The notes under the pieces were generated by a model, which was given only the letters and a program-made list of their open reading frames with translations, ran no database searches and was not told the DNA's origin. A stretch of DNA of 64,000 bases, from the NCBI RefSeq assembly GCF_030158565.1, contig NZ_JAOASQ010000046.1, positions 1 to 64,000 of the forward strand. The letters run 5' to 3'. This stretch comes from Limnohabitans sp. GTDB lineage: Bacteria > Pseudomonadota > Gammaproteobacteria > Burkholderiales > Burkholderiaceae_C. Of the stretch, positions 1 through 64,000 are shown piece by piece. The translations under genes and the position numbers were made by a program. Every line of letters begins with the position of its first letter. Position 1 is the stretch's first letter.

Positions 1-65
1 TCAAAGGGGTTCAAAGGGGTTCAAAGGGGTTCAAAGGGGTTCAAAGGGGTTCAAAGGGGTTCAAA
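1..65. repeat. 10-bp tandem repeat at window edge
   Basis: Six perfect head-to-tail copies of TCAAAGGGGT occupy 1-60, and the next five bases (TCAAA) start a seventh copy that overlaps the stop codon of the aldolase gene. On the minus strand the array lies immediately after that stop. It may be a true microsatellite-like array or an assembly artefact at a contig end; the sequence alone cannot decide. Confidence 0.85.
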
Positions 66-846
66 CATCAAAGCCCGGGTTCTCGCGGGCCAGTTTGCGC
101 AGCAGCGAAGGCCACACAAAAGCGCCGCCCAAGCCACCGGTTTGCACGCGCATGGCGTGCGAGATACCGTCCAAAATTTGCGGGTTCACGGCTGTCAGGT
201 CCTTCGGGCCCGATTGCCCGGCTAGGGCATCGACCTGGATGCGGCAGGTGTTCTCAAACGTGTACATCGACAAGAAGGCATCGGCGATCGATTTGCCCAC
301 GGTGAGCAGACCGTGGTTGCGCAGCATCAAATAATTGGCGTCTCCCAGATCGGCTTGCAGGCGGGTTTTCTCGTCGTCACGGATGGCCACGCCCTCGTAG
401 CCGTGGTAGGCCAGCGAGGCCAGCACAAAGGTGCTTTGTTGGCTGATGGGCAGCACGCCATGCGCCTGTGCGCTCACGGCCACGCCCGCCCGGGTGTGGG
501 TGTGCAAGACGCAAGCGGCGTCGTGCCGCACCTCGTGCACCGCGCTATGGATCACAAAGCCCGCCGGGTTGACCGGGAAGGGGCTGTCGTGCAGTTTGTT
601 GCACTGCATGTCCACCTTGACCAGGCTCGACGCGGTGATCTCGTCGAACATGAGGCCATAGGGGTTGATCAAAAATTGTTCCTGTCCGCCGGTGACCGAT
701 TCGGGCAACTTGGCGCTGATGTGGGTGAAGACCAGATCGCTCCAGCCGTACAGCGCCACCAGCCGATAGCAAGCGGCCAGATCGACACGCAACTGCCACT
801 CGTCGGGGTGAACGCTGTCTTTCAAAGAAGGGATCTCAAACGCCAT
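61..846 (-). CDS. class II aldolase/adducin family protein
   Basis: A 261-residue protein that fits the class II aldolase/adducin fold (zinc-dependent sugar-phosphate aldolases and related epimerases and decarboxylases). The zinc site is visible as the HTHT motif (His115, His117) and a third histidine in the LRNHGLL motif near residue 178. It begins with ATG and has no signal peptide, so it is cytosolic. The protein belongs to the long aldolase/adducin subgroup common in Burkholderiales, whose substrates are mostly unknown, so no specific sugar is assigned. It ends exactly at the 10-bp repeat array at the window edge. It points the same way as the ykgJ gene, about 90 bp upstream, but no coupling is evident. 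Confidence 0.85.
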   Translation of the reverse strand: MAFEIPSLKDSVHPDEWQLRVDLAACYRLVALYGWSDLVFTHISAKLPESVTGGQEQFLINPYGLMFDEITASSLVKVDMQCNKLHDSPFPVNPAGFVIHSAVHEVRHDAACVLHTHTRAGVAVSAQAHGVLPISQQSTFVLASLAYHGYEGVAIRDDEKTRLQADLGDANYLMLRNHGLLTVGKSIADAFLSMYTFENTCRIQVDALAGQSGPKDLTAVNPQILDGISHAMRVQTGGLGGAFVWPSLLRKLARENPGFDV

Positions 847-938
847 GGCACAGCTCCTGCGGGGGTGAATCAGAACAAGGCGTTCAGCTTAACCACAAGC
901 GTGTGCGCGGTCAGACCTCTTGGTGACTTGGCGCACCG

Positions 939-1214
939 TCAGTCGGGGCGGGTTTGCGCTTCCAGTTGCGTCAGGTAAATGCGCGCATATTGCCCGCCAT
1001 CGTCGGTGGGGCCACACATCTCAAGAGACGCTTGCAGCTGGCCGCACACGGCGGGGCGGTCGGGCTGGCCAAAAATCTTGCAGCGCAGCTGCTCGTCCAG
1101 TTGCACGCAAGGCACGCCTGCGGGTTTACCGCCAGGCATGCCGGGGATGGCCGAGGAGATGGACGGCGCGATGCAGCAAGCCGCGCAGCCTGCGCGGCAA
1201 GACACGGCCTTCAT
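939..1214 (-). CDS. YkgJ family cysteine cluster protein
   Basis: A 91-residue protein with the N-terminal CRAGCAACC cluster typical of the YkgJ/UPF0153 family, plus further cysteines near residues 36, 45, 57 and 67. The family is thought to bind zinc or an iron-sulfur cluster; its biochemical role is unknown. The ATG start at 1214 lies 10 bases after the stop codon of mltA, so the two genes are probably co-transcribed. The length is normal for the short members of the family. Confidence 0.85.
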
Positions 1215-1224
1215 GTCGAAGCCT

Positions 1225-2373
1225 TCATTTGGGCCACAAGACCCACAGCTGCAAAGGTTGCTTCATGCGCCCGGCCAGCTCGCCTGCGGCGGCGCCCGAG
1301 CCTGCGTAGTAGTCGGCCCGCACCGCACCCACGATGGCGGTGCCGGTGTCTTGCGCCAGCACCAGTTTGTCCAGCGATGTCACCGGCCCTTGCGAGCGCA
1401 GCCACACCGGCGTGCCATAGGGAATGCTGCTGCGGTCCACCGCGATGGAGCGGCCTGCGGTGAGCGGCACGCCTTGCGCGCCTTTGGGGCCGGGCGGTGT
1501 GATGCCCGGCGGCAAGGCTTCTTCCTTGAAGAACACCACGCGCGGGTTTTGCCACAGCAGCTCGTTCACGCGCGAGGGGTTGCGGGCGATCCAGTCCTTG
1601 ATGCCGGGCCAGGACGCATCGCGGATCAGGCCTTGGTCGAGCAGCCATCGGCCAATGCTTTTGTAGGGTTGCTCGTTGGTGCCCGCATAGGCCATGCGCA
1701 CCAGGCGCTGGCGGCCATCGGGCTCGGTCAGGTTGACCAGGCCCGAGCCCTGGATGTGCAGCACCATGGCATCGACCGGGTCGGCCAGGTAAACCAGCTC
1801 TTTGCCGCGCAGGGCGGCGCGGGCGGCGGATGTGGTCTCCATCTCCTGGCGGGTGTACCAGGGCTTGCGCTGGGCCAGGCTGGCAGGGGGCGCATACAAG
1901 GGCACGTTGTAGCCTGCGCGTGGTTGGCGCGAGGCGTTGAGCACCGGCTCGTAGTACGAGGTCAGCAGTCCTTCGCTGCGTTGGTCGAGCGACTCCACGC
2001 GGTAGGCTTGCAGCTTCTGGCGCAGCCATTGGCGCTGCGCAGCGGCCGAGGCGTTGGCCAGTTGGCTCACCTCGGGGCACAAGGTTTTCCAGGCGGGTGC
2101 GGGGCGCAGGCAGCTTTGTTGCCAGGCGGGCCAGGCTTCTTGAAGGTCGTCGTTGTCCAGCCCGGTGATGTGGGACCAGGGCACCGGCACCCAGCGGCTT
2201 TGGGCCTGCGTGATGACCGAGGGCATTGGGCCTGCTTGTGGGCCAGGTTTTGCCTCTGGCCAAGGGGTTTGCTGGCGCGGGCTCATGCTGCAGCCAGCCA
2301 GACTGCCTACAATCGCGGCCAATAACCATGCGGCCCGGGCCGATGGCCATCGCATCAAAAGGAACGTGTTCAT
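1225..2373 (-). CDS. mltA: membrane-bound lytic murein transglycosylase A
   Basis: A 382-residue outer-membrane lipoprotein that cleaves peptidoglycan glycan strands and leaves 1,6-anhydromuropeptides. The N-terminus is a lipoprotein signal peptide ending in the lipobox SLAGC (Cys28). The MltA domain (with [10 protein letters not shown] near the start) occupies the middle and the C-terminal 3D domain carries AQDTG and ADYYAGSG, including the catalytic aspartate region. The chosen ATG (2373) is the first that gives a clean lipoprotein signal; a second in-frame ATG at 2355 is possible, and neither has a strong ribosome binding site. A longer frame upstream would cross an opposite-strand small ORF and adds a non-signal-like leader. 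The downstream ykgJ gene follows after 10 bp. Confidence 0.9.
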
Positions 2374-2506
2374 GGGTTTGATTTTGCTGGAAGCTTTGCT
2401 GGCCTTGGTCGTCTTGGTTGTGATTGTCTGGTGGACGATGTTTGCCGGACGCTCCAAAGGGGAGTTGTCTGCGCGCCCAGACGATGCGGACCAAGACAAA
2501 CCGTGA
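2372..2506 (+). CDS. small single-pass membrane protein (candidate)
   Basis: A 44-codon frame encoding a very hydrophobic helix (about residues 2-20) followed by WWTMF, a basic patch and an acidic C-terminus ending in DQDKP. This is the layout of a small N-in/C-out or hairpin-free membrane protein. An AAGGA sequence lies 8 bases before the ATG. The ATG overlaps the ATG of mltA on the other strand, and the frame fills the gap between mltA and the NlpC/P60 gene. The family is not recognised. The good ribosome binding site and protein-like composition argue for a real gene; its short length and antisense position argue for caution. Confidence 0.45.
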   Translation: MGLILLEALLALVVLVVIVWWTMFAGRSKGELSARPDDADQDKP

Positions 2507-2525
2507 CGGGCTGCAACAGGCGACA

Positions 2526-3065
2526 TCAGTCGAGCAAGGTCTGACCGCCTTCAAACCGCTTGGCGTAGTAGCGGTTGCTCAGGTGGTCGATGCGCACGCC
2601 GGTGCGCTCGTTGCTGGCGTGCACAAAGCGGCCATCGCCCACATACACGCCCACGTGTGAATGCCGCGCGCCCAGGGTGTTGAAGAACACCAGATCGCCG
2701 GCTTGTAGAGAAGCGGTGTCCACAGGCCGTGACAAGCGACCCAGATCGGCCGATGTGCCGCGCAGCTTCATGCCCGCAGCCTCTTTGTAAACATGCGTGA
2801 CCAAACCCGAGCAGTCAAAGCCCATGGCGGGCCCGCGCCCACCCCAGGCATAACGCGTGTCAAGCAAGGACATCGCGTACAAGGCCAGGTCGTTGCGCGT
2901 GGCGTTGTGCGGTGAGGGGTTTGTGCTGGACGCCGTGGGTGGCGTGGCGGGCTTGGCCTTGTAAGGCGCTGGGGCGCTGCATCCTGCCAGCAGCGCTGCC
3001 GCGAGACAAAGCCCAGTTGTCGTCCACCAGGCTTGGCGGGTCGGGTGTGCGCGGGCCATGCTCAT
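2526..3065 (-). CDS. NlpC/P60 family lipoprotein endopeptidase
   Basis: A 179-residue C40-family cysteine peptidase that would cut peptide stems in peptidoglycan. It has a lipoprotein signal peptide with lipobox LLAGC (Cys29), a Pro/Ser/Thr-rich linker (30-55), and an NlpC/P60 domain with the nucleophile in FDCSGLV (Cys85) and the histidine in SHVGVYVGDG (His137). The start at 3065 forms an ATGA overlap with the stop of the upstream response regulator gene, so translation is probably coupled; a second ATG at 3059 is possible. Its position behind a two-component system suggests cell-wall remodelling under control of the same transcript. Confidence 0.9.
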   Translation of the reverse strand: MSMARAHPTRQAWWTTTGLCLAAALLAGCSAPAPYKAKPATPPTASSTNPSPHNATRNDLALYAMSLLDTRYAWGGRGPAMGFDCSGLVTHVYKEAAGMKLRGTSADLGRLSRPVDTASLQAGDLVFFNTLGARHSHVGVYVGDGRFVHASNERTGVRIDHLSNRYYAKRFEGGQTLLD

Positions 3066-3706
3066 GACAGTGTGCGCAGCAAATTGGCCAGCTCGACCGC
3101 CGACTTGACCTGCATTTTGTCGAACACACGGGCCCGGTGGACCTCCACTGTGCGCACGCTGATGTCGAGCTGGTCGGCGATGAGTTTGTTGGGCAGGCCT
3201 TCGACCACCAGGCGCATGACGTCGCGTTCGCGCTCGGTCAATTCGCCCAATTGCGATTGCAGCAGTCCCGCTTGGCGACGGGCCGCCAGCCGTTCGTGAG
3301 ACAGGTGCAAGGCTTGCTCAATGCGATCAACCAGCGCGTTGTCGGAAAAGGGCTTCTCGCAAAAATCGAAAGCCCCGCGCTTGACGCTGTCCACCGCGGT
3401 GGGCACGTCAGCGTGGCCGGTCAAAAAAATCACGGGCCAAGTCTGCGCAAGGCCATTGGCCAGCAACTGCTCAAACAAAGCCAGTCCGCTCATGCCGGGC
3501 ATGCGCACGTCCAGCAAAATGCAACCGGCCTGTTTGACGGGGGATGCCCCGTTGTCCGTGGTTTTCTCCAGCATGGCCAAAAAGGCCTCGGCACTGTCAA
3601 AAGGCTCGCTCAGCAAGCGCCGTGTGCGCAGCAGCCAGGCCATGCCTTCGCGCACGCTGATGTCGTCGTCCACGATGTAAACCGTGCTGTCTTGGTGAGA
3701 ATGCAT
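3062..3706 (-). CDS. FixJ/TtrR-type response regulator
   Basis: A 214-residue NarL/FixJ-family regulator. The receiver domain (about 6-125) has the acidic pocket VDDD, the phosphoacceptor Asp66 in LLDVRMPGMSG, the conserved Thr in FLTGHADV and Lys118 in CEKPF. The C-terminal LuxR-type helix-turn-helix (about 150-210) contains LTERERDVMRLVVEGLPNK and ISVRTVEVHRA. It lies 9 bp downstream of its presumed cognate kinase and its stop overlaps the start of the NlpC/P60 gene. FixJ, TtrR and DctR-type regulators usually activate genes in answer to a respiratory or carboxylate cue; the cue here is unknown. Confidence 0.92.
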   Translation of the reverse strand: MHSHQDSTVYIVDDDISVREGMAWLLRTRRLLSEPFDSAEAFLAMLEKTTDNGASPVKQAGCILLDVRMPGMSGLALFEQLLANGLAQTWPVIFLTGHADVPTAVDSVKRGAFDFCEKPFSDNALVDRIEQALHLSHERLAARRQAGLLQSQLGELTERERDVMRLVVEGLPNKLIADQLDISVRTVEVHRARVFDKMQVKSAVELANLLRTLS

Positions 3707-3715
3707 GGCCGGATT

Positions 3716-5809
3716 TTAGGCTTTGGGCGGTGTGGTGCTGGCCTGCTCAACGAGTGCCGCAGGCAAAGTGAAGCGAAACACGGTGCCCTTGGTCGTCTGC
3801 GCCTCGAACTCCAGATGCCCACCGTGTTGTTCAACCACGGTACGGCAAAGGCTCAGGCCCAGGCCCATGCCCTCGGCTTTGGTTGTGAAAAAGGGTGTGA
3901 AAAGTTGCTCGGCCACTTCGGGTGCAATGCCCGTGCCCACATCGGTGACAGCGAATTCCACCCAACTTTGTTCGGCATTGGATGCTCCTCGCCGGGCTTG
4001 CAAGAGCAACACGCGCTCTGTGCATTCGGGCCGGTCCATGGCCTGCATGCCGTTGCGCGCCAGGTTCAGCAGCACTTGCTCAACCATGGTGCGGTCACAC
4101 CACACGGCAGGCAGGCGCGGCTCAATGCGGGTCACCACGTTCACCTGCAGTTTGCGGGCCTGCAGATTGACCAAAGGCAAGATGGCATCCATCAGCGCAT
4201 GGGGTGTCACGGCTTCGCGGGCCTGGTCGCGCCGCCGCACAAAGTCGTGTACGCTGTTGATCACGCGGCCCGCGCGGCCGGCCTGTTCGGCAATGCGGCG
4301 CAGCGCCATGTGCACATCGTCTTGCGATTGCGCCAAGGCATCCGGGTCTTTGAGCAAATTGAGCGATCCGTTGGCATAACTGGCAATGGCGGCCAGTGGC
4401 TGGTTCAGTTCATGGCTGAGCAGCGAAGCCATCTCGCCCACCGTGGCCAGACGGGCGGTGGCCTGCAAACGCTCCTGGCTGGCGCGTGAGACTTCTTCAA
4501 TGCGGCGCTGCTCGCTGATGTCGATGACGGCCCCCATCCAGCCGCTTTGCTGGCCTTGGGTGTTGATCAGCGGTGCTTCGATGATCAGCACTGGAAAGCG
4601 CGTGCCATCTTGGCGCATGAACACCGATTCGAAACCTTCGCGCGGCGGGGCATTGCCCGCCAGTCGGATCGCTTGGCGTTGTTTGTATTCGTCCACCATT
4701 TCGGGTGGCCAGTAAGGCATGGGGGCGTTGTGTCCAATGAGCGCACTGGCCGGTAGGCCCACCATGTCGCAAAAAGCCGGGTTGACGTAGGTGATGAGGC
4801 CCTCCAAATCCCGCGCGCGCAAGCCGGTGACCAAGGAGTCTTCCATGGCTTTGCGAAAAGCCAGCGCATCGGCCAGGGCGTGTTCGGCTTTGAGGCGTCT
4901 GCGCGAGTCCTTGACCAAAAGCACCATCACCGTGATCAGTGCAATCGACATGGCGGTGACCAAGGCGGTCAGCACGTTGGGGAACAAATCGGGTTCGCCC
5001 CTGCGGCTGTCCATGCGCAGCACCAGGGTGTTGCCTGGCAAGTCCACCAATTGCTGCGCTGTGAACAGCCGCAGGCCGCGTCGCTGGGTGCCGGCAATGG
5101 CCAGGCGTGTGCCGTCGGCTTCGGTGAAAGACACTTCGTTGCGTCGGCCCAGTGTGTTGCCCAAACGCTCGGCCAGCATGGCTTGCAGACCATAGGTCAC
5201 GATGGTGTAACCCACCAGCTCGCCTGCCAGTGTTTGCGGCAGGCACAGCTCCATGACCTCCATGCCCAAGCCGTCGGTTTGGGGCACATAGTAGCTGGTG
5301 GAATAGGCGGGACCGTTGAGCCGCCGTGCCCGCTGGCATGCCTGAATGGCTTCTGCGAACGTGTCGATTCGCGGCGCGCGTTCAAAGACCGGTGCGCGCA
5401 GGGGGGACTCCACAAATGCCAGGCTATTGAGCCGCGCATCGCGCCACTCCAGGCGCACCCAGTCGCGGTTGTCGCGCAATAAAGTGAGGGCCTCTGCGGA
5501 CCAACTTTTGAGCGTGGTGTGCTGTGCCTGCAGTGCTTGCAAGGTCTGCACATCCAGAGACAGGCCGCTGCGGATGTCGTTGACCGCGTCGGTGGTGTCG
5601 CGCTCCAGTTCGGCTTGCAGTTGGCTGATTTCGTAGCGTCCAGCAAGCCACACCAGCGTGACCAGAACAGCCACCACCAGTGCCATGAGGGCGGCCCACA
5701 AGGAACGCCGTCCGGAGACCTTGAACAGCCCCGCGTTTTGCGCCAAGCGCCACGCACGCAGGTTTGGCAAGAGGGTTTGAAAAATCTGCAAAGATCGCAG
5801 CGATTTCAT
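3716..5809 (-). CDS. sensor histidine kinase with periplasmic domain and PAS
   Basis: A 697-residue membrane kinase of the DctB/TtrS/FixL type. Visible parts are a first membrane helix (about 37-58), a periplasmic sensor region (about 60-275), a second helix (277-300), a PAS domain (about 318-433), a HisKA domain with the phosphorylated His466 in LLSHELNQPLAAI, and a HATPase domain with NLARNGMQAM, DVGTGIAP and GMGLGLSLC. The ATG at 5809 starts 8 bases after the yhdP stop; in-frame ATGs at 5833 and 5848 inside yhdP are alternatives, and none has a strong ribosome binding site. It is followed by its response regulator. The signal sensed cannot be read from the sequence. Confidence 0.9.
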   Translation of the reverse strand: MKSLRSLQIFQTLLPNLRAWRLAQNAGLFKVSGRRSLWAALMALVVAVLVTLVWLAGRYEISQLQAELERDTTDAVNDIRSGLSLDVQTLQALQAQHTTLKSWSAEALTLLRDNRDWVRLEWRDARLNSLAFVESPLRAPVFERAPRIDTFAEAIQACQRARRLNGPAYSTSYYVPQTDGLGMEVMELCLPQTLAGELVGYTIVTYGLQAMLAERLGNTLGRRNEVSFTEADGTRLAIAGTQRRGLRLFTAQQLVDLPGNTLVLRMDSRRGEPDLFPNVLTALVTAMSIALITVMVLLVKDSRRRLKAEHALADALAFRKAMEDSLVTGLRARDLEGLITYVNPAFCDMVGLPASALIGHNAPMPYWPPEMVDEYKQRQAIRLAGNAPPREGFESVFMRQDGTRFPVLIIEAPLINTQGQQSGWMGAVIDISEQRRIEEVSRASQERLQATARLATVGEMASLLSHELNQPLAAIASYANGSLNLLKDPDALAQSQDDVHMALRRIAEQAGRAGRVINSVHDFVRRRDQAREAVTPHALMDAILPLVNLQARKLQVNVVTRIEPRLPAVWCDRTMVEQVLLNLARNGMQAMDRPECTERVLLLQARRGASNAEQSWVEFAVTDVGTGIAPEVAEQLFTPFFTTKAEGMGLGLSLCRTVVEQHGGHLEFEAQTTKGTVFRFTLPAALVEQASTTPPKA

Positions 5810-5816
5810 CGTCTGT

Positions 5817-8800
5817 TTACTTTGTTGTCGCATCGGTTTTGTCTGCATCGCGCGACACGCGTTTGACGCGTGGCGCAGCCCAGTTGCCATCGATCAGGAA
5901 CTCCTGTGTCGAAGCACGGCTCAAAGGTGATTGCAAGTAAAGCTGTGCCAAAAAGGTGGTCAGGCCAACCAGCGGATTGACAGCGATGCCGGCCACCAAA
6001 GACGCTGTGCCGGTGTCCACCTCGGGCAAAATCACCACGCGCAATTGCTGTGTTTCCTTGGAAAGGTCTGCCCAGCCATCCAGTTGCACCACAGCATTGA
6101 TGCCCTTGATTTGCAAGTTGCGCGTGGTGGCAATGCCATGGTCGATGCTGACATGTCCTGTCACAGAATCGAAGGCAAAACCTTCGTAGAACACGTCACG
6201 AAAATCCAGCAAAAAGCGGCGCGGCAAGGCTTGCAAGCTGAGCACGCCCAGCAGTTTGGCAGCACCTGCGTCGGCTTTGAGGAATTGACCGCGGCCCATC
6301 TTCACGTCGAACTGGCCGCTCATGCTGGGGTGGTGCAGTGTCAGCGGCGAACCGTTCCAACTGATGTGGCCTTCGAGATCGCCACTGCCGTCGCGCAGGG
6401 CGCCAGGGGTGCCCAAGCGTGTCAGCAAGTCCCCAGCATCGTTGACGGTCAAGCGAAAATTCATTTCGGTTTTGCGCAAGTTGCTGCCTTCGCTGGCCGT
6501 CAGCCACCGGCCGGTGCTTCGCAGTGTGGCCTCCGGCAAGATGATGTTGAATTTGTTGAGCCGCCATTCGCCGGCGGGTTTGCCTCTCGGTATGGCCAGT
6601 GCACTGTTGAGTGCTTCGATTTCGATGCGTCCCAGTTTCAGGCCACGCAGTTCCAGTTGCTCGATCACGATGTCCAGCGCGGGCAGCTGGGTTGGTGGTG
6701 CATCCAACAGGCTTTCGACATCGGCTGCGCTGGATGGGGGCAGGTTCAGGCGTGCGAGGCGGGCATACAAATGGCCTGGCTGGCCACCGGTGGATTGGCG
6801 AAACTCGAGGTGCCCACTCAATTCGCGGGCATCCACGTTGGCGCGCCATGTCAAGCCATCGCGCGAACCACCGGCGACCACCTCGTGAAGGGTTCGGCCT
6901 TCAGCGGTGATGGTGTTGGCTTGCAAACCAATGCGAGTTGGCAAGTAGCTTTGCATGGCGCTGTTGTCCTTGCCAGACGCCTCTGCATTCTGGCTGGCGG
7001 GCCACAAGGCCTGCCACTCGCCGACAGAGAATTGGTCGATCGTGATGGTGGCGGCAACACCGGCTTCGGGCATGGGCGGCAAGGCGCCGTTGGCTTTGCC
7101 CAAACTCATGCTGCCGCGCAAGACGCGAGGCGTTTGACCGGACAGGTCGCGCACATACTGAACCGAGGCCACGCGGCCCAAATCAATTTGCAGGCGGTCT
7201 TGCAAATGGCTGCCGGTGTTTTGGACGCGGCTGCGTATGCTCAGCGGCATGGTCGATGCCGCTGACTTGTTCAGTGGCGCGGGCAACTTCAGTCCCAGGC
7301 CTTCCAGTTGACTTTGAATGAACAGCTCGGGTTGGCCCTGACGCCACCCCAGATTGGCGGTGTAAGGCGTGCTGCCACTGAGGTGTTTGGCCAAGTCATC
7401 AAGGGGTTGGAATTCGCGGGCTTGACGCAAGCCTTCGGCGCTGATTTCGCCTTGTGCACGCAGCTGCAATGTGGGTTCGCTGCTGTTGCTGGTGGGCCGC
7501 AAACCGCCTTCTATCCGGATCGGGCCGCCCAGAAAACGTGCTTGAACGGCATTCAGGCTAAAACCAGATTCTGAAAATTGAATGGTCCCTTGGGCTTTTT
7601 CAAAAACCGGTAACACCGTGCTGGCCCGCAAATCGTTGCTGTTCAAGGCAAGGGCGCCTTGCACTTTGGTGTTGTGCGTCGCCAGCAAGGGGATGCTCAG
7701 TTTGAGACGGGTCTGTACGGCGCCCGTGGCTTGCATGTCATGCAAGGCCGAGCCCAGGAGCTTGTCCAGGGCTGACTTTTGAATCAGGCCGAGCACTTGC
7801 GCGGCAGGGCCTTTTTGTTCTGCAGAGACTTCCAGTGTGGCTTGCTCGGCCATGTTGGCAATTTGGGCCTGGATCCTGCTCAAAGGCATGCCCGTTTTTG
7901 CCTCGCCAGCGCGGGCCGAGGCATCGCTGAGTTTCATGCCCAATCGGTCAAACACCAGTTGCCCCGAGAGTTCGTGCAGACGTGGCCAGGGCAGGCTGTT
8001 GCTGGGCATCAAAGATGCGGGCACATAGTCCAGTTCCACACCGTTCAGACGTCCGGCGAATCGGAATTCACCTTCTTTGGGGTTGGCAAAGGGCAAACGA
8101 TCGAGGTCGCCTTTGATGTTGACTTGGACCCCGCTGTAGCTGCCCTTGATCACGGCATCGCGCACATACTGGCGCACCGATGCGGGCAAAGACATGGGCA
8201 GGTAACGGTGCACACGCGCTGCATTGGCCTGGCTGACCTGGCCTTGCAACTCGATCATGCCCAAGCCTTTCGCACGGCCATGCCATTGACCTTGCCATTG
8301 GCCATTCAGATCGGCGTTGTTCAGTTGCACAGACCATTGCGGCACGTCCCACAGGCCATCCTTGTGTTGCCAACGTGCCTGGGCATGCAGACTGTTGATG
8401 GGCACGACGGGCTCTTCCAGAATGCCTGGCAACATGAGGGCAGCGCCTGCGCCCATGTCAAGCTGCATTTGACCGCCGGCCTGTGTCATTTTGACTTGGA
8501 CCTGAGCCCCTTGCACCCCTGGCCAACTTGGCGAGTGCTCCTGTGTTGCGCTGGGTGCGCGTGCTGGCAGGTTCAAATTTCTAACGTTCGCTTGGGCTTC
8601 ATAGCTTTGCGGATTTTCCCAGTCACCCACCCACGCCAATTGCAGTGCGTCCACTTGGCCCATCACGTCGGCTGTTTGCAGTTGTTGGTGCAATGCATCG
8701 GGCAGCGGCAAGCGCAAAGACAGATCGCGCAGCGCTTGCAAATCGAGGTGGTCGCCCTGGATGCGGCCTTGAGCGGGTTTTCGTGCCTGAAGTTGTTCGT

Positions 8801-9893
8801 GGGTGTAGGTCAACTTCAGGTTGCCACCAGGCCAATGCAAACCTTCGGCGCTGACAAAAGACAAGTTCTGCAAAGCGAGTGAAAATTTCTGTGGGAGCCG
8901 CTGCACAGAGACGCGCCCTGAGACGTGTTCAAAAGCCAAGGGCGCGCGTTGTGGGTCCAGTCGGATGTTCAGATCGGTCAGGTCGCTGTCGGCCGCGCCT
9001 CCGGTCCATTGCCCTTTTTCAAAATCGCTCCAAAGTCGCAAGGCGCCTTGGCCGGACTGGATGTCTGCGCCCAGATGCACTTGCTTGCGCAGTTGTGCCA
9101 CGTCGACTTTGGGGAAATAGGCGTAGGCCTGCCCTGACCAGTCTGAGAACTGCGCCGCGTGTGTGGACAGCAAGCCGCGCTTGAAGCGCCCCACCGTCAC
9201 GAAACGTGCGCCCCATTCTTCGGGGGGGGTTGCGTCCAGCCGCATGTCGTGAAAACGGGTCGAATTGCGCAGGACCAGATCGACCTCACGCAACGCCAGC
9301 GTTTCGGTGGCCGCCGCCGGTTTGTCCGATGGCCGTGTCTTGCCCTTGGGGGGCAGTTGTGCACGCTCGTTGGTCCAGCGGACGGTGCCAGCACGCACGA
9401 GCACTTCGTTTTGAGAGAACAGCCAATCGGCTGCGGCGCTGTTGCCTTGCGGGTTGGGGGGTAAATCCAGACCCGCGATCAACCAATGGCCGTCAGCGGT
9501 CCACCGGATGTCCAGCTCGGGCGCGTCCAGCACCAGCTGTTCAAGGCGAAGGCGCAAGACCGACCGAACGCTGATGGCCAGCACCACGCGCGGCAAGATC
9601 AGCCCGGGGCGACCTTGGGCGTCGAGCAATTCAATTTGGCGCAGCTCAAAAGAGGGTGCCCAACCTGTCGATTGCGCAGACACGGCGCCAATGCGCACCG
9701 GCACCCCCATGGTTTGCTGGGCCAAGCGCTCCAGTGCGGGGCGGTAATCGGCGATTCGCGGCACAATCCATAAATGCAGGACGCCCCAAGCCAGCCCCAG
9801 CAACAAACCCAGCACCAGCAGCACCCAGCTCAGGGCGTGGATGCCGTGGTTCAGCCACCGAGTCAGGCGGGGAAAATGGGGGATGGACAGCAC
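5817..9893 (-). CDS. YhdP family AsmA-like lipid transport protein
   Basis: A 1358-residue protein with one N-terminal membrane anchor (about 17-45) and a very long periplasmic body of the DUF3971/AsmA2 type. In enterobacteria YhdP, with TamB and YdbH, bridges the envelope and moves phospholipids to the outer membrane. The length is in the normal range for the family (about 1250-1400). The start codon is GTG at 9893; glnE starts only 31 bp away on the other strand, so a compact divergent promoter is likely. The gene overlaps possible longer starts of the downstream histidine kinase. Confidence 0.9.
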   Translation of the reverse strand: MLSIPHFPRLTRWLNHGIHALSWVLLVLGLLLGLAWGVLHLWIVPRIADYRPALERLAQQTMGVPVRIGAVSAQSTGWAPSFELRQIELLDAQGRPGLILPRVVLAISVRSVLRLRLEQLVLDAPELDIRWTADGHWLIAGLDLPPNPQGNSAAADWLFSQNEVLVRAGTVRWTNERAQLPPKGKTRPSDKPAAATETLALREVDLVLRNSTRFHDMRLDATPPEEWGARFVTVGRFKRGLLSTHAAQFSDWSGQAYAYFPKVDVAQLRKQVHLGADIQSGQGALRLWSDFEKGQWTGGAADSDLTDLNIRLDPQRAPLAFEHVSGRVSVQRLPQKFSLALQNLSFVSAEGLHWPGGNLKLTYTHEQLQARKPAQGRIQGDHLDLQALRDLSLRLPLPDALHQQLQTADVMGQVDALQLAWVGDWENPQSYEAQANVRNLNLPARAPSATQEHSPSWPGVQGAQVQVKMTQAGGQMQLDMGAGAALMLPGILEEPVVPINSLHAQARWQHKDGLWDVPQWSVQLNNADLNGQWQGQWHGRAKGLGMIELQGQVSQANAARVHRYLPMSLPASVRQYVRDAVIKGSYSGVQVNIKGDLDRLPFANPKEGEFRFAGRLNGVELDYVPASLMPSNSLPWPRLHELSGQLVFDRLGMKLSDASARAGEAKTGMPLSRIQAQIANMAEQATLEVSAEQKGPAAQVLGLIQKSALDKLLGSALHDMQATGAVQTRLKLSIPLLATHNTKVQGALALNSNDLRASTVLPVFEKAQGTIQFSESGFSLNAVQARFLGGPIRIEGGLRPTSNSSEPTLQLRAQGEISAEGLRQAREFQPLDDLAKHLSGSTPYTANLGWRQGQPELFIQSQLEGLGLKLPAPLNKSAASTMPLSIRSRVQNTGSHLQDRLQIDLGRVASVQYVRDLSGQTPRVLRGSMSLGKANGALPPMPEAGVAATITIDQFSVGEWQALWPASQNAEASGKDNSAMQSYLPTRIGLQANTITAEGRTLHEVVAGGSRDGLTWRANVDARELSGHLEFRQSTGGQPGHLYARLARLNLPPSSAADVESLLDAPPTQLPALDIVIEQLELRGLKLGRIEIEALNSALAIPRGKPAGEWRLNKFNIILPEATLRSTGRWLTASEGSNLRKTEMNFRLTVNDAGDLLTRLGTPGALRDGSGDLEGHISWNGSPLTLHHPSMSGQFDVKMGRGQFLKADAGAAKLLGVLSLQALPRRFLLDFRDVFYEGFAFDSVTGHVSIDHGIATTRNLQIKGINAVVQLDGWADLSKETQQLRVVILPEVDTGTASLVAGIAVNPLVGLTTFLAQLYLQSPLSRASTQEFLIDGNWAAPRVKRVSRDADKTDATTK

Positions 9894-9924
9894 AAACGTT
9901 TGAATCAGAAAGTTGGCAGGAATT

Positions 9925-12666
9925 ATGACCCGCAGTGTGCCTTTGGATGTCGTTCAGCCCACGAATGAGCAGGTTTCGGCAAATTTGGCTGCGTATTCAC
10001 GTTTTGTGCAGCGTTTGCAGCGCCGTTATGCCGACTGGCTGCCCCTCTTGCCGCCAGGCGAGCCGACCCGAAACAGCCTGAGCGAGGCCTTTGAGGCCCT
10101 TCAGGGCAAAGGGCTGGACACGGGCTCAGCCTTGCGGGTGTTGCGCCAATTGACCATGGAGCGCCTGGTTCAGCTCGACTGCACCCAGCAGGCGCCGCTG
10201 CAGGCCATCACCCACGGCATGACCTGGCTGGCCGAAGTCACGCTCGACATCGCTTGCCGGCAGGCGCTGGCCGATCTGGACAACATCCATGGCGCGCCCA
10301 TGACAGCCAACGGCCAGCGTGCCGAGCTGTGGATCGTGGGCATGGGCAAGCTCGGTGCGCGCGAGCTCAATGTCTCCAGCGACATTGACCTGATTTATGT
10401 GTACGACGAAGACGGCGAGACGGCGGGCAATGCCGAGGGCCGCAACAAAATTTCAACGCAGGAATATTTCAGCCGTGCCGTCAAACGCATGTATGCGCTG
10501 ATTGGCGACACCACCGAACATGGCTTTGTGTTCCGGGTGGACCTGGCGCTGCGCCCCAACGGCAACTCAGGCCCCAGCGTCGTGTCTTTGGGTGCACTGG
10601 AAGAATATTTGCTGGTGCAAGGCCGCGAGTGGGAGCGCTTTGCCTGGATGAAAAGCCGTGTGGTGGCGCCCCGCAGTGCGGTGGTCAGCGGCTCTGCCCA
10701 AAATTTGCGCAGCGTGGTGCTGCCTTTTGTGTTTCGCCGGTATCTGGACTACAACGTGTTCGAGTCGCTGCGCACGCTGCACCAGCAAATCCGCGACCAC
10801 GCGGCCAAGCGCAGCGCGGGCCACCCCGAGCGCGCCAACGATGTGAAGCTCTCGCGTGGCGGCATCCGCGAGATCGAGTTCACCGTGCAACTCTTGCAGG
10901 TGGTGCGCGGCGGGCAGTTTCCGGAGCTGCGCACGCGCCCCACGCTGGACGCCTTGCAACGTGTGGCCAAAGCGGGCCTCATGCCGCAGGCCACGGCCGA
11001 CGCGCTGAGCGCGGCCTATGTGTTTTTGCGTCAGGTGGAGCACCGCATCCAGTACCTGGACGACCATCAAACCCATGTCTTGCCCACACGCGACGATGAC
11101 CTGGCCTGGATCGCCCAGACCATGGGGCATGCGGACACCTGCAGCTTTTTGACCGCCCTGGATGCGCACCGCGAAGTGGTGGCGCAGGAGTTCGACATCC
11201 TGTTGGGCGGTGACCGTGAGTGCAAAGGTTGCAACGGCAAAAACGGCCAGCGCAGCCCTGCCGAGTTGGATGGCATCGCGGGCGTGTTCAGTGGCCGCAT
11301 TGGTGAGCGCCTGGCCCAATGGCCGGGCAATCCGCGCGTGCAAGCTTTGCGTGACGATGCCCGCGGACGCCTCATGCGCTTGCTGCAACGCACGGCCCAG
11401 TGGCTGCAAGAAGGCCGTGTCAGCGAAGAAGCCGTGCTCCGCATGGTTGACTGGATCGAGCCCTTGCTGCGCCGCGAAAGTTATTTGGCGCTCATGCTGG
11501 AGCGCCCTTCGGTGCACGAACGTCTGCTGCGCCTGCTGGGTGCGGCCAAATGGCCTGCCCGCTACTTGCTGCAACACCCCGGCGTGATCGACGAGCTGGC
11601 GGGTGGGAACCTGTTTGACAGCCGCTTTGATGCGGCAGAGTTTGAAGCCGAACTGCAGTCGCGTCTTGTGGCCCTGCAGCGTACAGGCGAAGACGACGAA
11701 GAAAGCCTGCTCAACCTGCTGCGCCGCGCCCACCATGCCGAGCAGTTCCGCACCCTGGCGCGCGATGTGGAAGGCGTGCTCACCGTGGAACAAGTGGCCG
11801 ACGACCTGAGCGCCCTGGCCGATGCGGTGCTGCGCGTGACGGCGCGTTGGTGCTGGAGTCGCCTCAAGCAAAAACACCGTGACGAACCCGCCATCGCCAT
11901 CATCGCGTATGGCAAGTTGGGGGGCAAAGAGCTGGGTTATGGCAGCGACCTGGACATCGTGTTTGTGTACGACGACGAAGACGAACGCGCCCAGGAAATC
12001 TATGCCGCCTTTGTGCGCAAGCTGATCAACTGGATGACCGTCAAAACCGGTGATGGCGATCTGTACGAAATCGACACCGCCTTGCGCCCCAACGGCAACG
12101 CAGGCCTTTTGGTCACGCGCTTTGAGGCCTATGCCGACTACCAGGCCCAGCGCGGCAGCAATGCCGCCTGGACTTGGGAGCACCAGGCCATGACGCGGGC
12201 CCGTTTCGTCATGGGCCTGCCCTCTTTGGCGCCGCGCTTTGACGCGGTGCGCCACGCCGTCATCAGCGCCCCGCGCGATGCGGCCAGCCTCAAGGCCGAA
12301 ATCGTGGCCATGCGCGAACGCGTGCGCCAAGGTCATCCGGTCAAGGCGGACCGTTTTGATGTCAAGCACAGCCCCGGCGGCATGGTCGACGCCGAGTTTG
12401 CCGTGCAATACCTGGTGCTGCTGCACACCGCCCAACACCCTGAGCTGGCCGACAACGTGGGCAACATCGCTTTGCTGCAACGCGCAGAAAAAGTCGGCTT
12501 GTTGCCTGCGGGTGTGGGTGAAGCGTCGGCCAATGCTTACCGCGAGATGCGCCGAGTGCAGCACCGGGCGCGCTTGAATGAAGAGCCCACCGATGTGGTG
12601 CCCGCCACACTGGCCGCGCAGCGCGATGCGGTGTTGGCCTTGTGGTCAGTGGCCATGATTGAATAA
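9925..12666 (+). CDS. glnE: glutamine synthetase adenylyltransferase/adenylyl-removing enzyme
   Basis: A 913-residue bifunctional enzyme that adenylylates and deadenylylates glutamine synthetase in answer to PII protein. Both nucleotidyltransferase domains are present: the N-terminal removase has MGKLGARELNVSSDIDL (about residue 140) and the C-terminal transferase has YGKLGGKELGYGSDLDI (about residue 665). Each is followed by a GlnD-PII-uridylyltransferase-like helical domain. An ATG at 9925 preceded by AGGAA is preferred over a TTG at 9913. It is divergent from yhdP and ends before an AT-rich stretch. The order (two DNA polymerase beta-like domains separated by a helical linker) and length match the family. 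Confidence 0.96.
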   Translation: MTRSVPLDVVQPTNEQVSANLAAYSRFVQRLQRRYADWLPLLPPGEPTRNSLSEAFEALQGKGLDTGSALRVLRQLTMERLVQLDCTQQAPLQAITHGMTWLAEVTLDIACRQALADLDNIHGAPMTANGQRAELWIVGMGKLGARELNVSSDIDLIYVYDEDGETAGNAEGRNKISTQEYFSRAVKRMYALIGDTTEHGFVFRVDLALRPNGNSGPSVVSLGALEEYLLVQGREWERFAWMKSRVVAPRSAVVSGSAQNLRSVVLPFVFRRYLDYNVFESLRTLHQQIRDHAAKRSAGHPERANDVKLSRGGIREIEFTVQLLQVVRGGQFPELRTRPTLDALQRVAKAGLMPQATADALSAAYVFLRQVEHRIQYLDDHQTHVLPTRDDDLAWIAQTMGHADTCSFLTALDAHREVVAQEFDILLGGDRECKGCNGKNGQRSPAELDGIAGVFSGRIGERLAQWPGNPRVQALRDDARGRLMRLLQRTAQWLQEGRVSEEAVLRMVDWIEPLLRRESYLALMLERPSVHERLLRLLGAAKWPARYLLQHPGVIDELAGGNLFDSRFDAAEFEAELQSRLVALQRTGEDDEESLLNLLRRAHHAEQFRTLARDVEGVLTVEQVADDLSALADAVLRVTARWCWSRLKQKHRDEPAIAIIAYGKLGGKELGYGSDLDIVFVYDDEDERAQEIYAAFVRKLINWMTVKTGDGDLYEIDTALRPNGNAGLLVTRFEAYADYQAQRGSNAAWTWEHQAMTRARFVMGLPSLAPRFDAVRHAVISAPRDAASLKAEIVAMRERVRQGHPVKADRFDVKHSPGGMVDAEFAVQYLVLLHTAQHPELADNVGNIALLQRAEKVGLLPAGVGEASANAYREMRRVQHRARLNEEPTDVVPATLAAQRDAVLALWSVAMIE

Positions 12667-12777
12667 CCGGCTCAAATTTCTAATTGACGATAAAAGCACT
12701 TTATAGTTATTTTTTAAAGTAAATTTTTAAATTTAAAGTATCCTTTCTGAAGGTTTGCAGGCATTCAGGAGGGCATC
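12667..12777 (+). promoter_or_regulatory. AT-rich leader of the TonB receptor remnant
   Basis: This 111-bp gap is strikingly AT-rich compared with the flanking genes. It contains TTGACG at 12684 and TATAGT at 12702, but their spacing is too short for a standard promoter, so no exact promoter is called. A strong AGGAGGG (12767-12773) sits 4 bases before the GTG start of the receptor gene. Confidence 0.4.
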
Positions 12778-14069
12778 GTGCAAAAAATCGGTTCAAACAC
12801 GTTCCAAAAACGGTCGTGGATGGGGGCTTTGGTGCCCTTGCTCTTCGTCTCGCCTGCCATGGCGCAAAACGCGGAAGCATCCGTCAAAGCCTTACCTGAT
12901 GTGCAGGTCAAGGACGCGCCGCTTGAATACCGGCAGTTTGAAAAGGTGGAGATCACGGGGTCGTCCATCGTGCGCAAGGAGCAAACACAAGCTTTGCCTG
13001 TACTGTCAGTCACACAGGAAGACATTAAACGAAGTGGTAGGCAAAGTGTTACGGATGTCATACAAAGTCTGCCGTCTATGAGCAATTTTGTAGAGTCAGC
13101 GCAGTTCAATACGGCTGTGGGTGGGTACTCATCAGGAGCAATTCATGGCTTGACCAATGGCACCTTGATTCTTATCAACGGACGTCGCCTACGAGCAATT
13201 ACACGAACCCGTGCACAGCGGAACTGGTGGCACTTGCAGCGAGTTTGAAAAATCAGCAAGGACAAGTGGGACGTTGTAGCAAAACAGCATTTGACTTTTA
13301 TGGCAACGGTAACCCCGACTTGCAAGCTGAAAAATCTCAACAAGGATCGCTGGGAATTGCATTCATGCCGCATACCAATTTGCGTGTAAGCATGGACTAT
13401 TGGCGGGTGAAAATTCATGACGCCATTGAAACGGTGTCAGATGCTGCAGTTTTGCAGAATCCCAATGCCCATCAGGGCAATTTCATTCTTAACAGCAGCA
13501 ACAACTTGGCGATGTACTTGCCATTGACGAATATTGGAGAAATAGTGAAGTCAGGTATTGATCTGGAGGCGCAATGGCGGACCCCTTCAGATTGGGGACG
13601 GCTTGGTTTCCATGCTCAAGGGACGTATATGCTCAACTCCAAACACAGCCAGGCGACTACATCTGCTTATAGTAGTGATTTGGGGCGTTTCAATGTTGAT
13701 ACAGGTACAGTCATTCCACGATTTAAAAGCCGAATGACAGCAAGCATTACGCAGTCCGAGTGGACGGGGAGTCTGAGTGTTAACTATGTTGCCAGCTATA
13801 CCGATGCGGATATCAACGCGACTAATTTAGAAACTTTGAAAATTGAAACCGTATCAGGTAGAAAAGTACCTTCATTCACTACATGGGATGCCACAGCTCA
13901 TTATGCGATGACTAGGCAGATGGATTTTCGAATTGCTGTGCTAAATATTATGAATCAAGAGGCGCCCTTATCGTTCGCTCAAACGAGTAAACAAATCTTT
14001 GGGGCAAATACCGTCAATAGCAATTTGTGGGGGCGGACCATTCAGATTGGTATGACGGTTCGTTTCTGA
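12778..14069 (+). pseudogene. TonB-dependent receptor, internally deleted
   Basis: The 5' part (12778 to about 13190) encodes a signal peptide ending in PAMAQ and the start of a plug domain (ITGSSIVR, SVTDVIQSLPSMSNF, LILINGRRL). About 13190-13200 the reading frame changes to one that reads YTNPCTAEL and continues with GNPDLQAEKS and a complete beta-barrel C-terminus ending in the outer-membrane signature phenylalanine (MTVRF). Intact receptors with these two ends are usually 800-1000 residues; only about 430 codons remain, so the rest of the plug and most of the barrel are missing and the junction is out of frame. The gene is less GC-rich than its neighbours. A phase-variable or misassembled locus is an alternative. 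Confidence 0.85.
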
Positions 14070-14140
14070 GGATCATTTAAACAACAAGGGCGGCGGGGCA
14101 AGGTGCGCTGCATTTTTAACTGACAATGCGGTAAGTTAAC

Positions 14141-14926
14141 TTGATTCTGAAGGTTCAACTTTTGCGCCAACACAATCACCCACCAGAACCCCTCCTGCTC
14201 GTTCCCGGCCTCATGTGCGATGAGGCGGTTTGGGCGCCACTGATCCCCTTGATCGCGCATGCCGCGCCGTGCAGCGTGGTCGACCACGGCGCGGCCAGCA
14301 GCTTGCCGCAGATGGCCGAGCAGTTGCTGCGCCAAGCGCCTGCGCGGTTTGCCTTGGCCGGGCATTCCATGGGGGCGCGGGTGGCTTTGGAGGTGTTTCG
14401 GCAAGCGCCAGACCGTGTCAGTCGTATCGCCCTGCTGGACACCGGTTACCTGCCTTTGGCTGCGGGTGAGGCGGGTCAGTCCGAAAAAGACAAGCGCCAG
14501 CAGTTGCTGCACATCGCCAAGACGCAGGGGGTGCGCAGCATGGCCAGCGCCTGGGTGCAGGGCATGGTGCATCCGCAGCGTTTGTCGGATGCCGTCCTGA
14601 TGGCGTCCATCGTGACCATGTTCGAGCGCAAGTCGCTTGAAATTTTTGAGGCCCAGATCCATGCCCTGCTCGCACGCCCCGATGCACGGTCTGTGTTGCA
14701 AAGTCTGCATGTGCCTACCTTGATCGCTTGTGGCGATCACGATGCGTGGGCGCCCTTGGCCCAGCACCAGGCGATGCAGGCATTGGTGCCGCATGCCCGG
14801 CTGGCCGTTTTTGCCGATGCGGGCCACATGGCCCCTATGGAGCAGGCCCAAGCGGTGGCAGACGCCTTGCTGCAGTGGTTGGCGGCTGAAGGCATTGGCC
14901 AGGCAAGGGGCAAAGAAGCCCATTAA
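14141..14926 (+). CDS. alpha/beta fold hydrolase
   Basis: A protein of up to 261 residues with the alpha/beta hydrolase fold. Visible motifs are LLLVPGLMCDEAVW (oxyanion loop), the nucleophile elbow AGHSMGARVAL, the acid in IACGDHDAWAP and the catalytic His in FADAGHMAPME. There is no signal peptide. The only starts near the N-terminus are TTG codons (14141 or about 14162), so the exact start is uncertain. It ends 34 bp before the glutathione peroxidase gene and may be read with the following cluster, although a palindrome in the gap suggests a separate promoter. The substrate is not predictable. Confidence 0.8.
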   Translation: MILKVQLLRQHNHPPEPLLLVPGLMCDEAVWAPLIPLIAHAAPCSVVDHGAASSLPQMAEQLLRQAPARFALAGHSMGARVALEVFRQAPDRVSRIALLDTGYLPLAAGEAGQSEKDKRQQLLHIAKTQGVRSMASAWVQGMVHPQRLSDAVLMASIVTMFERKSLEIFEAQIHALLARPDARSVLQSLHVPTLIACGDHDAWAPLAQHQAMQALVPHARLAVFADAGHMAPMEQAQAVADALLQWLAAEGIGQARGKEAH

Positions 14927-14928
14927 AC

Positions 14929-14942
14929 TGACCCGTCGGTCA
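14929..14942. promoter_or_regulatory. operator-like palindrome before lipid/stress cluster
   Basis: TGACCCGTCGGTCA is a perfect 5-bp inverted repeat (TGACC/GGTCA) with a 4-bp centre, placed between the hydrolase stop and the ATG of the peroxidase gene. Its layout resembles TetR-family operators. No regulator gene of that family lies nearby, so this is only a candidate. Confidence 0.3.
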
Positions 14943-14960
14943 ATGAGGCGGGAAGTTCAC

Positions 14961-15551
14961 ATGAAACACGTTTGGAATCAAAAAAGGCTGGCCATCGCTG
15001 CCGCCGGTCTGCTGGCATGGGCCGCGCAGGGCATGGCCGCTGGCCCTGCCGCCATGCCCACAGCCGGATGTCCGGCCTTGCTGAACCACACGGTGGAGCG
15101 TTTGCAGGATGAAAAGCCCCAGTCCTTGTGTCAATACAGCGGCAAGGTCTTGCTGGTGGTGAACACCGCCAGTTTTTGTGGTTTCACATCGCAGTACAAA
15201 GGGCTGGAGGCCTTGCATACCAAGTACAAAGACCAGGGCTTTGCGGTGCTGGGTTTTCCGTCCAACGATTTTTCGCAAGAGACCGGCAGCAACAAGCAAA
15301 TCGCCGATTTTTGCGAAAACACCTTTGGCGTGAAGTTCCCCATGTTCACCAAGACGCAGGTCACAGGCGATGGGGCTTCGCCGCTTTACAAACAATTGAT
15401 CGCCGAATCGGGCCAAAAGCCCCGCTGGAATTTCTACAAATACCTCATTGGCCGTGACGGCAAGCTGGTGGACAGCTATGGCAGCGTCATCGGACCTGAC
15501 AGCAAGTCGCTGGTCTCGGCGATTGAAAAATCCTTGAAAACTGCACCATGA
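14961..15551 (+). CDS. exported glutathione peroxidase family protein
   Basis: A 196-residue thiol peroxidase that would reduce hydrogen peroxide or lipid hydroperoxides. An N-terminal signal peptide (about 1-27, ending near GMAAG) implies a periplasmic location. The catalytic cysteine is in NTASFCGFTSQY and the conserved WNFYKYLI motif is present. The usual FPCNQF motif reads FPSNDF, so the common resolving cysteine and the Gln of the catalytic tetrad are absent; this variant occurs in a proteobacterial subgroup. The ATG at 14961 has GGGAAG upstream. Its stop overlaps the next ATG (ATGA), making it the first gene of a translationally coupled cluster. Confidence 0.9.
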   Translation: MKHVWNQKRLAIAAAGLLAWAAQGMAAGPAAMPTAGCPALLNHTVERLQDEKPQSLCQYSGKVLLVVNTASFCGFTSQYKGLEALHTKYKDQGFAVLGFPSNDFSQETGSNKQIADFCENTFGVKFPMFTKTQVTGDGASPLYKQLIAESGQKPRWNFYKYLIGRDGKLVDSYGSVIGPDSKSLVSAIEKSLKTAP

Positions 15552-16858
15552 ATTCTCCGCGCATGAAGTTGGCCATTGTGGGCTCGGGCATTTCTGGCTT
15601 GGCCGTGGCACACACGCTCCGAGGCGTGGCGGACATCACTTTGTTCGAAGCGGGCGATTATTTTGGCGGACACACGCACACGGTGGATGTGACGCTGCCA
15701 ACGGCCAAGGGCGTGGTCACTCACGGCGTGGACACAGGGTTTTTGGTCTTCAATGAGCGGACCTATCCGAACTTGATCCAGCTGTTTTCTGATCTGCAGG
15801 TCGAGACGGCGCCCTCAGACATGTCGTTTTCGGTGAAAGTGCCTGGCGCCAAAAATGGCCGAGCCCTGGAGTGGAGCGGCACCAACCTGAACACGGTCTT
15901 TGCGCAACGCAGCAATCTGGTGAGCCCCCGTTTTTGGCGCATGCTCAGCGATGTGATCCGCTTCAACGCGCTGTGCACGCGCATCGCACAAGAGCAAAGC
16001 GAGCAAGCCTTGCAGCAGCCGCTGAAAGACTTTCTGAGCACGCACAAGTTCAGTGAGCAGTTCCGTGATTGGTATTTCTTGCCGATGCTGGGCTGCATCT
16101 GGAGTTGCCCAACCGATCAGATGCTGCAGTTTCCCGTGGCCACCATGATCCGGTTTTGCCACAACCATGGGCTGATCCAGGTGATGAACCGGCCGCAATG
16201 GTTCAGCGTGGTGGGCGGTGCCCGGCAATACGTGGACAAGATTTTGGCCCATGTGCCCGACAAGCGCTTGAACACACCCGTGCGCATGGTTGAGCGCGAT
16301 GAGCAAGGGGTGCGCATCGTCACCGATGGGCACACCGAGCATTTTGACGAGGTGGTGATCGCCACGCACACCGACCAGGCCTTGACCATGCTGCGCGAAG
16401 CCACGCCCAACGAACAGCATGTGCTGGGCAGCATCCGTTACCAGGCCAACCGCGCGGTCTTGCACACCGATGCTTCGGTGTTGCCTGCCAGTCCCAAGAC
16501 CTGGGCCGCCTGGAATTACGAGCGAGCCCCCAGCGCCGAGCGCGAGTCGTCGCGCGTGTGTTTGCATTACCTGCTCAACCGTTTGCAGCGCATCCCGTTT
16601 GAGCAGCCGGTGGTGGTGTCGCTCAACCCGGTGCAAGGCATCGATCCGTCCACCATCGTGGGTGAGTACGACTACGCGCACCCTGTGTTTGATTTGCGGG
16701 CCATCAAGGCCCAGCAGTGCTTGCCCTTGATTCAGGGCTTGCAACACACTTGGTTTGCGGGGGCGTGGGCTGGTTATGGATTTCACGAGGACGGGCTCAA
16801 ATCGGGCCTGCAGGTGGGCCGCATGTTGCTCACCAAAATGAAAGCCGCTAACCCATGA
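15548..16858 (+). CDS. FAD-dependent oxidoreductase (amine-oxidase fold)
   Basis: A 436-residue flavoprotein. The N-terminal dinucleotide-binding motif VGSGISGLAVAHTL (about 9-22) is followed by FEAGDYFGGHTHT, as in flavin amine oxidases and phytoene-desaturase-like enzymes; a C-terminal FAD segment (WFAGAWAGYGFHEDGL) is near residue 405. In Rhodobacter and Vibrio related flavoproteins sit beside DUF1365 and Cfa-like genes under control of the singlet-oxygen sigma factor, and one is the UfaD-type fatty acid desaturase of furan fatty acid synthesis. Here it overlaps genes on both sides by 4 bp. A role in oxidation of membrane acyl chains is an inference from this context. Confidence 0.88.
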   Translation: MNSPRMKLAIVGSGISGLAVAHTLRGVADITLFEAGDYFGGHTHTVDVTLPTAKGVVTHGVDTGFLVFNERTYPNLIQLFSDLQVETAPSDMSFSVKVPGAKNGRALEWSGTNLNTVFAQRSNLVSPRFWRMLSDVIRFNALCTRIAQEQSEQALQQPLKDFLSTHKFSEQFRDWYFLPMLGCIWSCPTDQMLQFPVATMIRFCHNHGLIQVMNRPQWFSVVGGARQYVDKILAHVPDKRLNTPVRMVERDEQGVRIVTDGHTEHFDEVVIATHTDQALTMLREATPNEQHVLGSIRYQANRAVLHTDASVLPASPKTWAAWNYERAPSAERESSRVCLHYLLNRLQRIPFEQPVVVSLNPVQGIDPSTIVGEYDYAHPVFDLRAIKAQQCLPLIQGLQHTWFAGAWAGYGFHEDGLKSGLQVGRMLLTKMKAANP

Positions 16859-17631
16859 ATACGGCGGGTGCCTGCATGGGCTGGGGCCAGGTGCGGCACA
16901 CCCGCATGCGCCCTGCGCGCCACGCTTTTGTGTACCCCACCGCATTTTTGATGTTGCCCATGCGCCGTTTGCAGGCCCATGCCGCCACAGCCGATTTGGC
17001 CATCAACCGCCGGGCTTGGTTCGCCTTTCATGACGTGGACCATGGCGACGGACGCCCAGCCGATCAAGGCGGTGCCTTGGCCTGGATGGATGAGTTGCTG
17101 CGCCAGGAAGGCATCACCGATGCGCAAGGCGAAGTCTGGTTGCAGACATTTCCCCGTGTGCTGGGCCATGCCTTCAAGCCGGTGAGCTTTTGGTACGCGC
17201 ACCGCAGCGATGGCAGCTTGGCGGCCATCGTGGCCGAGGTCAACAACACCTTTGGCGAGCGGCACTGCTACCTCTTGCCCAAGCCCCAATACGGGCGCAC
17301 GCTCAGGGCAGACAAGGTCTTCCATGTCTCGCCTTTTTGCGACGTGCAGGGCGAATACCGTTTTCGCTTCATGCGCACCCAGCGCGATGGCCGCGAGCAA
17401 CTGGTGGCTCGTGTGGAGCACGCCGATGCCGATGGACCCTTGATCGACACCAGCTGGAGCGGCACCCTGGAGCCGGCCACTGCGGCGGCCTTGCGCCGTG
17501 TGATGTGGCGCTTTCCCCTGCTCACGCTGGGTGTGGTGGCCCGCATCCACTGGCACGCCTTGCTCTTGTGGCTCAAAAAGGTTCCTTTTTGGCGCAAGCC
17601 CGCGCCCCCTTCATTGTTTGTGACCCGATGA
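16855..17631 (+). CDS. DUF1365 domain-containing protein
   Basis: A 258-residue protein of the DUF1365 family, recognised by FLMLPMRRL, KPVSFWYAHR, VNNTFGERHCYLL and the KVFHVSPFCDVQGEYRF segment. The family has no settled biochemical activity but almost always occurs between a flavin oxidoreductase and a cyclopropane-synthase-like methyltransferase, exactly as here. ATGA overlaps connect it with both neighbours. There is no signal peptide; a hydrophobic stretch near residues 210-240 may associate with the membrane. Confidence 0.88.
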   Translation: MNTAGACMGWGQVRHTRMRPARHAFVYPTAFLMLPMRRLQAHAATADLAINRRAWFAFHDVDHGDGRPADQGGALAWMDELLRQEGITDAQGEVWLQTFPRVLGHAFKPVSFWYAHRSDGSLAAIVAEVNNTFGERHCYLLPKPQYGRTLRADKVFHVSPFCDVQGEYRFRFMRTQRDGREQLVARVEHADADGPLIDTSWSGTLEPATAAALRRVMWRFPLLTLGVVARIHWHALLLWLKKVPFWRKPAPPSLFVTR

Positions 17632-18881
17632 AAAACGACACCGAATCGATGGCTTCCCCCTTGAATGGCGCAATGGCACCCGTGGCCGCAGCCTCTGCCC
17701 CTCTGCCCCAAGCGGCCAAGCGGGTGATGGCCTTGCTGGCCCGCTTGAAGGTGGGCACCCTCACCTTGTACGGCCCCGATGGTGCCGCACATGTGTTTGG
17801 CAACCACCAAGCCCCTTTTGCCACGCTGCACATTCAGCGCTGGGAGGTGTGCGCCGCCGTGCTCAAGTCGGGCGACATCGGCTTTGCAGAAGCCTATATG
17901 GACGGCGATTGGGCCACGCCCTCTTTGGCGGATTTGTTGTGCTTGTTCATCGCCAACCGCCGCGAGATCGAAAGCGCCATTTATGGCCACTGGCTGGGGC
18001 GCTTGGCGTACCAGGTCAAACATTGGCTGCACCGAAACAACAAAACCAACAGCCGCAAAAACATCCACGCGCATTACGACCTGGGCAATGCGTTTTACCA
18101 AGTTTGGCTGGATGGCACGATGAATTACTCGTCGGCCTTGTTTGACGGCGACAAGACCCAGGACATGGCGGAGGCGCAAAAAGCCAAAGTCCGCCGGGCC
18201 TTGCGCATGACGGGTGTCCAGCCGGGAGACCGGGTGTTGGAGATCGGTTGCGGTTGGGGTGCTTTGGCCGAGGCAGCCACCTGCGAGCTGGGTGCGCACA
18301 TCACGGGCGTGACCTTGTCCACCGAACAGCTGGCCTTTGCCCAAGCGCGCATGAGCCGTTTGGGTGTGGCGGCGCAGGCCGATTTGCGTTTGCAGGATTA
18401 CCGCGACATCAGCGATGCACCGTTCGATGCGATTTGCTCGATCGAGATGATCGAGGCGGTGGGCCAAGCGTATTGGCCCACGTATTTTCAGACTGTGAGT
18501 CGCTTGCTCAAGCCCGGTGGTCACGCTTGCATCCAGAGCATCACCATCGATGACGCCTTGTTCGATCGATATGTGAAGTCCACCGACTTCATCCAGCAGT
18601 ACATCTTCCCGGGTGGCTGCTTGCCCAGTCCGAGCGAGTTCCGCAAGCAAGCCCGTGCCGCAGGCCTGGAGGTGGTGGACGAGTTGAACTTTGGTCCCGA
18701 TTACGCCGAGACCTTGCGCCGTTGGCGTGACAGCTTCATGGCGCAGCTGGACCAGGTTCGTGCCCTGAAGTTCGATGACCGCTTCATTCGATTGTGGGAG
18801 TTTTATCTGGCGTATTGCGAAGCGGCTTTTGATGAGGCCAACATCGATGTGATCCAGTTCACATTGCGCAAGCCCGCTTGA
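17628..18881 (+). CDS. cyclopropane-fatty-acyl-phospholipid synthase family methyltransferase
   Basis: A 417-residue SAM-dependent methyltransferase that acts on double bonds of membrane phospholipid acyl chains. Family motifs are YDLGNAFYQVWLD (about 147-159), the SAM site VLEIGCGWGALAE (about 204), CSIEMIEAVG, and the C-terminal YLAYCEAAFDEANIDVIQF containing the conserved cysteine. The ATG at 17628 overlaps the DUF1365 stop; an alternative ATG lies 21 bp later. The context (flavoprotein plus DUF1365) favours the Cfa-like branch that methylates rather than the classical stationary-phase Cfa, so no gene symbol is given. Confidence 0.9.
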   Translation: MKNDTESMASPLNGAMAPVAAASAPLPQAAKRVMALLARLKVGTLTLYGPDGAAHVFGNHQAPFATLHIQRWEVCAAVLKSGDIGFAEAYMDGDWATPSLADLLCLFIANRREIESAIYGHWLGRLAYQVKHWLHRNNKTNSRKNIHAHYDLGNAFYQVWLDGTMNYSSALFDGDKTQDMAEAQKAKVRRALRMTGVQPGDRVLEIGCGWGALAEAATCELGAHITGVTLSTEQLAFAQARMSRLGVAAQADLRLQDYRDISDAPFDAICSIEMIEAVGQAYWPTYFQTVSRLLKPGGHACIQSITIDDALFDRYVKSTDFIQQYIFPGGCLPSPSEFRKQARAAGLEVVDELNFGPDYAETLRRWRDSFMAQLDQVRALKFDDRFIRLWEFYLAYCEAAFDEANIDVIQFTLRKPA

Positions 18882-18888
18882 GCAAGCC

Positions 18889-19449
18889 ATGTTTCGCGCC
18901 ATTCGTTCATCGATCCTGACACTCTCATGCGTGGTCATGGGTGCATTGCCATCGCCATCGGCTTGGGCGGATACAGCCTTGGTGTCTGAGACGGCGGTGC
19001 CCAAGGGCGCCGTGCCGACAGCCTTTTCGCGCTTGCGTGTGTGGGGCTTTGATGTCTACGACGCCCGACTGTGGACCCTGCCGGGCTTTGTTGCGACCCG
19101 GTTTGAGCAACAGCTGTTTGCGCTGGAGCTGAAGTATTTGCGCAAGCTCGATGGTGATGCCATCGCCAGCCGGTCGATACAAGAAATGCGACGTGTAGGC
19201 ACGTTCACCGAGCAGCAGGAAAAAACCTGGCTTCAGGCCATGCGGCAGTTGTTTCCCAATGTGGATCACAACGACCGCATCACAGGACTGAACTGGCCCG
19301 GCAAAGGGGTGGAGTTTTGGCTCAATGGTCAGCGCTTGGGGCTGGTGCAAGACCCCGTTTTTGCCCGGTTATTTTTTGGCATTTGGCTGCACGAACGCAC
19401 GTCAGAGCCCAAGATGCGCTTGCAGCTTTTGCAAGGCTTGGCGCCGTGA
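18889..19449 (+). CDS. chalcone isomerase-like exported protein
   Basis: A 186-residue protein with a signal peptide (about 1-27, SAWA) and a chalcone-isomerase-like domain (FDVYDARLWTLPG, LELKYLRKLDGDAIA, NWPGKGVEFW). Bacterial members are not flavonoid enzymes; relatives of the fold bind fatty acids. It begins 7 bp after the Cfa-like gene and so belongs to the same transcript. A role in handling modified fatty acids is plausible from the fold and the neighbours but not shown. Confidence 0.85.
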   Translation: MFRAIRSSILTLSCVVMGALPSPSAWADTALVSETAVPKGAVPTAFSRLRVWGFDVYDARLWTLPGFVATRFEQQLFALELKYLRKLDGDAIASRSIQEMRRVGTFTEQQEKTWLQAMRQLFPNVDHNDRITGLNWPGKGVEFWLNGQRLGLVQDPVFARLFFGIWLHERTSEPKMRLQLLQGLAP

Positions 19450-19490
19450 ATGGTGCCAGGCTCCCGAGCTGGTCCAATGAAAGGCACATC

Positions 19491-20072
19491 ATGACTGCAT
19501 TCGATCACCGTCGCCGCGCTTTGCGGCGCATGGCCGTACTCCCTCTGGCCGCAAGCCTGCCCTTTGTGGGGGGCTGTGCATCGCCTCAGGTGCAGCAGTA
19601 CGCGCAAGAAAAACCCAACCTTGACTTGCGCACCTACTTCAATGGCAAGGTCGACGCTTGGGGCGTCTTCACCGACCGCAGCGGTCAGGTGGTCAAGCGC
19701 TTCACTGTCGAGATGGATTGCAGCTGGCAAGGTGACGAAGGCGTGTTGGATGAAGCCTTTGTGTATTCAGATGGCACACGCCAGCGCCGCATCTGGAAGC
19801 TCAAAGCCGGGCCCAACGGCGCCTACACCGGCGTGGCCGACGATGTGGTGGGCCAAGCCCAGGGCCAGGTCAGTGGAAACGCTTTTCGCTGGGGCTACAC
19901 CCTCGCCTTACCGGTTGATGGCAAGGTCTGGGAGGTGGACTTTGACGACTGGATGTACCTGATGGACGAGCGGGTGATGCTCAACAAGGCGACCATGAGC
20001 AAGTGGGGCATTCGCCTGGGCGAAGTGACTTTGTCCTTCACCCGCCGCACGCCTTTGGCTTTGCCGAAATGA
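19491..20072 (+). CDS. DUF3833 family lipoprotein
   Basis: A 193-residue DUF3833 protein. The N-terminus is basic, then hydrophobic, ending in a lipobox-like FVGGC (about Cys29), so it is probably anchored to the outer membrane. Family features include the LDLRTYFNGKVDAWGVF segment, which follows the lipobox, and DFDDWMYLMDERVMLNKATMSKWG near the end. The function is unknown; the family is nearly always linked to the Cfa/flavoprotein/SDR group. The ATG at 19491 lies 41 bp after the previous stop and its stop overlaps the next ATG. Confidence 0.85.
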   Translation: MTAFDHRRRALRRMAVLPLAASLPFVGGCASPQVQQYAQEKPNLDLRTYFNGKVDAWGVFTDRSGQVVKRFTVEMDCSWQGDEGVLDEAFVYSDGTRQRRIWKLKAGPNGAYTGVADDVVGQAQGQVSGNAFRWGYTLALPVDGKVWEVDFDDWMYLMDERVMLNKATMSKWGIRLGEVTLSFTRRTPLALPK

Positions 20073-20842
20073 AGGCCTTGAACACACCCATCACCGATTG
20101 GACGGGCCGACGCGTCTGGCTGGTGGGCGCATCCACCGGCATTGGCTTGGCCTGTGCGCAGCAGATGCGGCAAGCCGGTGCGCTGGTGATCATTTCAGCG
20201 CGCAATCCGCAAGGCGTTAGTGACTGGGCCGCAAGCGATACGGGTGTCCAATGGCAGCCATTGGATGTCACGGTGCAGGCCGATGTGCAGGCCACTGCGC
20301 AGAATATTCTGGCGCAAGGCCCACTCGACATGGTGGTCTATGCCGCAGGCCACTACCGCGCTCAACGCGCTACGGCGATGGACTTGCAGCAGCTGTTGCA
20401 ACACGACCGGGTCAATTACCAGGGGGCTTTGCAGGTGCTGGATGCCGTCTTGCCCGGCCTGTTGGCGCAAGGTCACGGCCACATCAGCTTGCTCAGCAGT
20501 GTGGCGGGCTGGCGCGGCTTGCCCAATGGTCTGGCCTATGGCCCGACCAAGGCGGCCCTGACCCATTTGGCCGAAACCCTGTACCTCGATTTGCAAGACG
20601 CGGGCATCGGCGTGAGTGTGGTCAACCCCGGTTTTGTCGACACACCTTTGACAGCGCAAAACGAGTTCACCATGCCCGCCTTGATCAGCCCTGAGCAAGC
20701 GGCTCAAGCGATGCTCAAGGGCTGGGCTCAAGGTACTTTTGACATCCACTTTCCCAAGCGATTTACCCTGTGGCTCAAGCTCTTGCGCGTCTTGCCCTAC
20801 CGTTGGTACTTTCCGCTGGTGCGGCGCTTCACAGGACTTTGA
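20069..20842 (+). CDS. short-chain dehydrogenase/reductase
   Basis: A 257-residue classical SDR. The cofactor motif GASTGIG is near residue 16, the VVYAAGHY stretch stands for NNAG, and the active site is SVAGWRG plus YGPTKAA (Tyr and Lys about residues 155-159). The C-terminal hydrophobic, basic tail suggests membrane association. The start overlaps the DUF3833 stop by ATGA. The expected substrate is a lipid or carbonyl product of the upstream enzymes, inferred only from the operon. Confidence 0.9.
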   Translation: MKALNTPITDWTGRRVWLVGASTGIGLACAQQMRQAGALVIISARNPQGVSDWAASDTGVQWQPLDVTVQADVQATAQNILAQGPLDMVVYAAGHYRAQRATAMDLQQLLQHDRVNYQGALQVLDAVLPGLLAQGHGHISLLSSVAGWRGLPNGLAYGPTKAALTHLAETLYLDLQDAGIGVSVVNPGFVDTPLTAQNEFTMPALISPEQAAQAMLKGWAQGTFDIHFPKRFTLWLKLLRVLPYRWYFPLVRRFTGL

Positions 20843-20844
20843 CC

Positions 20845-21279
20845 ATGGACACACGCCTTGCCACAGCCCGCCTGGCCCGTTTTTTTGAAGCGTTGACGCC
20901 GCAAAGCGTGCCGCAGTTGCATGCCTTGTATGACGCACAGGCCCACTTCAAAGACCCCTTCAACGAGGTGCAGGGATTGCCCGAGATCGAGCGCATTTTT
21001 CGGCACATGTATGTGGCGCTGGATGGGCCGCACTTCGTCATCACCAGCCAGTTGGTCGATGGGGCGCAGGCCTTTTTAACTTGGGAGTTCCGCTTTCGCT
21101 TCAAGCGCTTTGACACGCACACTTTGCAAACCGTGCGTGGCGGCAGCCACATCCTGTTCAACGAGCAAGGCTTGGTGACCTTGCACCGAGACTACTGGGA
21201 TGCGGCCGAGGAGTTGTACGAAAAACTGCCCCTGCTGGGCGGGGTGATGCGTTGGCTTAAAAAACGCGCCAACACCTGA
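20845..21279 (+). CDS. NTF2-like (SnoaL fold) protein
   Basis: A 144-residue small cone-shaped protein of the nuclear transport factor 2-like superfamily, with LYDAQAHFKDPFNEVQG near residue 28 and HRDYWDAAEELYEKLP near 112. Such proteins may act as isomerases or ligand binders. It starts 2 bp after the SDR stop and is the last gene of the cluster; the next gene is on the other strand. This SDR plus NTF2-like pair is common in the same stress-linked operons in gammaproteobacteria. Confidence 0.85.
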   Translation: MDTRLATARLARFFEALTPQSVPQLHALYDAQAHFKDPFNEVQGLPEIERIFRHMYVALDGPHFVITSQLVDGAQAFLTWEFRFRFKRFDTHTLQTVRGGSHILFNEQGLVTLHRDYWDAAEELYEKLPLLGGVMRWLKKRANT

Positions 21280-21322
21280 AACGATCCGCAGGTCGGAGCT
21301 TGAGCGCCGACCTGCAGACGCA

Positions 21323-21937
21323 TCAAGCCGGTTGGCTTTCTGCGAAGCTGGGGCGTTGCGCCAGTTTGTCGTAGAGCTTTTGCAAGTTTGGATAAGGTGT
21401 GCGCCAGTCGATTTGCGGGAATCGGAAGTCCAGATAGCCGACCGCGCAGCCGACAGCGATGTCCGACAAGCTCATGTGGATGCCTGAGCAAAACGCTTTG
21501 TCGCCCAAACCCAAGCTCATGGCGCGCAGGCTGTGGTGGATTTTGTCCAGTTGTCGGTCAATCCAGGCGGTGCTGCGCTGGCTGTCTGTGCGCCCGGGCC
21601 ACACGGCCTCCAGGCGAGCCAGGATGGCGGCATCGAGCAGGCCATCGGCCAATGCTTCCCAGGTTTTGACTTCTGCACGCTCGCGCCCTGCAGAAGGAAT
21701 GAGTTTGCCCACGGGCGAGAGCGTGTCCAGGTACTCCACGATCACGCGTGAGTCGAACACGGCTTCGCCGCCTTCCATGATCAGGCAAGGTACTTTGCCC
21801 AAAGGATTGGACTCATGGATGCGCGTTTGGTCGGACCAGACGTCTTCGCTGATGAACTGGTAGTCCAGTTTTTTCTCGGCCATGACAATGCGCACTTTGC
21901 GCACGTAAGGACTGGTGATGGCGCCGATGAGTTTCAT
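21323..21937 (-). CDS. glutathione S-transferase family protein
   Basis: A 204-residue GST. The N-terminal thioredoxin-like domain begins MKLIGAITSPYVRKV and has the glutathione-binding NPLGKVPCL and EAVFDSRVIVEYLD motifs; the all-helical C-terminal domain follows. It converges with the lipid cluster and is divergent from purB. The substrate is unknown. Confidence 0.9.
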   Translation of the reverse strand: MKLIGAITSPYVRKVRIVMAEKKLDYQFISEDVWSDQTRIHESNPLGKVPCLIMEGGEAVFDSRVIVEYLDTLSPVGKLIPSAGRERAEVKTWEALADGLLDAAILARLEAVWPGRTDSQRSTAWIDRQLDKIHHSLRAMSLGLGDKAFCSGIHMSLSDIAVGCAVGYLDFRFPQIDWRTPYPNLQKLYDKLAQRPSFAESQPA

Positions 21938-22024
21938 GTGTCCAGAAGTCTTGTGAAGATGAGGACGATTCTAGGGGGGAGAATCTGCAAAGTGCCTGAC
22001 AGGCCACAGGATTGTGTCGCTTAG

Positions 22025-23458
<1,434 letters not shown>

Positions 23459-23467
23459 CGGGTTTTC

Positions 23468-24028
23468 ATGGCGCTCAAATCCACCATCTACAAAGCCAAC
23501 CTGTCGATCGCTGACATCGATCACAGCTACTACGAAGACCATCAGCTGACGCTGGCGCGCCACCCCAGCGAGACCGATGAGCGCATGATGATCCGCTTGC
23601 TGGCCCTGGCCATCAACGCCTACAAACTGCAGGCCGTGTGCAACGGCGACGGCAAGCTGGCCTTTGGCGCGGGCCTGTCGGACCCGGACGATCCGGACGT
23701 CAGCCTGCGCGACTTCACCGGTCAGACCCGCATGTGGATTGAGGTGGGCCAGCCCGAAGACAAACCCATCATGAAAGCCTGCCAAAAGGCCGACGAGGTC
23801 TTGCTGTATTGCTTCAACCACGCGGCCGAAGTCTGGTGGAAAGGCATCGAGACCAAGTTGACCCGGCTGGACAAGCTGCAGGTCTGGCGCGTGCCCACCG
23901 AGCGCTCACAAGAGCTGGCCCAACTGGCCGAGCGCAGCATGCAGCTGCAAGCCACGGTGCAGGAAGGTGAAGTCACCTTCAGCAGCGACAAGGGCAGTGT
24001 TCACATCGAGCTCACCCGCTGGAAATAA
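23468..24028 (+). CDS. YaeQ family protein
   Basis: A 186-residue YaeQ protein (MALKSTIYKANLSIADIDH at the start, HPSETDERMM, LYCFNHAAEVWW). The family has a restriction-endonuclease-like fold with an unknown target; early claims of RfaH-like suppression were not confirmed. It is only 9 bp downstream of purB. Confidence 0.9.
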   Translation: MALKSTIYKANLSIADIDHSYYEDHQLTLARHPSETDERMMIRLLALAINAYKLQAVCNGDGKLAFGAGLSDPDDPDVSLRDFTGQTRMWIEVGQPEDKPIMKACQKADEVLLYCFNHAAEVWWKGIETKLTRLDKLQVWRVPTERSQELAQLAERSMQLQATVQEGEVTFSSDKGSVHIELTRWK

Positions 24029-24108
24029 GCGGGTAGGAGCAGCACCCTGTGCGCGATTCTCAAATGGCCGAGTTGGTGTTTCCCGCACGGGATGCGGGTT
24101 GAAATGCT

Positions 24109-24567
24109 TTAACTCAAATCCAGTTTGCTCTGGGCTTCTGCCGCCGCCTTGGCCCATTGGCGGTCTTCGGCGGCACGTTCGGCGTATTTGTTGAAGCGCC
24201 AGGAAGTGCCTTCGGTGGTGATGCGGTGCCAGACGGCGCGCTTTTCACCTGGCGTCATTTCGGTCCACAGCTGCACTTCTTCAAAAGTGCGGCCGCAGCC
24301 TTTGCACATGTCATCGCCCTGGCTGGTCGAGCAAATCGCAATGCAGGGCGTGTCGGGCGTGCCGGCATACCAGTCCTGCCAGGCCTCTGCGGCGGCCAGC
24401 GGCAGGCTGAACTCGTCGGCATAGTCCTGCTTGAAGTACACCATCTGACCATACACATCGGCCAAGGCGCGCAGCTCGCGTGGCAAAGCCACCCCGTCCG
24501 GTGAGGGGTTTTTGATCCGCCAGTGGTTGATGGCGGCTTCGATGTCGGTGATGTGGATGCCGGCCAT
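24109..24567 (-). CDS. DUF3717/DUF1289 domain protein
   Basis: A 152-residue protein with two domains. The N-terminal DUF3717 part begins MAGIHITDIEAAINHWR; the C-terminal DUF1289 part has four cysteines (PCIAICS and MCKGCGR) that may bind metal or an Fe-S cluster, followed by the family FEEVQLWTEMTPGEKRAVW. The ATG at 24567 is chosen because the upstream frame lacks family resemblance. The function is unknown. It converges with yaeQ across an 80-bp gap that holds a small CCCGCA/TGCGGG hairpin. Confidence 0.85.
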   Translation of the reverse strand: MAGIHITDIEAAINHWRIKNPSPDGVALPRELRALADVYGQMVYFKQDYADEFSLPLAAAEAWQDWYAGTPDTPCIAICSTSQGDDMCKGCGRTFEEVQLWTEMTPGEKRAVWHRITTEGTSWRFNKYAERAAEDRQWAKAAAEAQSKLDLS

Positions 24568-24689
24568 GGTGTGTTGAAGAGCAGGACGCAAATCATAGCG
24601 GGTTGCAGGCGAGTGATGCACTTTGTGCAGGCTTGCATGCCTGAATTTCCCTTCAACGCACAAGGACAAACCCAACCACGGTTTAATCT

Positions 24690-24827
24690 GATCTTGAAGG
24701 GGAGTAGCTCTCTCATGCCCCAAGGTGCAAAGCCTTGAGGCACTTTGATAAGCCGTCATGACGAAGTTTTACTTCCGGTTTATCAGGCGCCAGAACTTGG
24801 TTCTGACGTCGAGCAAGACCTTCGATC
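24690..24827 (+). ncRNA. yybP-ykoY (manganese) riboswitch
   Basis: Two hallmarks of this Mn2+-sensing aptamer are present in order: GAAGGGGAGTAGC at 24696-24708 and GAGCAAGACCTTC at 24811-24823. The closing stem pairs GATC..GAAGG (24690-24700) with CCTTCGATC (24819-24827), and GCCGTCATGACG lies between. A long inverted repeat follows (TCGAATCGA 24838-24846 with TCGATTCGA 24889-24897, enclosing a GTGCA/TGCAC hairpin), and the ATG of a TerC gene is 103 nt downstream. The platform has no U-run, so control of translation is more likely than termination. Known members control TerC/Alx, MntP and P-type ATPases. Confidence 0.87.
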
Positions 24828-24930
24828 ATCGCCTGTGTCGAATCGATCGAAGCTTGCCGTGCAGTTTGGTTTGCACATGAAGTTCCCCTCGATTCGATGC
24901 AGGTTCAACAATGGAATCTGGAGTCTTCTG

Positions 24931-25620
24931 ATGGAATTTTTATCCGCACCTTGGTGGTCTGCTTTGTTGGCGATCATTTTGATTGACCTCGTTTTGGCTG
25001 GCGACAATGCCATCGTGATCGCACTGGCTGCGCGCAGTTTGCCCGCTGATCTGCAAAAGAAAGCCATCCTTTGGGGCACGGTGGGTGCGATCGCTGTGCG
25101 CTCGGTCATGACCTTGTGCGTGGTCTGGCTCTTGCAAATCCCCGGCCTGATGCTGGTGGGGGGTTTGGGTTTGCTCTGGATCGCCTACAAACTCATCGCC
25201 GACACCGGTGACCACGATGAGCACGGTCCTGCTGCCACCACGTTCTGGGGTGCCATGAAGACCATCATCGTGGCCGATGCCTTGATGGGTGTCGACAACG
25301 TTTTGGGCGTGGCAGGTGCCGCACATGGTTCGTGGGACTTGGTCATTCTGGGTTTGCTCATCAGCGTGCCGATTGTGGTGTTTGGCAGCTCTGTCGTGCT
25401 CAAGCTGGTCGATCGTTTTCCGATGATCATCCAGTTGGGCGCTGCTGTGCTGGCTTTCACCGCGGCCAAGATGATCGTGGGCGAGCCTTTGCTGGACAGT
25501 GTGTTCGATGCGCCCTCTCAAGCCATTTGGCGTTGGACCACTTACTTGGTGGCCATCGCCTTGGTGTTGGGCGCGGGTTGGTGGTCTTCCAGAGTGGACA
25601 GCACGTCCACCAAGGCCTGA
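24931..25620 (+). CDS. TerC family membrane protein (YjbE-type metal exporter)
   Basis: A 229-residue polytopic protein with about seven helices. The paired family motifs IDLVLAGDNAIVIALA (helix 1) and DALMGVDNVLGVAGA (middle) hold the conserved Asp-Asn residues thought to bind metal. The manganese riboswitch just upstream supports a role in Mn2+ export or metallation of exported proteins. The ATG at 24931 has GGAG 8 bases upstream; longer in-frame starts would overlap the riboswitch and are rejected. A second TerC of a different subgroup lies at 31711-32421. Confidence 0.92.
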   Translation: MEFLSAPWWSALLAIILIDLVLAGDNAIVIALAARSLPADLQKKAILWGTVGAIAVRSVMTLCVVWLLQIPGLMLVGGLGLLWIAYKLIADTGDHDEHGPAATTFWGAMKTIIVADALMGVDNVLGVAGAAHGSWDLVILGLLISVPIVVFGSSVVLKLVDRFPMIIQLGAAVLAFTAAKMIVGEPLLDSVFDAPSQAIWRWTTYLVAIALVLGAGWWSSRVDSTSTKA

Positions 25621-25626
25621 ACCGGC

Positions 25627-27156
25627 TCAGCGCTCGGCTTGCATCTCGCGCACCAGCGACTGGGCTTGCCGCAAGCGGGTGTCCACAATCGACGCTTCGA
25701 TGTGATCGCCGGCTTGCAAAGTGTGGTTTTTGGCCCAGTCCTGCGCGGCGCGGAAGCGATCAATGGCGCCTTGCCAATCCATGCGGGCCATTTGCGCTTC
25801 GCCTTCGGCTCTGAGGGCATGCAAATGCTGGCCTTCCACGGCCAGCATGCTCGCCAAGGTGTTCCACGCTTGTGCGTCCAGTGGGAAGGCTTGCACCTGT
25901 TCGCGCAGTTGGTGCAGCACCTCTGTGCGTGTCGGGGTGGGGGGCAGGTTCAACAAGGCTTGTGCAGTGGCGATCAGCGTGGGCCTGTCCAGCTTGGAGG
26001 CTTGCCCTGGAGCGGCCAGCAATTGCACCACCGTATCCCAGCGGTTTTGGGCCGCAGCCCATTCGGCGCGCAGCAATTTGGCCAAGCGGGCGGGTGCGTT
26101 TTGACCGCTCACCGTGCGCTCCAAATTTTGCAAGCTGCGCTCGGCCGCCGCAAAGTCCTTGAGCTGCATGTGGGCCAAGGTGGCGCCGTACCAGACGCCA
26201 GCCTTGGTGGCCGCAGTGGCTTGGGGCAAGTTGACCTGGCTCGTTTGTGTGGAGGCGCGCCAAGCGTCCACTTGGCCTTGAGACAACACGCGAGCGCGCG
26301 CTGACAGCATGGCTTGCTCGACATCGACTCGGTTTCCAGCAGGTGGTGCATCCAATTGCAAGCGGGCTTGCATGTCTGCGATCCGCTCAGTGGTCAGGGG
26401 GTGGCTGCGCAAATACGGGTAGGCGCCGTTGTCGTTGAGTCCTGCGGCTTGCTGGAGCTTGCCGAACATGCCGACAAAGCCTTGGGGGTCATAGCCGGCT
26501 TCACGCATCACGCCAAATCCCACACGGTCGGCCTCGCGCTCCATGTCGCGTGAATAGCTCAGCTGTGACTGGATGGCGGCGGCCTGCCCCCCTACGATCA
26601 GCGCCTGCGCGCTCTGCGCACTTTTGCTGGCGGCCAACACGCCCAGAATCAAGGAGCCGATCACCCACGGTGTCAATTTGCCTTGCGCGCCCATGGAGCG
26701 CGCAATGTGACGTTGCGTGACGTGACTGAGTTCGTGTGCCAATACCGAGGCCAATTCGTCGTGTGTGCTGACCACAGCAATCAAGCCCAGGTGCACGCCC
26801 AGATAACCACCGGGCAAGGCGAAGGCGTTGACGCTGCGGTCGCGTCCCAGCAGGATGCGCCAGGCAAAACGTTCTTGCAGCTCGGGGGACAGCTCACCGC
26901 GTGCTGCAGCCGATTTGACCAAGGGGGCCCACAGGCGCTGAATGTACTCATCCAGCACGGGGTCTTCCAGGTAGTCCGGGTCGCGGTAAAGCTCGCGGGC
27001 GATGCGGTCGCCCAGCTTGCGTTCAGCGGCCAGGGAAATGCCATCACCATCACCCAGAGAGGGCAGCGCCGCGTTTTGTGGCCAGGCGGGCTGAAAACAC
27101 AGGCTTGAGGCCAGCAGCCCGAGGAGCAGTTTCGTGCGGTGGAATTTGTTTTTCAC
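25627..27156 (-). CDS. BepA-like M48 metalloprotease with TPR repeats
   Basis: A 509-residue periplasmic zinc protease and chaperone resembling BepA/YfgC, which checks outer-membrane protein and LPS assembly. It has a signal peptide (about 1-27), the zinc motif HELSH near residue 141-145 with the third ligand further on (about EADRVG), and a C-terminal TPR-like region from about 300. The start is uncertain: a GTG at 27156 puts the signal peptide at the N-terminus, while an ATG at 27231 would add 25 non-hydrophobic residues and reach the leader of moaC. It converges with the TerC gene, leaving only 6 bp. Confidence 0.88.
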   Translation of the reverse strand: MKNKFHRTKLLLGLLASSLCFQPAWPQNAALPSLGDGDGISLAAERKLGDRIARELYRDPDYLEDPVLDEYIQRLWAPLVKSAAARGELSPELQERFAWRILLGRDRSVNAFALPGGYLGVHLGLIAVVSTHDELASVLAHELSHVTQRHIARSMGAQGKLTPWVIGSLILGVLAASKSAQSAQALIVGGQAAAIQSQLSYSRDMEREADRVGFGVMREAGYDPQGFVGMFGKLQQAAGLNDNGAYPYLRSHPLTTERIADMQARLQLDAPPAGNRVDVEQAMLSARARVLSQGQVDAWRASTQTSQVNLPQATAATKAGVWYGATLAHMQLKDFAAAERSLQNLERTVSGQNAPARLAKLLRAEWAAAQNRWDTVVQLLAAPGQASKLDRPTLIATAQALLNLPPTPTRTEVLHQLREQVQAFPLDAQAWNTLASMLAVEGQHLHALRAEGEAQMARMDWQGAIDRFRAAQDWAKNHTLQAGDHIEASIVDTRLRQAQSLVREMQAER

Positions 27157-27236
27157 GACAAGGAGTGTCCCATTCAATGGCCGTATGATGACCCATTCCC
27201 GTGAACTTCTTGTAAACCATTCGGACCGCATCGCCC

Positions 27237-27722
27237 ATGACGACCTCTGATGTTTTGACCCATTTTGACGCCCAAGGACAAGCCCATATGGTGGACGTGG
27301 GGGCTAAAGCCACCACCAAGCGCGTGGCTGTGGCCATCGGTCGCATCACCATGCTGCCGGCGACGTTGACCTTGATTGAATCGGGCACCGCCAAAAAAGG
27401 CGATGTGCTGGGCATTGCCCGCATCGCCGGCATCATGGGCGCGAAAAAGACCAGTGAGTTGATCCCGCTGTGCCACCCAATTGGCCTGACCCGCGTGGCG
27501 GTCGAGTTTGAAGTGTTGACGGCTGAATCGACCGTGGTCTGCAAAGCCACCGCCGAGACCGTGGGCCAGACCGGTGTGGAGATGGAAGCCTTGACCGCCG
27601 TGCAGGTGGCCTTGCTCACCATTTATGACATGTGCAAAGCTGTTGATAGAGGCATGACCATGAACGGCATCACGCTGCTGGAAAAGCATGGGGGCAAGTC
27701 GGGCAGCTTTGTGGCTGCATAA
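27237..27722 (+). CDS. moaC: cyclic pyranopterin monophosphate synthase
   Basis: A 161-residue enzyme of molybdenum cofactor synthesis that makes cyclic pyranopterin monophosphate from the MoaA product. Key residues are Lys54 in [19 protein letters not shown], His80 in LCHPI, and Asp131/Lys134 in [11 protein letters not shown]. Length and sequence are complete. A second, diverged copy of codons 91-161 lies at 29436-29654. The 3' third of this gene was therefore probably supplied by the integrative element that begins inside it, leaving a functional hybrid gene; this is inference from the duplicated end. Confidence 0.95.
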
Positions 27723-27765
27723 AAACCTGTTGTTTTTCAACGGGTTAGTTGTGTTGGCGTTACCG

Positions 27766-28938
27766 CTAATCTGCTTGAGACTCCCATCTCGTAGCAGTGA
27801 CCATGTAGCTCAGTGAGCACCTATCAAAATTTCTGTCCCATTCCTGTCCCACTGAAGGATAGAAATGGCTTCTTTTCGATATCGCAGCGACCGCTGGCAA
27901 GCTAGAGTTCGGCGCAAAGGCTAACTGTTTTGCTCCCCCGATTGGTTGATGTGGGAACTCATTGGAAGCTAGTGCTTGAACAACTCCCTCTTGATTGACC
28001 ATCGGTTTACTCAGTGCACAACCATTGCTGGGATGTACATTTGCGTTCCTGAGGAGCTGATTTGCATCGAATCCACGCTCTTTGAGCATGCGCTGAACCG
28101 TACCCATCGTTATCGATGAATCAGCGTTGAAGGTGAATGAGTTCCATTTACTTTCAATCTCTGCATAGCCCTTGTACTTACCACCTGTACGTGACCAATC
28201 ATCAGCAATAGCAAGCCCACCTTCAGAACCACCTGTTGCATGATGAATTGCCATCAGGACACTAATCCATTCGGAATAGCCTTCGTCAGGGTCAAGCTCT
28301 GCGATCAATGCTCGAATCGCCAGAGCATTGTCGACTTGAAAAGCTGCCAGTGAGTTTTTTTTAGGTGCTGCTGTCGGCAAAAACTTTAGCTTGAGCGCAG
28401 GAGTAGTGCCGTTGTGCCTCAACAAATCATCAACAAAAGCAGATGTCAGCTCTACAAGTTGATCGAAGGGAACAATCTCAGCGACCATTAGCTCCTTATC
28501 GGTACTAGGTGGAGCAATGATGTATGAGTTGCCACACCGGATATCAATGCGTTCAGGATGGTTCTCTGTGCTATGTCCCGCTTGCTTAATTTTCAAGCCC
28601 GCATCTTGGCGATAGTAGTAATGAACACCTTTTTTAGTCTGTACCTTCAGGTTTGAGTACAGCCGATGTTTCGTCTCTAGGTCTTCAATAGCTTTTTGGG
28701 ATTCTGGTGAATCTGCATCCAACACTACCAACCCATTAGAGCAATACAAGGCAACATCATCTTCTGGATGATCTTCCCAATGCTGTTCGATCTGTTGTTC
28801 AGAGAAGCTAGCAAGCCATTCTTTTATCTTAGTACTTGGGTTCTTCTGCCCTTTAACAATGGGACAAGGGAGATAACCCTTGGCGCTCCACTCAAGAGCA
28901 GCGGAAGAAGTATTTGAAGCATTAATTTCTAATTTCAT
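27766..28938 (-). CDS. bifunctional DNA primase/polymerase, 3'-truncated
   Basis: A 390-residue reading frame whose first about 300 residues form a mobile-element replication primase. The prim-pol domain (about 15-200) has the catalytic VVLDADSPES motif and the NSYIIAPPST motif; a PriCT-2-like domain follows (DPDEGYSEWISVLMAIHHAT, DWSRTGGKY). The ATG at 28938 is preceded by AAAGGA; an ATG at 28980 is also possible. The last about 35 codons (from near AISKRS) are antisense to the integrase start and the TGTCCCA repeats, so the true 3' end was lost in a deletion at about 27922. Helicase domains often found downstream in such proteins are absent. Composition is AT-rich, a sign of transfer. Confidence 0.8.
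   Translation of the reverse strand: MKLEINASNTSSAALEWSAKGYLPCPIVKGQKNPSTKIKEWLASFSEQQIEQHWEDHPEDDVALYCSNGLVVLDADSPESQKAIEDLETKHRLYSNLKVQTKKGVHYYYRQDAGLKIKQAGHSTENHPERIDIRCGNSYIIAPPSTDKELMVAEIVPFDQLVELTSAFVDDLLRHNGTTPALKLKFLPTAAPKKNSLAAFQVDNALAIRALIAELDPDEGYSEWISVLMAIHHATGGSEGGLAIADDWSRTGGKYKGYAEIESKWNSFTFNADSSITMGTVQRMLKERGFDANQLLRNANVHPSNGCALSKPMVNQEGVVQALASNEFPHQPIGGAKQLAFAPNSSLPAVAAISKRSHFYPSVGQEWDRNFDRCSLSYMVTATRWESQAD
27834..27852. repeat. left-end TGTCCCA direct repeat pair
   Basis: TGTCCCA occurs at 27834 and again at 27845 (11-bp period), 13 bp before the integrase ATG. The same pair with the same spacing is at the other end of the element. Such repeats beside a tyrosine integrase are typical arm-type binding sites. 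Confidence 0.6.
27865..27924 (+). pseudogene. tyrosine integrase, N-terminal remnant
   Basis: A 19-codon frame begins MASFRYRSDRWQARVRRKG and then stops. This is the usual N-terminal strand of phage-type tyrosine recombinases. AAGGA lies 5 bases before the ATG. The rest of the gene has been removed by a deletion that joins it to the 3' part of the oppositely oriented primase gene. Confidence 0.7.
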
Positions 28939-29391
28939 TATGAGTCCTTTCATATAGTCCACAAGTGCAGACGGATTCATCCAGAAATTTAGAAATTGAA
29001 TACTAAATAATACTTGAATTCACCTATAGTCTTTCAGGAGCACTTGCGGAAATGTAATTTGCCTGAAGCGCCTATCATATCTCAATACCCATGTCAATGT
29101 CAATAGTTTTATAAAAAAATCTATAAATTTATTTTTTTGTGGTAGGAGTTGTATGGTGTTGTGTGACTGAACCACCAGAAGCGTTTTGCCCTGCAGCCGT
29201 CCTCCTTGTGACAACTCTGCAGAAAGTTCTTTTGATAGGTCAGTCACTCTGTCTTGACTGGTGGATATGCGTTGAAGTGGATAGTCATTAGGAATTCAAA
29301 ATATCTTAGAAGCCACAGTACCTCCTAGAGCAGTCCTAATAAGAATTGAAATCATTAAAGTACAAGTAAACTGCAGCTGGGCGAGAAATCT
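28939..29391. other. AT-rich non-coding part of element
   Basis: About 450 bp upstream of the primase gene with low GC content and no convincing gene. A 75-codon minus-strand frame (29020-29247) has no family resemblance, weak ribosome binding and composition expected from AT-rich noise. Promoters of the primase gene probably lie here but none can be called with confidence. Confidence 0.5.
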
Positions 29392-29410
29392 TGTCCCAAC
29401 TTTGTCCCAC
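29392..29410. repeat. right-end TGTCCCA direct repeat pair
   Basis: TGTCCCA at 29392 and 29403 (11-bp period), 26 bp before the displaced moaC fragment. It mirrors the pair at 27834-27852 and marks the right end of the element. Confidence 0.6.
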
Positions 29411-29435
29411 TAAACAAAGGAATGTGGACGAAAAA

Positions 29436-29654
29436 TTTGAAGTGCTGAGCGCCGAATCGACTGTGGTCTGCAAAGCCACCGCCGAAACCGTGGGCCAGAC
29501 CGGCGTTGAGATGGAAGCCTTGACTGCCGTGCAAGTGGCCCTGCTGACGATTTACGACATGTGCAAAGCCGTGGACCGGGGCATGACCATCAACGGCGTG
29601 ACCTTGCTGGAAAAGCATGGGGGCAAGTCGGGGAGTTTCATTGCGGGGCAGTGA
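29436..29654 (+). pseudogene. displaced 3' fragment of moaC
   Basis: Codes for the last about 72 residues of MoaC ([20 protein letters not shown] onward, through [10 protein letters not shown] and [10 protein letters not shown]) and ends in a TGA. It lacks the first 90 codons. The nucleotide sequence differs from the intact copy at roughly one base in seven by eye, so this is not a recent duplication. It abuts the native downstream gene and is probably the original moaC end. Confidence 0.85.
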
Positions 29655-31104
29655 GCGATAATGATTCGGCTGGGAATGCGATTTTCATCAGCTGCAGATG
29701 TTCTTGCGCTGTTTGCACATCACCCACCATCTGTGCGGCTTCGATGACCTTGCGGATCATCTTTGGCTCCGGCGAGTAGTGCAGCATGGACTGACCTTTT
29801 GCCAGCAGGTGTGTCGCGTTTTCAGGCGTGACGGGGGTCAAGGAAAATTCGGCGAAATCGGCGGTGGTATGGAACAGCACGCTGCTCTTGGCAACGCTCA
29901 GCGCATCGCTGCCCCACAACGTTGAACGCGCATTGGCTGGGATGAAAATTTGCCGCACGCGTGAATAGTCCACCGCGATGAATGCTGTGCTGGCCAGGAT
30001 GGCCGCGCCCATGAAAGGCAAGATGCGCTGAGTTGCATGGGTATATGCCAACTTTGGCTGCGTCAGCAAAACGGCGCACAACAAAATAGCCAGTTGAAAA
30101 GGCCCATACCAAAGCGGAAACTCCAACAGGCTGTGCAAACCGATCACGGCCAACACGCCCCAGGCCAGTTGATGTTGCGCATCACGCGCGTGCCAGGGGC
30201 GCATGGCCAGCGTGATCACGATCAGGCTGAGTGTGACCAGTGAGGCAATCGGAACACCCAAGGCAAAGGCCAGTTGCAAGGGGGCGTTGTGGGCGTTGCC
30301 CAGTATTTCGCAAAAGCGCTCGCCCGAATAGTTCGCACTGTAGTGCGCGTATTTGAGCTCGTTCCAGCCCCAACCCCACCACGGCTTTTGGGCGATCAGT
30401 TCGATCACATTGCGCCACAACACTTTTCGGCTGCCGCAGCCATCGTCGTTGCCCATGCGTGTCAGGGCACTGATGGCATCCGTGCCGGAACTGTTTGACA
30501 GCAGGTGCGGCAAGGCCCAAATGGCTGCCGCATATACGCCCAATGCCCACAACACTAGGCGCCAGGACAAATGCGCCTGATGCTGGCGACGCTGCAGGGA
30601 CCACCCCATGACCAGCGTTGTCACCAAGATCATCTGCAAGAGGCCGGTGCGTGAGTTGGTGGCGGCGTTTCCGATGGCGATCAAGGCGAGCATCCACAAC
30701 GCATGGGTGAGGACAAGTCCACTGCGTGCCCACCAAAGTACGGCCAGAATGCCCATGGATGTGAGGGTGGCCAATTGATTGCGCTGGCGCAGGTTGGCCC
30801 GAGCCTCGCCCAGGACATCGGGCACATGGACCCAGCCACTGAAGGCTTCGGCCAGGCCGAAATACTGCATGAGTCCTATGGCGCTGCTGAGCACCGCCGC
30901 CATGGCCCAAGCTCTGGCAATGTCCAGTGCTTGGAGTCGCAGCCCCGATGCCATGAGCAAGCCGATGCAGCCCCAGCTGATCAAGAGTGGCAGCACATTG
31001 GGCAAGGGGGCCGATGCCCAAGGCGCCATCCAGGGCAAGACCAACAGGAAACTGGTCAGCAAAGTGGGCCAGCGTGTGACGGGTGATCGGTCAAACCAAT
31101 TCAC
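29638..31104 (-). CDS. PglL-type O-oligosaccharyltransferase / O-antigen ligase family
   Basis: A 488-residue polytopic inner-membrane protein with about a dozen hydrophobic helices and a Wzy_C-type periplasmic loop. The ligase motifs are [45 protein letters not shown] and [13 protein letters not shown]. These are characteristic of PglL/TfpO-like enzymes that move a lipid-linked glycan to Ser/Thr of pilin. The gene is directly downstream of a type IV pilin gene, separated by a terminator, which supports pilin as substrate. The GTG at 31104 is chosen because earlier starts lie inside the pilin gene. Its 3' end overlaps the displaced moaC fragment. Confidence 0.85.
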
Positions 31105-31114
31105 GCGAACCCCA

Positions 31115-31141
31115 AGAAAAACGCCCTGCAGAGCAGGGCGT
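31115..31141 (-). terminator. rho-independent terminator after pilin
   Basis: A perfect 8-bp stem (CGCCCTGC / GCAGGGCG) with a 3-nt loop is followed on the minus strand by TTTTTCTT. It lies 19 bp after the pilin stop and just before the ligase gene, so pilin would be made in excess over its ligase. Confidence 0.85.
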
Positions 31142-31159
31142 TGGTGGGGGCCAGAAGGC

Positions 31160-31642
31160 TCAAGAAGCTTTGCATGAGGCGGGCAAGTATTTGACGGGCA
31201 AACCGTTGCTGCTGGCTGGGCCACAGCGCCAAGCGGCGATGGTTTTGCCACCATCGGTGCTGCCCACCACGGCGGTCTCACCGCTTTGCAATGGCGTCAA
31301 TGCGATGGCATTGGCCGAGCTGCTGGTGGTGCCGCGCAAAGCTTCGTGGTTGCCGACCACAGTGATCACGCCATTGGCATCGACGGCGATGCTGGTGACG
31401 TACTTGCTGGTCTGGCTGTCACAGGCTTTGGGCAGGGTTTTGGACACATCCGCATCGGATGAGGAGGAAATCGCCTCGTTCACAGCGGTTTTGCAACCGT
31501 TGGCCGCCAACAGCAGCTCAGACACCTTGGCGCGGATGGTGTAGTCCTGATACGCCGGCAGAGCCAGTGCGCCCAGAATGCCGATGACCGCGATCACGAT
31601 CATCAGCTCAATCAAAGTCAAACCTTTTTGCCTTTTTTGCAT
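31160..31642 (-). CDS. type IV pilin (PilA-like)
   Basis: A 160-residue class A type IV pilin. The prepilin leader MQKRQKG is cut before [17 protein letters not shown] (Glu5 conserved). The N-terminal helix is followed by a globular domain with four cysteines (in ANGCKT, PKACDS, WRCGP and ASCKAS), and the last pair makes the D-region. GGAGGAG lies 5 bases before the ATG at 31642. The first mature residue is Leu instead of the usual Phe. A Ser/Thr-rich stretch (GTTSSSANA) offers sites for O-glycosylation by the neighbouring ligase. Confidence 0.92.
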
Positions 31643-31710
31643 GGCATCTCCTCCCTGTTGAATGGAGTTCGATGGTAAATCAATCACCGATCAAACTCCA
31701 GTCAGCGGCC

Positions 31711-32421
31711 TTAAGAAGCTTCTTCCTGTGCGGGGCGTCGGGCCAAAATGATCTTGCCCAAGGCCAGCACCAACAAGGCACCTGCCACGCCCAAGCCATA
31801 GCCCCAAGCTTTGTCCTGAGGGATGTAGGCGATCAAACCTGGATCGGTTTGCACCATGGTGCCTGCAATCCAGCCCAGCAGCATGCCGCCCACAGTGATG
31901 ATGATGGGGAAACGGTCCATGAGTTTAAGGACCAGTTGGCTGCCCCAGACGATGATCGGGATGCTGACCAGCAGGCCGAAGATCACCAGCGGCATTTGAT
32001 GATCGGCATTGCCGGAGGTTTGTGCGGCACCGGCGATGGCGATCACGTTGTCAATGGACATGACCAAATCCGCAATGATGACGGTTTTGACGGCACCCCA
32101 TAGTTTGTCGCTGCCCTTGATGTTGCCGTGGTCTTCGTCTTCGTCAGGGGTCAACAGTTTCACGCCGATCCAGATGAGCAACAAGGCGCCGACAAATTTG
32201 AGAAACGGAATGGCCAGCAGCGTGAGTGCGAAAAAGATCAGGATCACGCGCAGCACGATGGCACCGGCGGTGCCCCAAAGAATGCCTTTGGTGCGTTGGT
32301 GTGCGGGCAGTTGGCGGCAAGCCAAGGCAATCACCACGGCGTTGTCGCCACCCAGCAGGATGTCGATCATGATGATCTGGCCCACAGCGAACCAGAAATG
32401 AGCGGTCAGAAATTCTTCCAC
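31711..32421 (-). CDS. TerC family membrane protein
   Basis: A 236-residue polytopic protein with the TerC motifs IIMIDILLGGDNAVVIALA and DLVMSIDNVIAIAGA. An acidic loop (PDEDEDHG) lies between. The GTG at 32421 with AAGGAA upstream gives an N-terminus matching the family (VEEFLTAHFWFAVGQ). It differs clearly from the TerC at 24931 and has no riboswitch-like leader. The role is likely metal ion export, but this is known only from homologs. Confidence 0.88.
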   Translation of the reverse strand: MEEFLTAHFWFAVGQIIMIDILLGGDNAVVIALACRQLPAHQRTKGILWGTAGAIVLRVILIFFALTLLAIPFLKFVGALLLIWIGVKLLTPDEDEDHGNIKGSDKLWGAVKTVIIADLVMSIDNVIAIAGAAQTSGNADHQMPLVIFGLLVSIPIIVWGSQLVLKLMDRFPIIITVGGMLLGWIAGTMVQTDPGLIAYIPQDKAWGYGLGVAGALLVLALGKIILARRPAQEEAS

Positions 32422-32465
32422 GGTGTTCCTTTGATCGCCTGTTGAGGTCTGGCGAAACTTGATTT

Positions 32466-32506
32466 CAAAAAACGGAAAGCCGGATTGTCCCGCAGGACAT
32501 CCGGCT
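32466..32506 (-). terminator. rho-independent terminator after sucCD
   Basis: On the minus strand GCCGGATGTCC pairs with GGACAATCCGGC around a CGCA-like loop and is followed by TTTCCGTTTTTTG. It is 45 bp after the sucD stop and closes the sucCD transcript before the TerC gene. Confidence 0.8.
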
Positions 32507-32550
32507 TCGGTATTGTGGCAAACCACAGCCGCCCGTAAGCGGCTCAGAGT

Positions 32551-33447
32551 TTACTTCAGCTGGGCCTTGAGCAATTTGCCCAGTTCAGACGGGTTGCGTG
32601 TGACGATGAAGCCGCACTCTTCCATGATGGCCAGCTTGGCATCGGCCGTGTCGGCACCGCCAGAGATCAGGGCACCTGCGTGGCCCATGCGCTTGCCGGG
32701 AGGGGCAGTCACACCAGCGATGAAGCCCACCACAGGCTTTTTCATGTTGGCCTTGCACCACATAGCGGCTTCGGCTTCGTCTGGACCGCCGATTTCACCG
32801 ATCATGATGACGGCGTCGGTGTCTGGATCGTCGTTGAAAGCCTTCATCACGTCGATGTGCTTCAAACCGTTGATGGGGTCACCACCGATACCGACGGCGC
32901 TGGATTGGCCCAAGCCCACTTCGGTCAACATCGCCACGGCTTCATAAGTCAATGTGCCTGAACGAGACACAACGCCGATACGGCCTTTACGGTGGATGTG
33001 ACCGGGCATGATGCCGATCTTGATTTCGTCAGGGGTGATCAGACCTGGGCAGTTGGGGCCGAGCAGCAGCGTGCGCTTGCCGCCAGCGGCTTCCTTGGCC
33101 TTCATCTTGTTGCGCACTTCGAGCATGTCACGCACTGGAATGCCTTCGGTGATACAAATCGCCAGGTCCAGATCGGCTTCAACGGCCTCCCAGATCGCAG
33201 CGGCTGCGCCTGCTGGTGGCACGTAGATCACGGACACGGTTGCGCCAGTTTGCGTGGCGGCTTCCTTGACGGTGGAATAGATTGGGATGTTGAAGATGGA
33301 CTCGCCAGCCTTCTTGGGGTTCACGCCCGCGACGAAGCAGTTCTTGCCGTTCGCGTATTCCTGGCACTTTTCAGTGTGGAACTGACCGGTTTTGCCGGTG
33401 ATGCCTTGGGTGATGACTTTGGTGTCTTTGTTGATGTAGATGGACAT
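32551..33447 (-). CDS. sucD: succinyl-CoA synthetase alpha subunit
   Basis: A 298-residue alpha subunit of succinate-CoA ligase in the TCA cycle. It has the N-terminal CoA-binding Rossmann domain (TQGITGKTGQFHTEKC, PPAGAAAAIWEA) and the ligase domain with the phosphorylated histidine in KRMGHAGALI (about residue 249). It is 53 bp downstream of sucC. Length is normal. Confidence 0.97.
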   Translation of the reverse strand: MSIYINKDTKVITQGITGKTGQFHTEKCQEYANGKNCFVAGVNPKKAGESIFNIPIYSTVKEAATQTGATVSVIYVPPAGAAAAIWEAVEADLDLAICITEGIPVRDMLEVRNKMKAKEAAGGKRTLLLGPNCPGLITPDEIKIGIMPGHIHRKGRIGVVSRSGTLTYEAVAMLTEVGLGQSSAVGIGGDPINGLKHIDVMKAFNDDPDTDAVIMIGEIGGPDEAEAAMWCKANMKKPVVGFIAGVTAPPGKRMGHAGALISGGADTADAKLAIMEECGFIVTRNPSELGKLLKAQLK

Positions 33448-33500
33448 GTTTGTTCCTAATCAGTTGCGGACGGCACCTTCAGCACCGTCCTGCAAAGTCA

Positions 33501-34661
<1,161 letters not shown>

Positions 34662-34836
34662 GAGGTCTTCTCTCAGTGGGTAGTTGATTGACCGGCCCGC
34701 TGGGGTGATTCACCCGCCAGCAGGCGCTGGACACTGCAGCCTGCGACTGTATCATGCTGCAACGCACCAATACTGAGCCCGGCGTCTTACAGCGACATGA
34801 CGCAGCGTGCTTGATTTCATGAGGAAGTACACACAA

Positions 34837-35760
34837 ATGGCCAAAATCTTCATCGACGGCGAAGCCGGCACCACCGGTTTGCAAATCCGCGAGCGCCTGG
34901 CGCTCATGCCCCAAGTGCAGGTGCTGAGCATCGATCCTGCCCGTCGCAAGGACCCGCAAGCCAAGCGCGAGTTGATGGCCGAGGCCGATCTGGTGGTGCT
35001 GTGCCTGCACGACGATGCCGCCATCGAGTCGGTCGCCATGATCGACAGCCTGACCGGCCAAAAGCCCCGCATCGTGGACGCGTCCACCGCGCACCGCTGC
35101 AACCCTGAATGGGTCTACGGCTTCCCTGAACTGGCCGCTGGCCAGCGCGAAGCCGTGATCGCCGCAGACCGTGTGGCCAATCCCGGTTGCTACGCCACGG
35201 GCGCCATTGCCTTGTTGCGCCCCTTGGTGCAAGCCGGCTTGGTGCCCGCCAATTACCCGGTCTGCTTGCCGTCGGTCAGTGGTTATTCAGGCGGTGGCCG
35301 CACCATGATCGAAGACTATGAAGCGGGCAAAGCCCCCTTGTATGAAGCCTATGCCTTGGGCCTCCAGCACAAGCACATTCCGGAAATCATGCGTTTCACA
35401 GGCCTGACCTGCCGTCCGCTGTTTGTGCCGGCGGTGGGCAATTTCCGCCAAGGCATGCTGGTGCAGCTGCCGTTGCATCTGGACGCCTTGCCCGGCCAGC
35501 CCAAAGCCGCTGATTTGCACCAAGCCTTGCGTGCCCACTATGCGGCCAGCCAAGCGGCAGGCGGCTGGGTCAGCGTGGAGCCCGCAACCGAGAACGGCAA
35601 GCTCGACGCCTTGGCGCTGAACGACACCAACAAGCTGGAGTTGCGCGTGTTTGCCAACGAAGAGGCGCGTCATGCGGTGCTGATTGCCCGTTTGGACAAC
35701 TTGGGCAAAGGCGCCAGCGGTGCGGCGGTGCAGAACATCCAGTTGATGCTGGGTTTGTGA
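34837..35760 (+). CDS. argC: N-acetyl-gamma-glutamyl-phosphate reductase, type 2
   Basis: A 307-residue arginine-biosynthesis enzyme that reduces N-acetylglutamyl phosphate to the semialdehyde. It is the short (type 2) form. The NAD(P) site is [10 protein letters not shown], the active Cys118 is in [10 protein letters not shown], and the [10 protein letters not shown] and LQHKHIPEI motifs follow. The ATG at 34837 starts MAKIFIDG; an ATG 18 bp upstream and a GTG 30 bp upstream are possible but add residues without family match. Confidence 0.95.
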
Positions 35761-35943
35761 GCCAAGGCACCGACGGCATTTGCATTTTTCGGGACACTGC
35801 GACCATCGACAGAGCCTTCTGACGGCTCTCTCCAGCTTGATGAGCCCTTTCGAGGGCACGACGAAGCAAGATGGTTGCCCTGTCATCAGGGTGGTTCATT
35901 GGGGGGAGCCCTCAGAGGGCTTTGCCACATCTGCGAACGGCAC

Positions 35944-36429
35944 TCATTCGTCGTCACAGCCTTGCACCACGCGGCGTACCACCTCGGCGGCAAAGCCCCG
36001 GGTGATCAAAAAGCGCATTTGCCTGGCCCGCTCATGGGCATCGGCAGGCGGCTGACCGAATTTCTTGCGCCAGACTTCTTGTGCGCGGCTCAATTCGGTG
36101 TCGCGCAAACCTTCCATCGCTTGCGCCACCGCTTCGCCAGACAGGCCTTTGGCGGCCAGTTCTTGCCGAACACGGGCTGCGCCCAGCTTGCTGGCGCGGC
36201 GGTGGACCACCGATTCGATGGCCCGCCCGTCGTTGATGAAATCCCGGGCCTGCAATTCGTCCAGCGCCTTGGCCAGCTCGCCTGGCGTTTCCTCGTGCGG
36301 TGCCAGTTTGCGCTCCAGCTCTGCCCGGGAATGCTCGCGCTGGCTCAAAAGCCGCAAGGCGCGGCCTTTGAGTGAGGGCTGAAACCCCAAACCCTTGCGG
36401 GTTCCGGGCGCCTTGGGTGCATCGCTCAT
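35944..36429 (-). CDS. recX: RecA regulatory protein RecX
   Basis: A 161-residue RecX of three-helix repeats (ALRLLSQREHSRAELERKL, FINDGRAIESVV, GAARVRQELAAKG). It caps RecA filaments and lowers recombination activity. The gene begins 8 bp after recA, the usual co-transcribed arrangement. Confidence 0.94.
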   Translation of the reverse strand: MSDAPKAPGTRKGLGFQPSLKGRALRLLSQREHSRAELERKLAPHEETPGELAKALDELQARDFINDGRAIESVVHRRASKLGAARVRQELAAKGLSGEAVAQAMEGLRDTELSRAQEVWRKKFGQPPADAHERARQMRFLITRGFAAEVVRRVVQGCDDE

Positions 36430-36437
36430 GTGGCCCC

Positions 36438-37529
<1,092 letters not shown>

Positions 37530-37589
37530 GGAAATCTCCTTGAATATCAATGGTTTGGGGCATCCGCTCCCTTGAAAGCGTGTGCTTAA

Positions 37590-37605
37590 CTGGATGCGTG
37601 AACAG
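37590..37605 (-). promoter_or_regulatory. candidate LexA box and promoter of recA
   Basis: On the minus strand CTGT-N8-CCAG is one mismatch from the classical LexA box (CTGT-N8-ACAG) and is extended to TACTGT...CCAGT. It sits between TTTACA and AGTTAA, which are 17 bp apart and could be the -35 and -10 of recA, an ideal place for repression. Neighbouring copies of TACAGT/ACTGT add partial symmetry. Confidence 0.5.
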
Positions 37606-37671
37606 TACTGTAAACGAACTGTACAAACGAGTAAACCATATTTTTGGTCAGTTTGCCTTATCATTTGCGGC

Positions 37672-38175
37672 ATGGCCGATGCACCACTTGTCACCCCTCC
37701 AGACCCCTCCAAAGCGATGGACGACCGCTGGCGTCAAACCCATTTGGGACGCCTGCTGGGCCACGCCATGCGGCGCTTTGACGAGCGGGTCTTGCACCTG
37801 ATGGCCCACAACGAAGGCGTGCCTTTGGCCTTGTCGAACCTGGCCGCTCGCGACCAGATCAGCGCGGCGCATGTGCACATCACGCGCCACTTGGCGATCG
37901 AAGGCTCGCGGCTGACCGATCTGGCGCAAGCTGCGGGCATGAGCAAACAGGCCATGGGCGACTTGGTGGACCAGTGCACGGCCTGGGGCTTGGTGCAAAG
38001 GCAAAGCGATTTGCAGGACGCCCGTGCCAAACGTGTTGTCTTCACCGCCGATGGCTTGGCCTGGTTGCAGGCTTTCAAAGACGCCGTCGCGCAAGCCGAA
38101 GCGGAATTCAGGGATGCGGTGGGGCAAGATGTGGCCACGGTGGTGGCCTTGGGCCTGGAGGCGTATGCGCATTGA
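37672..38175 (+). CDS. MarR family transcriptional regulator
   Basis: A 167-residue winged-helix regulator with the layout of MarR proteins. The HTH is near residues 75-110 ([21 protein letters not shown]) and the wing follows ([13 protein letters not shown]). It is divergent from recA, with which it shares a 142-bp regulatory region; autoregulation is possible. The ligand is unknown. Confidence 0.85.
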
Positions 38176-38295
38176 CGTCATCAGGACAGATCACAAGATC
38201 AAATGAAGCCGGACAGTGACGGCCTGACACTAAAATCAGCTCAAGCGCCCGGATATACACCTCAAAAAAGCCAGCATCTACAACAGGAGACAGCC

Positions 38296-38970
38296 ATGCG
38301 AATTCTCATTGCCGAAGACGATCAGGTGCTTGCCGATGGCTTGTTGCGCACCCTGCGCAACGCGGGTGCGGCGGTGGACCATGTGGCCAGTGGCAGCGAG
38401 GCCGATGCGGCGTTGATGACCAACAATGAATTTGACTTGTTGATCCTGGACCTGGGCTTGCCCCGCATGCACGGTCTTGAGGTGCTCAAGCGCTTGCGCT
38501 CGCGTGGCTCCACATTGCCGGTGCTGATTTTGACCGCCGCCGACAGCGTCGAAGAACGGGTCAAAGGCCTGGACCTGGGCGCAGACGACTACATGGCCAA
38601 GCCTTTCAGCCTGCAAGAACTCGAAGCGCGTGTGCGCGCCCTGACCCGCCGCGGCATGGGCGGCGCCACTTCCCAGATCAAGCACGGGCCACTGATCTAT
38701 GACCAGTCCGGTCGCGTCGCCACCATCGACGGCAAGATGGTTGAACTCTCCGCCCGTGAACTGGGCTTGCTCGAAGTGCTGCTTCAGCGTGCGGGTCGTC
38801 TGGTCAGCAAAGACCAGTTGGTTGAACGCCTGTGCGAATGGGGCGAAGAGGTCAGCAACAACGCGATCGAGGTGTACATCCACCGCCTGCGCAAGAAAAT
38901 CGAAAAAGGCCCGATCCGCATCGCCACGGTGCGCGGTCTGGGTTATTGCCTCGAAAAAATCCCCGGCTGA
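38296..38970 (+). CDS. OmpR/TctD-type response regulator
   Basis: A 224-residue regulator: receiver domain (1-115) with Asp52 in LLILDLGLP, Thr in LILTAAD and Lys in YMAKPFS, then a winged-helix domain ending in YIHRLRKKIEKGPIRIATVRGLGY. AGGAGA lies 7 bases before the ATG. It precedes its presumed kinase by 49 bp. The TctD/QseB type of receiver suggests a carboxylate or quorum-type cue, not resolved here. Confidence 0.93.
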   Translation: MRILIAEDDQVLADGLLRTLRNAGAAVDHVASGSEADAALMTNNEFDLLILDLGLPRMHGLEVLKRLRSRGSTLPVLILTAADSVEERVKGLDLGADDYMAKPFSLQELEARVRALTRRGMGGATSQIKHGPLIYDQSGRVATIDGKMVELSARELGLLEVLLQRAGRLVSKDQLVERLCEWGEEVSNNAIEVYIHRLRKKIEKGPIRIATVRGLGYCLEKIPG

Positions 38971-39019
38971 TCGTGTCGGGCTTGCACACCCGCACCTTGG
39001 CCTGCGTGCCCACCGAGCC

Positions 39020-40480
39020 ATGAAGTCCAAGGGTTGGAGCGTCAAGTTTTTCAAACGTGAACAGCGTTCGCTGTTCGGGGAGATCCTCGACTGGATGTTG
39101 ACCCCGCTGCTGCTGCTGTGGCCCATCAGCCTGGCCTTGACCTGGCTGGTGGCGCAGGGCCTGGCCAACAAGCCCTTTGACCGTGCCATGGTCTACAACG
39201 TGCAGGCCTTGGCGCAACAGGTCAAATTGGGGCCCGACAAAAAAGTCCAGTTCAACCTGCCTCAGCCAGCCAGCGAATTGCTGCGCGCCGATGAAACAGA
39301 CCTCGTTTATTACCAAGTGCGTGGGGCCAACAACGAGCACTTGAGCGGTGACCGCGATGTGCCCATGCCGCCCGATGAAGAGGACAAAGGCAGCAGCTAC
39401 GAAGTGCACATCCGTGACGACGAAATGCGCGGCATGGAAGTGCGCGTGGCCTACACCTGGATACGGCTGGATGCCGATGGTAAGCGGCCTGCGCTGGTGC
39501 AAGTGGCCGAGACCCGTGAAAAACGCTCCGTGCTGGCCGCAGAGATCATCAAGGGGGTGATGCTGCCCCAGTTTGCCTTGCTGCCCTTGGCGGTGCTCTT
39601 GGTGTGGCTGGCGCTGGTGCGCGGCATCAAGCCTTTGTCTGAGCTGGAAGAGCGCATCCGTGCCCGCAAGCCCGACGACTTGAGCCCTTTGGACGACAAG
39701 GCGGTGCCCATGGAAGTGGCGCCACTGGTGCTGTCGGTGAATGACCTGCTTGAACGGCTGAAAGACTCCATCGTCACGCAAAAGCGTTTTTTGGCCGATG
39801 CGGCGCACCAGCTCAAGACACCGCTGGCAGGTTTGCGCATGCAGGCCGACCTGGCGCAACGCTCAGGCTCCAGCGAAGAAGACCTCAAAAAATCGCTGCA
39901 GCAAATTGGCCGCGCCAGCGTGCAAGCCACCCACACCGTGAACCAGTTGCTGTCTTTGGCGCGGGCCGAGGGTGGGGGGACCAGCGTGCCCCAGCAAGCC
40001 TGCGACATGGTGCGCTTGGTCAGCGATGTGCTGCAAGACAGCTTGCCCCGCGCCATGGACAAAGGCCTGGACCTGGGCTACGAGGGCGTGGACGCCGATA
40101 CCCCTGGCGTGAAAGTGACGGGCAACCCCATCTTGCTCAAGGAGATGGTGCGCAACCTGGTCGAAAACGCCATCCACTACACGCCTTCCACGGCGCAGCG
40201 GCCAGGCGTGATCACGGTGCGCGTGTTGGTCGACCCCTACAGCAAGGCGCTGGTCTTGCAGGTCGAAGACAACGGCCCGGGCATTCCGGTGCCCGAGCGC
40301 GATCTGGTGTTTCAGCCGTTTTACAGGGCCTTGGGCACCAACGTGGATGGCTCAGGCCTGGGCCTGCCCATCGTCAAGGAAATTGCGCAGCAGCACGGCG
40401 CCACGGTCAGCATTGCCCCGACGTTTGAGAACCAGACGCCGCCTGGTGCGTGCTTTACGCTGCGCTTCAAAGTCTTTTGA
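39020..40480 (+). CDS. TctE-like sensor histidine kinase
   Basis: A 486-residue membrane kinase. The first helix (about 25-45), a periplasmic 2CSK-N/TctE-type sensor domain (about 50-175), the second helix (182-201), a HAMP-like linker, HisKA with His263 in DAAHQLKTPLAGLRMQADLA, and HATPase with NLVENAIHYTP, DNGPGIPVPE and GSGLGLPIVKEIA are visible. Kinases of this group sense tricarboxylates or operate in general envelope control. Confidence 0.92.
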   Translation: MKSKGWSVKFFKREQRSLFGEILDWMLTPLLLLWPISLALTWLVAQGLANKPFDRAMVYNVQALAQQVKLGPDKKVQFNLPQPASELLRADETDLVYYQVRGANNEHLSGDRDVPMPPDEEDKGSSYEVHIRDDEMRGMEVRVAYTWIRLDADGKRPALVQVAETREKRSVLAAEIIKGVMLPQFALLPLAVLLVWLALVRGIKPLSELEERIRARKPDDLSPLDDKAVPMEVAPLVLSVNDLLERLKDSIVTQKRFLADAAHQLKTPLAGLRMQADLAQRSGSSEEDLKKSLQQIGRASVQATHTVNQLLSLARAEGGGTSVPQQACDMVRLVSDVLQDSLPRAMDKGLDLGYEGVDADTPGVKVTGNPILLKEMVRNLVENAIHYTPSTAQRPGVITVRVLVDPYSKALVLQVEDNGPGIPVPERDLVFQPFYRALGTNVDGSGLGLPIVKEIAQQHGATVSIAPTFENQTPPGACFTLRFKVF

Positions 40481-40504
40481 GCCCGCGCCAGGCGCCAAAA
40501 CCAC

Positions 40505-41164
40505 TCAGGCGGGCTTGCCCATGTTGAGCTGCAGGCGCTCACGCTCCATCACGCGGGCCACGGCAGGCACCGCCGCGACCTTTTGCACAAAGGCCCACAG
40601 CTCGGGGTGCTCTTCGGGCGTGATGCCGGCAATCGTGCCCCAACGGGTCAGGGTCAAGCTGTAGGCGTCGAGCACGCCGAACTGCTCACCGCTCAACCAA
40701 GCCTGGCCTTTGGCGGCTGCGGCTTTGACCAAGGCCTGCAACTCGCCCAGCATGCCCCGGAACAACTGCGTGTTGTAGGGCTTGAGCGCGGCCTGCACTT
40801 CGGGCAAGTCCGAAAACTTTTGCGGCATGAAGATGTGCGTGAAGGTCGGGTGCACCGTGTTGTTCATCCAGGCCAGTGTGGAGATGGCTTGTGCGCGGGC
40901 AATGGGCTCCGTGGGCAAGAAGCCCGCCTGCGGGAAGAGCTGGTCCAGGTGCAGCACGATCGCCACGATCTGGGTGACGACCTGACCGTTGTTGACCAGC
41001 ACGGGCACTTGGCCGCGTGGGTTGATGGCTTTGTACTCCTCGCTGTTTTGCTCGCCTTTGTGCAGCTTGACCATGTGCGGTTCAAACTCGGCGCCACTCA
41101 TCTCGAGCAGCACATGGGGCACAAAGGAACAGGCGCCAGGGGCGAAATACAGTGTCAGGCTCAT
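40505..41164 (-). CDS. glutathione S-transferase family protein
   Basis: A 219-residue beta-class-like GST. MSLTLYFAPGACSFVPHVLL holds the conserved cysteine of beta GSTs (about Cys12); NPRGQVPVLVNNGQ binds glutathione; the helical C-terminal domain follows. It is the third gene of a short minus-strand group after birA and a small membrane-anchored gene, with 18 bp spacing. Substrate unknown. Confidence 0.9.
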   Translation of the reverse strand: MSLTLYFAPGACSFVPHVLLEMSGAEFEPHMVKLHKGEQNSEEYKAINPRGQVPVLVNNGQVVTQIVAIVLHLDQLFPQAGFLPTEPIARAQAISTLAWMNNTVHPTFTHIFMPQKFSDLPEVQAALKPYNTQLFRGMLGELQALVKAAAAKGQAWLSGEQFGVLDAYSLTLTRWGTIAGITPEEHPELWAFVQKVAAVPAVARVMERERLQLNMGKPA

Positions 41165-41182
41165 GGGGTCTCCGATAGGGGG

Positions 41183-41548
41183 TTAATTGGATGCGGGCTT
41201 GGCCTGCGGTGCCGTGGCAGGCGCTGTGCTCACCGGCGCAGACGCGGCACCAGAAGGTGCGACAGCCGCGGGCGTGGGTTTGGCGGGCAAGACTTCGGGC
41301 GCTTTGCCAGCAGGCGCGGCAGCCGCTTCAGAAGCTGGTGCAGCGGGCGAAGGCGAAGACGCAGGTGTGGGTGCAGTCTGGCCTGGCAGCGTGAACTGCA
41401 AGGCCTCGGGCTTGATTTGTTGCTGCAAGCGCTCTGGCTCGCGTTGCACATTGGGGCCCCAGCCCCAGCGGGCAAAGGCGTCCCACTGCCAGGCCAGTGT
41501 GATGACGTTGAGCAGCAGCAACAGGGCTATCCACCAGCGGATTTTCAT
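41183..41548 (-). CDS. hypothetical membrane-anchored Ala/Pro-rich protein
   Basis: A 121-residue protein with one N-terminal membrane helix (about 5-20) followed by an extended Ala/Pro/Ser-rich tail of low complexity, which would reach into the periplasm. The family is not recognised. Its ATG overlaps the birA stop (ATGA), so it is probably translated with birA; a GST gene follows. Similar small proteins beside birA occur in related Burkholderiales genomes, as far as I recall, but no function is known. Confidence 0.75.
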   Translation of the reverse strand: MKIRWWIALLLLLNVITLAWQWDAFARWGWGPNVQREPERLQQQIKPEALQFTLPGQTAPTPASSPSPAAPASEAAAAPAGKAPEVLPAKPTPAAVAPSGAASAPVSTAPATAPQAKPASN

Positions 41549-42318
41549 GGTTGGTCCTCGGCAAAGGGGCGCACGCTGACTTCGGAACTGTGGATGTCCA
41601 CCACGCCAGCATCGGTCTGCAATCGTAGCGCACCGCTGGCGCTGACACCCCGCGAAGTGCCCTGCAACCCATCGCTGGTGTGTACGCGCCGACCTTTGAG
41701 CACGTCACGCGCTTCAAAGCGTGCTTGCAGGGGGGCAAAGCCGGTGGTCTCAAAAGCCAAAATGGTCTGGATCAAGGGCGCCGCAACGCGCGCCAGTGCC
41801 GCAGCGGCAGTCGCGTCAGGCCAGCATTCGGTCAAGGCTGCAGGCGGGGTGTTCAGGCCATCGGCCGGGCGCGGACGGATGTTCAGGCCCACACCGATCA
41901 CCACCTGGCTGCGCCCCCCCATGCTGGCGGCTTCCACCAGAATGCCGCCCAGTTTTCGTTCTTGCATCCACAAATCGTTGGGCCATTTCAAGCGCACATC
42001 GGGGTGCAGGCTTTCGGCCAGACTCAGACCCACCGCCAAGGACAGGCCTGACCAGTCTTGGGGGGCGATGGGCAGGCTCAGCGAGAAGGTCAGTGAATCA
42101 CCCGGCTGGCTTTGCCACACGCGGCCCATGCGGCCACGGCCTGCGGTCTGGCGCTCGGCCACCATCAGCGTGGGCTCATGTTGGCCTGCGCGGGCGCGGC
42201 GCATGAGTTCGCTGTTGCTGGAGTCGATCTCGGGCAGGATATCGACGGTGAAGTCGGGCAGCCAGGGAAAGACTTGCTCCCAGATGGCTTCAGCGGGCCA
42301 GGCGGTGGGGGTCATCAT
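41545..42318 (-). CDS. birA: biotin--[acetyl-CoA-carboxylase] ligase
   Basis: A 257-residue class I biotin protein ligase. The biotinyl-AMP site is seen in TAGRGRMGRVW and KWPNDLW...KLGGILVE, and a C-terminal SH3-like domain ends the protein. It lacks the N-terminal helix-turn-helix of E. coli BirA, so it should biotinylate AccB without acting as a repressor. It starts with two successive ATG codons (42318, 42315). Confidence 0.93.
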   Translation of the reverse strand: MMTPTAWPAEAIWEQVFPWLPDFTVDILPEIDSSNSELMRRARAGQHEPTLMVAERQTAGRGRMGRVWQSQPGDSLTFSLSLPIAPQDWSGLSLAVGLSLAESLHPDVRLKWPNDLWMQERKLGGILVEAASMGGRSQVVIGVGLNIRPRPADGLNTPPAALTECWPDATAAAALARVAAPLIQTILAFETTGFAPLQARFEARDVLKGRRVHTSDGLQGTSRGVSASGALRLQTDAGVVDIHSSEVSVRPFAEDQP

Positions 42319-42372
42319 GAGAAAAATGCCAAGCAGGGTGTCATTGCGAAAAGGGCGCTCACTTCAGGGCTG

Positions 42373-42466
42373 ACGGCATCGCGAGCGAAGCGTGGCGATC
42401 CAGCGTGTTTGCGGTTTTGCGTGGAGTCTGGATGGCCACGTCGCTTCGCTCCTCGCCATGACGGCT
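42373..42466. repeat. REP/BIME-like intergenic palindrome
   Basis: About 90 bp form an imperfect inverted repeat: GCGAGCGAAGCGTGGCGATC (42381-42400) on the left pairs with GATGGCCACGTCGCTTCGCT and CTCGC on the right (42431-42455). The outer parts TGACGGC and ATGACGGC extend it. Such TCATGGCGAG-type palindromes recur in many proteobacterial genomes between converging or divergent genes. It could act as a terminator in both directions for birA and SET transcripts. Confidence 0.7.
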
Positions 42467-42480
42467 TGTGAGGCGCAATG

Positions 42481-43125
42481 CTATTGAGAGGCCTTCTTGA
42501 CCTTTTTGGCCGACTTCTTCTTGTCCTTGTCCTTCGGTTTGGCATCGGCCTTCACTTTGGACTTTGGCTTGGCCTCCGACTTGGCCTTGTCTTTGGATTT
42601 GCCTTTGGCCTTCTTTTGGCCTGGAATCTTGGGCGTGTCGGCGCGGTCTTTGGGCGACAGCAGCGTGCCCCGGCAGTTCTTGGCGCCGCACCAGCAGGGG
42701 TACTCGGCCTTGAGTTTCTTGGTGTAGGGCTCGTCGATGATCAGGCCGTAGTCGTAGTTCAGCTCTTCACCGGCGTGGATGTTGCGCAGCGCCTTGATGA
42801 AGATGCGCTCGTTCTCTTCGTCGGCCTCGCAGTTGGGGTCGCAGCTGTGGTTGATCCAGCGCGAAGAGTTGCCGCCGTGCAGCGCGTCGATCACCTTGTC
42901 CTCGTTCACATGAAAGTAGAAGGTGTGGTTCGGGTCTTTGGGGTCGTGCGGGTGGCGGTCTTGCGCCTCGTCCCAGCTGATGATCTCGCCCACGTATTCA
43001 ATCAGCGTCTCGCCCTCGGCGAGGTCTTGCAGGGCAAACACGCCTTTGCCATGCACACCGGAGCGGCGAACCTGGATGCGTCGCTTGGATGTCGAACCGG
43101 AAGAAGAAACAGGGGATTTGGCCAC
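42481..43125 (-). CDS. SET domain protein-lysine methyltransferase
   Basis: About 214 residues. The SET domain (about 15-130) has RRSGVHGKGVFA, the SAM-binding NHSCDPNC and the catalytic ELNYDYG motif; a short post-SET zinc motif CWCGAKNCRGTLL follows (about 144-157). The last about 45 residues are almost only Lys, Ala, Ser, Asp and Pro, like histone H1 tails. SET enzymes are mainly eukaryotic; bacterial ones are known in Chlamydia, Legionella and some Burkholderiales, where histone-like proteins can be the substrate. The GTG at 43125 is preferred over a TTG at 43134. It is divergent from the topoisomerase-SWIB gene. Confidence 0.92.
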   Translation of the reverse strand: MAKSPVSSSGSTSKRRIQVRRSGVHGKGVFALQDLAEGETLIEYVGEIISWDEAQDRHPHDPKDPNHTFYFHVNEDKVIDALHGGNSSRWINHSCDPNCEADEENERIFIKALRNIHAGEELNYDYGLIIDEPYTKKLKAEYPCWCGAKNCRGTLLSPKDRADTPKIPGQKKAKGKSKDKAKSEAKPKSKVKADAKPKDKDKKKSAKKVKKASQ

Positions 43126-43153
43126 GGTGTTCAAAAATTTGTTATGGTGAATT

Positions 43154-43217
43154 CATGTGGGCGTGCGCGTGAGCGCGCCCAGGCGTGCATGTGTGCGAGC
43201 GCGCGAGCGCACGCGAG
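43154..43217. other. alternating purine-pyrimidine tract (Z-DNA-prone)
   Basis: The short spacer between the SET and topoisomerase genes holds about 60 bases rich in CG, GC, TG and CA steps (for example GCGTGCGCGTGAGCGCGC and GTGTGCGAGCGCGCGAGCGC). Such alternation favours left-handed DNA under negative supercoiling. It lies 17 bp before the topoisomerase ATG. Confidence 0.5.
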
Positions 43218-43234
43218 ACAAGGGGATTGTAGAC

Positions 43235-46150
43235 ATGAAAACTTTGGTGATTGCAGAGAAGCCTTCGGTGGCTCAAGACATCGTTCGGGCCCTGACCCCT
43301 GTGGCGGGCAAGTTCGAGAAACACGATGACCATTTCGAGAGCGACACTTATGTGGTGACGAGCGCGGTGGGCCACCTGGTGGAGATCCAGGCCCCCGAGC
43401 AATACGACGTGAAACGCGGCAAGTGGAGCTTTGCCAACCTGCCCGTGATCCCGCCGCACTTTGACTTGAAGCCGGTGGACAAAACCAAGAGCCGTTTGAG
43501 CGCCGTGGTCAAGCAGGCCAAGCGCAAGGATGTGACCGCCCTGATTAACGCCTGTGACGCGGGCCGCGAGGGTGAGCTGATCTTCCGCTTGATTGAGCAG
43601 TACGCAGGTGGCGCCAAACCGCTGAACAAACCCGTCAAGCGTTTGTGGCTGCAGTCCATGACGCCGCAAGCGATCCGCGATGGCTTTGACAGCCTGCGCA
43701 GCGAACAACAAATGCAGGGCCTGGCCGACGCCGCTCGCAGCCGGTCTGAAGCCGACTGGCTGGTGGGCATCAACGGCACCCGCGCCATGACCGCGTTCAA
43801 CTCGCGCGACGGTGGTTTCTTTTTGACCACCGTGGGCCGGGTGCAAACGCCCACGCTGGCCGTGGTGGTCGAGCGCGAAGAGCAAATCCGCAAGTTCATG
43901 AGCCGCGACTATTGGGAAATCCACGCCGAGTTCGCCGCTGCCGCAGGCACCTACCCCGGCAAGTGGTTCGACCCGAAGTGGAAGAAAGAAGAAGACGCCG
44001 AAAAGAAAGCCGACCGCAAATGGACCGCCGCTGAAGCGCAAGCCATCGTCGACGCGGTGCGCGGCCAGACGGCCACCGTGACCGAAGAGGCCACGCCCAC
44101 CACGCAAGCCAGCCCCGGCCTGTTTGACTTGACCAGCCTGCAGCGCGAAGCCAACGGCAAGTTCGGCTTCTCGGCCAAGACCACGTTGGCCCTGGCCCAA
44201 AGCCTGTACGAGCGCCACAAGGCCCTGACCTACCCGCGTACCGACTCGCGCCACCTGCCCGAAGACTACGTGCCCGTGGCCAAACAAACCTTCGAGATGC
44301 TGGCCGACAGCGGCATGCGCCACCTGGCCCCGCACGCGCTCACCGCGCTCAACAACAACTACGTGCGCAAGATCCCGCGCGTGTTCGACAACAAAAAGGT
44401 GTCGGACCACTTCGCCATCATCCCCACGCTGCAAGCGCCCAGCGGCTTGTCCGAGGCCGAGCAAAAGCTCTATGACCTGGTGGTGCGCCGCTTCATGGCG
44501 GTGTTCTTCCCCAGCGCCGAATACCAGGTGACCACCCGCATCAGCGTGGCCGCTGGCCACAGCTTCAAGACCGTGGGCAAGGTGCTGGTCAAGCCGGGTT
44601 GGCTTGCCATCTACGGCAAGGAAGCGGCCAATGAGGTGGAAGACGCCAAAGACGGCGACAAAGGCCAGAACCTGGTGCCGGTGCAGCCGGGCGAGCAGGT
44701 CGGTGTCGAGTCAGTCGAAGCCAAGGGCTTGAAAACCCGCCCACCGGCACGCTATTCAGAAGCCACGCTGCTGGGCGCCATGGAAGGCGCAGGCAAGATG
44801 GTGGACGACGACGAACTGCGCGAAGCCATGCAGGAAAAAGGCCTGGGCACGCCAGCCACCCGCGCCGCCATCATCGAAGGCCTGATCAACGAGAAGTACA
44901 TGCTGCGCGAAGGCCGCGAGATGATCCCGACGGCCAAGGCCTTCCAGCTCATGACGCTGCTGCGCGGCCTGCAGGTGGAAGAACTCTCCAAGCCCGAGCT
45001 GACCGGCGAGTGGGAATACAAGCTGGCTCAAATGGAACAAGGCAAGTTGAGCCGCGCCACCTTCATGGCCGAGATCGCGGCCATGACCGAGCACATCGTC
45101 AAGAAGGCCAAAGAATACGACCGCGACACCGTGCCCGGTGACTACGCGACGCTCACCACCCCCTGCCCCAACTGCGGCGGCGTGGTCAAAGAGAACTACC
45201 GCAGATATACATGCACGGGCGCACAAGGTGCTGCTGAAGGCTGCGGCTTCTCGTTTGGCAAATCGCCCGCTGGTCGCACCTTCGAGCCTGCCGAGGTCGA
45301 GCAGTTCATGCGCGACAAGAAGATTGGCCCGCTGGACGGCTTCCGCTCCAAAGCCGGTTGGCCCTTCGTGGCCGAGATGGCGCTCAAGTACAACGAAGAA
45401 GAAAAAAACTGGAAGCTCGAATTCGACTTCGGAGACGACAAGAAGAACGAAGAAAGCGGCGAGATCGTCGAGTTCACCGACGAGTCGCTGGGCGCCTGCC
45501 CCAAGTGTGGCAGCGCTGTGCACGAGCACGGCAGCAACTACGTGTGCAGCAAAGCCGTGCCCACCCACGAGCAACCCACGCCCAGCTGCGACTTCAAAAC
45601 CGGCAAGATCATCTTGCAGCAACCGGTGGAGCGCGAACAGGTCGTCAAATTGCTGAGCACTGGCAAGACCGATTTGCTCGACAAGTTCGTGAGCAACCGC
45701 ACGCGCCGCAGCTTCAAGGCCATGCTGGCCTGGAACCCCGAAGAGGGCAAAGTGGCTTTTGAATTTGAGCAGCGCGAAGGCGGCAAGAAATACCCGCCGC
45801 GCAAGACCGCTGCCAAAAAGACACCTTTTGGCAAGCCAGCCGCCAAGAAGACCGCCGTCAAAACCCCCGCTGCCAGAAAAGCCGCCAAGACCGCCGCGCC
45901 CAAAGCGCCGCGCAAAGCCGCTGTCGGCACGCTCAAGCCCAGCGCCTCATTGGCCGCCGTGATCGGGGACGGCACTTATGCCCGCACCGAAGTGGTCAAG
46001 AAGATCTGGGACTACATCAAGGCCAATGGCCTGCAAGACCCGGCAGACAAGCGCTCCATCAAAGCCGATGGCAAGCTGCAAGCGGTGTTTGGCAAAGACC
46101 AAGCCACCATGTTTGAGTTGGCGGGGATCATTGGCAAGCATTTGAGCTGA
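43235..46150 (+). CDS. topB: DNA topoisomerase III with Lys/Ala linker and SWIB domain
   Basis: A 971-residue type IA topoisomerase. Order: TOPRIM (MKTLVIAEKPSVAQD; CDAGREGELIFRLI), the core with the active-site tyrosine in LTYPRTDSR (about residue 333), two C-terminal zinc-binding modules (CPNCGG... and CPKCGS...), a Lys/Ala/Pro-rich histone-H1-like linker (848-897) and a SWIB/MDM2-type domain (898-971: KKIWDYIKANGLQDP, KADGKLQAVFG). The ATG at 43235 is used; a longer GTG start would translate the spacer tract into an Arg-rich leader. E. coli TopB has 653 residues and lacks the tail. SWIB-topoisomerase fusions are also known from Chlamydia. It should resolve DNA entanglements; the tail likely adds chromatin or protein contacts. 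Confidence 0.94.
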   Translation: MKTLVIAEKPSVAQDIVRALTPVAGKFEKHDDHFESDTYVVTSAVGHLVEIQAPEQYDVKRGKWSFANLPVIPPHFDLKPVDKTKSRLSAVVKQAKRKDVTALINACDAGREGELIFRLIEQYAGGAKPLNKPVKRLWLQSMTPQAIRDGFDSLRSEQQMQGLADAARSRSEADWLVGINGTRAMTAFNSRDGGFFLTTVGRVQTPTLAVVVEREEQIRKFMSRDYWEIHAEFAAAAGTYPGKWFDPKWKKEEDAEKKADRKWTAAEAQAIVDAVRGQTATVTEEATPTTQASPGLFDLTSLQREANGKFGFSAKTTLALAQSLYERHKALTYPRTDSRHLPEDYVPVAKQTFEMLADSGMRHLAPHALTALNNNYVRKIPRVFDNKKVSDHFAIIPTLQAPSGLSEAEQKLYDLVVRRFMAVFFPSAEYQVTTRISVAAGHSFKTVGKVLVKPGWLAIYGKEAANEVEDAKDGDKGQNLVPVQPGEQVGVESVEAKGLKTRPPARYSEATLLGAMEGAGKMVDDDELREAMQEKGLGTPATRAAIIEGLINEKYMLREGREMIPTAKAFQLMTLLRGLQVEELSKPELTGEWEYKLAQMEQGKLSRATFMAEIAAMTEHIVKKAKEYDRDTVPGDYATLTTPCPNCGGVVKENYRRYTCTGAQGAAEGCGFSFGKSPAGRTFEPAEVEQFMRDKKIGPLDGFRSKAGWPFVAEMALKYNEEEKNWKLEFDFGDDKKNEESGEIVEFTDESLGACPKCGSAVHEHGSNYVCSKAVPTHEQPTPSCDFKTGKIILQQPVEREQVVKLLSTGKTDLLDKFVSNRTRRSFKAMLAWNPEEGKVAFEFEQREGGKKYPPRKTAAKKTPFGKPAAKKTAVKTPAARKAAKTAAPKAPRKAAVGTLKPSASLAAVIGDGTYARTEVVKKIWDYIKANGLQDPADKRSIKADGKLQAVFGKDQATMFELAGIIGKHLS

Positions 46151-46193
46151 CTTTTGCGCTCGCCCTGAGCCGTCGACGTTTTTCGGCGGCATT

Positions 46194-46222
46194 GAAAACG
46201 CCACGCTTGCCGTGGCGTTTTC
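46194..46222 (+). terminator. rho-independent terminator after topB
   Basis: AAAACGCCACG and CGTGGCGTTTT form an 11-bp perfect stem around CTTGC. It starts 44 bp after the stop codon. Because the stem carries A-run and T-run on either side, it can act in both directions. Confidence 0.88.
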
Positions 46223-46434
46223 ATGTGTACGTACTTTGCGGACCCCGCCCTAATTGTTTGTGGACGATGGTTTTGAGAGTTTGTTGTTTGCAGCTGGTGA
46301 TTTTCATTCAAATGTCATTTTTATAGATTAAAAAATGTAATAAATGTTGAAAAATAATACCTAAAAATTAAATATATCTTGATACTTTGCAAAAATAGCT
46401 GCCTGCCAATCAACCATCGTAAGGGGTTATTTTT
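46223..46434 (+). promoter_or_regulatory. AT-rich upstream region of VCBS adhesin gene
   Basis: About 210 bp between the terminator and the adhesin ATG. The last 120 bp are very AT-rich (TAAAAAATGTAATAAATG and similar), as seen in promoters silenced by H-NS-like proteins. AAGGGG lies 9 bases before the ATG at 46435. No exact promoter is called. Confidence 0.4.
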
Positions 46435-48633
46435 ATGCTCAACGTCAACACCATCAACGCTAAGAACAGTCAAAAATTTGAAGTTAAGCCAGGTCAGCCG
46501 ACCAGCATCAAGGTAGAACCAAACACGCGCTTTGAGCTGGCCGATCCCACCACCGGAAAGGCTCCCGTCAAGATCAAGGCGCGACGTGCTGGAGACAATC
46601 TCGAAATCGTGATGGATGAGAAAGCGCTGATTGAAGAAGAGGCGGCCAGCAACGCGCAGAGCCCGGACTTGGTGCTCGAAAATTATTACAAGCAAGAAGA
46701 TGTCAGCTTGTTTGCCGGCACCGGCGAAGCTGCCGTCAGCTATGTGCCTGTCGATGGCGCTGCTGCGGGTTCTTATGCAGCAATGAGCACGTCCGCCACC
46801 ACTGGTGCGGCACTGGGTGTTTTGCCTTTGCTGAATCCCTGGGTAGGCGCAGCAGTGCTTGGAACGGGTGCCTTGGCAGCGGCAGGCAGTGGTAAATCCA
46901 ATCAGGCACCTGTTGCCCAAGATGCAGCAGCCAAGGTGGATGAAAACAAATTGCTCAGTGACAAAGTTCCCGCAGCCATAGATTCGGATGGAACGGTCGC
47001 AAGTTATCGTTTGGTGAGTGATGTTGCTGCTGGCAAACTGACCTTTAATGCAGACGGTTCGTACAGTTTCGATGCCAACAAAGACTTTGATGGACTCGCA
47101 GCAGGTCAAACACGGACTGTTAGCTTTACCTACAGCGCTGTGGACAATGCGGGTGGTGTCAGTGAGGCCAAAACGGTCAGCATCACTGTGATCGGGGCGA
47201 ATGATGCCCCTGTGGCGATTGCAACAAACAAGGCGATCAATGAAGGTGTTGCAGCAGCAGGCTCTGTGACAGCCTCAGATGCCGATTCGGGTGCCAAGTT
47301 GACTTATGCATTGACTGAAACAGCGCCTGCTGGCTTGTCTTTCTACAAAGACGGGACTTACATGTTTGATGCAAACAACGTTGCGTACAACAGCCTCAAA
47401 GCGGGTGAATTAAAAACCATCGCCGTGGAATTCAAGGCCAACGACGGGACGGTGGACTCGGCAGAGCAGACCTTGACGATTGTCGTCAAAGGCGTGAATG
47501 ACAAGGCGGTGATCGCTGGCACGTCTACAGGCCAAGTGACAGAAGATGCACCCAGCAATGTGCTGACCGGAAAATTGACGGTGACGGATGTGGACACGGG
47601 TGAGGCGGCATTCAAGCCCGTGGCGCAAGCACAGCCGGTGGGCAAATATGGTCACTTCACTTTCGATGCACCAGTCGGTGAATGGTCATACACCTTGGAC
47701 AATACAAAAGCACAGGCGCTTTATCAAGATCAAGCATTTGTTGAAAGCATGACGGTCTCCACGGTAGACGGCACGACCAGTGTGATATCGGCGACGGTCA
47801 AGGGCGTGAACGATGTGCCCGTTTTCCAAATTCAAACAGGTGATCGGGTCGATGTAACGGGTTTGACCGAAGACCCACTGAATGCGGTGAAGACCTCGGG
47901 TAGCGTGACGGTGAGCGACCCAGATGTTGAAAGCGGAACGGTATACGCGGTCACGGGTTTGAGCATCAGTGGTGGTTACACCCCTTTCAAAGATCCAGCA
48001 AATCTGACAGAGTCTCAGAAGGCAACATATGACCGTCTGTTGAACATGCTCTCGTTGGACAGTACGGCGGTCAAAAATGGCTCGGGGAAATTGGACTGGA
48101 ATTTTGATTCGGTTTCAAAAGAATCGTTGGACATGATTCCAGAGGGTGAAACCATGGTGCTTGAGTACACGGTCACTCAGAAGGACCCGCATGGTGAGTC
48201 TGCAACGCAAACGGTGACCATTGAGATCACCGGTACCAATGATGCCCCCAAGGTTCAACTTCGCGCAGGAGATTCAGCGGAAGGGAAGATTGTTGATTTG
48301 ACTAAAAATGTCACGGGCTCCCTCACGATCATTGACGAAGATGGAGTTGGGGCATATTTCAAAACAGTGAGTTTGGATGGCAATGAAATCACTAATACAG
48401 CGACACTTAATATTTTGAAAAGTCTGTTTGTGTATGACCCAACCACATCAACTTTTGAAACCAAGAATGAAGATGGGAATTACGATTGGATATTCAAAAC
48501 CAGCGATGCCGTGAGCAGTGGGTTGTCCTCTTTTGCGGGAGCTGGAGATCATAAGCTCACCTATAACATGAACTTTCGCGATGATCATTTGATTGCAACA
48601 AGCCAAGAGATCAACATTCTTTTCACTGTCTGA
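46435..48633 (+). CDS. VCBS/cadherin-like repeat protein (short adhesin)
   Basis: A 732-residue protein. The N-terminal about 110 residues resemble the cytoplasm-facing prefix of BapA/LapA-type adhesins; a small Gly/Ala-rich hydrophobic segment follows (LGVLPLLNPWVGAAVLGTGALAAAG, about 128-152). Then come four to five about 100-residue Ig/cadherin-like VCBS repeats, each ending in TVxGxNDxP (VIGANDAPVA, VVKGVNDKAV, VKGVNDVPVF, ITGTNDAPKV), and a final partial unit. There is no Sec signal, so type I secretion is expected, but no RTX nonapeptides or transporter genes are present nearby. It is short for its class. DNA composition is less GC-rich than neighbours. Confidence 0.82.
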   Translation: MLNVNTINAKNSQKFEVKPGQPTSIKVEPNTRFELADPTTGKAPVKIKARRAGDNLEIVMDEKALIEEEAASNAQSPDLVLENYYKQEDVSLFAGTGEAAVSYVPVDGAAAGSYAAMSTSATTGAALGVLPLLNPWVGAAVLGTGALAAAGSGKSNQAPVAQDAAAKVDENKLLSDKVPAAIDSDGTVASYRLVSDVAAGKLTFNADGSYSFDANKDFDGLAAGQTRTVSFTYSAVDNAGGVSEAKTVSITVIGANDAPVAIATNKAINEGVAAAGSVTASDADSGAKLTYALTETAPAGLSFYKDGTYMFDANNVAYNSLKAGELKTIAVEFKANDGTVDSAEQTLTIVVKGVNDKAVIAGTSTGQVTEDAPSNVLTGKLTVTDVDTGEAAFKPVAQAQPVGKYGHFTFDAPVGEWSYTLDNTKAQALYQDQAFVESMTVSTVDGTTSVISATVKGVNDVPVFQIQTGDRVDVTGLTEDPLNAVKTSGSVTVSDPDVESGTVYAVTGLSISGGYTPFKDPANLTESQKATYDRLLNMLSLDSTAVKNGSGKLDWNFDSVSKESLDMIPEGETMVLEYTVTQKDPHGESATQTVTIEITGTNDAPKVQLRAGDSAEGKIVDLTKNVTGSLTIIDEDGVGAYFKTVSLDGNEITNTATLNILKSLFVYDPTTSTFETKNEDGNYDWIFKTSDAVSSGLSSFAGAGDHKLTYNMNFRDDHLIATSQEINILFTV

Positions 48634-48653
48634 TCTCAAATTAGTGCTATAGT

Positions 48654-49583
48654 TTACGCATTGAAATTCAACCCCAGCCCCGCCACCGGCCAGTCCTCCA
48701 CCGCGATCAAGCGCCCTGTACCAGACAGGGTGATGTAGGCGGTGCGGTGGCCGGGGCCGCCAAAGCAGATGTTGGTGGTGTAGAGGTCGGGTAGCGGCAC
48801 ATGTTGCACGGCCTGGCCGTCGGGACTGACGATGGAGATGCCGCCGTGCAGCAAGGTGGCCACGCAGATATTGCCTTGGGCATCGACGGCCATGGAGTCA
48901 AAGCGTTGGTAGTGCCCACCGGGTGATGCCGTCACCATGCGTGCGCCCTGCGGCGATGGCCAGGGGTCTTTTCGCACTTGGCCGGGAGCGGTGATGTCGA
49001 AGGCCCACACGCGTGCGCCTTCGGTCTCGGCGTAGTAAAGCGTTTGACCATCGGGCGATAGCGCAATGCCGTTGGGCGTCATCGCGGGTCTGGCCACGGC
49101 GTGGACGCCCGAGCCGTTGGGCTGCGCATAGAACAATCCGCCCCTGTCCATCTCGTGGTGGCGCACCTTGCCCAGGTCGGTGAAGTAGAAGCCGCCATGC
49201 GCGTCAAACACCAGGTCGTTGGGGCCGCGCAGGCCGATGCCGTCCACCTGTTCGTACAGGCGTTCAAATTTGCCGGTGTTGAGGTTGACGCGCTCGATGC
49301 GCCCGCCTGAATAGTCTTGCGCTTGGCCGATCGGGCGCAAACAGTTGCCGGGGTCCCGCGTCCATTCAAAGCCGCCGTTGTTGCAGATGTACACCGCGCC
49401 ATCGGGCCCGATGGCGGCGCCGTTGGGGCCCGCACCCAAGTCGGCCACCACGTGTACACGGCCATCGGGGGTCACGCGGCTGAGCGTGCCGCGTGCAATT
49501 TCGACCAGCAGCACCGAGCCGTCGTCCATGGCCACGGGCCCCTCGGGGAATTGCAGTCCTGTGGCCAGTTCGCGAATTTTCAT
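48654..49583 (-). CDS. SMP-30/gluconolactonase-like beta-propeller protein
   Basis: A 309-residue six-bladed propeller of the SMP-30/Gnl/LRE-like family, which hydrolyses sugar lactones. Family stretches are FPEGPVAMDDGSVLLVE, GPNGAAIGPDGAVYICNNGG, GPNDLVFDAHGGFYFTD and TPNGIALSPDGQTLYYAET; the Glu, Asn and Asp of the metal site lie in these. The ATG at 49583 with AAAGG is preferred. It converges with the adhesin gene across 20 bp. No adjacent sugar genes, so substrate is unknown. Confidence 0.88.
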   Translation of the reverse strand: MKIRELATGLQFPEGPVAMDDGSVLLVEIARGTLSRVTPDGRVHVVADLGAGPNGAAIGPDGAVYICNNGGFEWTRDPGNCLRPIGQAQDYSGGRIERVNLNTGKFERLYEQVDGIGLRGPNDLVFDAHGGFYFTDLGKVRHHEMDRGGLFYAQPNGSGVHAVARPAMTPNGIALSPDGQTLYYAETEGARVWAFDITAPGQVRKDPWPSPQGARMVTASPGGHYQRFDSMAVDAQGNICVATLLHGGISIVSPDGQAVQHVPLPDLYTTNICFGGPGHRTAYITLSGTGRLIAVEDWPVAGLGLNFNA

Positions 49584-49776
49584 GTTTGCGCCTTTGTAAG
49601 GGGATGTCCTCAATGTAATGACGCCAAAACGTGCAACAAGCGGGGATTCCCTAGGACCTGTCACATCGCTGTCTGTATAGGCCTTCGGGTCAGCACAAAC
49701 ACGCCCAAAGACAGATGGTCAGTCCTGCAAGCGCCGCCCACACTGTTGGTGGATTTCAACTACACAAGGAATGTTC

Positions 49777-50271
49777 ATGAAACGCTTGACTGTTCAACAC
49801 ATGGGTGCAGTGGCTGCGCTCGCGATGGTTTTGCCTTGGGGCCTTGCCCTGGCTGCGACCGAGACCGGTGCCAGCTCGGGTTTGGGCTCGGGGACATCCA
49901 AATTCATTGAGCGCCAGGAGCTGGCCGTTCACGCGATGGGCCAGGTGCGCACGCAAGAAAAGTCTGTCGCGGCCACGCGTGGGCAGCTCAAGGCGCAGGC
50001 CAAGTTGCTCAAGCAAACGCGTGAGCAAATCGAGTCGCAGGACAAGTTGCTGGCGCGCACGCGAGAGCAAATCAAGGACCATGACAAGGACACCCCTGCG
50101 GTGAAAGACCAGTTGCAAGCGCAAGAGAAAACGCAAACGCAAACGCTGGAGCAACTCAAGTCGCAAGACAAGGAACTGGGCAAAACACTGGAGCAGCTGC
50201 AAGCCCAAGAGAAGCTACAGATTCAGCTTTACGATTTGATGAAAACCAAACGTGCCAGCAGCCCGTCCTGA
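49777..50271 (+). CDS. hypothetical secreted coiled-coil protein
   Basis: A 164-residue protein with a signal peptide (about 1-27, ending ALAA) and a nearly continuous helical region from about 45 to 155. It consists of degenerate repeats of the form LxxTREQIxxQDKLL and QLKxQ(A/D)K, rich in Gln, Lys, Glu and Leu, which predicts a long coiled coil. AAGGA lies 6 bases before the second of two close ATGs, so 49777 is used. No family is recognised; a periplasmic or surface spacer is possible. Confidence 0.7.
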   Translation: MKRLTVQHMGAVAALAMVLPWGLALAATETGASSGLGSGTSKFIERQELAVHAMGQVRTQEKSVAATRGQLKAQAKLLKQTREQIESQDKLLARTREQIKDHDKDTPAVKDQLQAQEKTQTQTLEQLKSQDKELGKTLEQLQAQEKLQIQLYDLMKTKRASSPS

Positions 50272-50295
50272 GCCGTTTGGCCGTGGCGTGGCGTT

Positions 50296-52197
50296 TCAGC
50301 CTGGGCTTGAAATGTCCACCTTCACGGGCAGCGCAGCGATGAGCGCCTGAAGCGACGCGCCAATGTGTGCCCAGGCCGCGTTGCTTGTGTCGACACGCAC
50401 TGGCGCATCGCCTTGCATCAGCACACGAGGGCGCAGATCGCTCGGGATCTGCAAAGGTGCGCACACCTGGTCCACCAGGGCCTGAACCACCGCGCCCGTG
50501 GCCAAGGTGCGCAGCTCGGGTTTGTAGATCTTGCCCACATTGGTCACCGGCATCCGCTCCAGGATGGTGATGGATTTGGGTTTGGCGGGTGCTTCGTCCA
50601 CACGCTCAGCGGTGAAGGCCAGTAGCGCTTCTTCGCTCACGTGTGCGCCCGCTTTGAGCGTGGCAAAAGCCACTGGCAGCTCGCCCGCATAGGCATCGGG
50701 TGCGCCCACCGCGGCACACAGCTCCACAGCGGGGTGCGCACCCAGCGCGTCTTCGATCACTTTGGGGTCGATGTTGTGGCCGCCTCGGATGATCAGGTCT
50801 TTGGCGCGGCCCGTCAGGTGCAGGCGACCCTGTTCATCGACAAAACCCACATCGCCGGTGATGAGCCAGCCATCGGGCGTGAAGCTGCGGGCGGTTTCGG
50901 CCGCGTCCAGATAGCCCGAGAACAAATTGGGGCCCTTGTAGAGCACCATGCCTTTGTCGCCAGCGGGCAAGGTGAGGGCGGTGGCCTGGTCGTCGCTGCC
51001 CAAGGCCACGATGCGCACGCTGGCATGGGGCAACGGCCAGCCCACGCAACCGGCCGGTGCGCTCAGGCCCGGCGGGGCCACGGTGCTCAGGCCTGCGGTC
51101 TCGGTCATGCCCAGGCTTTCGTTGATCTGCAGGCCAAAGGCCTGCGCAAAGCGTTGTGCCAGCTCGGGCGGCAGCGGTGCCGCCCCAGTGCGCACGGCAC
51201 GCAACCGCGAAATGTCAGCGCCTGCCAGCGGCACCGCCGCCAAGGCGGCCAGAACCGTGGGCACACCCGACATGAGCGTGCAGCCATGGTGCGCCACCAG
51301 CTGCCAATAGTTGGCAATCACCTCGCGGTTGCGGAACAAACTGGCCGTCGGGATGAGGATGTGCATGCCCACGGCCAGCGAGCACAAAGCCCCCGGCAGC
51401 ACGCCCGCCACATGGAAGAGCGGGTAGCCGTTGATGGTGACATCGGTGCTTTGAAAGCCCTGCATCTGCGCATTGGCCCAGGCGGTGAAGATTTGCGCGC
51501 CATGGCTGTGGCGGGCCAGCTTGGGTGCACCGGTGGTGCCCCCGGTGTGAAAGTAGGCCGCGATGTCTTGCGGCTGGAACACGCGTTCGCTGATCAGCCG
51601 ATCGCTCACTTGTGATGCCCGTGCCGCGTGAAAGTCTTGCACGCCTGCGGGCAGCGCGTCGGTGGCTGGCAGCGGTCCGCCATCGGGGTGGACCAGCAGC
51701 ACGGTTTTCAAAGTGGGGCATTGGGCTTGCAGGCGCAGTGCTTTGGCGCGCAGTTGGCTCTCGTCGTCCACACCGTGTGCGATCAGCACCTGGGCACCAC
51801 TGGCTTGCAGCAAAGACAAGAGCTTGTCCTCGCTCAGCAGGGGGTTGAGTGGCTGCACAATGCCTGCCGCCTCGCCACCCCACAGGGCCAGGTGGTAGGC
51901 CAATCCCCCGGGCAGCAAAACAGCCACCACACCGCTTGAGCGCAGGCCCAGGGTGAACAGCAAGTTGGCTGTCTGGTGAATGCCTTGAAGCAGATCCCGG
52001 TAGGTCCAGGTGGTGGCCGGGCCGCCGACTTGGCCGGTTTCCAAAAACGTGAGCGCGGGTCGGTCGGCGTGGACTTGCGCGCTGGCGCGGATCACGTCGT
52101 AAGTGCTGGCCCAAGGTATGGCTTGCGCCAAAGGGGTGGCTTCCAGGCGCTGGAGGTCAGCCAAGGATTGAACAGGGGTGGAGGCGGTCAGGTGCAT
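50296..52197 (-). CDS. acyl-CoA synthetase (AMP-binding enzyme)
   Basis: A 633-residue ANL-superfamily enzyme that activates a carboxylic acid as acyl-AMP and acyl-CoA. The P-loop motif is YFHTGGTTGAPKLARHSH (about 217), with the A5-type NESLGMTETAG, the GWLITGDVGFVDEQGRLHLTGRAKDLII hinge region, and the C-terminal catalytic Lys in NVGKIYKPELR. Length exceeds the usual 520-560 by an extra C-terminal about 50 residues. It is divergent from the dehydrogenase operon. The substrate is probably a medium- or long-chain or aromatic acid. Confidence 0.9.
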   Translation of the reverse strand: MHLTASTPVQSLADLQRLEATPLAQAIPWASTYDVIRASAQVHADRPALTFLETGQVGGPATTWTYRDLLQGIHQTANLLFTLGLRSSGVVAVLLPGGLAYHLALWGGEAAGIVQPLNPLLSEDKLLSLLQASGAQVLIAHGVDDESQLRAKALRLQAQCPTLKTVLLVHPDGGPLPATDALPAGVQDFHAARASQVSDRLISERVFQPQDIAAYFHTGGTTGAPKLARHSHGAQIFTAWANAQMQGFQSTDVTINGYPLFHVAGVLPGALCSLAVGMHILIPTASLFRNREVIANYWQLVAHHGCTLMSGVPTVLAALAAVPLAGADISRLRAVRTGAAPLPPELAQRFAQAFGLQINESLGMTETAGLSTVAPPGLSAPAGCVGWPLPHASVRIVALGSDDQATALTLPAGDKGMVLYKGPNLFSGYLDAAETARSFTPDGWLITGDVGFVDEQGRLHLTGRAKDLIIRGGHNIDPKVIEDALGAHPAVELCAAVGAPDAYAGELPVAFATLKAGAHVSEEALLAFTAERVDEAPAKPKSITILERMPVTNVGKIYKPELRTLATGAVVQALVDQVCAPLQIPSDLRPRVLMQGDAPVRVDTSNAAWAHIGASLQALIAALPVKVDISSPG

Positions 52198-52346
52198 GCG
52201 CGATGGTAGCCATGGCCTGGGTGGTGCTTTGTCACGCAGGCGGCAAAGGCGTTCAGGGCACTTTGGAGTGTGTGCACAGGTGACAGGGGGTGGTGGCACA
52301 TGCTTTCAGAATGGGCATTCTTTTCCACATGCACGCAAGAGGCCAT

Positions 52347-53240
52347 ATGCAACACATCGGATTTGTCGGCGCTTCGGGTTTGATGGGCCATGGCATGGCC
52401 AAAAACATCCGGGCCAAGGGTTTTGATTTGTCGATTTCGGTTCACCAGCGCACCGCGCCCGTGCAGGACTTGTTGGCAGCGGGAGCGCGGCAAGTGGCCA
52501 GCTATCCCGACTTGGCCGCCTGTGATGTGGTGCTGATTTGCGTGACCGGCTCGCCCCAGGTCGAGGCCGTGGTGGCGGGGCCGGGCGGCCTATTGTCAAA
52601 AGCGCGTGCGGGGCTGGTCATCATCGACACCTCCACCAGCGAACCCGATTCCACCCACCGCCTGGCCGCCTTGTGCGCCGAAAAAGGCGTGGTGTATGTC
52701 GATGCGCCGCTCACCCGCACCCCGATTGAAGCCGAGGCGGGCAAGCTCAACTCCATGGTCGGCGCATCGCCTGAGGTGTTTGCGCAGATCGAGCCGGTCA
52801 TTCGGGCTTACAGCGAGAACGTGTTCCATGTCGGCGAGATGGGCTCGGGCCATGTCATCAAACTGCTCAACAACTTTGTGGCGCAAGCCATTTGTACCGC
52901 CACCGCAGAAGCTTTTGCGGTGGGTGCCAAGGCGGGCATTCAACTCGAAAAACTGGTCGATGTCATCTCGGCTGGCGGCGTGAATTCGGGCCTGTTCCAG
53001 TTGATGGCCAAGACCTTGCAAGGCGACTATGCCGCCATGAAGTTTGAGCTGAACAACGCGACCAAGGACTTGCGCTACTACGCGCACCTGACCGAGAGCG
53101 TGAAAGTGCCTTCCATCATTGGCGGCAGCGTGCACCAGGCGCTGAGCACGGCGGTGGCCTTGGGCTATGGCAGCGAGATGGTGCCCTCGCTGGTCAAGGC
53201 GCAAGCCCAGCTCAACCAGGTCAAGATCGGCCAGTCTTGA
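52347..53240 (+). CDS. NAD-dependent beta-hydroxyacid dehydrogenase family protein
   Basis: A 297-residue member of the 3-hydroxyisobutyrate/6-phosphogluconate dehydrogenase family. The N-terminal cofactor motif GFVGASGLMGHGMAKN is followed by the substrate-binding TSTSEPDS segment and the catalytic lysine in GSGHVIKLLNNF (about residue 171). The ATG at 52347 has AAGAGG upstream; longer starts lack family similarity. Its stop overlaps a TTG start of the next gene. The substrate is a 3-hydroxy acid or related compound, not resolved. Confidence 0.9.
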   Translation: MQHIGFVGASGLMGHGMAKNIRAKGFDLSISVHQRTAPVQDLLAAGARQVASYPDLAACDVVLICVTGSPQVEAVVAGPGGLLSKARAGLVIIDTSTSEPDSTHRLAALCAEKGVVYVDAPLTRTPIEAEAGKLNSMVGASPEVFAQIEPVIRAYSENVFHVGEMGSGHVIKLLNNFVAQAICTATAEAFAVGAKAGIQLEKLVDVISAGGVNSGLFQLMAKTLQGDYAAMKFELNNATKDLRYYAHLTESVKVPSIIGGSVHQALSTAVALGYGSEMVPSLVKAQAQLNQVKIGQS

Positions 53241-54178
53241 GCGACGCGATCCTGAGCCCAGACCAAACCGCCAGGGCCTTGCCGTACAGCGCCTTGGCGC
53301 AAGAGATCGCGACTTTGCTGCAAGACCCCACGGTGGCCGTGCCGCCGCGCATCGTGCAGGCCCTGCAGGGCGGTGGCAGTTTGTTTGTCATGCCTGCGGC
53401 CGATGCGCAGGTCGCGATCACCAAGCTCATCAGCTTCATTCCGGGCAATGCCGAGCGTGGCCTGCCGACCATCCAGGGCGACATCGTGGTGTTCGATGTG
53501 CAAACCGGTCAGCGTGTGGCTTTGCTGGATGGTCCTACCGTCACGGCGCGTCGCACGGCTGCCGTGTCTTTGTTGGCAGCCCAACAGCTGGCCCCGCGCC
53601 GCGATGGCCCGATGCTCATTGTGGGCGCCGGGGTGCAAGGCCGATCGCATCTGGAGGCGTTTCACCAAGGCTTGGGGGTGCAAGAGGTGTGGGTGGCCTC
53701 GCGCAGCCGTGCCAGTGCCGATGCGCTGGTGGCGCATGCCCACAGCATGGGCCTTCAAGCGCGGCGTGTGGATGAGCCTAACGCCGCATTGGCCGATTGC
53801 CCGCTGGTGGTCAGCACCACACCCGCACAACAAGTGGTGTTGACCGCACGGCCCCGCAGCGATGCTTTTGTGGCCGCTGTGGGGGCCTTCACACCGCGCA
53901 TGGTCGAATGGTCGGCTGAGGTTTGCCAACACCTGGCCCGCACTGGCACTTTGGTGGTGGACACCCGCGACGCCGACCACGAAGCCGGTGACTTGCTGCA
54001 AGCGGGCCTCGATGTCAGCACCTTGCCAAGCTTGGCCGATGTGGTGGGCCAGACCGTGGCTTGGCAAAACGCGCACAGGCCCGCTGATGGCCCGGTGTTT
54101 TTCAAAAGCTGCGGCTGGGGCGGTTGGGATCTGGCGGCGGCCCGTTGTCTGGAGCGCACACGCGCACAGCAGGGCTGA
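53237..54178 (+). CDS. ornithine cyclodeaminase / ketimine reductase family protein
   Basis: A 313-residue OCD/mu-crystallin-family protein. It has the NAD(P) motif LIVGAGVQGRSHLEAF (about 127-142), the core ARRTAAVSLLAAQQL segment (about 107), and the C-terminal VFFKSCGWGGWDLAAARC. Related enzymes are ornithine cyclodeaminase and delta1-pyrroline-2-carboxylate or piperideine reductases. The TTG start overlaps the previous stop (TTGA). Its neighbours (dehydrogenase, RidA) favour an imine-reducing step in amino acid catabolism. Confidence 0.85.
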   Translation: MSDAILSPDQTARALPYSALAQEIATLLQDPTVAVPPRIVQALQGGGSLFVMPAADAQVAITKLISFIPGNAERGLPTIQGDIVVFDVQTGQRVALLDGPTVTARRTAAVSLLAAQQLAPRRDGPMLIVGAGVQGRSHLEAFHQGLGVQEVWVASRSRASADALVAHAHSMGLQARRVDEPNAALADCPLVVSTTPAQQVVLTARPRSDAFVAAVGAFTPRMVEWSAEVCQHLARTGTLVVDTRDADHEAGDLLQAGLDVSTLPSLADVVGQTVAWQNAHRPADGPVFFKSCGWGGWDLAAARCLERTRAQQG

Positions 54179-54221
54179 GCCGCTACCATGGCGCTTTGAA
54201 AAATCTTCTCAAGGAAACACC

Positions 54222-54566
54222 ATGGTTCAACGCATCGATGTTGGCGCACGCATGTCAGAAGTCGCCATCCACAACGGCACGGTTTATCTGGCCGGCCAAA
54301 TCGCCGAAGTGCCGGGGCAAGACATCGAAGGTCAGACCCGTCAGGTGCTGACCGCCATCGACACTCTGCTGGCCAAGGCGGGGACCGACAAGACCAAGAT
54401 CTTGATGGCCCAGATTTTCATCACCGATCTGTCTGATTTTGCGGCCATGAACCGCGTGTGGGACGCCTGGGTGGTGCCCGGCCACACCCCACCCCGCGCC
54501 ACGGTGCAAGCGCAGCTGGCCAACCCCGATTGGAAGATTGAAGTGGTGGTGACAGCAGCTTTGTGA
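54222..54566 (+). CDS. RidA family protein
   Basis: A 114-residue Rid protein. RidA hydrolyses reactive enamine/imine intermediates. The family Arg (in HTPPRATVQAQL) and the C-terminal EVVVTAAL region are present; NGTVYLAGQIAE is the usual N-terminal strand. It follows the OCD-like gene by 43 bp with AAGGA before the ATG, and is the last gene of the operon. Confidence 0.92.
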   Translation: MVQRIDVGARMSEVAIHNGTVYLAGQIAEVPGQDIEGQTRQVLTAIDTLLAKAGTDKTKILMAQIFITDLSDFAAMNRVWDAWVVPGHTPPRATVQAQLANPDWKIEVVVTAAL

Positions 54567-54600
54567 CGGAGGTTCAGCCAGCCAACCCGCATCCATCCAC

Positions 54601-54687
54601 GTCATCCCGAACCTTTTAATTTGTCATCTCGACTTTTTAATTTGCTGTCCCAGACTTTTTAATCTGTCGTCCCGGACTTTCTAATTT
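54601..54687. repeat. four degenerate 21-22-bp tandem repeats
   Basis: Four units begin at 54601, 54623, 54644 and 54666. Each reads like GTCNTCCCGACTTTTTAATTT with 1-4 changes. The first half of each unit matches the outer arm of the palindrome that follows directly. Confidence 0.8.
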
Positions 54688-54758
54688 GTCATCCCGGACT
54701 TGATCCGGGATCCATGACTTTTCACACATGGACCCCGGGTCTTCGCCCGGGGTGACAG
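54688..54758. repeat. REP-like palindrome (GTCATCCCGGA type)
   Basis: The left arm GTCATCCCGGACTTGATCCG (54688 on) and the right arm ending GCCCGGGGTGAC (to about 54756) pair over about 28 bases with few mismatches, with CATGACTTTTCACACATG in the centre. This is a widespread proteobacterial intergenic repeat family. Here it lies between the ridA and gap genes, which converge, and may terminate both. Confidence 0.75.
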
Positions 54759-54832
54759 GTGGATTCACATCGCATTTCTGCCTGTCGGTCGGTCCCTTCA
54801 GGTCCGACAGCGCCGGCCCACAGTGCTCAGTC

Positions 54833-55840
<1,008 letters not shown>

Positions 55841-55983
55841 TCACTTTCCTTATGGGGTTACAGCAGTGGGCTTGACTGCCAGCAGCAGAGCCATCTGCAA
55901 TGTAACCATCTTATTTGAAAATATGAAACTTTGTTACATGCCGGGTGCTTGTGTGGGTTTGTTCTGGTTTTGTAACCGGCATG

Positions 55984-56006
55984 AAAAAAGCGCCCGAAGG
56001 CGCTTG
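55984..56006 (-). terminator. rho-independent terminator after gap copy 2
   Basis: On the minus strand AAGCGCC-TTC-GGGCGCTT is followed by TTTTC, a compact strong hairpin 120 bp after the second gap stop. It separates the two gap transcripts. Confidence 0.85.
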
Positions 56007-56126
56007 AAGAGGGATTTTGGCGTTCGCAGCTGCGTTGTGCTGCCTCCGCTTGGGCGATGTGGCAAAGCGAAGCGCCTCTGAGCCCCGGCGGAGGCAGCGC
56101 AACGCAGCCCCCGGGGACTCGAATGC

Positions 56127-57278
<1,152 letters not shown>

Positions 57279-59309
57279 TCAGGCCTTGAGCAGCGCAGCG
57301 TGGACCGTGTCGGCCACGTTCTCGGCGGTGAAGCCGAAGTGTTTGAACAGCACAGGCGCTGGGGCCGACTCGCCGTAGGTGTCGATGCCGACCACGGCGG
57401 CGCAGCCGTATTTCCACCAGCCGTCGGTGGAGCCCATCTCGACCGCCACACGGGGCAGGCCCGCAGGCAACACGCTTTGCTTGTATTCGGTGTCCTGGCG
57501 GTCAAACACATTGGTGCTGGGCATGGAGACCACGCGCACACCGATCTTGCGCTCGGCCAGCAGCTTTTGCGCGGCCAGGGCCAGTTGCACTTCAGAGCCG
57601 GTGGCGATGATCACGCCGTGGGTCTTCTTGATGCCGACGTGTTCGGGCTCGGACAGCACATAGGCGCCAAGGCTGATGTCGCCCAGATCGCTCTTGGGCG
57701 AGTAGGCCAGGTTTTGACGCGACAGCAACAGGGCCGAGGGGCGGTTTGCGTTTTGCAGCGCCACGGCCCAAGCCACGGTGGTTTCGGCCGTGTCGGCAGG
57801 GCGCCACACGTCCAGACCAGGGATCAGGCGCAGGCTGGCGGCGTGCTCGATGGACTGGTGGGTCGGGCCGTCTTCGCCCAGACCGATGGAGTCGTGGGTG
57901 AACACATGCACCACGCGCTGCTTCATCAACGCGGCCATGCGGATGGCGTTGCGCGAGTAGTCAGAGAAGGTGAGGAAGGTGCCGCCGTAGGGGATGTAAC
58001 CGCCGTGCAGGGCCACGCCATTCATGATGGCGGCCATGCCGAATTCGCGCACGCCGTAGTTGATGTGGCGGCCGATTTGGCCGTCTTCGGTCTTGACCAC
58101 GTCACCAGCCAGGTCCACGCGGAAAGCGGGCGTGCTCTTGGTGTTGGTCAGGTTAGAGCCGGTCAGGTCGGCCGAGCCGCCCAGCATTTCGGGCAGGGCG
58201 GCGGTGAAGGCTTCGAGCGCCAGTTGGCTGGCTTTGCGGCTGGCCACGGTTTCGCCCTTGGTGTGGGCCGCGACCACGGCGTCAAACGCCACCTGGTTGA
58301 AGTTCTTGGGCAAGTCGCCCTTCATGCGGCGCACGAACTCTTTGGCCTCGGCCGGGAAGGCGGCTTTGTAAGCGGCAAAGGCGGTGTTCCACTCGGCTTC
58401 GCGGGCTTTGCCAGCGGCTTTGGCGTCCCAATCGGCATACACCTCTTTGGGGATCTTGAAGGGCTCGTGGCTCCAGCCCAAGGCTTCGCGGGTGAGCTTG
58501 ATTTCTTCGGCGCCCAGCGGTTCGCCGTGGGCTTTGGAGGTGCCCGCGCGGTTAGGCGAGCCCTTGCCGATGGCGGTTTTGCAGACGATCAGGGTGGGCT
58601 TGTCGGCGCTGTGCTTGGCGGCGGCGATGGCCTTGGAGATGGCTTCAGCGTCGTGGCCGTCCACGGCGTCGATCACGTTCCAGCCGCAGGCGGCAAAGCG
58701 CTGGGGCGTGTTGTCGATGAACCAGGGGGCGACCTTGCCGTCGATCGAGATGCCGTTGTCGTCGTACAGGGCGATCAGCTTGTTCAGCTTCCAAGCACCG
58801 GCCAGGGCCACGGCTTCGTGGCTGATGCCTTCCATCAGGCAGCCATCACCCAGGAACACGTAGGTGTGGTGGTTGACGATTGCGTGGCCGTCCTTGTTGA
58901 ACTCGGCGGCCAGCATTTTTTCGGCCAGCGCCATGCCCACGGCGTTGGTGATGCCCTGGCCCAGCGGGCCGGTGGTGGTTTCCACGCCGGGGGTCACGCC
59001 CACTTCGGGGTGGCCTGCGGTTTTGCTGTGCAAGGTGCGGAAGTTTTTCAGCTCATCGACCGAGAGGTTGTAGCCGGTCAGGTGCAGCACCGAATAGATC
59101 AGCATCGAGCCGTGGCCGTTGGACAGCACAAAGCGGTCGCGGTTGGCCCAGTGCGGGTTTTTGGGGTTGTGTTGCAGGTGATCGCCCCACAGCGCCACAG
59201 CCATGTCGGCCATGCCCATGGGGGCGCCGGGGTGACCGGAGTTGGCTTGTTGAACAGCGTCCATTGCGAGGGCGCGGATGGCATTTGCCATTTGTTGTTG
59301 ATTGGCCAT
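57279..59309 (-). CDS. tkt: transketolase
   Basis: A 676-residue thiamine-diphosphate enzyme of the pentose phosphate pathway. N-terminal [16 protein letters not shown], the ThDP/Mg motif [18 protein letters not shown] (about 156-175), the pyrimidine-binding domain with [13 protein letters not shown], and the C-terminal ligand domain are complete. It is followed by a gap gene in the same direction. Confidence 0.97.
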
Positions 59310-59443
59310 GGGGGCAACTCCGGGAAAAGTATTCTGGAAAACCCGAGATTTTAGCGGTTTGGGCCAGGCTTGAGCTGCCTATGGGGCTGCCCAGTGCCGT
59401 TTGCGCGCAACAAGCGCAGTACGGAACATGGCAACATCGCGGC

Positions 59444-60202
59444 ATGAATTCTTTTGCTTCTGACGTGAGCGCACCCACTGGCGCACAGGCCATGATCCTG
59501 GCTGCTGGACGTGGCGAGCGCATGCGCCCCTTGACCGACACCCTGCCCAAACCCCTGTTGAGTGTGCGCGGCCAGCCCTTGATGCAATGGCCCATGCAGG
59601 CTTTGGCCCGTGGCGGTTTTGCGCGGCAGCTGGTCAACACGGCCTGGCTGGGCGAGCAGATCCCCGCTCACTTTGGGCATCAAGTCGTTTGGCAAGGCTT
59701 GCCGCCTGTTGAGTTGACGTATTCCCATGAGGGCCAGGACTTTGGCCATGCGCTGGAGACGGCGGGGGGCATCGTGCGGGCCCTGCCCCAGCTGGCCGAG
59801 GTGTTTTGGGTGGTCGCGGGCGATGTGTTTGCGCCCGATTTTGTGTTCACCGCAGAGGCCGCCAAGCGGTTTGCCGCCAGCGATGCATTGGCCCACCTGT
59901 GGTTGGTGCCCAACCCGAGCCACAACCCGGGCGGTGACTTCGGCCTGTCGCCCTCGGGCGCGGTGCTGAACCTGTCCAAAGGCGCACCCGGCTGTGACCA
60001 CACCTTCAGCACCATCGCTTTGTACAAGCGGGCTTTCTTTGCCGACTGTGGCCTGCCCGCAGGCAATCCACAAGGCGTGGCTTTGGCCCTAGCGCCCTTG
60101 CTGCGTGCCGCCATGGACCGAGGACAGGTCAGCGGTGAGGTTTACACCGGCCCTTGGACCGATGTGGGCACCCCAGAGCGCCTGGCACAGCTCAATGCCT
60201 GA
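59444..60202 (+). CDS. murU: MurU-like nucleotidyltransferase
   Basis: A 252-residue sugar-1-phosphate nucleotidyltransferase. The signature MILAAGRGERMRPLTDTLPKPLL (about residues 17-39) and VVAGDVFAPDF metal site are present. In Pseudomonas MurU makes UDP-MurNAc from MurNAc-1-P in peptidoglycan recycling, normally beside the kinase amgK; no amgK is seen here, so the assignment to MurU among related enzymes is by similarity of motifs and length. The ATG at 59444 is preferred. Confidence 0.75.
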   Translation: MNSFASDVSAPTGAQAMILAAGRGERMRPLTDTLPKPLLSVRGQPLMQWPMQALARGGFARQLVNTAWLGEQIPAHFGHQVVWQGLPPVELTYSHEGQDFGHALETAGGIVRALPQLAEVFWVVAGDVFAPDFVFTAEAAKRFAASDALAHLWLVPNPSHNPGGDFGLSPSGAVLNLSKGAPGCDHTFSTIALYKRAFFADCGLPAGNPQGVALALAPLLRAAMDRGQVSGEVYTGPWTDVGTPERLAQLNA

Positions 60203-60237
60203 ACGTCATAATCGCCAGAACAAGCCATTGGAATCCC

Positions 60238-61635
60238 ATGACGGTCATTGAACACGCATCCATTTACGCCCAACGTCGCGCCCGTGTAGCGGCGCAATTG
60301 GGCTACGGCGGCATTGCCATCGTTCCCACCGCGCCCGAGCGTCAGCGCAACCGCGACAGCGATTTCCTGTACCGGCACGACAGCTACTTTTATTACCTGA
60401 CCGGCTTCACCGAGCCCCATGCCACGCTGGTGATCACGGCCGATGGCGAGGCCACCTTGTTTTGCCAGCCTAAGGATCTGGAGCGTGAGATCTGGGACGG
60501 TATCCGTTTGGGTCCGGACGCAGCACCCGCGGCCTTGGGGGTGAACAAAGCGTTCTCGTCGACCGAGCTGGCCGCGCAGATGCCCAAGCTGCTCGAAAAC
60601 CGCAGCACCGTTTGGTACCCCTTCGCCACGCATGCGGGGCTGGAGGGCCGGGTCGACGGCTGGCTGCAATCGGTGCGCGCCCGTGTGCGCTTTGGCGCCT
60701 TGTGCCCCGACTTGCAGCGTGACCTGTGCAGCGTGCTCGACGAGATGCGCTTGGTCAAAGACGCGCACGAACAAGACATCATGCGCCGCGCTTCGCAGAT
60801 CAGCGCCCGTGCCCATGTCCGCGCCATGCAGCGCAGCGCCGCCATGCTGCGCGCCGGGCAGGATGTGCGCGAATACCACCTGGACGCCGAGCTGCTGCAC
60901 GAGTTTCGCCAACACGGCTCGCAATACCCGGCTTATGGCTCCATCGTGGCGGCTGGTGCCAATGCCTGTGTGCTGCACTACCGCGCCGACGAAGGGCGCA
61001 TTCGCGAGGGTGAACTGGTGCTGATCGATGCCGGTTGCGAACTCGACGGTTATGCCAGCGACATCACCCGCACCTTCCCGGCCAATGGCCGCTTCACCGG
61101 CCCGCAGCGCGCGCTGTACGACCTGGTGCTGGCCTCGCAAGACGCGGCCGTGGCCGCGACCCGCGCTGGTGCCCGCTTTGTGGACCCTCACGATGCCACG
61201 GTGGCCGTGCTGGCCCAAGGCTTGCTGGACCTGGGCCTGCTCGACAAACACAAGGTCGGCGCTGCGCAAGACGTGATCGCCAACCGCAGTTACTTTCCGT
61301 TTTACATGCACCGCACCGGCCATTGGCTGGGCATGGACGTGCACGACTGCGGCAGTTATGTGGAGCCCTCGCAGGTGGGTCAGATCAGCGAGCGCAAGGA
61401 CCCGCTGAGCGGCGAGACCATCAAGGACCGACCCAGCCGCATCTTGCAGCCGGGCATGGTGCTGACCATCGAGCCCGGCTTGTATGTGCGCCCTGCCGAA
61501 GGCGTGCCTGAGCAGTTCTGGAACATCGGCATCCGCATCGAAGACGACGCCATCGTGACCGACATTGGTTGCGAGCTGATCACGCGCGGCGTGCCGGTCA
61601 AAGCCGATGAGATCGAAGCCCTGATGCGGGCTTGA
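60238..61635 (+). CDS. pepP: Xaa-Pro aminopeptidase P
   Basis: A 465-residue M24B metallopeptidase that removes the N-terminal residue before proline. The creatinase-like N-domain is followed by the pita-bread domain with the metal ligands Asp in LIDAGCELDGY and SDITRTFP, His in HRTGHWLGMDVHD, Glu in TIEPGLYV and Glu in IRIEDDAIV. The ATG at 60238 is 35 bp after murU. Its stop overlaps the TTG possible start of the next gene. Confidence 0.94.
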   Translation: MTVIEHASIYAQRRARVAAQLGYGGIAIVPTAPERQRNRDSDFLYRHDSYFYYLTGFTEPHATLVITADGEATLFCQPKDLEREIWDGIRLGPDAAPAALGVNKAFSSTELAAQMPKLLENRSTVWYPFATHAGLEGRVDGWLQSVRARVRFGALCPDLQRDLCSVLDEMRLVKDAHEQDIMRRASQISARAHVRAMQRSAAMLRAGQDVREYHLDAELLHEFRQHGSQYPAYGSIVAAGANACVLHYRADEGRIREGELVLIDAGCELDGYASDITRTFPANGRFTGPQRALYDLVLASQDAAVAATRAGARFVDPHDATVAVLAQGLLDLGLLDKHKVGAAQDVIANRSYFPFYMHRTGHWLGMDVHDCGSYVEPSQVGQISERKDPLSGETIKDRPSRILQPGMVLTIEPGLYVRPAEGVPEQFWNIGIRIEDDAIVTDIGCELITRGVPVKADEIEALMRA

Positions 61636-61640
61636 GCACG

Positions 61641-62228
61641 ATGACACAGACGGCGCGTGTGTTGTCCATTCAGATGGGGCGCGTTCGCCCCCTCATGGTG
61701 GGTGAGCGCAAGCTCATGTCGGCGATCGGCAAGACACCCGTGACCGGGGCGGCGCTGGCAGGCCCGCTGGGGCTAGATGGCGACGAACAGTCGGATTTGA
61801 GCGTGCATGGTGGTCTGAGCAAAGCCATCTACGCCTTGCCTTCGGAGCATTTGGCCTGGTGGCAAGCGCAGCGCCAGGCGCAAGGTGTCACTTTGTTCGA
61901 CGAGTCTTTGGCACCCGGCTATCTGGGTGAAAACCTCAGCTTGCAAGGCCTGCTGGAAGACCAGGTGTTCATCGGTGACCTCTTGCGTTTTGACGAGGTG
62001 GTCTTGCGCGTGACCCAGCCGCGTGAGCCTTGCGGCAAATTCAATGCGGTCATGGGCTACAAGCAAGCGGCCAAAGACATGGTGCAAAGCGGGCGTTGCG
62101 GCTTTTATCTGGCGGTGGATGTGGGCGGTACCTTGCGGGCCGGCGAGTCCTTCACGGTGGAGCAGGGCCCGCAAGCGGTGTCGATCGCACAGGCCTTGGG
62201 CCACAAAGCCTGGAAGCATTTGCGCTGA
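61641..62228 (+). CDS. MOSC domain protein (YiiM-like)
   Basis: A 195-residue MOSC protein with the motif GDEQSDLSVHGGLSKAIYALP and the conserved cysteine in REPCGKFN. MOSC domains bind molybdenum or sulfur carriers; YiiM-type proteins reduce N-hydroxylated compounds together with electron carriers. The ATG at 61641 is used; a TTG at 61632 would overlap the pepP stop (TTGA). Same strand and close spacing suggest co-transcription with pepP. Confidence 0.88.
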   Translation: MTQTARVLSIQMGRVRPLMVGERKLMSAIGKTPVTGAALAGPLGLDGDEQSDLSVHGGLSKAIYALPSEHLAWWQAQRQAQGVTLFDESLAPGYLGENLSLQGLLEDQVFIGDLLRFDEVVLRVTQPREPCGKFNAVMGYKQAAKDMVQSGRCGFYLAVDVGGTLRAGESFTVEQGPQAVSIAQALGHKAWKHLR

Positions 62229-62387
62229 CTGTGGCCCTTTTGCGCGGTCCATCTGTGCGTAAAAGTCAAAAGCCAACTCACTTTGTACGCAGATTTACGC
62301 AGTGTGCCTGGAGACATCGGCAGACTACAATGGAAAAACCAATATCACCAGATGAAATGTCTGGTCGATGACACGATGGAGATCACC

Positions 62388-64000
62388 ATGAGCAACAAGC
62401 TCCAAGCTGAAGAAAAACGCGCCCAATTGCGCAAAGCCGCCCTCGAATACCACGAGTTCCCCACCCCCGGCAAAATCGCCATCGCCCCCACCAAGCAGCT
62501 GGTCAACCAGCACGATTTGGCGCTGGCCTATTCGCCCGGCGTGGCCGCCCCTTGCGAAGAAATCGTCAAAGACCCGGCCAATGCTTTCAAGTACACCAGC
62601 CGTGGCAACCTTGTGGGCGTGGTGACCAACGGCACGGCCGTGCTGGGCCTGGGCGACATTGGCCCACTGGCCAGCAAACCGGTCATGGAGGGCAAGGGCG
62701 TCCTGTTCAAGAAGTTTTCGGGCATCGACGTGTTCGACATCGAGATCAACGAGAAAGACCCCGACAAGCTGGTCGAGATCATCGCCTCGCTGGAGCCCAC
62801 CTTCGGCGGCATCAACCTCGAAGACATCAAGGCGCCCGACTGCTTCTACATCGAGCGCAAGCTGCGCGAGCGCATGAAGATCCCGGTCTTCCACGACGAC
62901 CAGCATGGCACCGCCATCGTGGTGGGCGCGGCCATCCTGAACGGCTTGAAAGTCGTGGGCAAAGACCCCAAAAAGATCAAACTGGTCACCTCGGGCGCGG
63001 GCGCTGCTGCGCTGGCTTGTTTGGGTCTTCTGGTCAAGCTGGGCATCCCGCGCGAAAACATCTGGGTGACCGACTTGGCCGGTGTGGTTTACGAAGGCCG
63101 CACCGAGCTGATGGACGAAGACAAGATCCAGTTCGTGCAAAAAACCGAGCACCGCACACTTCGTGAAGTGATTGCCGGTGCCGACGTGTTCCTCGGCCTG
63201 TCGGCTGGTGGCGTGCTCAAGCAAGACATGGTCCAGTCCATGGCGGCCAAGCCCTTGATTTTTGCGTTGGCCAACCCCAACCCCGAAATCCTGCCGGAAG
63301 ACGTCAAAGCCGTGCGCGACGACGCCATCATGGCCACCGGCCGCACCGATTACCCCAACCAGGTCAACAACGTTTTGTGTTTCCCCTACATCTTCCGGGG
63401 CGCACTGGATGCGGGAGCATCGACCATCACGTTGGAGATGGAAATTGCCGCCGTGCACGCCATTGCCGAGCTGGCGCAGGCCGAGCAAAGCGAAGTGGTG
63501 GCGGCGGCCTATGCGGGCGAGCCATTGGCTTTTGGGCCGGAATACCTGATTCCCAAACCCTTTGATCCGCGTCTGATGATGAAGATCGCTCCGGCCGTGG
63601 CCCAAGCCGCCGCCGACAGCGGCGTGGCGCTGCGCCCGATTGCCGATCTGGACGCGTACCGTGAACGTTTGCAAGGCTTCGTCTATGCCTCGGGCACGAT
63701 GATGAAGCCGATTTTCACGGCCGCCAAGCGCGCCTTGAAGAAACGCATCGCCTACAGCGAAGGCGAAGAAGAACGCGTGTTGCGCGCCGCCCAGATCGTG
63801 GTGGACGAAGGCATTGCCCGCCCCACCCTGATTGGCCGTCCGGCCGTGATCGCCGAGCGCATCGAGAAGTTTGGCTTGCGCCTGAAGGAAGAGCTGGACT
63901 ACGACGTGGTCAACGTCGAGATGGACCACCGCTACCGGGATTTCTGGCAGACCTACCACCGCATGACCGAGCGCAAGGGCATCACCCAGCAGATCGCCAA
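62388..64000 (+). CDS. maeB: NADP-dependent malic enzyme (partial at window end)
   Basis: At least 537 residues; the gene continues beyond the window. The malic domain has [10 protein letters not shown], the [12 protein letters not shown] segment and the catalytic Lys in [17 protein letters not shown]; the NAD(P) domain has [14 protein letters not shown]; the start of the C-terminal phosphotransacetylase-like domain (from about residue 430) is visible ([22 protein letters not shown]). MaeB converts malate to pyruvate and makes NADPH; the phosphotransacetylase domain is regulatory. GGAG lies 7 bases before the ATG. Complete members have about 760 residues. Confidence 0.94.

What the first reader, a model, noticed from the sequence alone, without database searches (positions are those of the whole stretch)
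42481..46150. Chromatin-like pair: SET methyltransferase divergent from topoisomerase III-SWIB
A SET-domain lysine methyltransferase and a topoisomerase with a SWIB domain stand back to back with a 109-bp spacer. Both proteins end in Lys/Ala/Pro-rich histone-H1-like stretches, so the topoisomerase linker (or the SET protein's own tail) is an attractive methylation substrate. SWIB, SET and H1-like modules are eukaryotic-type chromatin parts; the closest bacterial parallel is Chlamydia, which has SWIB-topoisomerase, a SET protein and Hc1. The paired genetic arrangement with matching tails in a free-living betaproteobacterium may be an undescribed DNA-topology control module. The link between the two proteins is inference.
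Basis: partly seen in the sequence, partly recalled or inferred. Interest (0 to 1): 0.8.

Follow-up and report, generated by a model that had tools for sequence, protein, structure and literature searches.

The report
Topoisomerase–SET gene pair, Z-DNA-prone spacer
A topoisomerase gene and a SET-type protein methyltransferase gene stand back to back in nearly every sampled member of one bacterial family, and the short DNA between them has a conserved pattern that could flip into left-handed Z-DNA, which may let the cell sense DNA twisting.

Summary
Both genes are real: a SET methyltransferase (42481-43125, -) and a topoisomerase III-SWIB fusion (43235-46150, +), 109 bp apart. Linkage is conserved: 77 of 80 named Comamonadaceae loci and 137 of 141 SET-bearing genomes among 150 of the family. 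The methylation-module reading is weakened. The pair belongs to a larger block (birA follows SET in 78 of 78 testable loci). Adjacency also holds without SWIB. TopB tails are as Lys-rich without SET; in f6, where SET touches topB, they have no lysine. SET tails vary. SET orthologues elsewhere follow gyrB in two lineages, or sit beside metabolic and other genes. The unexpected result is the spacer: an alternating purine-pyrimidine, G+C-rich tract, the strongest of its locus in 67 of 76 cases. Its variable columns are 12 transitions against 2 transversions (63 against 180 at fourfold sites). It stands before topB in 5 of 7 SET-less relatives, and in 1 of 47 loci outside the family. I propose a family-specific, supercoiling-sensitive control region of topB, shared with SET. 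SET's substrate is unknown.

The parts
42481..43125 (-). SET-domain protein lysine methyltransferase, 214 aa from GTG 43125 (TTG 43134 less likely), post-SET Cys motif, Lys-rich C-terminal tail of variable length in relatives
   Evidence: Pfam SET 4.1e-25; closest solved sequences MLL1/KMT2A SET, E 3.2e-27; start from indel pattern
43126..43234 (.). divergent spacer of 109 bp shared by SET and topB
   Evidence: direct reading, alignment of 18 spacers
43161..43215 (.). alternating purine-pyrimidine G+C-rich tract (Z-DNA-prone), 55 bp with 10 breaks in this copy
   Evidence: score 33.5, reached by none of 1059 other windows of the 64 kb; second of 52 sites of score 20 or more in 704,645 sampled bases of this genome; transversions avoided in relatives
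43235..46150 (+). topB: DNA topoisomerase III with C-terminal SWIB domain, 971 aa
45776..45925 (+). Lys/Ala/Pro-rich linker (aa 848-897) of TopB
   Evidence: translation; weak Hc2-like match at aa 851-908, 23 bits against a cut-off of 135
45932..46144 (+). SWIB domain of TopB
   Evidence: PF02201 E 3.8e-26 in the genome search
41545..42318 (-). birA, biotin-protein ligase, downstream of SET on the same strand; part of the conserved block
   Evidence: PF03099/PF02237; follows SET in 78 of 78 testable loci
38203..40480 (+). response regulator and sensor kinase (named by reading the sequence, no family search), on the strand opposite to SET and birA; part of the conserved block
   Evidence: ORFs; found near SET in 65 of 69 and 68 of 72 testable loci

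Best explanation
In Comamonadaceae, topB and an endogenous SET lysine methyltransferase are transcribed divergently from one short spacer. Shown: the pair is family-wide, independent of SWIB, and part of a larger syntenic block; the spacer holds an alternating purine-pyrimidine tract whose changes mostly keep the alternation, and that tract is found before topB also in most SET-less relatives examined. Inferred: under negative supercoiling, including that left behind by the two diverging polymerases, the tract flips toward Z-DNA and absorbs torsion, so that topB (and SET-birA on the other side) responds to supercoiling, a feedback for an enzyme that removes negative supercoils. The Lys/Ala tail and SWIB domain probably help TopB hold DNA; the SWIB extension looks like a fusion of the small Lys/Ala-rich SWIB protein to TopB. 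SET methylates lysines of some endogenous protein; no evidence here singles out TopB.
For: Adjacency 77 of 80 and 137 of 141. Spacer outranks every other 120-bp window of its locus in 67 of 76; 73 of 76 beat mononucleotide shuffles at p<0.01 (5 of the 80 loci dropped for missing topB start or a gap over 400 bp). Tract within 200 bp of topB in 25 of 31 SWIB-type and 7 of 10 non-SWIB SET+ loci; in 4 more it lies further up a longer spacer. Present in 5 of 7 SET-less loci; 0 of 5 f32, 0 of 4 f6 and 1 of 38 other topB loci of the order (those 38 loci are 30 genomes). Variable tract columns 12 transition, 2 transversion, against 63 and 180 at fourfold sites of topB (Fisher p 1e-5; two-letter columns only 12:1 against 63:63, p 0.003). 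SET found in 119 of 126 sampled genera of the family, which argues for an internal role.
Against: Z-form in vivo and any effect on transcription are untested; the score is my own simple one, not a B-Z energy calculation. The tract is partly self-complementary, and 2 of 8 RNA folds are clearly better than dinucleotide shuffles (z from 0.41 to -2.96), so a hairpin or operator is possible. No tract in L350-L352, L334 or L339; L294 and L296 are weak. In 9 of 76 loci another window scores as high or higher. The tract does not follow SET in other families (0 of 34 in f32, Polynucleobacter-like and f6; 2 of 22 elsewhere in the order). In this genome a GTGCG-type repeat scores higher. The topB|SET adjacency is no better conserved than SET-birA. 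No consensus sigma-70 promoter was found in 42300-46500.
Confidence: 0.4

Rival explanations
1. Dedicated methylation module: SET methylates the Lys-rich linker of TopB-SWIB and so tunes its DNA binding or activity.
For: Family-wide divergent pairing; Lys-rich linker in TopB; cpnSET is reported to bind and methylate Hc1 (Murata 2007, as told in passages of PMC3980110).
Against: TopB tails equally Lys-rich without SET (median K fraction 0.236 in 18 SET- against 0.217 in 23 SET+ loci of the order); f6 TopB tails have no lysine though SET is adjacent (4 of 4); adjacency without SWIB; two SET-less genomes keep topB-SWIB. NUE of C. trachomatis is reported not to methylate Hc1/Hc2 (passage of PMC6426960).
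Confidence: 0.12
2. Plain synteny: topB, SET, birA, the two-component genes and recA were brought together once in the family's ancestor and stay together without any functional tie; the spacer tract is a mutational curiosity.
For: birA 78 of 78, kinase 68 of 72, regulator 65 of 69, recA 58 of 63 testable loci keep the block; SET orthologues elsewhere lie beside unrelated genes; in six SET-less loci topB is next to birA.
Against: Two further topoisomerase juxtapositions: gyrB-SET in 6 of 6 Polynucleobacter-like genomes and SET next to topB in 4 of 4 f6 genomes, with gyrB upstream in the 3 that could be read, in different parts of the SET tree (branch 100/98); selection-like pattern in the spacer tract.
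Confidence: 0.33
3. The spacer tract is an RNA hairpin (5' leader) or a palindromic protein operator rather than a Z-DNA element. (Not exclusive of the other readings.)
For: Several spacers fold into strong hairpins; two folds at z -2.58 and -2.96; alternating GC/CA tracts contain short palindromes.
Against: Six of 8 folds lie between z 0.41 and -1.73; what stays between genera is the alternation, not a fixed word.
Confidence: 0.2
4. SET is a host-directed nuclear effector like LegAS4/BtSET.
For: BtSET of B. thailandensis and a Bordetella relative are described as effectors (passages of PMC3980110); weak match to the LegAS4 model (41.5 bits).
Against: Far under that model's cut-off of 550 bits and over the SET part only; found in 141 of 150 genomes of a family that I know as mostly environmental (habitat recalled). 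Secretion signals and secretion systems were not examined.
Confidence: 0.04

Closest known systems
DNA topoisomerase III, SWIB type (NCBIfam NF011313 / PRK14724)
   Same: Residues 1-971 match positions 2-988 of the 988-position model, above cut-off
   Different: No difference found; it is a member
SET-domain lysine methyltransferases (KMT2/MLL1-type SET; bacterial NUE, cpnSET, BtSET)
   Same: SET domain by sequence, catalytic and post-SET motifs
   Different: Short stand-alone protein whose gene neighbours topB; substrate unknown. NUE, cpnSET and BtSET sequences were not compared here
Chlamydial SET + SWIB + topoisomerase set (suggested chromatin-remodelling complex, passages of PMC6426960)
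   Same: The same three domain types in one genome, with a small SWIB protein and a topoisomerase-SWIB fusion
   Different: The chlamydial fusion is topoisomerase I, here topoisomerase III; here SET is physically paired with topB; in the betaproteobacterial order SET, SWIB and the fusion also occur apart
Z-DNA-prone alternating (RY) tracts (survey PMC4060949, theory PMC3024258, passages seen)
   Same: Alternating purine-pyrimidine runs of the kind counted there
   Different: Kept at one orthologous topoisomerase promoter region across a family; RY patterns are said there to be under-represented in betaproteobacteria

Membership tests
TopB-SWIB (NF011313) | score above curated cut-off over the whole protein | tested here: met
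   1957.6 bits against 1088
TopB-SWIB (NF011313) | topoisomerase III activity | not testable with these tools
   YPRTDS, recalled as the active-site tyrosine motif, is in the translation
SET lysine methyltransferase | SET domain with NHSCxPN, Tyr of YDY and post-SET Cys motif | tested here: met
   by pattern, NHSCxPN in 69 of 80 and post-SET motif in 65 of 80 Comamonadaceae relatives
SET lysine methyltransferase | methylates lysine | not testable with these tools
   no assay
Topoisomerase I/SWI fusion (NF004966, chlamydial type) | score above cut-off | tested here: not met
   181.6 bits against 868
LegAS4/AnkI effector (NF043024) | score above cut-off over the 439-position model | tested here: not met
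   41.5 bits against 550, positions 33-140 only
Hc2 histone-like protein (NF038052) | score above cut-off | tested here: not met
   TopB linker 23 bits against 135
Z-DNA-forming element | long alternating purine-pyrimidine G+C-rich run beyond background | tested here: met
   top of its locus in 67 of 76
Z-DNA-forming element | B-Z transition at physiological supercoiling | not testable with these tools
   no energy model or probing here

The most novel reading that the evidence does not exclude
A supercoiling sensor: the topB|SET spacer flips to Z-DNA when the chromosome is over-twisted and thereby sets the level of a topoisomerase and, on the other side, of a lysine methyltransferase that modifies nucleoid or replication proteins; elsewhere in the order the same methyltransferase family stands behind gyrB, so SET would be a recurrent partner of the topology machinery.
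Probability: 0.25. Interest if true: 0.8.

Novelty: new variant of a known kind. Interest (0 to 1): 0.5.

Why it matters
The bacterial SET enzymes in the reviews whose passages I saw are discussed mostly as effectors on host chromatin; a SET gene found in 141 of 150 genomes of one family, beside a topoisomerase gene, gives a place to ask what SET does inside bacteria. The conserved alternating tract makes an old question, whether Z-DNA has a regulatory job in bacteria, testable at one defined and naturally replicated promoter region.

Tried and rejected
SET-SWIB co-occurrence as a sign of a common complex: strong at first (32 of 38 SET+ against 42 of 162 SET- genomes in the order; SET+ here means E below 1e-30, leaving 8 weaker matches as SET-), but among the 94 genomes with a large-type TopB (29 of 35 against 30 of 59, Fisher p 0.002) it fades once genome size is held (stratified permutation p 0.13). 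Outside the order none of the 7 SET+ genomes had SWIB. Rejected as evidence.

TopB tail as co-evolving substrate: rejected on tail comparison. One SET-less genus (L333, L338) has Lys-free, Arg-rich tails, but all six other SET-less loci of the family have 8-12 lysines, and f6 goes the other way. The f1 medians were not used, because the SWIB domain was not cut off in most f1 rows.

Topoisomerase neighbours by chance: a rough binomial gives 1e-5 to 1e-4 for three of 15-20 contexts, but it is post hoc; in one f30 genome (G118, L151) topB and gyrB are convergent neighbours without SET, so the f6 case may be one old neighbourhood. Treated as suggestive only.

Greedy ORF clustering mixed antisense frames and was used only to find marker genes; the labels recA, dnaA, dnaN, dprA and of the two-component genes are my reading of the sequences, not a family search. 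A sigma-70 scan found 0 promoter-like sites in 42300-46500. No structure prediction was run. The number of SWIB-type TopBs by match end (63) is a lower bound, because the match often stops in the linker.

Literature: no paper held 'topoisomerase III' together with 'SWIB domain'. In the lists (listings and abstract starts; longer result sets were shown only in part) I saw nothing on this pair or spacer. Only that library was searched.
Full report
What is there. The window lies on contig C46 of its genome; its closest named SET relative is from Limnohabitans lacus (90%), so I take it as Comamonadaceae. The minus strand carries a SET-domain protein (42481-43125 from GTG; Pfam SET 4.1e-25) and the plus strand topB, 43235-46150, a topoisomerase III ending in a Lys/Ala/Pro-rich linker and a SWIB domain. 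NCBI already names the fusion (NF011313, 1957.6 bits, cut-off 1088).

Is the pair conserved? Yes. Of the 80 best SET relatives in named genomes, 77 have topB immediately upstream and divergent; in the other three the contig begins 40-219 bp before the SET match. These 80 are the best of 554 confirmed relatives, so they favour the closest kin. In 150 genomes of the family (at least 90% complete), 141 have SET at E 1e-30 or better; 137 of these have topB divergent on the same contig. Of those, 134 have a gap of 48-834 bp, median 166, between the matched parts, and in three topB was listed only in part, so the gap reads 1.5-1.7 kb. The four others: G602 (both genes near contig ends), G616 (topB found but its place not printed), G642 (no topB match at 1e-150) and one apparent true separation (G667). 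Adjacency does not need SWIB: 59 of 63 genomes with a full-length SWIB-type match have it (three of the four misses are the partly listed ones, the fourth G602), and 75 of 84 without such a match (the nine misses are eight SET-less genomes and G667). Ten non-SWIB TopB proteins with adjacent SET were read directly (L343-L352).

Is the pair special? Less than it seems. Control genes in the 80 loci, where the contig is long enough: birA follows SET in 78 of 78, the sensor kinase is near in 68 of 72, the regulator in 65 of 69, recA in 58 of 63, topB in 76 of 76. So topB|SET is one edge of a block topB|SET-birA-...-kinase-regulator-recA. Nine of 150 genomes lack SET. I looked at eight of them: in six topB is next to birA (about 180-240 bp between matches), and in the other two the contig ends at that side. 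That looks like clean loss of SET. Two of the six, of one genus, keep topB-SWIB (L334, L339).

Where else does SET sit? In family f32, 58 of 80 genomes have SET (loci kept for the best 30). Of those 30 loci, 24 have SET convergent with a sensor kinase 28-39% identical to this block's one and no topB within the 3.4-kb locus, while all 6 of the 1.7-2.1 Mb genus (Polynucleobacter-like by size; my inference) have SET just behind gyrB (GyrB by Pfam in L173). In f6, 4 of 4 genomes have SET tail-to-tail with topB, and gyrB upstream in the 3 whose contig reaches that far. The SET tree (87 rows, only 145 columns, many open forks, midpoint root) puts f6 across a 100/98 branch from f1 and f32, so the two gyrB-SET arrangements look independent. 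Elsewhere I scanned 18 neighbouring ORFs: 14 gave a Pfam family (among them DHBP synthase, ilvD, malonyl-CoA decarboxylase, NadA, ketopantoate hydroxymethyltransferase, a helicase, a peptidase), none a topoisomerase. Three topoisomerase contexts are unlikely by chance, but the count is post hoc.

Do the tails match? Not as a conserved trait. SET tails after the post-SET motif range from 7 residues up (Comamonadaceae median 32 in 63 complete cases; 8 in all 6 Polynucleobacter-like; 7-37 in f6) (the longest values may include read-through frames). TopB tails are Lys-rich with or without SET: median K fraction 0.217 in 23 SET+ and 0.236 in 18 SET- loci of the order (one truncated row dropped). 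The four f6 tails are 4-8 residues with no lysine. The small SWIB protein of this genome (C74, L001) has the same kind of Lys/Ala arm plus SWIB as the TopB end, so a fusion would explain the TopB end without SET; this is inferred from likeness, no tree was made. In the order sample fused SWIB was seen only in f1, in all 5 f1 genomes.

SET and SWIB co-occur in the order (32 of 38 against 42 of 162), but not clearly beyond genome size (p 0.13), and not in the rest of the class.

The spacer. Aligning 18 spacers showed a G+C-rich tract of alternating purines and pyrimidines. With a simple score of my own (CG/GC +2, CA/TG/AC/GT +1.2, AT/TA -0.5, break -4) 76 spacers (the window and 75 of the 80 loci; five dropped for a missing topB start or a gap over 400 bp) have median 41, against a 99.9th percentile of 30 in 17,540 background windows of 120 bp. 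The spacer is top of its locus in 67 of 76, and 73 of 76 beat 200 mononucleotide shuffles at p<0.01. Some spacers are longer than 120 bp, which helps them a little; in L068 and L072 the score is unremarkable (14 and 15). In this window it beats all 1059 other windows; in 704,645 of about 3.05 million bases of this genome only a GTGCG-type repeat scores higher. Runs without any break reach 40-42 bp in other genera (L084, L031). Between genera the words change but the alternation stays. In 17 closely related spacers, variable tract columns are 12 transitions and 2 transversions, against 63 and 180 at fourfold sites of topB in the same loci (p 1e-5; two-letter columns only, 12:1 against 63:63, p 0.003). 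With the more distant L046 added, pairwise differences in the tract are 581 transitions to 118 transversions, in the flanks 167 to 238, at fourfold sites 5007 to 6958 (pairs are not independent). That is the pattern expected if alternation is kept.

Where the tract belongs. Within 200 bp of topB (score at least 25): 25 of 31 SWIB-type and 7 of 10 non-SWIB SET+ loci of the family, 5 of 7 SET-less loci (an eighth lacks the topB start), 0 of 5 in f32, 0 of 4 in f6, 1 of 38 elsewhere in the order (the 38 loci are 30 genomes, eight of them held twice), and 0 of 1 in G667, where SET and topB are apart. In four of the six SWIB-type misses the tract lies further up a longer spacer; two are weak; L350-L352, L334 and L339 have none there. 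It is not a SET feature: 0 of 34 upstream of SET in f32, Polynucleobacter-like and f6, 2 of 22 elsewhere in the order. So it goes with the topB spacer of this family.

Mechanism. Alternating runs favour Z-DNA under negative supercoiling, and transcription leaves negative supercoils behind the polymerase (passages of PMC3024258). Two diverging polymerases would load this spacer. I infer that the tract buffers or senses torsion and adjusts topB, with SET-birA on the other side. An RNA leader hairpin or operator is not excluded: 8 folds gave z from 0.41 to -2.96. No consensus sigma-70 site was found there.

Literature. PMC6426960 (passages) already suggests that SET, SWIB and topoisomerase form a chromatin-remodelling complex in Chlamydiae and notes discordant results for Hc1 methylation. 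PMC3980110 (passages) lists cpnSET, BtSET and others. PMC12445093 (two passages and the start of the abstract) treats the chlamydial TopA-SWIB. PMC4060949 (passages) reports alternating patterns under-represented in betaproteobacteria under a realistic null. In the listings I saw no paper on this pair or its spacer.

Verdict. Observation confirmed; the methylation-module interpretation is only partly supported; the spacer tract is the part worth following.

Noticed in passing
L173:2620-5614, L165:3846-9344: gyrB is directly followed by SET (1 bp between the ORFs in L173); in f6 the order is gyrB-SET, then topB on the other strand.
   Followed up: partly
L004 (G000:C69:16307-16612): Second SET gene in this genome, 61% identical over its match to the first, 11-residue tail, no topoisomerase seen in the 3.3-kb locus; a second SET match was listed in 4 of the 150 family genomes.
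   Followed up: partly
L001 (G000:C74:3647-3862): Small SWIB protein with a Lys/Ala/Pro-rich arm; a SWIB domain, fused or free, was found in 150 of 150 family genomes.
   Followed up: partly
L333, L338: SET-less genus whose TopB tail has no lysine and is Arg-rich.
   Followed up: partly
L205: The Polynucleobacter-like SET proteins read NHSCKPC where the others read NHSCxPN (0 of 6 match the pattern).
   Followed up: no
L025: Record titled Akkermansia muciniphila MAG carries the Comamonadaceae block at 84% SET identity: probably a mis-binned contig.
   Followed up: no
46435-48633: VCBS/cadherin-repeat protein downstream of topB.
   Followed up: no
L368:15636-15725: Array of a GTGCG-like unit, the highest-scoring stretch in this genome's sample.
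   Followed up: no
L333, L336, L338: A second strong alternating tract in these SET-less loci (rest-of-locus maxima 38.3, 31.5 and 40.8).
   Followed up: no
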